Assembly (NCBI GenBank): GCA_016780995.1
Contig: JADHKZ010000005.1
Location: forward strand, 1-35,553
Direction of reading: 5' to 3'
Source: Thermoleophilia bacterium
Lineage (GTDB): Bacteria; Actinomycetota; Thermoleophilia; Miltoncostaeales; Miltoncostaeaceae
DNA length: 35,553 nucleotides
In this document: piece after piece, positions 1-35,553 of the stretch
Numbering within the stretch: position 1 is the first letter of the stretch
Layout of the letters: every line of letters begins with the position of its first letter
Notes under the pieces: model-generated
The model's database searches: none
What the model saw: the letters and a program-made list of their open reading frames with translations, nothing else
What the model was told of the DNA's origin: nothing
Translations under genes and position numbers: made by a program

Positions 1-1385
1 ACGTGCTGCAGAGCGCCGAGGTGATGAAGAAGAGCGTGGCCCACATCGAGCAGTACCTCGATCAGGTGGAGGGCTACACCAAGGGCACGGTCATCATGGC
101 CACGGTGTACGGCGACGTGCACGACATCGGCAAGAACCTGGTGGGCACCATCCTCAAGAACAACGGCTACACGGTGCACGACCTGGGCCGGCAGGTGCCG
201 GTGACGGCCATCATCGACGCGGCCGAGGAGCACGGGGCCGACGTGATCGGCGTGTCGGCGCTGCTGGTGAGCACCAGCAAGCAGATGCCCCTGCTGGTGC
301 AGGAGCTCGCGGCGCGTGGAATGGACTACCCCGTGCTCATCGGTGGCGCGGCCATCAACCGCCAATTCGGGCGGCGCACGCTGTTCCTGGAGGACGGCGA
401 GCCGTACGCGGGCGGGGTGTTCTACTGCAAGGACGCCTTCGACGGGCTGGCCGCCGTAGACCGCCTGCAGGGGCCCGACGGCAGTCGCGAGGCCTTCCGC
501 CAGGAGCGGCTGGACGAGGCCGCTGAGAGCGACGAGAAGGTGGCCGAGGCCAAGGCCCGTCCCCGCCCCGCCGCGCAGCCGGTGGAGCTGGACGACGCCC
601 CCGTGCCCGAGCCGCCGTTCTGGGGCGCGGTGCGCGTGACCGGGTTCGACGTGGACGAGATGTTCGCGCGCATGGACGAGAAGTCGCTGTACAAGATGTC
701 GTGGGGCGGGCGCGGCCAGGACGACGCCGAGTTCCAGCGCATCGTGGCCGAGGAGTTCCTGCCGCGGCGGCGCGAGATGGAGAAGCGGTCCATCGCGGAC
801 GGCTGGATCGTGCCCCGCGCCACCTATGGGTACTTCCCCGCCGGGCGCGATGGCGACGCCGTGGTGATCTTCGACCCCGACACGGGTGACGAGGCCGCGC
901 GCTTCGAGTTCCCGCGCCAGGATGAGGGCCGTCTGCTGTGCCTGGCCGACTACCTGCGCCCCCTCGACAGCGGGGTGCGCGACGTGATCGCGCTGCAGGC
1001 CGTGACCGTGGGCCAGGAGGCCACCGAGCACCTGGACCGCCTGCAGGCCGAGGAGGAGTACACCGAGGCCTACTTCGCCCACGGGCTGGCCGTGGAGGCC
1101 GCCGAGGGCATGGCCGACCTGGTGCACGCGCGCATCAAGCGCGAGCTGGGCCTGGGCGCCGACCAGGGCCGGCGCTACTCATGGGGCTACCCCGCCTGCC
1201 CGGATGTGGAGCAGCACGTGGACGTGCTGCGCCTGCTGGCGCCCCACCCGGAGGAGATGGGCATGGGCCTCACCAGCGCGTTCCAGCTCACGCCCGAGCA
1301 GAGCACCGCGGCCATCATCATGCACCACCCCCAGGCCACGTACTTCTCGGCCCGGCGCCGCAACCGCCTGCCAGAGAGCGCCTAG
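1..1385 (+). CDS. metH: Cobalamin-dependent methionine synthase, C-terminal part (5' end outside window)
   Basis: The gene is open at the left edge; only about 460 C-terminal residues are present. MetH transfers a methyl group from 5-methyltetrahydrofolate to homocysteine through B12 to make methionine. The B12-binding Rossmann domain is seen in the first 140 residues: the DVHDIGKN loop carries the cobalt-ligating His, followed by SALLVST and GGAAINR. A charged linker (about residues 155-200) leads to the SAM-binding reactivation domain (about 205-460), with its signature RRYSWGYPACPD and a C-terminal MHHPQATYFSA. The homocysteine and folate barrels must lie upstream. The stop is 16 nt from the stop of the convergent small gene. 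No frameshift is seen. Identification is secure from both domains. Confidence 0.97.
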   Translation, partial: VLQSAEVMKKSVAHIEQYLDQVEGYTKGTVIMATVYGDVHDIGKNLVGTILKNNGYTVHDLGRQVPVTAIIDAAEEHGADVIGVSALLVSTSKQMPLLVQELAARGMDYPVLIGGAAINRQFGRRTLFLEDGEPYAGGVFYCKDAFDGLAAVDRLQGPDGSREAFRQERLDEAAESDEKVAEAKARPRPAAQPVELDDAPVPEPPFWGAVRVTGFDVDEMFARMDEKSLYKMSWGGRGQDDAEFQRIVAEEFLPRRREMEKRSIADGWIVPRATYGYFPAGRDGDAVVIFDPDTGDEAARFEFPRQDEGRLLCLADYLRPLDSGVRDVIALQAVTVGQEATEHLDRLQAEEEYTEAYFAHGLAVEAAEGMADLVHARIKRELGLGADQGRRYSWGYPACPDVEQHVDVLRLLAPHPEEMGMGLTSAFQLTPEQSTAAIIMHHPQATYFSARRRNRLPESA

Positions 1386-1401
1386 CCCCGACGTCCCAGG
1401 G

Positions 1402-1938
1402 TCAGTCCGGGTCGCTCTGCTGCTTGGATAGCCACAGGCGGGCCATGCGGGTGCCCTCGCACATGGCGGTGAGCTTGGCCTCCACCACGTCCTCGGGGAC
1501 CTCCGACAGGTCGGGGGCCGCCACCCAGATGGCCGATGCCCGCCCGCCACGGGCGGCGGCCAGCACATCACGCGCCACGTCGTTGGCATTCTCTGCCGGG
1601 GCATCGGCGCTGATGGGCACCACCATGGCCTCATCCACCGTGAAGGCGTAGGCGCCCCCGGGCACCGATCCGTCGGTGGCCACGATGCGCGCGCCGGCCT
1701 CCACCAGCAGGTCCACGGGGGCGTCGCCCGGCCAGGCCATGACCGGGCGGAACGGCACCGCCACGGCAGCCGCCGCCACCGCCACGGCATCGTCCACCGG
1801 GGCACCGGTGGTGATCACGTCCAGCCCCAGGCGCTCCAGCCGCTGCGCCCAGTTGCCCGGCTGCGGGAGCGGCCCGGCGCACACCGTGGCGAGCACGGGC
1901 ACGTTGATCCCTGCGGATTCCAGCTGTTCCCTGCGCAC
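1402..1938 (-). CDS. Conserved-looking unknown protein, possibly a MetE/UROD-barrel-like remnant
   Basis: This 178-aa protein is not recognised with certainty. It has no signal peptide or membrane segment. Near the N-terminus it reads VLATVCAGPLPQPG, and near the C-terminus IWVAAPDLSEVPEDVVEAKL. The second stretch is reminiscent of the end of MetE-type methyltransferase barrels, where a WVxPDxGL motif precedes a helix. The protein is much shorter than such a barrel (about 340 aa) and I see no zinc-binding His/Cys set, so it would be a half-barrel or an unrelated fold. The GTG start is supported by a TACGGT box six bases upstream, which suggests a leaderless transcript. It converges on metH and diverges from pckA. 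Function unknown. Confidence 0.7.
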   Translation of the reverse strand: MRREQLESAGINVPVLATVCAGPLPQPGNWAQRLERLGLDVITTGAPVDDAVAVAAAAVAVPFRPVMAWPGDAPVDLLVEAGARIVATDGSVPGGAYAFTVDEAMVVPISADAPAENANDVARDVLAAARGGRASAIWVAAPDLSEVPEDVVEAKLTAMCEGTRMARLWLSKQQSDPD

Positions 1939-1944
1939 GTGGCG

Positions 1945-1950
1945 ACCGTA
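1945..1950 (-). promoter_or_regulatory. -10 box TACGGT, leaderless promoter of the unknown gene at 1938
   Basis: TACGGT on the minus strand is followed by six bases and then the GTG start codon, so transcription would begin at or next to the start codon. No Shine-Dalgarno sequence fits between. No clear -35 hexamer is seen. Confidence 0.5.
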
Positions 1951-2003
1951 TCAGGGGGACGAATGGCCCTGTGCCGGAAGCCGCTTCGCGCCGGGGTCTC
2001 CGG

Positions 2004-2009
2004 TACCTT
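2004..2009 (+). promoter_or_regulatory. Candidate -10 box TACCTT for pckA
   Basis: TACCTT lies 62 bases before the pckA ATG and would give a 5' leader of about 55 nt. The -35 region is not recognisable. The leader carries a good Shine-Dalgarno site (GGAGGG at 2061-2066), unlike the leaderless genes around it. Confidence 0.3.
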
Positions 2010-2071
2010 TCCCGGACTGCGCGGCGGTGTGCACGCCCCGCGTGGCAGCGAAATCCCACCGGAGGGAATGC

Positions 2072-3664
2072 ATGAGCAACGGCAACGGTCCCGTCGGCCT
2101 GGACGCCCACGGCATCACCACGTCGGGCGAGGTCCACTGGAACCCGACCACCGAGGAGATCTACGAGCACGCGCTGCGCCGTGGCGAGGGCCAGATCTCC
2201 GCAGGCGGGCCGCTCCTCGTCAACACCGCTCCCAACACCGGCCGCTCCCCCAAGGACAAGTTCACGGTGAAGGAGCCCGCCAGCGACGATCGCGTGTGGT
2301 GGGGCCCCAACCAGCCCATCTCGCCCGAGCACAACGCGCATATCCGCAAGGACCTCGCTGCGTGGCTGTCCGATGGCCGCGAGCTGTTCGTGCTGGACGC
2401 CTTCGCCGGCGCCCACCCCGAGCACCGCCTGCCGCTGCGCCTCGTGAGCGACTCCGCGTGGCACACGCTGTTCGCCCGCACCATGTTCATCCCGGCAAGC
2501 CCTGAGGAGATCGCGGTGCACCAGCCGCGCGCGGTCATCCTGCACGCGCCGGAGTTCAAGGCCGACCCCTCGGTGCACGGCACCAACTCGAGCGGGTTCG
2601 TCACGCTCAACCTCAGCGAGCTCGAGATCCTCATCGGTGGCACGCGCTACGGCGGCGAGATCAAGAAGTCGATCTTCACGCTGATGAACGACCGGCTGCC
2701 CGAGGAGGGCATCCTGTCGATGCACTGCTCGGCCAACGTGGCCGACGACGGCCGCGTGGCCGTGTTCTTCGGCCTGTCGGGCACCGGCAAGACCACGCTC
2801 AGCACCGACCCCGAGCGCCGCCTGATCGGCGACGACGAGCACGGCTGGGCCGATGACGGCGTGTTCAACATCGAGAACGGCTGCTACGCCAAGATCATCA
2901 ACCTCTCGGCCGAGGCCGAGCCGGAGATCTTCGCCACCACCACCCACTTCGGCACCGTGGTGGAGAACGCCGTGGCCAACCCCGCCACCCGCGTGCTCGA
3001 CCTCGACGACGACAGCATCACCGAGAACACGCGCGCGGCCTACCCGCTCACGCAGATCCCGGGCTCGGTGCCCGAGAAGCGCGCGGGCATCCCCAGCACG
3101 GTGGTCATGCTCACCGCCGACGCCTTCGGCGTGCTGCCCCCCATCGCCCGCCTCACGCCCGAGCAGGCCATGTTCCACTTCCTGTCGGGCTACACCGCCA
3201 AGCTGGCGGGCACGGAGGTGGGGGTCACCGAGCCCCAGACCACGTTCAGCACCTGCTTCGGCGCGCCGTTCCTGCCCCAGAAGCCCAACGTGTACGCCGA
3301 GATGCTGGGCGAGCGCCTGGCCAAGACGGGCGCGGTGGCCTACCTGGTGAACACCGGGTGGACCGGCGGCCAGTACGGCGTGGGGTCGCGCATGCCCATC
3401 AAGGCCACCCGCACCCTGGTGCGCGCCGCCATCAACGGCGAGCTCGACAACGCCGAGACGCGCCAGGATCCCATCTTCGGCCTGCACGTGCCGGTGAGCG
3501 TGGAGGGCGTGGATCCCAAGCTGCTCGACCCCATCCAGACCTGGCCCGACCCGGCCCAGTTCGAGGAGACGGCCAAGAAGCTGGCGGACGCCTTCCGCGA
3601 GAACTTCACGCAGTACGAGGGCATGGTGAGCCCCGAGGTGGTGGCCGCCGGCCCCATCGGGTAG
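2072..3664 (+). CDS. pckA: Phosphoenolpyruvate carboxykinase (ATP)
   Basis: This 530-aa cytoplasmic enzyme interconverts oxaloacetate + ATP and PEP + CO2 + ADP, the first step of gluconeogenesis. Length and motifs match the ATP-type family rather than the GTP-type common in actinobacteria: NTGRSPKDKF near residue 55, the P-loop GLSGTGKTT (about 234-242), and the metal-binding GDDEHGW that follows it. The frame stays open far upstream, but the ATG at 2072 is chosen because GGAGGG at 2061-2066 sits five bases before it and the protein then has the family's usual length. It ends six bases from the stop of the convergent deacetylase gene. A perfect 16-bp hairpin starts 26 nt after the stop, inside that neighbour, and may end the pckA transcript. 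Confidence 0.97.
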   Translation: MSNGNGPVGLDAHGITTSGEVHWNPTTEEIYEHALRRGEGQISAGGPLLVNTAPNTGRSPKDKFTVKEPASDDRVWWGPNQPISPEHNAHIRKDLAAWLSDGRELFVLDAFAGAHPEHRLPLRLVSDSAWHTLFARTMFIPASPEEIAVHQPRAVILHAPEFKADPSVHGTNSSGFVTLNLSELEILIGGTRYGGEIKKSIFTLMNDRLPEEGILSMHCSANVADDGRVAVFFGLSGTGKTTLSTDPERRLIGDDEHGWADDGVFNIENGCYAKIINLSAEAEPEIFATTTHFGTVVENAVANPATRVLDLDDDSITENTRAAYPLTQIPGSVPEKRAGIPSTVVMLTADAFGVLPPIARLTPEQAMFHFLSGYTAKLAGTEVGVTEPQTTFSTCFGAPFLPQKPNVYAEMLGERLAKTGAVAYLVNTGWTGGQYGVGSRMPIKATRTLVRAAINGELDNAETRQDPIFGLHVPVSVEGVDPKLLDPIQTWPDPAQFEETAKKLADAFRENFTQYEGMVSPEVVAAGPIG

Positions 3665-3670
3665 CGGCGC

Positions 3671-4561
3671 CTACCCCTCGCGCGCGAACGAGGACACCGT
3701 GGCCAGGTTGATGGCCACGGTGTCCTCCATGCGCCGGCCGTAGCCCCCGGCCAGCAGCACCACCACGGGCACCCCCTGCAGCCGCATGCAGTCGCGCACC
3801 ATCACGTCGCGCGCGGCCAGGCCGTGCATGGTCAGCGCCAGCCGCCCCAGGCGGTCGTGCTCATATGGGTCGGCTCCCGCAAGGTAGAAGCAGATGTCGG
3901 GGCGGCCGCGGTCGAGTGCCCGGGGCAGCAGGCGCTCCAGAGCCGCCAGGTAGGCGTCGTCGCCGGTGCCGTCGGGCAGGTCCTCCTCCACGTCACCCGG
4001 CACGCGGCGGAAGGGGTAGTTGGCGCCGCCGTTGATGCTCATGCAGGTGGTGGCGGGGTCGGGGCCCAGCAGGGCATGGGTGCCGTCGCCCTGGTGCACG
4101 TCGAGGTCCACCACCAGGGCGCGCTGGATGGCGCCCTCGGCACGCAGTCGCCGCACGGCCACCGCCACGTCGTTGAAGGTGCAGAAGCCCTTTCCGGCAT
4201 CCCCGAAGGCGTGGTGCGTGCCGCCGCCCAGGTTGATGCCCGTGCCGTCATCCAGCGCCGCACGGGAGGCGGCCACGGTGGCGCCCACGCTGCGGCGCCC
4301 GCGCTCCACCAGTTGGGGCGACCACGGCAGGCCCACCGCCTTCTGCTCCCGGTCCGTCAGGCGGCCGGCCACCACGCGCTCGAGGTAGAGCGGGTCGTGG
4401 GCCAGCAGCAGGTCGGCGTCGGTGGCGGCGGGGGCCTCCTCCACGCGGGCAAGCCCACGCTCCTCGATCGCCTCGCGCAGCAGGCGGTAGCGCCCCAAGG
4501 GGAACCGGTGGCCCTCGGGAAGCGGATAGGTGAACCTATCGTGCGCGAAGGCGCGGGTCAT
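3671..4561 (-). CDS. Histone deacetylase / AcuC-like zinc deacetylase family protein
   Basis: A 296-aa cytoplasmic member of the arginase/deacetylase fold. Active-site signatures are intact: GGGTHHA (residues 112-118, tandem His), DLDVHQGDGT (zinc ligands D154 and H156) and AGADPYEHDRLG (third zinc ligand D231). Bacterial relatives remove acyl groups from lysines (AcuC acts on acetyl-CoA synthetase) or from polyamines and other small amides; the substrate cannot be read here. It starts two bases after the stop of the crotonase gene at 5361, so the two are very likely co-transcribed, pointing to a role in acyl-CoA or acetylation metabolism. The last 15-30 codons contain a long perfect inverted repeat (see 3690-3727). 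Confidence 0.92.
   Translation of the reverse strand: MTRAFAHDRFTYPLPEGHRFPLGRYRLLREAIEERGLARVEEAPAATDADLLLAHDPLYLERVVAGRLTDREQKAVGLPWSPQLVERGRRSVGATVAASRAALDDGTGINLGGGTHHAFGDAGKGFCTFNDVAVAVRRLRAEGAIQRALVVDLDVHQGDGTHALLGPDPATTCMSINGGANYPFRRVPGDVEEDLPDGTGDDAYLAALERLLPRALDRGRPDICFYLAGADPYEHDRLGRLALTMHGLAARDVMVRDCMRLQGVPVVVLLAGGYGRRMEDTVAINLATVSSFAREG
3690..3727. terminator. Perfect 16-bp inverted repeat with 6-nt loop inside the 3' end of the deacetylase gene
   Basis: The arms are 3690-3705 (GAGGACACCGTGGCCA) and 3712-3727 (its exact reverse complement), with loop 3706-3711. It lies 26 nt beyond the pckA stop and within the last 60 nt of the convergent deacetylase gene, encoding about EDTVAINLATVSS. 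It could act as a bidirectional, U-tract-less terminator for two genes that have no room between them. The structure is seen directly; the function is inferred. Confidence 0.5.
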
Positions 4562-4563
4562 GC

Positions 4564-5361
4564 TCAGCGCCCGGTGAACTCCGGGTCGCGCTTCTCGCGG
4601 AACGCCCGCAGCCCCTCGTCGATGTCCTCGCTGCGGAAGGCCCGCTGGCGCCAGCGCTCGGCGATCTCGGCGGCCTCGCCCGGCGCCACGCCGTCCTCCA
4701 CGGCCCGGATGATGGCCCGCATGCCGGCCACGGCGATGGGTCCGTTGGCGGCCACGGCCAGGGCGTCGGCGACGGCCAGGTCCACCAGCTCGGTGCGGTC
4801 CACCACGCGGTTGACGACGCCGATCTGGCGGGCGCGCTCCGCGTCGATGGGCCGGCCGGTGAGGAACAGCTCACGGGTGGCGGGGCCGCCAGCCACGCGC
4901 ACGAACCGCTGGATGCCCTCGGCGGCGTACACCCACCCCAGGCGGGCGGGCGGCATGCCCAGGCGCGCGCCACGGGCGGCCAGGCGCCAGTCGGCCGCCA
5001 TGGCGATCTCCAGCGCGCCGCCGAACGCATTGCCGTTGAGGGCGGCAATCACCGGCACGGGACACCCCTCCACCGCGGCGGCAGCCCGGCCCAGCAACCG
5101 CTCGCCGGTGCGCACGGCGTCGGTCAGCGCCTCGCCATCGCGGTCCTGCAGGTCCACGCCGCCCGAGAAGTTGCGGTCGCCGGCGCCGGTCAGCACCACG
5201 GCGCGGGCGTCTTCCAGGGCCTCGGGCGAAAGCGCCTCGGCCAGCGCGGCCAGCATCGCGTCGTCCAGGCTGTTGGCACGGCCCTCGTTGGCGATGGTGA
5301 CCACGCGCACCAGGCCGTCGCGCTCGGCCAGGATGCGCCCGGCAGCAGGGGAATCACTCAT
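4564..5361 (-). CDS. Enoyl-CoA hydratase/isomerase (crotonase) family protein, possibly decarboxylase-like
   Basis: A 265-aa crotonase. The oxyanion-hole segments are present: FSGGVDL (65-71) and GNAFGGALE (110-118). E118 matches the first catalytic Glu of rat hydratase (Glu144), but the second Glu (Glu164, in QPE) is replaced by Pro138 in LGMPPARLG. The next segment reads LGWVYAAEG, placing a Tyr (145) where E. coli methylmalonyl-CoA decarboxylase has its active-site Tyr (LGVPY, as I recall it), and the tail FREKRDPEFTGR also resembles that enzyme. A simple hydratase is therefore unlikely; decarboxylase or isomerase activity on an acyl-CoA is the better guess. It has a leaderless-type promoter and is followed after two bases by the deacetylase gene. 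Confidence 0.93.
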   Translation of the reverse strand: MSDSPAAGRILAERDGLVRVVTIANEGRANSLDDAMLAALAEALSPEALEDARAVVLTGAGDRNFSGGVDLQDRDGEALTDAVRTGERLLGRAAAAVEGCPVPVIAALNGNAFGGALEIAMAADWRLAARGARLGMPPARLGWVYAAEGIQRFVRVAGGPATRELFLTGRPIDAERARQIGVVNRVVDRTELVDLAVADALAVAANGPIAVAGMRAIIRAVEDGVAPGEAAEIAERWRQRAFRSEDIDEGLRAFREKRDPEFTGR

Positions 5362-5367
5362 GGGTCC

Positions 5368-5373
5368 ACTCTA
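5368..5373 (-). promoter_or_regulatory. -10 box TAGAGT, leaderless promoter of the crotonase operon
   Basis: TAGAGT on the minus strand is followed by GGACCC and then ATG at 5361. A transcript starting 6-7 nt after the box would begin at the start codon. It lies between the crotonase gene and the terminator hairpin of the upstream operon. Confidence 0.55.
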
Positions 5374-5383
5374 GGGAGGAGGG

Positions 5384-5407
5384 GACGGTCCCACCCCGCG
5401 GACCGTC
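5384..5407. terminator. Hairpin after the epoxide-hydrolase-like gene
   Basis: Perfect 8-bp arms, GACGGTCC (5384-5391) and GGACCGTC (5400-5407), with an 8-nt loop, begin 8 nt after the stop of the hydrolase gene at 5415. The hairpin sits in the 53-nt gap before the crotonase start, so it would separate the ddl operon from the crotonase operon. There is no T-run. Confidence 0.45.
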
Positions 5408-5414
5408 GCCGAGG

Positions 5415-6308
5415 TCAGGCGTTGCGCGATAGGTGCGCCAGCATGGCGTCGGTGACCAGGGCCGGGGCCTCCTGCTGGGCCCAGTGGCTCACGCCCTCCA
5501 GCATCACCACCTCCAGTGGGGCGTCCACCTTGGTGATGGAGCGCTCCAGCAGCAGCGGGGTCATGTAGGCGTCGGCGTCGGCCCACATGATGGTGGTGGG
5601 CACGGTGATGGGCGGCAGGTCGGGCGGGGGCTTGAGCCAGTTCTCGGGCGGGATGTTGGCGCGGTAGTACTCCAGCGCCGCGGTCATGGCGCCCTCGCGC
5701 ATGAGGGCGTCCTTGAACACGCGCCGCTCCTCGGGCGGGAACGTGCCCGGTGCAGCAGTGTCGAACACGAACGCCTCCAGGTTGGCGGCGTCGTCCTTGA
5801 GGAGCCACTCCTCGGCAACGCCCGGGAACTGGAACATCAGCATGTACCAGCTCTTCTGCTGCTGCTCGGGCACCTGGCGGCACTCGGCGCTGGCCACGGG
5901 ATGCGGGCTGTTCACGATCATCAGCGACCGCACCTTGTCGGGCATCAGCGCCGCGGTGGCCCAGCACAGGCTGCCGCCCCAGTCATGCCCTGCCAGGTGC
6001 GCGTAGCCATGGCCCAGTGCGTTGATGAGCCCCACCACGTCGCCCACCAGCTGCGGGAAGGCGTAGGCCTCCGTGCCCTCCGGCCGGTCGCTCATGCCGT
6101 AGCCGCGCAGGTCGGGCACGATGGCCCGGTACCCGGCGCCCGCAAGCGCAGCCGCCTGGTGGCGCCACGAGTACCCCAGCTCGGGGAATCCGTGCCACAT
6201 GATCACCGGCACGCCGTCGTCGGGGCCCATGAACTGCACCGACAGCACCGCGCCGCCGCAGTCGATGCGCTCCCGGCGCGCGCCGGGGATGTCGCCAAGG
6301 GTGCTCAT
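5415..6308 (-). CDS. Alpha/beta hydrolase, soluble epoxide hydrolase-like
   Basis: A 297-aa cytoplasmic alpha/beta hydrolase. The pattern is that of epoxide hydrolases and haloalkane dehalogenases rather than esterases: oxyanion motif HGFP (39-42), DLRGYG (66-71), nucleophile Asp109 in GHDWGG in place of Ser, lid tyrosines (Y155 and Y214/Y215), an acid in WADADAY (D244/D246), and catalytic His275 in GVSHW. The lid Tyr pair favours epoxide hydrolysis to a diol. It begins 19 nt after the ddl stop with a strong GGAGG (6313-6317) four bases before the ATG, so it is the third gene of the aminotransferase-ddl operon. The physiological epoxide is unknown, and a link to cell-wall synthesis is not obvious. 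Confidence 0.92.
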   Translation of the reverse strand: MSTLGDIPGARRERIDCGGAVLSVQFMGPDDGVPVIMWHGFPELGYSWRHQAAALAGAGYRAIVPDLRGYGMSDRPEGTEAYAFPQLVGDVVGLINALGHGYAHLAGHDWGGSLCWATAALMPDKVRSLMIVNSPHPVASAECRQVPEQQQKSWYMLMFQFPGVAEEWLLKDDAANLEAFVFDTAAPGTFPPEERRVFKDALMREGAMTAALEYYRANIPPENWLKPPPDLPPITVPTTIMWADADAYMTPLLLERSITKVDAPLEVVMLEGVSHWAQQEAPALVTDAMLAHLSRNA

Positions 6309-6327
6309 GTGGCCTCCGGGGGTGGGG

Positions 6328-7269
6328 TCAGGTGTCGAGCGCCGCGAGGTCGAGCATGTCGGCCACCACGCGGTCGAATCCGATGCCCGCCACCTCGGCG
6401 GCCTTGGGCAGCAGGCTGGTGTCGGTCATGCCCGGGATGGTGTTGACCTCCAGCACCCACAGGCGACCCTCGTCATCGAGGATGAGGTCCACGCGGGCGA
6501 TGCCGCGGCACTGGAGCACCGTGGCCGCCGCGATGCTCACCGCCGCGGCCTCCTGCACCGTGGACTCATCCAGGTCGCGCGGGGGGCGCAGCTCGGTCTC
6601 GCCCGGCGTGTAGCGCGCCTCGAAGTCGTAGAAGTCGCGGCCCAGGGTGACGGCCTCGATCACCGGCAGGGCCCAGGGGTCCTTGGCCATGACCACGCTC
6701 ACGGCCAGCTCGCGCCCGGGCACGAACCTCTCCACCAGCACGCGGTCGTCGAAGCCCATGGCGTTGAGGATGGCCCCGCCCAGGTCGCCCGGCTCGCGCA
6801 CGATGGAGATGCCGAGCGCCGACCCCTGCCGCGCGGGCTTGACCACCAGCGGGAGGCCCAGCGACTGCTGGATCTCGGGCAGGGCCTCGGCCGCGCCCAT
6901 CTTGCTGAAGGCCTCCTTGGAGAAGGCGAACCCGTGCGGCACGGGGATGTCGGCCGCGCGGAACAGGGCCTTCGACACCACCTTGTCCATGGCGCGCTCG
7001 CTGGCCAGCACGCCCGACCCGGTATAGGGGATCTTCAGGATCTCGAGGATCTCCTGCACGGTTCCGTCCTCCCCGCCGCGCCCGTGCAGGGCGATGAACG
7101 CCACCTCGGGGCGGGCGTCGCGCAGCGCGCGCACCAGGTGCTGGTCGGCATCGATGGCGATGGCCTCGTGGCCCAGCCGGCCCAGCGCCAACTCCACGTT
7201 GGTGCCCGAGCGCAGCGACACCTCGCGCTCCAGCGAGGGACCGCCCTTGAGGACGGCGACGCGACTCAT
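6328..7269 (-). CDS. ddl: D-alanine--D-alanine ligase
   Basis: A 313-aa ATP-grasp ligase that joins two D-alanines for peptidoglycan precursors. Motifs: KGGPSLEREVSLRSG near the N-terminus (Glu15 binds the first D-Ala), HGRGGEDGTVQ (62-72), YTGSGVLASERAMDK (82-96), the ATP-binding VVKPARQGSALGISIV (about 142-157) and EVNTIPGMT, the metal-binding end of the ATP-grasp fold. The open frame runs further upstream, but the ATG at 7269 matches the family N-terminus and overlaps the TGA of the upstream aminotransferase gene (ATGA at 7266-7269), so translation is probably coupled. It is slightly shorter than many Ddl proteins (often 300-370 aa) but no motif is missing. Confidence 0.96.
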   Translation of the reverse strand: MSRVAVLKGGPSLEREVSLRSGTNVELALGRLGHEAIAIDADQHLVRALRDARPEVAFIALHGRGGEDGTVQEILEILKIPYTGSGVLASERAMDKVVSKALFRAADIPVPHGFAFSKEAFSKMGAAEALPEIQQSLGLPLVVKPARQGSALGISIVREPGDLGGAILNAMGFDDRVLVERFVPGRELAVSVVMAKDPWALPVIEAVTLGRDFYDFEARYTPGETELRPPRDLDESTVQEAAAVSIAAATVLQCRGIARVDLILDDEGRLWVLEVNTIPGMTDTSLLPKAAEVAGIGFDRVVADMLDLAALDT

Positions 7270-8585
7270 CGGGCGCCGGGGTTGAGCGCCTGGTGCAGGG
7301 TGACGAAGTCGTTGATGACGTCGCCCAGGCGGCCGATGCCCTCGGTGATCATGGCTTCGGGCACGCCCGAGAAGTTGAGCCGCATGCTGTTCTTGCCGCG
7401 GCCGTCGAGGAACGCGCCCTCGCCCGGCACGAACGCCACCTGGCGCTCCAGGGCCTTGGCCTGGAGCGCCGTGGTGTCGATGTAGTCCGGCAGCGTGGCC
7501 CACACGAATAGGCCCCCGCGCGGGTGGGTCCAGGTGGCCTCGGCGGGGAACCGGGCTTCGAGCGCCTCAAGCATGGCGTCGCGCCGGCAACGGTAGATGT
7601 CGGTCACCCGGGCCACGTGCTCGCGGTAGTCGTAGCGCTTGAGGTACTCGGCCACGAACCGCTGCGTGAGCGTGCTGGAACACAGGTCAGCGGCCTGCTT
7701 GCCCAGGTTCATCTTGCGCAGCACCGCCGGTGGGGCCACGGCCCAGCCCACGCGGATGCCCGGTGCCAAGATCTTGGAGAACGTGCCCAGGTACACCACC
7801 CAGCCGGCGCCGTCGTCCAGCTCGTACAGCGTGGGCAGCGGGTCGCCCTCGAACCGGATCTGGCCGTAGGGGTTGTCCTCGATGATGAGCAGTCCCACCG
7901 AGTGCGCGAACTCCACCAGGCGCTCGCGGCGCTCGAGCGACATGGTGACCCCGGCCGGGTTCTGGAAGTTGGGGATGGTGTAGAGGATCTTGGGCGGGCG
8001 GCCCTCGGCGGCAAGGCGGCGGTAGGCCTCCTCCAGGAGGTCCTCGCGCATGCCGTCGTCGTCCATGGGGATGTGGGTGACGTCGGCGCCGTAGGCGGTG
8101 AGGCACGGGGCGGCGCCCGGGTAGGTGGGGCCCTCGGCCAGCACGGGGTCGCCCCGGTCGATGAAGGTGCGGAAGCTGAGGTCGATGGCCTGCTGGCCGC
8201 CGGTGGTGATGAGCACGTCGTCAGGGCGCGCACGGGCGCCCTCGTCGGCCATCACGGCCACGATCTGCTCGCGCAGGTCGCCCATGCCGTCCGTGGGGCC
8301 GTACTGCAGGGACGACGCCAGGAAGTCCGTGCCGATCTCGGCCGAGATCTCGTCGAAGATCTCGCGCGGGAAGGTGTCGGTGTCGGGCAGCCCGCCCGCC
8401 AGCGAGATGATGTCGGCCTTCTCGGTGATGGCCATGAGGTCGCGCATGACCGACGACGTGGTGCCGCTGGCAAGCGCGGAGAAGCGCGAGTCGTACCGCG
8501 CCGCGTCGGCGGGGCCGACCAGCGGCGTCTGCGGGGGGAGCGGGGCCCCCGTGCCCGTGTTGTCGGTCACGTCACTGGTGCTCAT
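7266..8585 (-). CDS. PLP-dependent aminotransferase, class I/II (2-aminoadipate / MocR-type catalytic domain)
   Basis: A 439-aa fold-type I aminotransferase. Key features: a YGPTDGMGDLRE segment near residue 95, the substrate- and PLP-binding PNFQNPAGVT (205-214), IIEDNPYG with the PLP-nitrogen Asp237 and Tyr240, and the Schiff-base Lys271 in LGTFSKILAPGIRVGW. This resembles LysN, kynurenine/aminoadipate aminotransferases and the effector half of MocR regulators, but no N-terminal GntR helix-turn-helix is present. The amino donor cannot be predicted. The ATG at 8585 is chosen because the in-frame extension upstream to 8807 is low-complexity and would overlap the divergent gene. It is the first gene of the operon with ddl and the hydrolase; supply of an amino acid for the wall is conceivable but unproven. 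Confidence 0.93.
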   Translation of the reverse strand: MSTSDVTDNTGTGAPLPPQTPLVGPADAARYDSRFSALASGTTSSVMRDLMAITEKADIISLAGGLPDTDTFPREIFDEISAEIGTDFLASSLQYGPTDGMGDLREQIVAVMADEGARARPDDVLITTGGQQAIDLSFRTFIDRGDPVLAEGPTYPGAAPCLTAYGADVTHIPMDDDGMREDLLEEAYRRLAAEGRPPKILYTIPNFQNPAGVTMSLERRERLVEFAHSVGLLIIEDNPYGQIRFEGDPLPTLYELDDGAGWVVYLGTFSKILAPGIRVGWAVAPPAVLRKMNLGKQAADLCSSTLTQRFVAEYLKRYDYREHVARVTDIYRCRRDAMLEALEARFPAEATWTHPRGGLFVWATLPDYIDTTALQAKALERQVAFVPGEGAFLDGRGKNSMRLNFSGVPEAMITEGIGRLGDVINDFVTLHQALNPGAR

Positions 8586-8618
8586 GAGCGGAAGGGGCCC
8601 GGGATCGGGCCGTGCCTG

Positions 8619-8624
8619 ATGATA
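8619..8624 (-). promoter_or_regulatory. Candidate -10 box TATCAT for the aminotransferase-ddl operon
   Basis: TATCAT on the minus strand lies 33 nt before the ATG at 8585 and would give a leader of about 26 nt. No clear -35 box and no clear ribosome site are seen in the GC-rich leader. Confidence 0.3.
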
Positions 8625-8660
8625 CGCCGCCAAGCCGCCCGGACCTGCCCGCGGAGGTGA

Positions 8661-8691
8661 CAGAGGGCCCCGGGGGGGCTCCGGGCCTCTG
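8661..8691. repeat. Imperfect inverted repeat in the divergent promoter region
   Basis: CAGAGGGCCC (8661-8670) and CGGGCCTCTG (8682-8691) pair over nine positions with one bulged base. It sits directly before the -10 box of gtrA in the 121-nt region shared by two divergent operons, so an operator role is possible. High GC makes chance formation a real alternative. Confidence 0.3.
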
Positions 8692-8692
8692 G

Positions 8693-8698
8693 TAGCCT
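8693..8698 (+). promoter_or_regulatory. -10 box TAGCCT, leaderless promoter of the GtrA operon
   Basis: TAGCCT is followed by eight bases and then the GTG start at 8707, so transcription would start at the GTG. No Shine-Dalgarno sequence could fit in that space. Confidence 0.5.
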
Positions 8699-8706
8699 CG
8701 GACGTC

Positions 8707-9159
8707 GTGCCGGCGAACCAGACACCGGCGAGCGGCCGCACCCCGCTCGCCCTCCTTCGCATCCCCGATATCCGGAAGGTGCCCCGCTCCGACTGGATGC
8801 AGCTCATCCGGTTTCTGGCCGTGGGCCTGTCGGGCTACGTGGTCAACCTGCTGGTGTTCTGGATCGCCACCGTGGCGGGAATGCACTACATCCCGGCCGC
8901 CGTGGTGGCGTTCGCCATCGCATGGCTCAACAACTTCGCGCTCAACCGGCACTGGACGTTCCGTGCTGCGGGCGAGGGGATGCTGCTGCAGGGGCTGCGC
9001 TACCTGCTGGTGTGCCTGGTGGCGCTGGGCGCCAACCTGGTCATCCTGCACTTCCTCGTGGTGGACGCGGGTCTGGGGGAGCTCTACGCCCAGGCCATCG
9101 CCATCATCCTGGTCACGCCGCTGAACTACCTGCTCAGCCGGCGCTGGTCGTTCCGATAG
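8707..9159 (+). CDS. GtrA family polyprenyl-phosphate sugar flippase-like membrane protein
   Basis: A 150-aa protein with four hydrophobic segments (about residues 30-50, 55-78, 92-115 and 120-140) and the GtrA signature: FLAVGLSGYVVNL in the first helix, NFALNRHWTF after the second and NYLLSRRWSFR at the end. GtrA proteins are small inner-membrane proteins thought to move polyprenyl-phosphate-linked sugars across the membrane or to support glycosyltransferases that decorate O-antigen, teichoic acid or arabinogalactan. The GTG start is preceded by a TAGCCT -10 box at leaderless distance. Sixteen bases separate it from the next gene, a GT-C membrane protein; together with the following two genes it probably forms an envelope glycan operon. 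Confidence 0.92.
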   Translation: MPANQTPASGRTPLALLRIPDIRKVPRSDWMQLIRFLAVGLSGYVVNLLVFWIATVAGMHYIPAAVVAFAIAWLNNFALNRHWTFRAAGEGMLLQGLRYLLVCLVALGANLVILHFLVVDAGLGELYAQAIAIILVTPLNYLLSRRWSFR

Positions 9160-9175
9160 GCGGCCGGGCAGCGAC

Positions 9176-11053
9176 GTGACCGCGCGGCGTGCCCCCCGGC
9201 CTGCCGGGCTCGCGATCGCGGCGGCGGCGCTGGCACTGGCGCTGCCCGCGGCGGGCGGGGCGCAGCAGCAGGCCAGCGCGGGGATTGCCGTCACCACCCC
9301 GTCGCAGGCGCTTGCCGCGGTGGACGGGGTGCTGGATGGCGTGGCCAAGGGCGCGGCCGACCTGCAGGCGCAGGCGGGTGCGGCAGCCCGCGGGGGCGCG
9401 GACCAGGCGACCGCCGACTACTCCCCGTCGCTCAGCCGCGATGAGGCCATCACCATCGCCGAGGCCGATCCCCGGCTTCAGGAGTGGGTCGCCGGCAACC
9501 CGGTCACGCGCACCACCGCAGAACTGCAGGAGAAGGACCGGCGCTGGAAGGTGTCGTTCGTCGGCGGGCCCGAGGATGCCGAGGTGGTGGAGGCCGAGGT
9601 GTACGTGGGCGATGAGGAGGGCAACATCGCCGAGGTGCGCACCGGGCCGCAGGTGGCGTGGATGATGGCCCGCGGCTACGAGGGGGCGTTCGGGCGGGCG
9701 GTGAACCGCTGGCGCATCTGGGTTCCGCTGTGCGTGGTGTTCCTGCTCGTACTGCTGCCCGTCACGCGCCCGCGCAGCCTGGTGTCGTGGCGCACGCTCG
9801 ACCTGCTGGTGCTGCTGTCGTTCACGGTGTCATGGGCGTGGTTCAACGAGGGCGACATCGCCACCTCAGTACCGCTGCAGTACCCGCCGCTCATCTACCT
9901 GCTGGCGCGCATGGCATGGATAACGGTGCGCCGCGCCCGCATCCGGGGACAGTCCCGCCCCGAGGTGGGACTGTCCCCGGCGCGGCGCAGCCAGGTTCCC
10001 GGGCTGCCCGGGTGGATGCCCGTATGGCTGCTGGTCACCGTGCTGGTGCTGCTCATGGCCGTTCGCTGGGGGCTCAACGGGCTCAACAGCAACGTGATCG
10101 ACGTGGGATACGCCGGGGTGATCGGCGCCGACCTGATCGTGGACGGCCAGACCCCCTACGGCAACTTCCCCAGCGACTGCGGCCAGTGCGACACCTACGG
10201 CCCCCTCAACTACCTGGCCTACATCCCGTTCGAGGCCGTCATGCCCTTCACGGGCGAATGGGACGACCTGCCCGCCGCCCACGGCGCCGCGGTGCTGTTC
10301 GACGGCCTCACCCTGCTGGCGCTGCTGGTGCTGGGATGGCGCCTTGCCGGCCGGAAGATGGGCCTCACGTTCGCCATCGCATGGGCCGCCTTCCCCTTCA
10401 CTGCATTCACGCTGTCCAGCAACTCCAACGACGCGCTCATCTCGGCATGCGTGGCATGGGGCCTGGTGCTGGCGGCCCGGCCCATGGGGCGCGGCCTGAT
10501 GCTCGGCCTGGGCGTGGCCGCCAAGATCGTGCCCGCCATCCTGGTGCCGCTGTGGGCCCGGCACCCGTTCCCGCGCCGTGACGCCGCCGGCGGCCCGCGG
10601 CGCCTGGCCTGGTACATCGGGGGACTGGTGCTGGCCGCGCTGCTCACCGGGTGGGTGCTGTTCCTCGACGGCACCGACGGCATCCGCGCCTTCTGGTCGC
10701 GCACGGTTGGCTACCAGGCCGATCGCGACTCGCCCTTCTCCATCTGGGGGCAGTACGACTGGCTGCGCCCGGGCCAGCTGGCGGTGGCCGCCCTGGTGGT
10801 GCTGGCGGCGCTCCTGGTGCTGCGCTGGCCCCGCCGCCTGGACCTGGTGCAGTGGGCCGCCATCTCGGCTGCGCTGCTGATCGGCTTCGAGCTGGTGCTG
10901 GAGCACTGGTTCTACCTGTACATCCCGTGGTTCCTGCCGCTGGTGATCCTGGTGGTGGTGCCCGACTGGCCCGACCCCGAGCCCGAGCCGGCGCCCGAGC
11001 CGGGCCGCCTGATGAGGCGACTGCGCCGCACGGCCCCGGAGGCATCCGCATGA
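9176..11053 (+). CDS. GT-C type membrane glycosyltransferase with extracytoplasmic N-terminal domain
   Basis: A 625-aa protein. An N-terminal signal-like segment (about 10-28, AAGGA) is followed by a soluble region of about 150 residues; its second half (about 85-160, starting LSRDEAITIAEADPRLQEW) looks like a PepSY-type alpha/beta unit. About ten or more membrane helices follow from residue 181. The loop around 309-343 has DVGYAGVIGADLIVDGQTPY and then DTYGP, the pattern of polyprenyl-phosphate-dependent GT-C enzymes (GT87/DUF2029-like), with the first Asp as likely catalytic residue. Such enzymes add mannose or another sugar outside the membrane. Its stop overlaps the next gene's ATG (ATGA, 11050-11053). 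A perfect inverted repeat inside the gene (9943-9980) encodes residues 256-269 in a predicted loop. Confidence 0.85.
   Translation: MTARRAPRPAGLAIAAAALALALPAAGGAQQQASAGIAVTTPSQALAAVDGVLDGVAKGAADLQAQAGAAARGGADQATADYSPSLSRDEAITIAEADPRLQEWVAGNPVTRTTAELQEKDRRWKVSFVGGPEDAEVVEAEVYVGDEEGNIAEVRTGPQVAWMMARGYEGAFGRAVNRWRIWVPLCVVFLLVLLPVTRPRSLVSWRTLDLLVLLSFTVSWAWFNEGDIATSVPLQYPPLIYLLARMAWITVRRARIRGQSRPEVGLSPARRSQVPGLPGWMPVWLLVTVLVLLMAVRWGLNGLNSNVIDVGYAGVIGADLIVDGQTPYGNFPSDCGQCDTYGPLNYLAYIPFEAVMPFTGEWDDLPAAHGAAVLFDGLTLLALLVLGWRLAGRKMGLTFAIAWAAFPFTAFTLSSNSNDALISACVAWGLVLAARPMGRGLMLGLGVAAKIVPAILVPLWARHPFPRRDAAGGPRRLAWYIGGLVLAALLTGWVLFLDGTDGIRAFWSRTVGYQADRDSPFSIWGQYDWLRPGQLAVAALVVLAALLVLRWPRRLDLVQWAAISAALLIGFELVLEHWFYLYIPWFLPLVILVVVPDWPDPEPEPAPEPGRLMRRLRRTAPEASA
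9943..9980. repeat. Perfect 14-bp inverted repeat (GGGGACAGTCCC-type palindrome) inside the glycosyltransferase gene
   Basis: The arms CCGGGGACAGTCCC (9943-9956) and GGGACTGTCCCCGG (9967-9980) are exact reverse complements around a 10-nt loop. Each arm also contains its own short palindrome, GGGACAGTCCC (one mismatch at the centre). Repetitive extragenic palindromes of this kind occur in many genomes and are sometimes spread by RAYT transposases. Here it lies in frame in a loop between membrane helices. Only one copy is present in this window. Confidence 0.6.
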
Positions 11054-12294
11054 CCGAGCAGGCCAAGGTGGAGCGGCTGCTGCCGTGGATCATGGGCATC
11101 GTGGCCGCCATCGTGTGGGTGGGCCCCATGCAGTGGATGAACCGCGCGGTGGCCCAGATCTCCGACATCCCGGTGTACCAGGAGGCCTACCGGCAGATGG
11201 CGGAGGGGGCATTCCCCTACCGCGACTTCGGCCTGGAGTACCCGCCGCTGGCGGCTGCCATCTTCTGGTTCGCGGGGGTGCTGCCAGCCTCGTACGGCAC
11301 GGCGTTCTCGTTCCTCATGATGATCGCCATGGTGCTCACCGTGGTGCCGGTCACCCTCACCGCGCGGGCGCTGGGCCTGAGCCTGGCCCGCCAGGTGGCC
11401 GCGGGCGGCATCACGGCGTTCATCCCGGTGCTGCTGGGCGGGCTGGTGGGCACGCGATTCGACCTGGTGCTGGCGGCGCTCATCGCCTGGATGCTGTGGG
11501 CCGTGGTGACCGACCGCATGACCGCCGCCTGGGTGCTGCTGGCCGTGGCCGTGCTGGTGAAGCTGGTGCCCCTGGCGTTCATCCCCGTGCTGCTGATCGT
11601 GCACGTGCGGCGGCACGGCGGATCGGATGCCCTGAGGAGCGCGGTGGTGGGCCTGGCCGTGCTGGTGCTGGTAACGGTGCCGCTGGCGGTGATGGCCCCA
11701 TCCGGCCTGTGGGACAGCGTGTCGTACCACCTGGACCGGCCCCTGCAGCTGGAGTCCACCGGGTCGGCCTACCTCATGTCCATGCGATTGCTGGCCGATA
11801 TCCCCCTGGCCGTGGATACGTCCTTCGGGTCGCAGGGTCTGGCCGGCGAGGCCCCCGACCTCATGGCGCTCCTCTCCACCATCGCCCTGGTGGTGCTGGT
11901 GCTGGCCATCGCGCTCAGCGTGCTGCGACTGGTGGGCACGCAGCCACCCAGCGCCGACTCCGCCATCTTCGTGGCGGGCATCGCGGCCACCAGCCTGGCT
12001 CTTCTGGTGGCGGGCAAGGTGCTCTCGCCGCAGTTCCTGGTGTGGATCGTGCCCGCCGCCGTGCTGGTGCGCGGACGGTTCGGCTGGGCGGCTACCATCG
12101 TCACCGCCCTGTCGCTGCTGCTCACCCAGGCGTACTTCCCTCGCGCCTACTGGGAACTGGTGGCCCTCCAGGATCCCGAGATGGCGCTGCTGGTGCTGAG
12201 GAACGCCGTGCTCATCGTGCTGCTGGCACTGGTGTGGCCGCGCCCCGGCATGGGGCAGGGAGACGCCCCGGCCGGGCGAAAGCCATCGGGATGA
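11050..12294 (+). CDS. GT87/DUF2029-like membrane glycosyltransferase
   Basis: A 414-aa integral membrane protein with roughly ten hydrophobic helices, starting at about residues 11-29. The first external loop reads SDIPVYQEAYRQMAEG followed by FPYRDFGLEYPPLA (38-68). The Asp-x(n)-Y...G..PY.D...EYPP pattern is typical of GT-C mannosyl- and arabinosyltransferase-like proteins that use polyprenyl-phosphate sugars, with Asp39 as the likely catalytic base. The ATG at 11050 overlaps the stop of the preceding GT-C gene, and its own TGA overlaps the ATG of the deacetylase gene (12291-12294), so the three are translationally coupled. It has no N-terminal soluble domain, unlike its upstream partner. 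The donor sugar and acceptor are not known. Confidence 0.87.
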   Translation: MTEQAKVERLLPWIMGIVAAIVWVGPMQWMNRAVAQISDIPVYQEAYRQMAEGAFPYRDFGLEYPPLAAAIFWFAGVLPASYGTAFSFLMMIAMVLTVVPVTLTARALGLSLARQVAAGGITAFIPVLLGGLVGTRFDLVLAALIAWMLWAVVTDRMTAAWVLLAVAVLVKLVPLAFIPVLLIVHVRRHGGSDALRSAVVGLAVLVLVTVPLAVMAPSGLWDSVSYHLDRPLQLESTGSAYLMSMRLLADIPLAVDTSFGSQGLAGEAPDLMALLSTIALVVLVLAIALSVLRLVGTQPPSADSAIFVAGIAATSLALLVAGKVLSPQFLVWIVPAAVLVRGRFGWAATIVTALSLLLTQAYFPRAYWELVALQDPEMALLVLRNAVLIVLLALVWPRPGMGQGDAPAGRKPSG

Positions 12295-13574
12295 GCATCT
12301 CCATTCCCTGGCGCGCCGTGACGCTGGCCCCGGTGGCCCTGCTGGCCACGGCCGCGGTGTCCACCGCCGCCCCCGTCAACCCCTCCACCTCACCGGTCCA
12401 GGTGACCGTGCAGGTGCCGGTGGCGCAGGCCATCACCGTGCGGGTGACCCGCGCCTCCGATGGCATGGCGGTGGCCACGCTGGGACCGGTCAACGCCATG
12501 GCGGGTCCGGTGACCCTGCCGTGGAACGGCGGGCGCGGACCGGGCGGCACGGGCCAGCCCGTGGCCGATGGCACCTACCGGCTGGAGGGGGTGGCCGCGG
12601 ACGGCCTGACGGTGCTGCCCGCCATGCCGCCCGAGGTGGAGGTGGACACCACCGTGCCGCGCCCGGTACTGGATGCCCCGGCGCCCACGGTGCCCGCCAG
12701 CACCCGGCGTTCCCTGCCCCTGCGCCCGGGCGGCGCCACGGAGGTGCGGGCCATCGTGCGCCGGCCCGGCGCGGATGCGCCATTGGCCACCGGCGCATGG
12801 GGCGCGGCGGGAACGGCGCTGGTGCTGCCCGCCGTGCTGCGATCGCGCGGGGTGATGGGCACGGTGGAGGTGGTGGCCGAGGGGCGCGACGCCGCCGGCA
12901 ACTCCGGGCAGTCCGATCCCGTGCTGTGGGCTCTGCAGCCGCCGGGCACCGGCACCAGGGTGGTACGACGCGTGAAGACGGGCAAGCCCCTGGTGGCCGT
13001 GACCGTGGACGATGGCTACGGGCCGGCGGAGTCGGCGCGCATGATCCAGGCCGCGCGGGATGCCGACGCCACCATCACCTTCTGCTTCAACGCCATCAAC
13101 CAGCGGATGTGGAACGCATCGCTGCGGCGCTCCATCCGGCAGGCGGTGCGCGAGGGCCACCTGGAGGTGTGCAACCACGGGTACGCGCACCGCACCGGCG
13201 TGGGCACCAGCAGGTCGGCCGGCATCAGCGACCTCTCGCGCAATCGCACGTGGGACCAGGTGGCCGGCGTGGCCTCGGGCCCCTTCTACCGGCCGCCGTA
13301 CGGGGCGTATGGGTCCGGCCTGCTTCAGGCCGCGGCCGCCACGGGGTACCGCTACGTGCTGCTGTGGGACGTGGACACCAACGACTGGCGCGGGCCCAGC
13401 GCGTCGGTCATCACCCAGCGTGCGGTGGGCGGCGCGCGCAAGGGGTCGATCATCCTCATGCACACCAAGCCCAACTCCGCTGCCGCCATGCCGGGCATCC
13501 TGCGGGGGCTCAAGGCCAAGGGCCTCAGGCCGGTGGGCCTGGGCGAGCTGTTCTCGGCCGGGAGGCCCGGCTAG
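12291..13574 (+). CDS. Secreted polysaccharide deacetylase (NodB domain, CE4) with N-terminal Ig-like region
   Basis: A 427-aa protein. A signal peptide (residues 1-27, ending AVSTAA) is followed by a FlgD-like Ig region (about 35-110, with WNGG...G...DGTYRL), a second beta-rich segment (about 125-215) and a NodB deacetylase domain (232-425). All five CE4 motifs are visible: TVDDGY (238-243, Asp240/241), HGYAH (296-300, metal-binding His pair), RPPYG (334-338), DTNDW (362-366) and ILMHT (388-392, catalytic His391). Such enzymes remove N-acetyl (or O-acetyl) groups from cell-wall glycans. Last in the coupled glycan operon, it probably modifies what the two glycosyltransferases build. Its TAG lies inside a CTAG shared with the stop of the convergent gene. 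Confidence 0.93.
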   Translation: MSISIPWRAVTLAPVALLATAAVSTAAPVNPSTSPVQVTVQVPVAQAITVRVTRASDGMAVATLGPVNAMAGPVTLPWNGGRGPGGTGQPVADGTYRLEGVAADGLTVLPAMPPEVEVDTTVPRPVLDAPAPTVPASTRRSLPLRPGGATEVRAIVRRPGADAPLATGAWGAAGTALVLPAVLRSRGVMGTVEVVAEGRDAAGNSGQSDPVLWALQPPGTGTRVVRRVKTGKPLVAVTVDDGYGPAESARMIQAARDADATITFCFNAINQRMWNASLRRSIRQAVREGHLEVCNHGYAHRTGVGTSRSAGISDLSRNRTWDQVAGVASGPFYRPPYGAYGSGLLQAAAATGYRYVLLWDVDTNDWRGPSASVITQRAVGGARKGSIILMHTKPNSAAAMPGILRGLKAKGLRPVGLGELFSAGRPG

Positions 13575-14440
13575 GCCTGCTTCACACGGCCCCATAGGGG
13601 GGCCAGGCGGGCCAGTTGGTGGGTGGGCGGCACGTCATCGTGAAGCGGGGCGTGGCCCTGGGTCATGCGGGCCAGGGCGCGGCCGGTGCGGGCCTCCCAC
13701 GGGGATGCGTCGCGGGCCAGGGCGCGGCCGGTGGCCTGGGGCGGCAGGGGTCGGTCGCTCGCCAACAGCAACACGTTGCCAGACGTACGGTGCTGCAGCA
13801 CGGCAGGCTCGGCCAGCAGCGCCACGTGGGGGTGCTCCTGCTCCATGCCGGCCGCCACGGCGCGGGCCAGCTCCAGGGGCTCCACATCGATCAGGTTCAT
13901 CGCGTGCAGGCCACCGGGGCGCAGCACGCGCCGGACGTCGGCGATGAACTCCCCGGTGGAGAGGGCGTGCGGGGCCATGAGCCCGACAAAGGCGTCCACC
14001 ACCACCAGGTCCTGCGACGCATCGGGCAGCGCGGCCACGGCCTCGCGGCCGTCGCCCACCTGCACCTGCAGGCGGGGCACCTGGTCAAGCATGAGGTGCT
14101 CGCGGGAGATGGCCACCACGCCGGCGTCGCGCTCCACCACCCTCACATGGGCGCGGCGTCGCGTGGCCACCAGGTAGCGCGCCAGGGTGCAGGGCCCGCC
14201 GCCCACCTGGAACGCATCCAGGGCGCCCGTGGCCGGGAACATGGCGTCCAGCACGCCCACCAGGTGGCGTAGGTACTCGAACCGGATGGAGGTGGGATCG
14301 ATCAGGTCCACATGGCTGGCCTCCACTCCGTCCATGAGCAGCAGCCTCCCGCCGGGGCTCGCGGGATCGCGGTCCTCGCGGATCTCCACCGTCACATGAT
14401 CCGCCACGAGCGGATACGAAGGCGCACGCGGAATGCCCAT
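13571..14440 (-). CDS. Spermidine synthase-like SAM-dependent protein
   Basis: A 289-aa class I Rossmann protein of the SpeE type: FQVGGGPCTLARYL (SAM-binding glycine loop), VRVVERDAG ending in the acidic ribose-binding residue, LQVQVGDGREAV and DLVVVDAFVG. Actinobacterial members are often annotated as spermidine synthase-like or fused MFS/spermidine synthase; many are probably methyltransferases or unassigned aminopropyltransferases. No membrane domain is present here. I cannot identify the Asp and Tyr residues that bind putrescine with confidence, so the substrate is open. The ATG at 14440 follows a CACAAT box six bases upstream (leaderless type). The 3' end is convergent with the deacetylase gene and the stops overlap by four bases. 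Confidence 0.85.
   Translation of the reverse strand: MGIPRAPSYPLVADHVTVEIREDRDPASPGGRLLLMDGVEASHVDLIDPTSIRFEYLRHLVGVLDAMFPATGALDAFQVGGGPCTLARYLVATRRRAHVRVVERDAGVVAISREHLMLDQVPRLQVQVGDGREAVAALPDASQDLVVVDAFVGLMAPHALSTGEFIADVRRVLRPGGLHAMNLIDVEPLELARAVAAGMEQEHPHVALLAEPAVLQHRTSGNVLLLASDRPLPPQATGRALARDASPWEARTGRALARMTQGHAPLHDDVPPTHQLARLAPLWGRVKQA
13588..13604. terminator. Short GC hairpin just beyond the deacetylase stop
   Basis: GGCCCC (13588-13593) and GGGGCC (13599-13604) pair around a 5-nt loop, 13 nt after the deacetylase stop and inside the 3' end of the convergent gene. It is a weak candidate for a terminator of the glycan operon; there is no T-run. Confidence 0.25.
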
Positions 14441-14446
14441 GCGCCC

Positions 14447-14452
14447 ATTGTG
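14447..14452 (-). promoter_or_regulatory. -10-like box CACAAT, leaderless promoter of the spermidine synthase-like gene
   Basis: CACAAT on the minus strand is followed by GGGCGC and then ATG at 14440. It is weaker than the TANNNT boxes elsewhere in the window but at the same distance. It lies in the 28-nt gap after the SDR gene, so read-through from SDR is also possible. Confidence 0.35.
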
Positions 14453-14468
14453 GCGCAGCCCCCCGGGG

Positions 14469-15257
14469 TCAGGCGAGGAGGGCGCCTCCGTCCACCACCA
14501 GCTGGCTGCCGGTGACGTACGACGACATGTCCGATGCCAGGAACAGAGCGGCGCGGGCGATTTCGTCGGGGTCGCCCATCCGCGCCATGGGGATCCGCGC
14601 GGCGAAGGCGGCCACGGCCTCGTCGGTGCCCGCGCCCATCTCCTCCACGCCCTCGGTGAGCACCCCACCCGGTGCCAGGGCGTTCACGCGGATCCCATGC
14701 GGAGCCAACTCCAGCGCCGCGTTCTTGGTGAAGCCCCAAACGCCGTGCTTGGAGGCGTCGTAGTGCGCAAGGCCCACCATCGACGGGTGCAGGGCATCGA
14801 TGGAGGTGACGTTGATGATCACCCCGCCCCGGCCCTGCTCCACCATGGCCACCGCCGCCTCCCGGGTGCACAGGAAGACCCCGCGCAGGTTGACCGACAG
14901 CACGCGGTCGAAGTCGGCGGTCTCCATCTCCAGCACGGGGCACGCGGGGAAGATTCCGGCGTTGTTCACCAGCACGTCAAGGCCGCCCATCTTCTCCACG
15001 CACGCGCGCACGAGCGTCTTGACATCGGCCTCGGCCGACACGTCGGCCGGTGCTGCCTCGGCCTGCCCGCCGGCCTCGCGGATCTGGTCGGTCACCGCCA
15101 GCGCCAGGTCGGCGTCGAGGTCGGCCACCACCACCTGCGCGCCGGCCTGGGCCAGGCGCAGGGCGATGGCCCGCCCGATGCCCCGGCCCGCGCCGGTGAC
15201 CAGGGCCACCTTTCCCGACAGATCGCTTAGTTGCGGAATGGATGCGTTGTCAGCCAT
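14469..15257 (-). CDS. Short-chain dehydrogenase/reductase (SDR)
   Basis: A 262-aa classical SDR. The cofactor-binding TGAGRGIG (21-28), NNAG (99-102), catalytic Ser153, and Tyr167/Lys171 in YDASK are all intact, and the C-terminal YVTGSQLVVDGGALL is the family's usual ending. The Asp in VVADLD after the second strand suggests NAD(H) preference. It would oxidise or reduce an alcohol/ketone or act as a 3-oxoacyl-ACP-type reductase; the substrate is not predictable. The ATG at 15257 gives the normal N-terminus; an in-frame extension to 15314 would run through a strong hairpin and is less likely. It lies downstream of the pnt operon but is separated from it by that hairpin. Confidence 0.93.
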   Translation of the reverse strand: MADNASIPQLSDLSGKVALVTGAGRGIGRAIALRLAQAGAQVVVADLDADLALAVTDQIREAGGQAEAAPADVSAEADVKTLVRACVEKMGGLDVLVNNAGIFPACPVLEMETADFDRVLSVNLRGVFLCTREAAVAMVEQGRGGVIINVTSIDALHPSMVGLAHYDASKHGVWGFTKNAALELAPHGIRVNALAPGGVLTEGVEEMGAGTDEAVAAFAARIPMARMGDPDEIARAALFLASDMSSYVTGSQLVVDGGALLA

Positions 15258-15276
15258 GCAGCAGTCGTACCAGACA

Positions 15277-15307
15277 GCGATGCCCCGGCCACTGGCCGGG
15301 GCATCGC
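15277..15307. terminator. Strong hairpin between pntB and the SDR gene
   Basis: Perfect 14-bp arms, GCGATGCCCCGGCC (15277-15290) and its exact complement (15294-15307), flank a 3-nt loop. It begins 41 nt after the pntB stop on the minus strand and 19 nt before the SDR start. It has no strong T-run but is the most stable stem in the region, and it fits an end to the pnt transcript. Confidence 0.65.
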
Positions 15308-15347
15308 GTGACATGCATGGAGGGGCGACCGGAGCCGCCGGAACCCG

Positions 15348-16808
15348 CTAGACGTTGATGGAGTCCCTGTTTCCGGACACCTCGGTGATGAGCTCGCCCA
15401 TCACGTCCTTGGCGTCGCCGAACACCATGAGGGTCTTCTCGTTGAAGAACAGTTCGTTCTCCACGCCGGCGAAGCCCGGGCGCATGGACCGCTTGACCAC
15501 CATGACGGTGGCGGCCTTGTCCACGTCGAGGATGGGCATGCCGTAGATCGGGCTGCTCTGGTCATGACGCGCGGCCGGGTTGACCACGTCGTTCGCGCCC
15601 AGCACCAGCACCACGTCGGCCTGCGGGAACTCGGGGTTGATCTCCTCCATGTCGATCAACTGCTCGTACGGCACGTTGGCCTCGGCCAGCAGCACGTTCA
15701 TGTGCCCCGGCATGCGGCCTGCCACCGGGTGGATGGCGTACTTCACCTCCACGCCCTCCTTCTCGAGCGTGTCGGCCAGTTCGCGCACCTTGTGCTGTGC
15801 CTGCGCCACCGCCATGCCATAGCCCGGCACGATGACCACCAGGCGGGCCATCTTCAGCAGGTCGCCAGCCTCGTCGAACGACGCCGAGCGGATGGAGCCG
15901 ACCTCCTGGTCACCCGCCGCCACCTCGGTGGCCCCGAACGCGCCGAAGAGAACGTTGCGGAACGACCGGTTCATGGCGCGGCACATGATGATCGAGAGGA
16001 TCAGGCCGGACATGCCGTCGAGCGCACCCGCGACGATGAGCAGGTTGTTCTCCAGCACGAAGCCCAGCAGCGCGGCCGCGATGCCGGCGTACGAGTTGAG
16101 CAGCGCGATGACCGTGGGCATGTCTGCGCCACCGATCGGGATGATCAGCATCACGCCGAAGGCCAGGCCGGCGGCGATGATGACCGGGATGGCCCACAGC
16201 TGCGACGGATCGGCGGCCAGGATGATGACGCCGGCCACGGCCACGGCCAGGATGGCGAAGTTGAGGGTCTTCTGGAGCGGGAACACGATGGGCCGCTGCG
16301 CCAGCCACTTCACTTCCTGCAGCTTCCCCGCCGCCATGAGCGACCCGGTGAAGACCAGGGCACCCAGCACGATCTCGATGCCCAGCACCGCCATGACGAA
16401 CCAGCCGATGTCAGGCGTGGCGTCATAGAACTTGGCGATACCCACCAGCGCGGCGGCCAGGGCGCCGAATGCGTGCGACAGCGCGATGCGCTGCGGCATG
16501 GCGGTCATGGGCACCAGAAGGCCCAGTGGCACTCCGATGGCCGCACCGATGAGCATGGCCACGGCGATGTAGATGTAGCCGGTGGTGGTGATGACCGGCA
16601 GGAGCAGCGTGCCGATGATCGCCAGCACGAAGCCGATCTCGCCGGCGAAGATGCCCTTGCGCGCCGTCTTGGCGTCGCTCATCCACTTGAGCGACAGGAT
16701 GAAGCCCATCGCGCCCACCAGGTACAGCAGGCTGATGAGGATGTAGAGGCCCGTCTCGGTGCTGGCGTCCGGGAAGAATGACGACGCCATGGGGAGGAAG
16801 TTGCTCAC
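15348..16808 (-). CDS. pntB: NAD(P) transhydrogenase subunit beta
   Basis: A 486-aa membrane subunit. About nine hydrophobic helices (residues 20-290, starting YILISLLYLVGAMGFIL) form the proton channel domain II. The C-terminal NADP(H)-binding domain III (about 305-486) shows VPGYGMAVAQAQ, GRMPGHMNVLLAEA and LVLGANDVVNPAA. The complex moves hydride between NADH and NADP+ using the proton gradient, supplying NADPH. The GTG start overlaps the TGA of pntAB (16805-16808). Length and motifs are normal for the family. It is the last gene of the pntAA-pntAB-pntB operon and is followed by a strong hairpin. Confidence 0.97.
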   Translation of the reverse strand: MSNFLPMASSFFPDASTETGLYILISLLYLVGAMGFILSLKWMSDAKTARKGIFAGEIGFVLAIIGTLLLPVITTTGYIYIAVAMLIGAAIGVPLGLLVPMTAMPQRIALSHAFGALAAALVGIAKFYDATPDIGWFVMAVLGIEIVLGALVFTGSLMAAGKLQEVKWLAQRPIVFPLQKTLNFAILAVAVAGVIILAADPSQLWAIPVIIAAGLAFGVMLIIPIGGADMPTVIALLNSYAGIAAALLGFVLENNLLIVAGALDGMSGLILSIIMCRAMNRSFRNVLFGAFGATEVAAGDQEVGSIRSASFDEAGDLLKMARLVVIVPGYGMAVAQAQHKVRELADTLEKEGVEVKYAIHPVAGRMPGHMNVLLAEANVPYEQLIDMEEINPEFPQADVVLVLGANDVVNPAARHDQSSPIYGMPILDVDKAATVMVVKRSMRPGFAGVENELFFNEKTLMVFGDAKDVMGELITEVSGNRDSINV

Positions 16809-17140
16809 GATGCGCCCTCCGCCTCGGCCGGCTCAGGCTTCTTGGGCTTCTCCCGCGGCTTGAACATCTTGAGCATCTTGTCGGTGATGAGGAAGCCACC
16901 GACCACGTTGATCATCGATGCGATGACGGCCACGAAGCCCAGGATGGTGGTGTAGGCGGTGTACTGCCCGCCCAGCACCACGATGGACCCCACCAGCGAG
17001 ATGGCCGACAGGGCGTTGGTGAGGGCCATGAGCGGGGTGTGCAGCAGGCGCGGCACGCGACGGATCATCTCGAAGCCCAGGAAACCTGCCAGGGCGAAGA
17101 CGAACAGCCCGGTCATGATGAACTCGACGCTGACGTTCAC
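16805..17140 (-). CDS. pntAB: NAD(P) transhydrogenase subunit alpha part 2 (membrane)
   Basis: A 111-aa protein with three to four hydrophobic helices (about 5-22, 40-58 and 62-84) and a charged tail rich in Lys, Pro and Glu (KPREKPKKPEP). The signature EMIRRVPRLLHTPLMALTNA marks the membrane part of the alpha subunit that is split off in many bacteria. It supplies helices of the proton channel together with PntB. Start and stop both overlap the neighbours by four bases (GTGA at 17137-17140 and 16805-16808), which should keep subunit ratios fixed. Confidence 0.96.
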   Translation of the reverse strand: MNVSVEFIMTGLFVFALAGFLGFEMIRRVPRLLHTPLMALTNALSAISLVGSIVVLGGQYTAYTTILGFVAVIASMINVVGGFLITDKMLKMFKPREKPKKPEPAEAEGAS

Positions 17141-18378
17141 TTCGCGGCCTCCTCAGCAGCCGGGGTGTCATCGGCCGCGGGCTCCGGCGCCGGGGGCTCC
17201 GGCTCGGGAAGCTTCTCGAGGCCCAGGGCCTCGCGCACGCGGTTGTTGACCACGTCGCCGCCGGCGGCGACGACGCTCTCCTTGATGACGTCATCATCGA
17301 CGCCGGGGTCGAGCTTCCCATCCACCACCATGAGGCCCAGGAAGTTGGCCACGTTCTTGCCGAACAGCTGGCTGGAGTGCACGGGGATATCGCCGGGCAG
17401 GTTGACCACGCCGATCACCCTCACGCCGTCCACGTCCACCACCTCGCCGGCCACGGTGGGCTCGCAGTTGCCGCCCTGCTCGGCGGCCAGGTCCACGATC
17501 ACCGATCCGGGCGCCATGCCCTTCACCATCTCGGTGGTGATGATGACCGGGGCGGTGCTGCCCTGCACCTGCGCGGTGGTGATGATGACGTCGCTGGCGG
17601 CCACGGTCTTGGCCATCAGCTCCTGCTGCTTCTTGATGGTGTCCTCGGAGAGCTGCTTGGCGTAGCCGCCGGAGCCCTCCTCCTGGCCGGTCTCCAGCGG
17701 CAGCTCCACGAACCGGGCGCCCAGTGACTCGACCTCCTCGCGGGCCGCGGGGCGGACGTCGTAGGCCTCCACCAGCGCGCCCAGGCGGCGCGAGTTGGCG
17801 ATGGCCGCCAGGCCCGCCACGCCGGCGCCCACGATGAACACCTTGGCGGGGGCGATGGTGCCGGCCGCGGTGGTGAGCAACGGGAACATCTTGGGCAGCT
17901 CGGCGGCGGCGATGAGCACGGCCTTGTAGCCGGCAACGGCCGCCTGCGACGACAGGATGTCCATCGACTGGGCGCGCGTGGTGCGCGGCACCAGCTCGAG
18001 GGCGAACAGGGTGGCGCCCGTACCGGCGATGGCCTTGACCATCTCGGGGCGGGCGAACGGGGCCACGGCTCCCACCACCACCTGGCCCTTGCGCAGCTTG
18101 GCGATGTCGCCGCTGGCCGGGTCGCCGTCCATCACGTTCACCTGCACCAGCACGTCGGCGGCGAAGGCGTCGTCGCGGCTGCCGATGCGCGCGCCGCGAT
18201 CGGTGAACGCGGCGTCGGGGTAGCCGGCGGCGTCGCCGGCACCGGATTCGATGACCACATCGAACCCGGCCTTCGTGAGCTGCGGCAGCGCGGTGGGGGT
18301 AAGGGCCACGCGGGTCTCGCCCGCACGGTTCTCCCGGGGTACCCCAACGACCATGCGCGGCGTTTCAGTCGTGGCCAT
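17137..18378 (-). CDS. pntAA: NAD(P) transhydrogenase subunit alpha part 1 (NAD-binding)
   Basis: A 413-aa soluble domain I subunit. It begins VGVPRENRAGETRVALTP, the hallmark shared with alanine dehydrogenase. The NAD-binding loop is VFIVGAGVAGLAAI, followed by VEAYDVRPAAREEVESLGA, and VIVDLAAEQGGN is near residue 300. The C-terminal tail (about 385-413) is rich in Pro, Glu and Ala and probably disordered. It binds NAD(H) and passes hydride to domain III of PntB. The ATG at 18378 is preceded by a purine-rich GGAAGAG sequence. It is the first gene of the operon, with about 200 nt of non-coding DNA upstream. Confidence 0.97.
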   Translation of the reverse strand: MATTETPRMVVGVPRENRAGETRVALTPTALPQLTKAGFDVVIESGAGDAAGYPDAAFTDRGARIGSRDDAFAADVLVQVNVMDGDPASGDIAKLRKGQVVVGAVAPFARPEMVKAIAGTGATLFALELVPRTTRAQSMDILSSQAAVAGYKAVLIAAAELPKMFPLLTTAAGTIAPAKVFIVGAGVAGLAAIANSRRLGALVEAYDVRPAAREEVESLGARFVELPLETGQEEGSGGYAKQLSEDTIKKQQELMAKTVAASDVIITTAQVQGSTAPVIITTEMVKGMAPGSVIVDLAAEQGGNCEPTVAGEVVDVDGVRVIGVVNLPGDIPVHSSQLFGKNVANFLGLMVVDGKLDPGVDDDVIKESVVAAGGDVVNNRVREALGLEKLPEPEPPAPEPAADDTPAAEEAAK

Positions 18379-18482
18379 CTCGCTCTTCCGTTCGGTCCCG
18401 CTGCCGGCGCGCTAGTCGCGCGCCTCCGGGCGGGGTGTCGTAAGGGTGGATGTCGGGCGAAGGTTCATCAACGCGTCACGCG

Positions 18483-18506
18483 ATTCCCGGACGTGGCGCC
18501 GGGAAT
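18483..18506. terminator. Inverted repeat between the aldo/keto reductase gene and the pnt operon
   Basis: ATTCCCGG (18483-18490) and CCGGGAAT (18499-18506) pair exactly around an 8-nt loop, 74 nt after the reductase stop. It lies in the 201-nt gap before pntAA, the longest minus-strand gap in this part. It could end the reductase transcript or bind a regulator of pnt; no T-run follows. I see nothing else convincing in this gap. Confidence 0.35.
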
Positions 18507-18579
18507 GGCCCCGCGCCGGGAGGATGGGGATTGGTACATGACCCGCACCGCGTTCGCAACGTGAACACGCTGCGGTCGA

Positions 18580-19536
18580 TCACCGTCCCGCGGCGTCGAG
18601 GCGGGCGAACTGGTCATCGGTCAGCTGCAGGCCCGTGGCGCCCATCATCTCGTGCACCTGCTCCGGCGAGGTGGCGCTGGCGATGGGGCTCACCACGCCG
18701 GGGTAGCGCATGAGCCAGGCAAGGGCCACCTGGCCCGGGGTGGCGCCGTGCGCGGCAGCCACGTCGTCGAGCACCGCCAGCATGCCCCAGCCCCGGTCGT
18801 TCAGGTACGCCTGCGAGATGCCGGCAGCGCGGGGGGTGGCCGGCAAGTCCTGTCCGGGGCGGTACTTGCCCGTGAGGAACCCCCGGGCCAGCGTGAAGTA
18901 CGGCGCCACGCCCAGGTGCTCGCGCACGCAGATCTCCTCGCCATCGCCCTGGTACTCGGCGCGCTCCAGAAGGTTGAAGTGCGGCTGGAAGCCCTGGAAG
19001 CGCGGAAGGTCCGTCGCCTCGCTCACCGCCAGGGCCTCGGCCAGTCGGCCGGGCGTGTAATTGGACGCGGCCAGGTACTGCACCAGTCCCTCGTCCTTCA
19101 GCTCGCCCAGGTTGCGCAGGGCGTCGGCCAGCGGGATCGACTCGTCGTCCTTGTGGGCGTAGTACAGGTCGATGCTGTCCACGCCCAGGCGGGCCAGCGA
19201 GCCCTCGATCCCCGCCCGTACGTTCTCACGGTCCAGGCCCGCACGCATGTGCGGGTCCCCCGGGTAGCCCACCTTGGTGGCGATCACCAGGCCGTCGGGG
19301 CGCCCGCGTGATGCCAACCACCGGCCGATGATGGCCTCGGACTCGCCACCCTGGTTGCCGGGCACCCAGGTGGAGTACACGGTGGCGGTGTCGAGGAAGT
19401 TGCCGCCGGCCGCCACGTAGGCGTCCAGCACGGCGAACGAGGTCTCCTCGTCACATGTCCACCCGAACACGTTCGTGCCCAGGCACACCGGGGAGACCAT
19501 GAGGTCGGTTGATCCAAAACGGCGGAGGTCGGTCAT
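18580..19536 (-). CDS. Aldo/keto reductase
   Basis: A 318-aa (beta/alpha)8 oxidoreductase using NAD(P)H. The catalytic tetrad is complete: Asp49 and Tyr54 in FLDTATVYS, Lys88 in ATKVG and His128 in YYAHKDD. Near the C-terminus VSPIASATSPEQVHE matches the cofactor-phosphate-binding region of the YajO/Tas-like bacterial branch, where SATSPEQ helps to hold the nucleotide. The substrate is an aldehyde or ketone that cannot be specified. The ATG at 19536 has a TAGGTT box at leaderless distance. The gene stands alone, divergent from the small unknown gene at 19664. Confidence 0.95.
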   Translation of the reverse strand: MTDLRRFGSTDLMVSPVCLGTNVFGWTCDEETSFAVLDAYVAAGGNFLDTATVYSTWVPGNQGGESEAIIGRWLASRGRPDGLVIATKVGYPGDPHMRAGLDRENVRAGIEGSLARLGVDSIDLYYAHKDDESIPLADALRNLGELKDEGLVQYLAASNYTPGRLAEALAVSEATDLPRFQGFQPHFNLLERAEYQGDGEEICVREHLGVAPYFTLARGFLTGKYRPGQDLPATPRAAGISQAYLNDRGWGMLAVLDDVAAAHGATPGQVALAWLMRYPGVVSPIASATSPEQVHEMMGATGLQLTDDQFARLDAAGR

Positions 19537-19543
19537 GCGGGGG

Positions 19544-19549
19544 AACCTA
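19544..19549 (-). promoter_or_regulatory. -10 box TAGGTT, leaderless promoter of the aldo/keto reductase gene
   Basis: TAGGTT on the minus strand is followed by CCCCCGC and then ATG at 19536. There is no Shine-Dalgarno sequence in the seven-base gap, and the -35 region is not recognisable. Confidence 0.55.
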
Positions 19550-19663
19550 CCGGTTCGACGCCCGCGCCAGATCCCGCTCGTGACGAAACGGACAAGTTAC
19601 GGAATGGCCACAAGGGAACGGATCCCGATGACTTTTTCCGCGCGGCGCGCAACCATGCGGTGC

Positions 19664-19873
19664 ATGAACAACCTGATCGAGCACAGCGACGGGCACGCGG
19701 TGGTGGTGGCGCTCACCACCGAGCACCTGCGGGCCATCGAAGCCGCGCTCGACCTGGCGCGGGCCGTGGAGCACGGCCAGATCCGGGTGTCCGACCCGGA
19801 CGAGTTGGGCCAGGCGAGCGTTGCGGCGGAGGGCCTCTCCGACATCGCGCGCCTCACCACCAGCGGGGCCTAG
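19664..19873 (+). CDS. Small unknown protein, 69 aa
   Basis: This short protein is not recognised. It is acidic and probably helical: HLRAIEAALDLARAVEHG is a good amphipathic helix, followed by a short strand-like QIRVSDPDE and a second helix. There is no signal peptide, membrane segment or Cys cluster. The ATG at 19664 is chosen because the upstream in-frame codons (ATG at 19655, 19628 and 19604) add a sequence that looks non-coding, but the 19628 start has a purine-rich AAGGGA before it and cannot be excluded. It is followed at once by a strong bidirectional hairpin, which supports a real transcript. Function unknown. Confidence 0.6.
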   Translation: MNNLIEHSDGHAVVVALTTEHLRAIEAALDLARAVEHGQIRVSDPDELGQASVAAEGLSDIARLTTSGA

Positions 19874-19877
19874 ACGA

Positions 19878-19899
19878 GGGGCCCGGTCTCCCGGGCCCC
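19878..19899. terminator. Bidirectional terminator hairpin between convergent genes
   Basis: Perfect 9-bp arms, GGGGCCCGG (19878-19886) and CCGGGCCCC (19891-19899), flank a TCTC loop. It fills the 33-nt gap between the stop of the 69-aa gene and the stop of the CDGSH gene on the other strand. It has no T-run, as with other hairpins in this window. Confidence 0.6.
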
Positions 19900-19906
19900 C
19901 GCCTGA

Positions 19907-20101
19907 CTACTTCGAGCTCCACCCCTGGGCGGAGTGACTGCCGTCGCAGAACGGCTTGTTGGCGCTCAGGCCGCAGCGGCACAGGGCGATGGTGGGGTTG
20001 AGGTCGGTGAACGGCTGGCCATCCTCGCCGGTGAGCGTGAACTCACCGGTCACGAGGATGGGACCATTCTCCTTGAGGCTGATGTCGGCACCGTCTGCCA
20101 T
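19907..20101 (-). CDS. CDGSH iron-sulfur domain protein
   Basis: A 64-aa protein that is almost all one CDGSH motif: CRCGLSANKPFCDGSH (41-56) matches the C-x-C-x2-S-x3-P-x-C-D-G-S-H consensus, so Cys41, Cys43, Cys52 and His56 should hold a labile 2Fe-2S cluster. Bacterial single-motif members are soluble electron-transfer or redox-sensing proteins of uncertain role. There is no membrane anchor. The ATG at 20101 has GGGAG (20109-20113) seven bases upstream; the longer open frame upstream crosses the palindrome and is rejected. It is divergent from the MFS exporter gene. Confidence 0.93.
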   Translation of the reverse strand: MADGADISLKENGPILVTGEFTLTGEDGQPFTDLNPTIALCRCGLSANKPFCDGSHSAQGWSSK

Positions 20102-20124
20102 GAGGGGTCTCCCGGGGCATTTAC

Positions 20125-20136
20125 TTGCACGTGCAA
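20125..20136. promoter_or_regulatory. Perfect 12-bp palindrome TTGCACGTGCAA, probable operator
   Basis: The palindrome lies midway in the 87-nt region between the divergent CDGSH and MFS exporter genes. It stands in a locally AT-richer patch, TTTACT before and CATCACAG after. Symmetric sites of this size are typical of dimeric MarR- or TetR-type repressors, which commonly control DHA2 exporters. No regulator gene is adjacent, so the protein would be encoded elsewhere. Confidence 0.55.
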
Positions 20137-20174
20137 CATCACAGTACAGGCCACCCCGGCGTGATGGTGCGGAG

Positions 20175-20180
20175 TACGGT
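20175..20180 (+). promoter_or_regulatory. -10 box TACGGT, leaderless promoter of the MFS exporter gene
   Basis: TACGGT is followed by eight bases and then ATG at 20189. The palindrome at 20125-20136 lies about 40 nt upstream of the box, just beyond the expected -35 position. Confidence 0.5.
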
Positions 20181-20188
20181 GCCGCGCC

Positions 20189-21613
20189 ATGACCACGCAC
20201 GCCCCCGCCCAGCCCGCCTCCGGATCGAAGGGCTCCCACATCTGGGCGCTGGTGCTCACCGGCATCGGCCTGTTCATGGTGACGCTCGACAACCTGGTGG
20301 TCACCACGGCGCTGCCGGTCATCCGCGTGGACCTGGGCGCATCGGTGGAGACCCTCGGGTGGGTGGTCAACGCCTACACGCTGGCCTTCGCCGTGCTGCT
20401 GCTCACCGGCGCCGCGCTGGGCGACCGCTTCGGGCGGCGCCGGGTGTTCGCGGTGGGGCTGGTCATCTTCGCCGTGGCGTCAGCCGGGTGCGCGCTGGCC
20501 CCGTCCATCGAGTGGCTCATCTTCTTCCGCGCACTGCAGGGCCTGGGCGCGGCGCCCGTGCTGCCGCTGTCGCTCACGCTCCTCGCCGATGCCTTCCCCC
20601 CGGGCAAGCGCGGGCTCGCCATCGGCATCTGGTCGGGCATCTCGGGGCTGGCCGTGGCGGCGGGGCCGGTGGTGGGCGGGGCCATCGTGGACGGCATCTC
20701 GTGGCACTGGATCTTCTGGATCAACGTGCCCATCGGCTTCGTGGCCGCGGGCCTGACCATGTGGAAGCTCCGCGAGTCGTACGGGCCTGACACCGGCTTG
20801 GACCTGGCCGGGATGGTGCTGGCGGGGGTGGGCGTGTTCGGGATCGTCTACGGAATCGTCCGCGGCAATGAGGCCGGCTGGGGATCGCCCGAGATCCTCG
20901 GCACGCTCCTCGGCGGAGTGGCGTTCGTGCTGGCGTTCCTGTGGTGGGAGTCGCGGGCGCCGCACCCCATGCTGCCGCTCAAGTTCTTCCGCAACCGGGG
21001 CCTGAACGTGGCCAACGCGGCATCGGTGTGCCTGTACTTCGGTCTGTTCGGCGCCGTGTTCTTCCTGGCCCAGTTCCTGCAGACGGTGCAGGGCGACAGC
21101 CCGTTCGAGGCCGGGCTGAAGGTGCTGCCCTGGACGATCATGCCCATGTTCATCGCGCCGGTTGCCGGCCTGCTCAGCGACCGCGTGGGGGCTCGGCCAT
21201 TCATGGTGGCGGGCCTGTTCATCATGTCGGGGGCCTTCCTGTGGATGGGCCTGGCCATCACGCCCACCATCTCCTACCTGGGACTGTTCGGCGGGTTCCT
21301 GCTGGCGGGCTTCGGGATGTCCATGGTGTTCGCCCCGGTGTCCAACCTGCTGGTCCAGTCGGTGGTCCAGGTCGACATCGGCAAGGCGTCGGGCACAAAC
21401 AACACGGTCCGCGAGATCGGCGGGGCCATGGGCATCGCCGTGATGACCGCCATCTTCACCGCCACGGGCTCATACTCAAGTGGCCAGGCCTACGTGGACG
21501 GCCTCAACCCCGCGGTGCTGGTGGCCGCGGGCGTGCTCCTGCTGGGCGCCATCATCTCGTTGTTCGCCCCGCGCCTCACGGGTCCGAAGCCGGAGGGCGT
21601 GGCCGCGCACTAG
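20189..21613 (+). CDS. MFS drug exporter, DHA2 (EmrB/QacA) family
   Basis: A 474-aa membrane protein with about 14 hydrophobic helices. The DHA2 motif in helix 1 reads TLDNLVVTTALPVI (Asp34), motif A is GDRFGRRR (78-85), and helix 5 carries GPVVGGAIVDGISWHWIFWINVPIG, here split as motif C plus the WRWIFWINVP-type segment of this family. Such proton antiporters expel cationic drugs, dyes or lipophilic compounds. The second half (from residue 260, with a TNNTVREIGGAMG segment) is complete. It is divergent from the CDGSH gene across a palindromic operator, which suggests repression relieved by a ligand. The 3' end is convergent with the Ntn hydrolase gene, 19 bases apart. Confidence 0.95.
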   Translation: MTTHAPAQPASGSKGSHIWALVLTGIGLFMVTLDNLVVTTALPVIRVDLGASVETLGWVVNAYTLAFAVLLLTGAALGDRFGRRRVFAVGLVIFAVASAGCALAPSIEWLIFFRALQGLGAAPVLPLSLTLLADAFPPGKRGLAIGIWSGISGLAVAAGPVVGGAIVDGISWHWIFWINVPIGFVAAGLTMWKLRESYGPDTGLDLAGMVLAGVGVFGIVYGIVRGNEAGWGSPEILGTLLGGVAFVLAFLWWESRAPHPMLPLKFFRNRGLNVANAASVCLYFGLFGAVFFLAQFLQTVQGDSPFEAGLKVLPWTIMPMFIAPVAGLLSDRVGARPFMVAGLFIMSGAFLWMGLAITPTISYLGLFGGFLLAGFGMSMVFAPVSNLLVQSVVQVDIGKASGTNNTVREIGGAMGIAVMTAIFTATGSYSSGQAYVDGLNPAVLVAAGVLLLGAIISLFAPRLTGPKPEGVAAH

Positions 21614-21632
21614 CCGGCACCGGGCGCACTCC

Positions 21633-22577
21633 TCAGTAGGGGAGCGGCACGGCCCCCAGCAGCGGCGCCACATCGCCCGCGCTCGCCGGGTCCGCCGGGT
21701 CCATCGCGAGGGGGCCCTCCGCCAGCGCCCGCGCACGCAGAGACGGCAACTCCGCCCACACCGCGAAGGGCGACAGCGTGGAGTGGAATACATAGGTTCC
21801 GGAGACCAGGTCCATGCCGGAGATCCACCAGGTTGGGTACGTGCCGAACGGCTCCGAGGGGGCGCCGAAGGGCACCGACATCGCCCGGACCACCCCCACG
21901 CCGCCGGCCAGCGCCTGCTCTGCGGTGGCGGGCTCGGGCAGGTGATCGAGGAAGTACCGGCCGCGCACGAACCGTGAGATGGGGTCGACATCACCGGGCA
22001 ACGGCAGGTCTCCGCCGTAGGCCGCGTACCGGCGCAGGTTGGCCAGTTGCGCATCGAGCGGGGGTTCGTTGGTGACCACGCGAGCGGCGTCGCCCCGTTG
22101 GATCACCGGCCCCTCGGGCAGCACCTCGATCACCGCTGCGTCGCCCGTCCGGTCCTCCACGGCAAGGTGGAGGGGCAGTGACTGGCCGCGCGCCGGCACA
22201 TCGACCACGCGAATGCCCCGGAAGGAGTCCACGACCTCGGCCACCGAGGCGCAGGTGTCGAGTGCCCACTGGGCCCACATGGTGTTGCCCACGACGGGTC
22301 GGCCATCGTCAGGCTCCCATGCGGTGTCGTCCAAGTACAGAAGATGGGCGCCCAGCCCTGCATCGTTGACGCCCTCGCTGGTGAGCAGGTCCCAGCCGCT
22401 CACCACCACCGATGCGTGCCGCGATGTCCATCGCAGGCAGTCGTCGCCCGGCGTGCCTCGCCGCTCCACCCCGGGGGGAAGCACCCACAGCCGGGGCTCA
22501 TCGCTGACTACCCAGTCAACGGTGCGACACGCAACGGCAATGCCGCCGGGGCGCTGGATGACGATGCGCGAGCACAT
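21633..22577 (-). CDS. Choloylglycine hydrolase-family Ntn hydrolase (bile salt hydrolase / penicillin V acylase-like)
   Basis: A 314-aa linear amide C-N hydrolase. Removal of Met1 exposes Cys2 (MCSR), the nucleophile of this Ntn family. Arg18 and Asp21 in CRTVDW occupy the same numbers as in bile salt hydrolases. Asn71 (SEGVNDAGL), Asn170 (VVTNEPP) and an Arg in SRFVRG (202-205) correspond to the remaining active-site residues. There is no signal peptide, so the protein is cytoplasmic. Family members cleave bile salts, penicillin V or N-acyl homoserine lactones; in a probably non-gut organism the last two are likelier, but the substrate is not readable. A strong GGAGGG (22582-22587) precedes the ATG. 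It lies 33 nt downstream of the flippase-like gene. Confidence 0.9.
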   Translation of the reverse strand: MCSRIVIQRPGGIAVACRTVDWVVSDEPRLWVLPPGVERRGTPGDDCLRWTSRHASVVVSGWDLLTSEGVNDAGLGAHLLYLDDTAWEPDDGRPVVGNTMWAQWALDTCASVAEVVDSFRGIRVVDVPARGQSLPLHLAVEDRTGDAAVIEVLPEGPVIQRGDAARVVTNEPPLDAQLANLRRYAAYGGDLPLPGDVDPISRFVRGRYFLDHLPEPATAEQALAGGVGVVRAMSVPFGAPSEPFGTYPTWWISGMDLVSGTYVFHSTLSPFAVWAELPSLRARALAEGPLAMDPADPASAGDVAPLLGAVPLPY

Positions 22578-22610
22578 TTTTCCCTCCGGTGATCTCGTAT
22601 TAAGGAACGG

Positions 22611-23750
22611 TTACGTGCCTGACACCGGGGTGGCGGCGTCCTCCGCCTGCCAGCGCTTGATCGACTTGCGCAGGAACCAGTACTGCCAGAGGCCCCACAC
22701 GATCTGCGTGCCCAGGGCCACGCCGGTCCACACCAGCACGCCGGCCGTTGCCGAGTGCACCTCCATGCCGCCCGCCACCAGCACGCCGATGGCCAGGCCC
22801 TGCACGCCGCCGATTCCGCCGGGCAGGGGGATGAGCGAGCCCACCTGGCCGATGAAGTAGGCCATCAGCATCACCGGTAGGGCAATGGGTTCGGTGACCG
22901 CCGCGATGCCCAGGTAGAAGGCCACGAAGTCGAAGCCGGGGTTGGTGACCATGCCGCCGATCGCGGCGGGGCGGCGGATGATGCGCATGGCGTCGTATGC
23001 GCCGGGCGGCAGGCGGTCGCCGATGTCGCGAAGCGTGGTGCGCAGCTTCGCGAAGCGGCCGGTGAGGGCCGGACGCGAATCGGGGTCGGGCGGCACGAAG
23101 GTCCTGCCCTTCCAGGCGAACCCCAGGATCACCCCCACGACCGCCGCGGCGATGGCCGCCGGTATCCACGTGAGCGCCGGGTGGAGGTCGCCCGCCACCA
23201 GGCCCGCGCCGATGAGCACCCCCAGCACCATGATCATCACCGTCATCACGGTGTTGGACAGCACCAGGAACGCCGTGGTGGTGCGCGAGATCTGTGCCGC
23301 GGTGAACCCCGCACGCGCCAGCGCCCAGAACTGCACCGCGAACCCGGTGGCGCCGCCGCCCGGCAAGGTGTCGCCAAGCGCCAGCCGCGAGGTGGTGAGC
23401 TGCATGCTCTCCTTCAGCGACAACGGCCGCGCGGGCGTGTCGGCGTCGTGCGCGGTGCCCATGCGCGCCGCGGCGCCGTATACCGCCCAGAACAGCACCA
23501 CGTAGCCCCCGACCGAGAGGATCTCCATGGGCACCGCCAGCGCCACGTACAGCGGGTCGCCCTCGCGGACGTCCTGCCAGATGCGCGGCACCAGCTTGAG
23601 GATCCCGAAGATGATCAGCAGGAAGATGGCGTAGGTGATGACGCGCCCCAGCAGGTGCTTGAGCGCCGAGCGGTCCATGTGCCGCCACGCGGAGGGGTCG
23701 AAGTGCTTGCCCTTGACCCGGTGGGGGATGAAGCGGGTGAGGTGCGCCAC
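22611..23750 (-). CDS. Flippase-like integral membrane protein (lysylphosphatidylglycerol synthase TM/UPF0104 family)
   Basis: A 379-aa protein with about eight hydrophobic helices. The family signature SLIPLPGGIGGVQG (about 306-319) sits before the last helices, and an LGDTLPGGGATGFAVQFWAL segment near residue 125 is the usual first-half counterpart. The family includes the lipid-flipping half of MprF and many stand-alone proteins next to glycolipid or envelope genes; the stand-alone ones are thought to move lipids or lipid-linked sugars. No aminoacyl-transferase domain is fused. The GTG at 23750 has TAGGGT seven bases upstream (leaderless type). It is divergent from ktrB and probably co-transcribed with the Ntn hydrolase gene. 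Confidence 0.88.
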   Translation of the reverse strand: MAHLTRFIPHRVKGKHFDPSAWRHMDRSALKHLLGRVITYAIFLLIIFGILKLVPRIWQDVREGDPLYVALAVPMEILSVGGYVVLFWAVYGAAARMGTAHDADTPARPLSLKESMQLTTSRLALGDTLPGGGATGFAVQFWALARAGFTAAQISRTTTAFLVLSNTVMTVMIMVLGVLIGAGLVAGDLHPALTWIPAAIAAAVVGVILGFAWKGRTFVPPDPDSRPALTGRFAKLRTTLRDIGDRLPPGAYDAMRIIRRPAAIGGMVTNPGFDFVAFYLGIAAVTEPIALPVMLMAYFIGQVGSLIPLPGGIGGVQGLAIGVLVAGGMEVHSATAGVLVWTGVALGTQIVWGLWQYWFLRKSIKRWQAEDAATPVSGT

Positions 23751-23757
23751 GGAACCG

Positions 23758-23763
23758 ACCCTA
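23758..23763 (-). promoter_or_regulatory. -10 box TAGGGT, leaderless promoter of the flippase-like gene
   Basis: TAGGGT on the minus strand is followed by CGGTTCC and then GTG at 23750. It lies in the 71-nt region shared with the divergent ktrB gene, for which I see no clear promoter. Confidence 0.5.
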
Positions 23764-23821
23764 CTCCGCCGTCACCGCCCGCATCTGCGAGGATCGGTGG
23801 GATGACGGGGCGGAAGACGCC

Positions 23822-25183
23822 ATGAAGTTGTTCCCCCGGCGGCCTGACACAGGGCGCCGCGTACGCCCCACCCGGCCGCTCCTTCTGGCGTTCATGGGCG
23901 TGATCGCCGTGGGCACCATTCTCCTGATGCTGCCCGTCAGCAGCGCCAACCGCGGTGCCGCGCCCTTCGGGGACGCGGTGTTCACGGCCGCCAGCGCCGT
24001 GACCGTGACCGGGCTCACCGTGGTGGAGACCGCCACCTACTGGACCGGGTTCGGCGAGGCCGTGATCCTGGTGCTCATGCAGCTGGGCGGGCTGGGAATC
24101 ATGACCTTCACCGCCCTGCTGGTGGTCATCATCGGCGGCCGCCTGGGCATGCGCCGTCGCCAGGCCGCCCAGGCCGAGCAGGGCATCCTGGACCCCGGCG
24201 AGATCAAGCGGGTGGTCATCGGCGTGGCCGTGCTGTCCGCCACGATCGAGGCCATCCTGGCCATCATCCTGTTCCTGCGCTTCCTGTCCATCGGCATATC
24301 GCCGGGCGACGCCGCGTGGGACGGAATATTCCAGGCGGTCAGCGCATTCAACGGTGCCGGGTTCACCCTGTTCACCGACAGCCTCGCCGGCTTCCAGGGC
24401 GACGTGATCGTGCTGGGCACCGTGGCCATCGGCATCATCGCCGGCGGGCTCGGCGTGCCGGTCTGGGCCGACCTCACGCGACGCCGGCGCATGAAGCTGG
24501 CACGGCGCAGGTGGTCGTTCCATACCCGACTCACCCTCCTGGGCACCGCCATCCTGCTGGTGCTGGGCTTCGCGGTGATAACCATCTTCGAGTGGACCAA
24601 CCCGGCCACCCTGGGTGCCATGCCCTACGGCGAGCGCGTGATGAATGGTGCCTTCCAGGCCGTGACGCCGCGCTCGGCCGGCCTGTCCACCGTCGACTAT
24701 GGCGGCATGCGCGAGGAGACCCTGTTCTTCACGGACTTCCTCATGCTCATCGGTGGCGGCAGCGTGTCACCCGCGGGCGGAATCAAGGTCACCACCATGC
24801 TGGTGCTCGCCCTGGCGACCGTGGCGTCACTGCGGGGTGCAGCCGACGTGCAGTTCATCGGCAGGCGCCTGCCATCAGCTGCCATCCGGCAGGCACTGGC
24901 CGTGACGGTCATCTTCGCCAGCTCCATCCTGGTGGGCACGATCGCGCTCCTCATCGCCGCCGACGTGCAACTGAGCGCTGCGCTGTTCGAGGTGACCTCG
25001 GCGTTCACCACCACCGGCCTGTCCACGGGCATCACCAGCTCGCTCCCCGGCGTGGCCGAAGGCATACTGATCGTGCTGATGGTGGTGGGACGCCTTGCGC
25101 CGCAGCTGCTGGGCGCGGCCCTGGTGCTGCGCGAGACCGGATCCACCTATCGCTACCCCGAGGAGAGGCCGATCGTTGGCTAG
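23822..25183 (+). CDS. ktrB: Potassium uptake channel/transporter, KtrB/TrkH family
   Basis: A 453-aa membrane protein built of four M1-P-M2 repeats. The four selectivity-filter segments each carry the key glycine: SAVTVTGLT (near residue 60), SAFNGAGFT (near 178), AVTPRSAGLST (near 285) and SAFTTTGLS (near 400). It imports K+ (with Na+ coupling in some relatives) under control of a cytoplasmic RCK ring. Length fits KtrB rather than the longer TrkH. The stop overlaps the start region of the RCK subunit gene. A GGCGGAAG stretch before the ATG may serve as ribosome site. It is divergent from the flippase-like gene. Confidence 0.94.
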   Translation: MKLFPRRPDTGRRVRPTRPLLLAFMGVIAVGTILLMLPVSSANRGAAPFGDAVFTAASAVTVTGLTVVETATYWTGFGEAVILVLMQLGGLGIMTFTALLVVIIGGRLGMRRRQAAQAEQGILDPGEIKRVVIGVAVLSATIEAILAIILFLRFLSIGISPGDAAWDGIFQAVSAFNGAGFTLFTDSLAGFQGDVIVLGTVAIGIIAGGLGVPVWADLTRRRRMKLARRRWSFHTRLTLLGTAILLVLGFAVITIFEWTNPATLGAMPYGERVMNGAFQAVTPRSAGLSTVDYGGMREETLFFTDFLMLIGGGSVSPAGGIKVTTMLVLALATVASLRGAADVQFIGRRLPSAAIRQALAVTVIFASSILVGTIALLIAADVQLSAALFEVTSAFTTTGLSTGITSSLPGVAEGILIVLMVVGRLAPQLLGAALVLRETGSTYRYPEERPIVG

Positions 25184-25832
25184 TCGTGCGGAGATCATGA
25201 TCGTGGGCCTGGGCCGGTTCGGATCGGCGGCGGCCAACAGCCTGATCGAGCTGGGGCAGGACGTGATCGGAGTGGACTCCGAGTCCAAGCTCGTGCAGCG
25301 CTACGCCGCCATGCTCACCGAGGCGGTGGAGGTGGATGCCACCGACATCGACGCCATGCGCCTGATCGGCGCGCAGGACGTGCAGACCGCCGTGGTGGCG
25401 ATCGGCAACGACATCGAGGCCAGCATCCTGGCCGCATCGGTGCTGCTGGAGCTCGAGGTTCCGCGCGTGTGGGCCAAGGCCGTGAGCGACCGCCATGGGC
25501 AGATCCTGGAGCGCCTGGGCGTGCACCGCGTGGTGTTCCCGGAACGCGACATGGGAGACCGCGTGGCGCACGGCCTGGTGGGCCTGGCCCTGGACTTCGT
25601 GCTGATCGGCGCCGACTTCGCCATGGCCGAGACCACCGCCCCAAAGGAGGCCCTGGGCCGCACGCTGGCGGAGGTTGGGCTCCGCAGCAAATACGACGTC
25701 ACGGTGGTGTGCACCAAGCCGCCCGGCGGCACGTTCTCGCTCACCGGCCCCGACACCATCCTGAAGCCCGACGACACCCTGCTGGTGATCGGCGAGAAGG
25801 AGAACGTCGAGAGGTTCTCCCAGCTGGACTAG
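25176..25832 (+). CDS. ktrA: Potassium uptake regulatory subunit, KtrA (RCK) family
   Basis: A 218-aa RCK protein: an RCK_N Rossmann domain with GLGRFG (11-16) and the ribose-binding Asp34 in VIGVD, then an RCK_C domain (about 135-215; DDTLLVIGEKENVERF at the end). It forms an octameric ring on KtrB and gates it in response to ATP/ADP or cyclic di-AMP. The start is a TTG at 25176, chosen because AGGAGAGG (25161-25168) lies seven bases before it and the resulting length is normal; the ATG at 25197 would cut into the first beta strand. It overlaps the end of ktrB by eight bases. Its TAG directly abuts the stop of the convergent VWA gene. Confidence 0.92.
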   Translation: MASRAEIMIVGLGRFGSAAANSLIELGQDVIGVDSESKLVQRYAAMLTEAVEVDATDIDAMRLIGAQDVQTAVVAIGNDIEASILAASVLLELEVPRVWAKAVSDRHGQILERLGVHRVVFPERDMGDRVAHGLVGLALDFVLIGADFAMAETTAPKEALGRTLAEVGLRSKYDVTVVCTKPPGGTFSLTGPDTILKPDDTLLVIGEKENVERFSQLD

Positions 25833-25842
25833 CTAGCCCAGC
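25823..25842. terminator. 20-bp palindrome spanning two abutting stop codons
   Basis: GCTGGACTAG and CTAGCCCAGC are complementary except at one position, with no loop. The centre TAGCTA contains the ktrA stop and, on the other strand, the VWA gene stop. It may help to end both convergent transcripts, though a loop-free palindrome is a poor intrinsic terminator. Confidence 0.3.
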
Positions 25843-26825
25843 GGGGGCAGCGCGGGGGGCCGCGCGGGTCCGGCACCGGGGCCCGACGCGATGGGCCGGC
25901 GACGCACAAGCGTCATCAGCGCGCCGGCGGCCGCCAGGCAAAGCAGGGCGACGAGCGCGGCCAGCACGGCCAGCTGGCGCACGGTGGGCACCTGGGTGAG
26001 CGCCCCGCCGATGTCCTCGAAGATTCGCACCAGGTCCTCGGTGGACGTGGTCTGGGCGAACACCCCGCCGGTCTGGGTGGCCATGGCCGCGAGCTGGGTG
26101 GGCGGGGGCGGACGATCCGCCCGACCGGGGTCGTTGCCCAGCATCACGGTGTACACGGGCACGCGCTGGGCGCGGGCCCGCTGGGTGGCGTCCTCCGGGC
26201 TGATGCCCACGTTGCCCGCGCCGTCGCTCATCACGAGGATGCGGCCAGCCGACTGCTGGGGGGTGGGCGGCAGCGGCTCCAGCACCCCGGCGCCCCTCAG
26301 GCTGCCCAGCCCGGCCACCACGGCCGACCCCAACGCGGTGCCCTCGGCCATCGGCAGGTCGTCCAGCGCGGCGCGCACCGCGGGACGGTCGAGGGTGGGC
26401 GCCACGCGCACCACGGCCTTGGCGTCGAAGGTGACCAGGCCGACCAGTGCCTCGTCGGGCGCGGCGTCCAGGAAACGGTTGGCGGCCTCGCGCGCCGCGT
26501 CCAGCCGATTGGGCTTGAGGTCGTCCTTCTTCATCGAGAGCGAGGTGTCGATGGCCAGCATCACCGCTCCCTGGCGGCGCTCCTCGGTGGTCTCCACCGC
26601 CGGGCGCGCCAGCGCGATGGGACCCATGGCGGCAGCCACGATGGCCAGGCCCAGGGCGATGCGGCGGTACAGCCGGCCGCGGGCGTCGGTGCCGATGGCC
26701 ATCACCCGCGGGTCGGCGAAGGCGCGCGCCGCGTGCCCGCGCTGGCGCTCCCACGCCACGGCCATCACCACCAGCACGGGCACCAGCAGCAGGGCCCACA
26801 GCCACATGGGCGAGAGGAAGGTCAC
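25833..26825 (-). CDS. Membrane VWA-domain protein (BatA/BatB-like), second copy
   Basis: A 330-aa protein. An N-terminal membrane segment (5-23) and a second one (56-72) precede an extracytoplasmic-type or cytoplasmic VWA domain (about 85-280), with a third helix at about 293-315 near the C-terminus. The MIDAS metal site is complete: DTSLS (93-97), Thr in EGTALGSA and Asp in VMSDGAGN. This is the layout of BatA/BatB proteins, which work with MoxR ATPases in envelope stress, secretion or enzyme maturation. The GTG at 26825 overlaps the TGA of the first VWA gene (26822-26825). The C-terminal tail is Pro/Gly rich. The target protein is unknown. Confidence 0.9.
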   Translation of the reverse strand: MTFLSPMWLWALLLVPVLVVMAVAWERQRGHAARAFADPRVMAIGTDARGRLYRRIALGLAIVAAAMGPIALARPAVETTEERRQGAVMLAIDTSLSMKKDDLKPNRLDAAREAANRFLDAAPDEALVGLVTFDAKAVVRVAPTLDRPAVRAALDDLPMAEGTALGSAVVAGLGSLRGAGVLEPLPPTPQQSAGRILVMSDGAGNVGISPEDATQRARAQRVPVYTVMLGNDPGRADRPPPPTQLAAMATQTGGVFAQTTSTEDLVRIFEDIGGALTQVPTVRQLAVLAALVALLCLAAAGALMTLVRRRPIASGPGAGPARPPALPPLG

Positions 26826-27754
26826 AGGCGGGGCCCCACGCGCCACGCCGCCACGCCGGCCAGCACCAGTAGCAGGGCCGCGATCCCGATGGGCCACGAG
26901 GTGACCTCGCTCATCACCTGCTTGGTGCCGATGAACGTGCCCAGGTCCTCGTACACCCGGTTCACCGACTCGGCGTCCTTGCTCTCGAAGGCCTCGCCGC
27001 CGGTGATCTCGGCCACGGCGGCCAGCGACGCCGGGTCGGGCGGCACCGCGCGGCCGTCGGGCAGCACGCCCTCGGCGGTGCCGAGCGCCACGGTGTACAC
27101 CGGCACCCCCGCCTGCTTGGCCTGCTCGGCGGCCTCCTGCGGATCGGTGCCCACGGTGTTGGCGCCGTCCGACAGCAGCAGCACGCGGGCGCTGCGCAGC
27201 TTCTGCGCGCCGGGCTGGGTGGAGCGGATGGCGTCGAGCGACGACAGGATGGCCTCGCCCGATGCCGTGGCGCCGTCGGCCACCAGGGAGTCGATGGACC
27301 GCTTGAGCGCCGCGCGGTCGGTGGACGGCGGCAGCAGGATGTCGGCCTGCCCGTTGAACGCCACCAGGCCCACCTGGAACTGGCGCGGCACGGTGTCGGC
27401 GAAGGTCTTGGCGGCATCCTGCGCGGCGCGCAGGCGGTAGGGCGCCACGTCGTCGGCGGCCATGGACCCCGACACGTCGATGGCCAGCATGATGCTGCCC
27501 TCCTCGCGCGGGATGGCCGTGACGGCCTCGGGGCGCGCAAGGGCGAAGGTGAATCCCGTGAGCGCCAGCAGCAGCAGGGTGCCGGGAAGCCAGCGGGTCC
27601 ACCGTCGGCCGGGCGCGGCCACCGCCACCAGGTCGAGGTCGGCGAAGGGCACGGCCGCCGCCCGGGTGCCCCGGCGCTCGCGCAGCACCCACCAGGCCGC
27701 GCCCGCCACCAGCGGGATGAGCAGCAGCAGGGCCCAGGGGTTGGCGAAGCTCAC
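26822..27754 (-). CDS. Membrane VWA-domain protein (BatA-like), first copy
   Basis: A 310-aa protein with the same plan as its neighbour: helices at about 7-24 and 56-73, a VWA domain (about 85-275) and a C-terminal helix (about 287-305). MIDAS residues: DVSGS (93-97), Thr in DGATASGEA and Asp in LLSDGANTVG. The two VWA genes probably arose by duplication; the shared ...LARPEAV/LARPAVE... segment before the MIDAS supports this. The GTG start overlaps the stop of the DUF58 gene (27751-27754), and its stop overlaps the next gene. No BatC/BatE TPR or BatD protein is found nearby, so this is a reduced Bat-type cluster. Confidence 0.92.
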   Translation of the reverse strand: MSFANPWALLLLIPLVAGAAWWVLRERRGTRAAAVPFADLDLVAVAAPGRRWTRWLPGTLLLLALTGFTFALARPEAVTAIPREEGSIMLAIDVSGSMAADDVAPYRLRAAQDAAKTFADTVPRQFQVGLVAFNGQADILLPPSTDRAALKRSIDSLVADGATASGEAILSSLDAIRSTQPGAQKLRSARVLLLSDGANTVGTDPQEAAEQAKQAGVPVYTVALGTAEGVLPDGRAVPPDPASLAAVAEITGGEAFESKDAESVNRVYEDLGTFIGTKQVMSEVTSWPIGIAALLLVLAGVAAWRVGPRL

Positions 27755-28683
27755 GCGGCCCTCCGCGCGGGGCGCGCGGTGCCGAGCGCCCGGGCCAGGT
27801 CCATGAGCCAGTCGCGGCCGGGCTCCATGACCACGTAGCGGGCGCCGGTGCGGGCGATCATGCCGCGGCGGCGCGCCTCGGCATCCGCAACGGCGGCGGC
27901 GAACCGCTGCTGGAACGCGGGGTCGGAGGGATCCACCAGCAGGGTGCGACCGGTCTCCACGTCGCGCAGGGGGATCACGCCCACCGGCGGCATCTCCCGC
28001 TCGCGGCGGTCGCGGATCTCCACCACGATCACGTCGTGCCGGCGGCCCAGGCCGCCGATGGCGCGCTCCAGGCCGGGGGCCCAGGGCATGTCGCTGATCA
28101 CCACCACCATGCCGCGGTGGCGGGCCACCCGGCCGATCAGGGACACCGCGCGGGTCAGGTCGGTGCGGCCCTCGCCGTCGGGCACCACCGAGTCGATGGC
28201 TGCCACGGCGTCGATCAGCCCCCGGCGGTCACCACGCGGGGAGTGGATGAGGTCCAGGTCGCCGCGGGTGGTCACGGCCACGCCCAGGCGGTCACCCCGC
28301 CGGCGCAGCACCACGCCCAGCGCCGCCACCACCTCGCGGGCCTGGGCCACCTTGGTGCCGCCGTGCGTGCCGAAGGCCATGGACGCCGACATGTCCACCA
28401 GGGCCCAGGTGGTGAGCACGGGCTCCAGCTCGGGCACGCGCACCATGGGCTCACCGGTGCGCGCGGTGAGCGGCCAGTCGATCCAGCGCACGTCGTCACC
28501 CGGCGAGTAGGCACGGGTGATGGACGCCTCGCCGCCGGGGCCCGGGCGCCGGCCCCGGCGCTCGCCCTGCAGCAGGCCGTCGAGCCGACGGCCCACCTTC
28601 ACCTCCACGCGGCGGAGGAGGGTGGCGGCACTGCGCCCGGCCGGGACGGCGGGCGCGGCGTCAGGCGACGGCGCGACCGCCAC
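27751..28683 (-). CDS. DUF58 protein with VWA-like fold
   Basis: A 310-aa protein with the DUF58 signature ITRAYSPGDDVRWIDWPLTA (55-74), followed by a VWA-like domain whose metal site DMSAS (97-101), Thr in EGRTDLTRA and Asp in VISDMPW is intact. DUF58 proteins accompany MoxR ATPases almost everywhere and are thought to be adaptors that link the ATPase to its target. No membrane segment is seen. The GTG at 28683 implies a 23-bp overlap with the moxR gene; a shorter overlap is possible if an internal start is used. The first 20 residues are Ala/Pro-rich and may be disordered. Confidence 0.92.
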   Translation of the reverse strand: MAVAPSPDAAPAVPAGRSAATLLRRVEVKVGRRLDGLLQGERRGRRPGPGGEASITRAYSPGDDVRWIDWPLTARTGEPMVRVPELEPVLTTWALVDMSASMAFGTHGGTKVAQAREVVAALGVVLRRRGDRLGVAVTTRGDLDLIHSPRGDRRGLIDAVAAIDSVVPDGEGRTDLTRAVSLIGRVARHRGMVVVISDMPWAPGLERAIGGLGRRHDVIVVEIRDRREREMPPVGVIPLRDVETGRTLLVDPSDPAFQQRFAAAVADAEARRRGMIARTGARYVVMEPGRDWLMDLARALGTARPARRAA

Positions 28684-29689
28684 CGATCTCCACCTTGGGC
28701 TGCGCGATGGCGTCGACGATCCTGTCCAGCACCTGGTCGGGCTGCACCTCGGCCGCCAGGGCCTCGTAGCTCAGCACCACGCGGTGGCGCAGGGCGTCGT
28801 GGAACAGCGACGCCACGTCCTCGGGGAGAACGTACGAGCGCCCGCGCATCACGGCCAGCGCGCGCGCGCCGCGGATGAGCGACAGCGACGCGCGCGGTGA
28901 TCCGCCCAGCTCCAGGTACGGCGCCAGGTCGGGCAGGCCCGCCTGGGCGGGGTCGCGCGTGGCGGTGACCAGCTGCACGGCGTAGGCGCGCACGCGATGG
29001 TCAACGAACACCTCATCTGCCCTGCGCTGCAGCTCCATGATCTGATCGGGGTCCAGCAGACGGCGCGGCTCGGGCGGATCGCTGGCCATGCGGCGCACGA
29101 TCTCCTCCTCGTCGGCCGCCGTGGGATAGCCCACCACCAGCTTGAAGATGAAGCGGTCCAGCTGCGCCTCAGGCAGCGCGTACACGCCCTCGCTCTCGAT
29201 GGGGTTCTGGGTGGCCAGCACGAAGAAGGGCTTGTCCACGGGGTGGGTATCACCGGCAATCGACGCGTGGCCCTCGGCCATCACCTCAAGCAGCGCCGAT
29301 TGCACCTTGGCGGGAGCGCGGTTGATCTCATCGGCCAGCACGAAGTTGGCGAACACCGGGCCCAGGCGGGTGGTGAACTCACCCTCGCGGTCGAGCACCT
29401 GGCCGCCCACCACGTCACTCGGCACCAGGTCGGGCGTGAACTGGATGCGGCTGAAGTGCCCTCCCGACACCTTGGCCACGGTCTCCAGAGTGAGGGTCTT
29501 GGCCAGGCCGGGCACGCCCTCCAGCAGCACGTGGCCGCGGGCCAGCAGCGCCACCAGGATGCGGTCGAGCAGCTGGTCCTGCCCCACCACCACGCGCCGG
29601 AGCTCATAGAGCACGGCCTCCAGCCGGTCCCGGGGAGTGGCGGCGACCCCCGACGGGGGGAGCCCCTCCTGCATGGTCTCGTCGTTCAC
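28661..29689 (-). CDS. MoxR-family AAA+ ATPase
   Basis: A 342-aa AAA+ protein. Walker A is GVPGLAKT (58-65), Walker B is FVLADE (116-121), followed by INRAPAKVQSALLEVM, the characteristic MoxR/RavA helix-2-insert clade sequence. ATQNPIESEGVYALPEAQLDRF holds sensor 1 and the arginine finger region; GSPRASL near residue 265 is sensor 2. MoxR ATPases act as chaperones that insert metal or assemble complexes with VWA partners. AAGGAG (29695-29700) lies five bases before the GTG start. The gene begins 17 nt after the stop of the HtrA-like gene and ends overlapping the DUF58 gene, so the protease probably heads the same operon. Confidence 0.95.
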   Translation of the reverse strand: MNDETMQEGLPPSGVAATPRDRLEAVLYELRRVVVGQDQLLDRILVALLARGHVLLEGVPGLAKTLTLETVAKVSGGHFSRIQFTPDLVPSDVVGGQVLDREGEFTTRLGPVFANFVLADEINRAPAKVQSALLEVMAEGHASIAGDTHPVDKPFFVLATQNPIESEGVYALPEAQLDRFIFKLVVGYPTAADEEEIVRRMASDPPEPRRLLDPDQIMELQRRADEVFVDHRVRAYAVQLVTATRDPAQAGLPDLAPYLELGGSPRASLSLIRGARALAVMRGRSYVLPEDVASLFHDALRHRVVLSYEALAAEVQPDQVLDRIVDAIAQPKVEIGGGRAVA

Positions 29690-29706
29690 TACCGCTCCTT
29701 CTCCGC

Positions 29707-30645
29707 CTAGTCGACGCTGTCGAGGGCGCGGCGCACCTGGTCGGCGGTCACCGCGAAGCCGATGCCCACGTTGCCGGGCACCGGTGAGTTGATGGATGTG
29801 GGCACGCCCACCAGGCGGCCACGCAGGTCGAACAGCCCGCCGCCCGAGTTGCCGGGGTTGATGGGGGCGTCCGTCTGGATCATGGGGGTGCCGCTATCGC
29901 CCTGCCGGTTGACCGCGCTCACGACCCCCACCGTCACCGTGCCCCTCAGCCCGAACGGGCTGCCGATGGCGAACACCTGGTCGCCGGGGCGCAGCGCGGC
30001 ATCGGGCTCGGGCGCGATCTGCACCCCCTGCCCCACCTCGCCCTTGGGCCTGAGTACTGCCAGGTCGCGCGAGGCATCGGACATCACCACGGTGGCCGGT
30101 ACGCGACGGTCGTCTGCGGTGACCACCATCACGTCATCACCGCGCGCCCCCGCCACGTGCTCGTTGGTGATGATGAGGCCGCGCGGCGAGGTGACCACGC
30201 CGCTGCCCAGGCCGCCCTGGGCGCGCACCTGCACCACCGCGCCATCCACCGCCGCGATGGCGTCCTGCAGCGACCCGGCCGCGGGTGCCTCCGAGGACGC
30301 GCTCACCTGCGCGGATGACGACGGCGACGGGGAGTCATCCAGCAGGTACGTGGTTGCCGCACCCGCCACGCCGCCCGCCAGCACGGCGGCCACCACCACG
30401 GCGGCCATTCCGCTCCGTGCGCGCCTCCCGTCTCGGGGCGCACGCCCGATGGACGCGGCACGGCCCGGCGCGCGCGGCGGTGCAGGAGGGACATCCGCCG
30501 ACGCTTGCCGCGGCGCACCGGATCCCAGGGGCGGCAGCCCTCCCTGCGAGGAGGTGCTGCGGGGGCTCAGCGGCGGGAGGCCCTCACCACGCGCGGGGCG
30601 AGGGCCCAGCGGCGGCAGGGAGTCGACTCGATCGTCATCGGCCAT
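29707..30645 (-). CDS. Membrane-anchored HtrA-like trypsin-fold serine protease without PDZ domain
   Basis: A 312-aa protein. The cytoplasmic N-terminus (1-78) is Pro/Arg rich and contains three spaced LPPL motifs (10-13, 23-26 and 37-40). One membrane helix (about 79-101) follows, then a Ser-rich linker, then a trypsin-like domain (125-312) outside the membrane. The catalytic triad is His163 (TNEHVA), Asp194 (SRDLAVLR) and Ser267 (PGNSGGG). It resembles S1C/HtrA proteases, but the chain ends right after the protease domain, so the usual PDZ domain is absent. It probably cleaves misfolded or specific envelope proteins. It lies 17 nt upstream of moxR on the same strand, which ties it to the MoxR/VWA operon. 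Confidence 0.92.
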   Translation of the reverse strand: MADDDRVDSLPPLGPRPARGEGLPPLSPRSTSSQGGLPPLGSGAPRQASADVPPAPPRAPGRAASIGRAPRDGRRARSGMAAVVVAAVLAGGVAGAATTYLLDDSPSPSSSAQVSASSEAPAAGSLQDAIAAVDGAVVQVRAQGGLGSGVVTSPRGLIITNEHVAGARGDDVMVVTADDRRVPATVVMSDASRDLAVLRPKGEVGQGVQIAPEPDAALRPGDQVFAIGSPFGLRGTVTVGVVSAVNRQGDSGTPMIQTDAPINPGNSGGGLFDLRGRLVGVPTSINSPVPGNVGIGFAVTADQVRRALDSVD

Positions 30646-30770
30646 GGAACGGAACCGTAGACCCGGAGTGTGAAGGTCGCGGTAAGCCCGCTTAAGAGCT
30701 CATGAAGATCGAAACCCCCCGTTCCGGGGTGGCGGCACCGGCCGCCGGGCGTCATTGTGATGGTCGTCCG

Positions 30771-30776
30771 TACAGA
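30771..30776 (+). promoter_or_regulatory. Candidate -10 box TACAGA for the PAS protein gene
   Basis: TACAGA lies 28 nt before the ATG at 30804 and leaves room for a leader of about 20 nt with the GAGGGA ribosome site at 30792-30797. No -35 box at normal spacing is seen. Confidence 0.3.
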
Positions 30777-30803
30777 GCAGGGTGCCGGATCGAGGGATCA
30801 CCG

Positions 30804-32300
30804 ATGACCGAGGGCAACGCGGTGCCATCCCGTGACCTGCTCCTTGCCGAGCTGCCTGACGCCGTGTTCCTCGAGAAGGACGGCGTCATCATCTTCGCCT
30901 CCGACAGCATCATGCGCGTGCTCGGGTATCCGCCCGAGGCGATCGTGGGCATGTCGCTGGAGTCGCTGTCGCACCCGGATGAGGTGTCGTCACTGGTCCC
31001 CGTGCGCGCGCGGCTCGCCGCCGGCGAGGAGGTGACGGTGCTCATCTACGCACGGCACGCCCACGGCCACCACATCCCGGTGGAGGCCAGGCTGCGCCCG
31101 CACCAGGACGCCGCCACCGGGAGCGACGTGATCGGGCTGCTGCGCCCGCTGGACGACACCAGCGACCGCCGTGAGGACATCGCCCGGGTCGAGGCGGCAC
31201 CCGGGCTGCTGGCCAACCGCGCCGGCGATGTGCTGTTCCTGGTGGACGGGGAGGGCATCGTGCTGGAGGCCGGGCCGGGCGTGCACGCCCTGCTGGGCTG
31301 GACGGCAGACGAGCTCAAGGGCATCCCGCTGGCCGGACTGCTGCACCCCGACGACCAGCCGGCGGCCACGGCCTACCGGGCGTCGGTGCAGGCCGACACC
31401 GCCACCGGGTCCATCGAGGTGCGCGCCCGGACGCGCGGCGGATCGTGGCGCTGGTTCCTGGCCACCGGGGTGATGGTGAGCGCCCCCGAGGCGGGCGGCC
31501 GCGAGGCGCGGCGCGTGATGATGTCGTGGCGTGATATCGATGCCCTGGTGCGCGACGCGCGCTTCGCCGAGCGCGAGGCCGCGCGTCTTCGCGCCATCAT
31601 CGACGTGGCGCTGGACCCCTGGCTGATGCTGGGGCCGCTGCGCGATCGCCGGGGCCACATCACCGACTTCGTGGTGGAGGACGCCAACGCCGGGGCGGCC
31701 GAGTACCTGCGCTGGCCCCGCGATCAGCTGGTGGGGGCACGACTTGCCGAGGAATTCCCCGCGCTCGTGGAGAATGGCCTGCTGCCGGCGTATGTGGAGG
31801 CCATGGAGTCGGGTGGCCCCGTGGTGGTGCATGACCTGGCCTACCCGCATGAGATCCATGGAGGCACCCGCCGCTACGAGGTACGCGCACGATCGGCCGG
31901 CGGATCCCTCATGCTCACCTGGCGCGACACCACCCCGGTGAGCCTGGCGCGCGACGAGCTGGCCAAGGCCGAGTCGCTGTTCCGCGCCATCGCGTCGGTG
32001 GCCGGCGACGCCGTGGTGTTCGTGCGGGACGGATCGGTCGCGTGGGCATCGCAGGGGGCGCAGGACATGGGCTTCGCAGCCGACGCCGACTTCGCATCGG
32101 TGCTGGAGGCCGTGGTGGTGCCCGACTCCGCGGGCGACGCGCGCACCTGTGCGCTCCTGATGGAGTCGCACCCGGGCTACGCCGGGCGCCTGCACCGCGC
32201 GGATGGCACCCCGATGATCGTGCGCGCGCACCCCATCAACGGCACGGGCGCCGGATCCGTGGTGGTGATCACCGACGAGGTGTGGACCACCGGAGGCTGA
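30804..32300 (+). CDS. Four-PAS sensory protein without a recognisable output domain
   Basis: A 498-aa cytoplasmic protein composed of four PAS-like units: about 8-115 (LPDAVFLEKDGVIIFASDSI, VLGYPPEAIVG, HPDE), 135-245 (DVLFLVDGEGIVLEAGPGV, LLGWTADELKG, HPDD), 262-375 (more divergent, YLRWPRDQLVG) and 392-495 (DAVVFVRDGSVAWASQGAQ). The first two are clear; the last two are weaker. There is no histidine kinase, GGDEF, EAL, HTH, STAS or PP2C segment; the chain ends in the last PAS unit. It may sense a ligand or redox state and act through a partner. The ATG at 30804 is preferred over an in-frame ATG at 30702 because GAGGGA sits six bases upstream and the extension looks non-coding. It is divergent from the protease gene. 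Confidence 0.88.
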   Translation: MTEGNAVPSRDLLLAELPDAVFLEKDGVIIFASDSIMRVLGYPPEAIVGMSLESLSHPDEVSSLVPVRARLAAGEEVTVLIYARHAHGHHIPVEARLRPHQDAATGSDVIGLLRPLDDTSDRREDIARVEAAPGLLANRAGDVLFLVDGEGIVLEAGPGVHALLGWTADELKGIPLAGLLHPDDQPAATAYRASVQADTATGSIEVRARTRGGSWRWFLATGVMVSAPEAGGREARRVMMSWRDIDALVRDARFAEREAARLRAIIDVALDPWLMLGPLRDRRGHITDFVVEDANAGAAEYLRWPRDQLVGARLAEEFPALVENGLLPAYVEAMESGGPVVVHDLAYPHEIHGGTRRYEVRARSAGGSLMLTWRDTTPVSLARDELAKAESLFRAIASVAGDAVVFVRDGSVAWASQGAQDMGFAADADFASVLEAVVVPDSAGDARTCALLMESHPGYAGRLHRADGTPMIVRAHPINGTGAGSVVVITDEVWTTGG

Positions 32301-32303
32301 CCC

Positions 32304-32549
32304 CTACGCGCCCCGGCGGCTCCTCTGCGCCCGGTCGATGCGGTCGGCCAGGTCGTCGGCCAGCATCGCCCGCGTGCTGGCCCGCTCGGCCTGGATGCGC
32401 AGGCGCGCCAGTTCCATGCGGGCGTCATCGTCCAGGCCCTCGGATCGATCAAGGGTCTCCAGCCGGGCGATGTCGGCCGCGATCTCCCTCACCCGGTCCC
32501 AGCGGCGATCGGCCACCGACCCGGCGCCGTCACGGGCCTGCCCGGTCAC
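32304..32549 (-). CDS. Small unknown protein coupled to the helicase gene, 81 aa
   Basis: An 81-aa, highly charged protein that is probably all helical: RRWDRVREIAADIARLETLD, a short turn (SEGLDDD) and then ARMELARLRIQAERASTR form a likely antiparallel helical hairpin or coiled coil. It has no Cys, membrane segment or known motif. Its GTG start overlaps the helicase TGA (GTGA, 32546-32549), the strongest evidence that it is real. Its stop is three bases from that of the convergent PAS gene. A role as a helicase partner is a guess from position only. Confidence 0.65.
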   Translation of the reverse strand: MTGQARDGAGSVADRRWDRVREIAADIARLETLDRSEGLDDDARMELARLRIQAERASTRAMLADDLADRIDRAQRSRRGA

Positions 32550-35026
32550 TCCGGCGACGGGGTGTCGGGTGACGCCGATGCCGCGGACTTACGGCGGCGC
32601 CTGCGGCGGCGGCGGCGCGGTGCTGCTCCCTCGGCGGGCGTATCACTCGCGGGCGTGGGGGCATCGCCGTTGTCGGTGGGCTCCGCCGGCACGCCCGCCT
32701 GCGGCGTGGCGGCCGCGCCGGCCACCTCCGACGTGGACATCTTGCGGCGGCGCCTGCGGCGGCGGCGCGTGGTGCCGCCCTCCTCGCTGGCGGCGCCGAT
32801 GCCAAGGTCCTCCGCTGCGGGCAGGCGCGGGGCCTTGGGGCGCAGCTGGTTCCAGGCGCGCGCGCTGTGCAGCGCCCGCGAGTTTCGGGTGCCCACGGCC
32901 GCCCGCAACGCGCGCCGGGCATCAGGCTGGGTCCAGTCGATGGCGTCGAGGGCGCCGCGCAGCGCAGCCCAGCCGCCACAGGTGCCCGCGGCCCGGCTGG
33001 CCACGCGGATGTCCTCGCTCTTCAGCGGGACGTCACCCGGACCCAGCGCCAGCACCACGCGCCCGGCCTGCCCCACCTTCAGCGGCGATCCCTCCTCGGG
33101 CGGCTCCACGGGATCCGGCGCGGGAGCGCCCACCGCGCGAAGCCACAACCCGATGAGCCCCACCTCGCCGCCGTTCTCGATGAGGTGCTGCGACTCCCAC
33201 TTGGCGATGCGGTGGATCTCCTGGTTGCGCCCGGGGCGGCTGGCATCGGCCAGGCCGCGCGACACCTCCCAGGCCCAGGCGGGTGCCCACGACGACGCGC
33301 TGTCCAGCGCCGACCACCTGCGCCGGCGCTCGGCCGAACGCCCCTGCTGCTCCAGCGATGCCACGTTCTCCCACTTGCCCGCCTGGTCGGCGTGGAACCA
33401 CAGGGCGCGAATGCGCTCGCGGGCCGTCATGCGCAGGCGGTCCAGGATGGAGCGCGGGGCATCGGCGGGCAGGGCCTGGCGCAGGTCCGGCTGCACCAGC
33501 AGGGCCAGCGCCCAGGCGCGCCACAGCGGTTGCTCATCGCCGTTCTCGGCCTTGCGCGCCACCACCCCGCTGAGCGCCCACCACGCATGCGCCCCGCGCG
33601 GGTCCACGCCCTGGGCAAGCTGCTCCGACACCTCCTGCCAGTCGGTGTCGCGGCCGGCGGCCTCCACCCACTCCTCCATCACGCTGATGGGGATCTCCGC
33701 GGGGTCGGCATCGCGCCAGCCGCCATCACGGAAGCCGGCCACCAGCGCCGACGGGGCCGCGCCGGGGTTGACCAGGCTGGCCTTTCCACCGTCCTGCTGC
33801 GCCAGGATCTCGGCAGCACGGGCCAGCTTGCCGCGCTCGCCGCCCTCCGGCGGGCCGGCCACCCGCCCCAGCGGCTTGTACCAGCCCATGCCGAACAGGT
33901 CATGGCTGGTCTGCACCCCCATGGGGTCGCCGGCCGGCAGGAACTCCACCGACACGGCCTCCTTGTCGGGGGCCGGGCGCATCACGCGGCCCAGGCGCTG
34001 CACGAACACGCGCTCGCTGGTGGTGGGCGCCAGGTGCATCACCACCGACGCGCGGGTCTCATCCCAGCCCTCGGTGAGGAGGTCGGCGTTGCACAGCACG
34101 TCGATCTTCCCGGCGCCGAATTCCTTGAGGATGCGCTGCAGCTCGCGCGCCTGGGTCTGGCCCGACACCGCCGCGGCCTTCACCCCCCGCTCGGTCATCT
34201 CATCGGCCAGGGCGTGCGCCTGGGCCACGGTGGCCGTGTAGGCCACGCCGGCCAGCCCCAGCGGCATGAAGTGCTCGGCCCACACCTCGGCGCACGCGCG
34301 GTGCCAGAGGGCGCGATCCAGCGCGCGTCCCAGGCTGGCCTGGTCGAAGTCGCCGCGCACGCGGGTGACATCGGACAGGTCCACGGCGCGCTCCACGCGC
34401 AGCGAGCGCAGCGGGCACAGGATGCCGCGATCGATGGCCGACTGGCGATCCAGGGTGGCGGCCACCGGGCCGAACACCTGCTCCACGTGGCCGGTGGTGG
34501 TGGCGGGCGTGGCGGTGAACCCCACCACCACGGCATCGGCCGCGCGGTCGATCATCCGCCGCGTCTGCGCGCCCAGGGTGGTGTGGGCCTCATCGCACAC
34601 CAGCAGGGTCACGGCGTCCCAGTCGGCGTCGTGCTGGTTGCGCAGCGCCGCCTGGTAGGTGCAGATGGTCACGCCGGGGCGGCCGATGGACCCCACGCCG
34701 TCCACGGTGAACGGCACATCGGGGAAGAAGGTCTGCAGGGCCGAGGCGGTCTGCTCGGCCAGGTTGCGCCGCGGCACCAGGATGACGGCCGAACCGCCCA
34801 GCGCCGCGGCCAGGGCACAGAAGGTGATGGTCTTGCCCGACCCGGTGGGGGCATCCACCCAGGTGCGGGTGGCGCCGGCGCGCAACCGGATGGCCAACTC
34901 ATCGAGGGCCTCGATCTGGTGCTCGCGCAGCACCACCCCGGGCCACCACTCCGCGGGGTCGGCGAGGGCGGCCTCCAGGCGCTCCTCGGGAGCAAGGGCC
35001 TCGGTGGGTTCTATGTGAGTGCTCAT
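32546..35026 (-). CDS. SF2 DEAD/DEAH-box helicase with unrecognised C-terminal half and two poly-Arg tracts
   Basis: An 826-aa protein. The helicase core (about 30-365) has a Q-like REHQ (34-37), Walker A APTGSGKT (59-66), DEAH box (145-148), TATP (171-174), a second RecA domain with LLTEGWDE (317-323), and motif VI QRLGRVMRP (343-351). It resembles XPB/type III restriction-like SF2 enzymes. Residues about 380-740 are mostly helical, Trp- and Ala-rich (HAWWALSGVVARKAENGD) and match nothing I know. The tail has eight Arg (754-761) and nine Arg (804-812) in a row, separated by an acidic, Pro/Ala-rich linker, likely for nucleic acid binding. The ATG at 35026 is preferred to the GTG at 35038, which lies within the only GAGGTG ribosome-site candidate. 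It is coupled to the 81-aa gene. Confidence 0.9.
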   Translation of the reverse strand: MSTHIEPTEALAPEERLEAALADPAEWWPGVVLREHQIEALDELAIRLRAGATRTWVDAPTGSGKTITFCALAAALGGSAVILVPRRNLAEQTASALQTFFPDVPFTVDGVGSIGRPGVTICTYQAALRNQHDADWDAVTLLVCDEAHTTLGAQTRRMIDRAADAVVVGFTATPATTTGHVEQVFGPVAATLDRQSAIDRGILCPLRSLRVERAVDLSDVTRVRGDFDQASLGRALDRALWHRACAEVWAEHFMPLGLAGVAYTATVAQAHALADEMTERGVKAAAVSGQTQARELQRILKEFGAGKIDVLCNADLLTEGWDETRASVVMHLAPTTSERVFVQRLGRVMRPAPDKEAVSVEFLPAGDPMGVQTSHDLFGMGWYKPLGRVAGPPEGGERGKLARAAEILAQQDGGKASLVNPGAAPSALVAGFRDGGWRDADPAEIPISVMEEWVEAAGRDTDWQEVSEQLAQGVDPRGAHAWWALSGVVARKAENGDEQPLWRAWALALLVQPDLRQALPADAPRSILDRLRMTARERIRALWFHADQAGKWENVASLEQQGRSAERRRRWSALDSASSWAPAWAWEVSRGLADASRPGRNQEIHRIAKWESQHLIENGGEVGLIGLWLRAVGAPAPDPVEPPEEGSPLKVGQAGRVVLALGPGDVPLKSEDIRVASRAAGTCGGWAALRGALDAIDWTQPDARRALRAAVGTRNSRALHSARAWNQLRPKAPRLPAAEDLGIGAASEEGGTTRRRRRRRRKMSTSEVAGAAATPQAGVPAEPTDNGDAPTPASDTPAEGAAPRRRRRRRRRKSAASASPDTPSPE
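32591..32617. repeat. Poly-Arg codon repeat, downstream copy
   Basis: Nine Arg codons (mostly CGC, one AGG, one CGT). This copy and 32744-32767 share the same order of codons, including the single AGG and the following Lys codon, so one probably arose from the other by duplication of about 28 bp. Confidence 0.7.
32744..32767. repeat. Poly-Arg codon repeat, upstream copy
   Basis: Eight Arg codons with the same pattern as 32591-32617 (CGC run, one AGG, CGC run, then Lys). The two copies lie 126 bp apart within the 3' end of the helicase gene. Confidence 0.7.
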
Positions 35027-35168
35027 GCCATCTCGCACCTCTCAGCGCATGGCGCAACCCATGCGCGGCAGGCCCACGGGGGACCGATGCGGACTCGGAA
35101 GGGCCCAGGAGGCGGTCGGCATGGCGCTCGTCACTGCGAGGCGCCGGACGGCCCGTGAACCATGGAGG

Positions 35169-35174
35169 ACCATA
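35169..35174 (-). promoter_or_regulatory. Candidate -10 box TATGGT upstream of the helicase gene
   Basis: TATGGT on the minus strand lies about 140 nt before the helicase start. It is followed after five bases by an ATG that opens a ten-codon frame (35131-35163, MVHGPSGASQ). This may be the helicase promoter with a long leader containing a tiny leaderless frame. The rest of the 227-nt gap up to the next gene shows no other clear signal on this strand. Confidence 0.3.
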
Positions 35175-35238
35175 GCAGCAGGGTGCGGCGCGGACCATCA
35201 TGCACGCTGAATTTCCGCACTGCGCCGGGGGCGCCCGC

Positions 35239-35244
35239 TACAGT
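35239..35244 (+). promoter_or_regulatory. -10 box TACAGT, leaderless promoter of the last gene
   Basis: TACAGT is followed by nine bases and then ATG at 35254. No Shine-Dalgarno sequence is present in between. Confidence 0.5.
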
Positions 35245-35253
35245 GCCGCAACC

Positions 35254-35553
35254 ATGGGTACCGGATCCTCAGGAGGCGGCGTCAACCAGTGGGCACGTCC
35301 CGTGCTGCTGGCCGTCGCGTGCATCGTCATCGGATTCGTCGTGGGGTGGTTCGCCCGCGGCGATGGAGGCGGCGTGGTACTGCCCACGGTGGCCGACGCC
35401 GTTCAGACCACGGCCACCGTGGCCCAGGTGGACACCCTCGGCACGTCCACCACGTTCGACACCACCGGCACCACGGCGACCACCGGCACCACGGACACCA
35501 CCGGCACCACGGCCGGTTCGGTGGCGCGTGACCAGATCAACCTGGTCATCCTC
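35254..35553 (+). CDS. Membrane-anchored protein with Thr/Gly repeat linker, possibly LytR C-terminal domain type (3' end outside window)
   Basis: One hundred codons are present and the frame is open at the right edge. A short Gly/Ser N-terminus is followed by one membrane helix (about 17-33, VLLAVACIVIGFVVGWF), then an external linker rich in Thr that contains three 6-residue repeats of (D/A)TTGTT (69-86). The last visible residues, RDQINLVIL, look like the first strand of a LytR_C domain, which usually continues VLNGTG; this is only suggestive. Such single-pass proteins act at the actinobacterial cell wall. The ATG has a TACAGT box at leaderless distance. It is divergent from the helicase gene. 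Confidence 0.75.
   Translation, partial: MGTGSSGGGVNQWARPVLLAVACIVIGFVVGWFARGDGGGVVLPTVADAVQTTATVAQVDTLGTSTTFDTTGTTATTGTTDTTGTTAGSVARDQINLVIL
35458..35511 (+). repeat. Three tandem 18-bp repeats coding for (D/A)TTGTT
   Basis: The units 35458-35475, 35476-35493 and 35494-35511 share ACCACCGGCACCACG and differ only in the first codon (GAC, GCG, GAC). Such repeats expand and contract easily and would change linker length in the encoded protein. Confidence 0.85.

Follow-up and report, generated by a model that had tools for sequence, protein, structure and literature searches.

On the minus strand of the window, by which we mean the whole stretch of 35,553 nucleotides analyzed here, an open reading frame at 32546-35038 encodes an SF2 DEAH helicase of 826 aa, the probable start of which is the ATG at 35026. 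A conserved structured leader lies ahead of this start, a small coupled gene overlaps the helicase stop codon, and the local GC content is about 74%. The features of the locus are as follows.

35027 to 35174, minus strand: conserved structured 5′ leader, whose outer helix covers, by pairing, the stretch immediately ahead of the ATG
32549 to 35026, minus strand: SF2 DEAH helicase coding sequence, 826 aa, with its stop codon at 32546-32548
33932 to 35026, minus strand: helicase core of two RecA-like domains, residues 1-365 (Pfam ResIII at 32-175, Helicase_C at 264-350)
34829 to 34852, minus strand: motif I, APTGSGKT, residues 59-66, with P60-T66 invariant in the orthologue alignment
34583 to 34594, minus strand: motif II, DEAH, residues 145-148, invariant in the orthologue alignment
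33977 to 34000, minus strand: motif VI, QRLGRVMR, residues 343-350, invariant in the orthologue alignment
32792 to 33844, minus strand: predicted orphan all-alpha C-terminal domain, residues 395-745 (AF2 model, no Foldseek match, family-restricted)
32741 to 32767, minus strand: first Arg block, R8K, residues 754-762, kept in orthologues with varying codons
32618 to 32740, minus strand: acidic low-complexity linker of 41 residues, 763-803, with 6 acidic and 0 basic residues and a length that varies among orthologues
32588 to 32617, minus strand: second Arg block, R9K, residues 804-813, kept in orthologues with varying codons
32304 to 32549, minus strand: small coupled protein of 81 aa, whose GTG start overlaps the stop codon of the helicase (GTGA)

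An earlier note on this DNA had called the helicase core clear, and the Pfam matches bear this out, with ResIII (E 8.8e-21), DEAD, and Helicase_C all ending by about residue 360. The protein has the features of the SF2 DExH superfamily, namely a Walker A motif, DExH, motif III TAT, motif VI QRxGR, and two RecA-like domains, and the complete set of helicase motifs was unchanged across 18 aligned orthologues. Judged by its sequence, the motor is of an ordinary kind, an SF2 core of ResIII/RadD type. Escherichia coli RadD (YejH; NCBIfam NF053632) has this SF2 ResIII-type core in common with helicase residues 32-357, and both proteins carry an accessory C-terminal part after motif VI. The RadD equivalog model scored 57.1 bits against the protein and 54.9 bits in the genome search, below its cut-off of 720. 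RadD has a zinc-ribbon domain after the core (PMC9821108), whereas the window helicase lacks the zinc-ribbon cysteines and has a longer all-alpha C-terminal domain, an Arg tail, and a coupled small protein; a search of the helicase for a zinc-finger Cys pattern found none, and the sole Cys past residue 312 is residue 683. The best PDB match to the core, over residues 8-360, was the type IV restriction enzyme SauUSI (PDB 7CLG), in which an alpha-helical coupler follows the motor (PMC7913695), as an alpha-helical domain does in the window helicase. Unlike SauUSI, the window helicase has neither a PLD nuclease nor an SRA target-recognition domain (Pfam), and it lies outside a defence context. The core also resembles the DExH core of XPB/RAD25 (archaeal XPBII and RAD25 structures), but scores fell below the cut-offs of NCBIfam XPB (35.4 versus 610 bits) and Pfam ERCC3_RAD25_C (14.2 versus 27 bits), as they did for NCBIfam UvrB (45 versus 743 bits). 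A DEAD-box RNA helicase is contradicted both by motif II, which is DEAH, and by the score against DbpA (41.6 versus 524 bits). By these tested features, the helicase is not a RadD, XPB, UvrB, DEAD-box protein, or type IV restriction enzyme, which agrees with the earlier view that its layout is not that of UvrB or XPB. No description of the 826-aa protein came up in literature searches.

Beyond the core, residues 380-740, to which no domain could previously be given a name, had no match in Pfam, NCBIfam, PADLOC, or PHROGs, and a profile of the C-terminal region had none among PDB sequences. When 14 family members were scanned singly against Pfam, this region gave only scattered chance-level matches. 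The full-length AlphaFold model of the helicase was poor (pLDDT 68) and was set aside. For residues 395-746, AlphaFold2 with an input of 14 sequences predicted a solenoid-like domain in which every element is helical (pLDDT 87.6, pTM 0.81), though the five models span confidences of 62-88, so the precise arrangement of the helices calls for caution. Foldseek comparison of this domain against the PDB and BFVD returned nothing below 1e-3, and the weak matches were mostly assorted alpha-solenoids at a TM of about 0.2. Comparison with HEAT, ARM, and TPR repeats gave a best Foldseek E of 0.06 at a TM of about 0.2, and HEAT_2 appeared at E 0.07 in one distant relative only. Sequence-profile and fold searches together thus brought up no known domain for this region, and the confident match that the earlier note had said would refute its reading did not appear. 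No significant viral fold match was seen in BFVD, and a scan of viral contigs with the domain found nothing. The domain has 127 invariant positions, among them 25 of its 37 Arg and 15 of its 18 Trp residues; this is the composition expected for a binding surface, with binding itself putative.

We surveyed the window's family, its class, and a sample of genomes from elsewhere in the phylum. The helicase gene was present, essentially as a single copy, in 20 of 21 sampled genomes of the family; the one genome lacking it has a completeness of 80%, and a few family drafts have the gene broken across contigs or frames. Across 41 Thermoleophilia genomes, the full protein was found in all 8 family members and a core relative in 13 genomes from four other families (f3, f5, f7, and f8; loci L060-L072), mostly at 37-40% core identity, while 20 genomes from three families had no relative at all. 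The genomes from the rest of the phylum gave no match at 1e-20. A check of homologues and their neighbors, as had been proposed, found the C-terminal region convincingly in the window's family only, among chromosomal housekeeping genes. The more distant core relatives resemble the window protein in having a C-terminal region (~270 residues) and, behind it, a basic block, and differ from it by an acidic insert ahead of motif I. Profile comparison of the two sets of C-terminal regions gave no match, and at the distant loci the neighbors are unlike those of the window and the small partner was not found. The layout common to the family and these relatives reflects either divergence beyond recognition or two origins. 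Two of the distant relatives (L066 and L070) carry long repeated Lys/Arg tails.

The small protein that had been noted as coupled to the helicase gene is a constant of the family locus. It lies downstream of the helicase in 20 of 20 loci checked, and 15 of these show the window's 4-base overlap. Translational coupling can be read straight from the sequence; a physical association of the two products is putative. The 81-aa protein has a dN/dS of 0.17-0.48 versus closer orthologues, and its orthologues have the core pattern VADxxWxRVR...LADxLAD in common. Searches of Pfam and NCBIfam gave no family match. A Csm2 match (E 5e-4) covered a short helical stretch and was treated as chance. Conserved neighbors flank the pair. 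One side has a protein that is transcribed divergently and whose N-terminal segment is hydrophobic; the other has a trypsin-like protease, a MoxR ATPase, and DUF58 and VWA proteins. The locus is a stable chromosomal housekeeping context. We rejected an origin in a mobile or defence element, as no phage or plasmid location covers 80% of the helicase; phage and plasmid matches are mainly to the core and are all below 60% identity. A multi-PAS protein at 30702-32300 of the window (plus strand) is convergent with the helicase operon, and a relative of it was seen at just one other locus (L009).

Upstream, about 150 nt ahead of the helicase start are strongly conserved in the window's genus and near relatives. 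The consensus fold is multi-branch, and its outer helix joins columns 24-35 to the 12 columns preceding the ATG. Pair cells held 96.8% standard pairs, versus 92.0% for shuffled and 29-45% for slid controls, and five pairs, in helices 2, 4, and 5, were altered on both sides. Covariation lends moderate support, since the outer helix is nearly invariant and most of the changes trace to a single split between lineages. With a covariance model, the leader was found once in each of the three genomes sampled from the genus, always at the helicase gene; one weak match elsewhere (E 0.017) was judged to be chance. The leader had no match in Rfam, and we regard it as a candidate cis-regulatory RNA, specific to the genus.

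At the other end of the protein, two Arg runs around an acidic linker, as originally described, were found in the window protein and in 19 of 19 family orthologues examined. They persist in every full-length orthologue, down to ~65% identity, though in the L014 copy a His interrupts the second run. Codon choice within the runs varies between proteins and draws on all six Arg codons (CGC, CGG, CGT, CGA, AGG, and AGA). Because the blocks are conserved while their codons vary, selection on the amino acids maintains them, and since both runs are ancestral to the family, the proposal that they arose by duplication fails as an account of recent copying of one from the other. A codon pattern common to both runs, CGC..AGG..AAG, occurs in the window copy alone. 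AGG is enriched within the runs (30/477 versus 45/2441 outside, or 6% versus 2%), perhaps as an interruption of slippage-prone repeats where the runs are CGC-rich. In a sample from one complete family genome, which took in ~298 crude gene predictions totaling about 100,000 aa, only one other protein had runs of at least 6 R/K, and none were found in the other genes of the window. That protein, an NYN + OST-HTH (PIN-like RNase/LOTUS) protein (L074:17298-20000, minus strand, genome G012), has three Arg blocks of at least 6 set in acidic low-complexity linkers, like the helicase, from which it differs by having a PIN-like NYN domain and no helicase. A search for this RNase-like protein in the window's own genome did not find it. 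RNase E bodies (PMC10412687) serve here only as a pointer to the way in which tails with charge blocks might work.

Collectively, the protein is a real, uncharacterized housekeeping nucleic-acid enzyme of one bacterial family. Our preferred reading, to which we give a probability of roughly 0.4, is a chromosomal, vertically inherited SF2 translocase that remodels nucleic acid or ribonucleoprotein (RNP) and is anchored by its tail to polyanions, most likely RNA or RNP. Going by the complete motifs, the two RecA domains would hydrolyze ATP and move on duplex or structured nucleic acid, and the predicted all-alpha domain could provide a surface that binds nucleic acid or protein. The disordered tail of R8K, acidic linker, and R9K may anchor the helicase to polyanions without sequence specificity, and its target would most likely be RNA or RNP, possibly in clusters like RNase E bodies. 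The 81-aa protein, co-translated within the operon, would act as a dedicated partner. For the window's genus, the structured leader, as folded, would hide the start region and probably controls expression, which would resemble the way in which an RNA-binding enzyme regulates its own synthesis. The balance tips slightly toward RNA or RNP on account of the Arg tail, the leader, and the RNase-like comparator, whose tail is similar. Against this stand the best named relatives of the core, which are DNA enzymes (SauUSI, RAD25/XPB, RadD, and Dnd restriction), the fact that the comparator is a single sampled protein that was not found in the window's own genome, and the leader, which occurs at genus level only and owes most of its compensatory changes to a single split between lineages.

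Almost equally probable, given that the closest named cores are those of DNA enzymes, is a translocase of DNA repair or replication forks that would work as RadD or XPB do, moving on duplex or branched DNA. The core scored best against DNA enzymes, with PHROG 16 DNA helicase at 3e-57, SauUSI at 5e-20, RadD at 1e-15, and RAD25 at 1e-12. A translocase of this kind would use the alpha-helical domain and the Arg tail to contact DNA and partners, in place of the zinc-ribbon and SSB-binding domain of RadD, and it would fit both a genome that has no RadD above the cut-off, where the helicase gene is the best RadD match, and a gene that is chromosomal and near-universal in the family. Repair is made less probable by the missing zinc-finger Cys pattern, by neighbors that include no repair genes, and by upstream regions in which a LexA-type box (GAAC-N4-GTTC) was sought and not found, while the leader RNA and Arg tail look more like RNA biology.

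A bolder extension of the RNA/RNP reading, which we think unlikely, would make the helicase, with its unclassified alpha-helical domain, a new SF2 family. Together with the small partner and the charge-block tail it would form an RNA-remodeling or RNP-body machine peculiar to this bacterial family, which the enzyme itself would control, in one genus, through the undescribed leader. The new family suggested in the earlier note stands as a new architecture; as a new kind of enzyme it would be overstated, the motor being of the ordinary SF2 ResIII/RadD type. Far less probable is type IV or phosphorothioate-like restriction, or another defence translocase: the core's weak similarity to models of PbeA, type IV restriction, and Dnd, and its closest solved counterpart, SauUSI, with a helical coupler after the motor, are outweighed by an all-alpha C-terminal domain in a protein with no nuclease or target-recognition domain, by the want of any viral relative of that domain, and by a near-universal, single-copy gene in conserved housekeeping synteny, unlike mobile defence genes. 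High GC (about 74% locally) and the similar codon patterns of the window copy's two runs would suit Arg blocks that are neutral by-products of CGC-repeat slippage on an otherwise ordinary helicase, but their retention to ~65% identity with six Arg codons in use, their AGG enrichment, and the rarity of such runs in other genes make this the least credible explanation.

A near-universal single-copy gene without a named protein family marks a gap in knowledge of nucleic-acid maintenance in Thermoleophilia, and the paired Arg blocks make this bacterial helicase a natural system in which anchoring by charge blocks could be tested. Finally, we note that the records fetched by similarity to the helicase were metagenome-assembled genomes (MAGs), many of them labeled Thermoleophilia or Miltoncostaeales. 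Three titled Bifidobacterium breve (L005, L012, and L015) carry the Thermoleophilia helicase locus at 80-92% protein identity, and these labels are probably misassignments.
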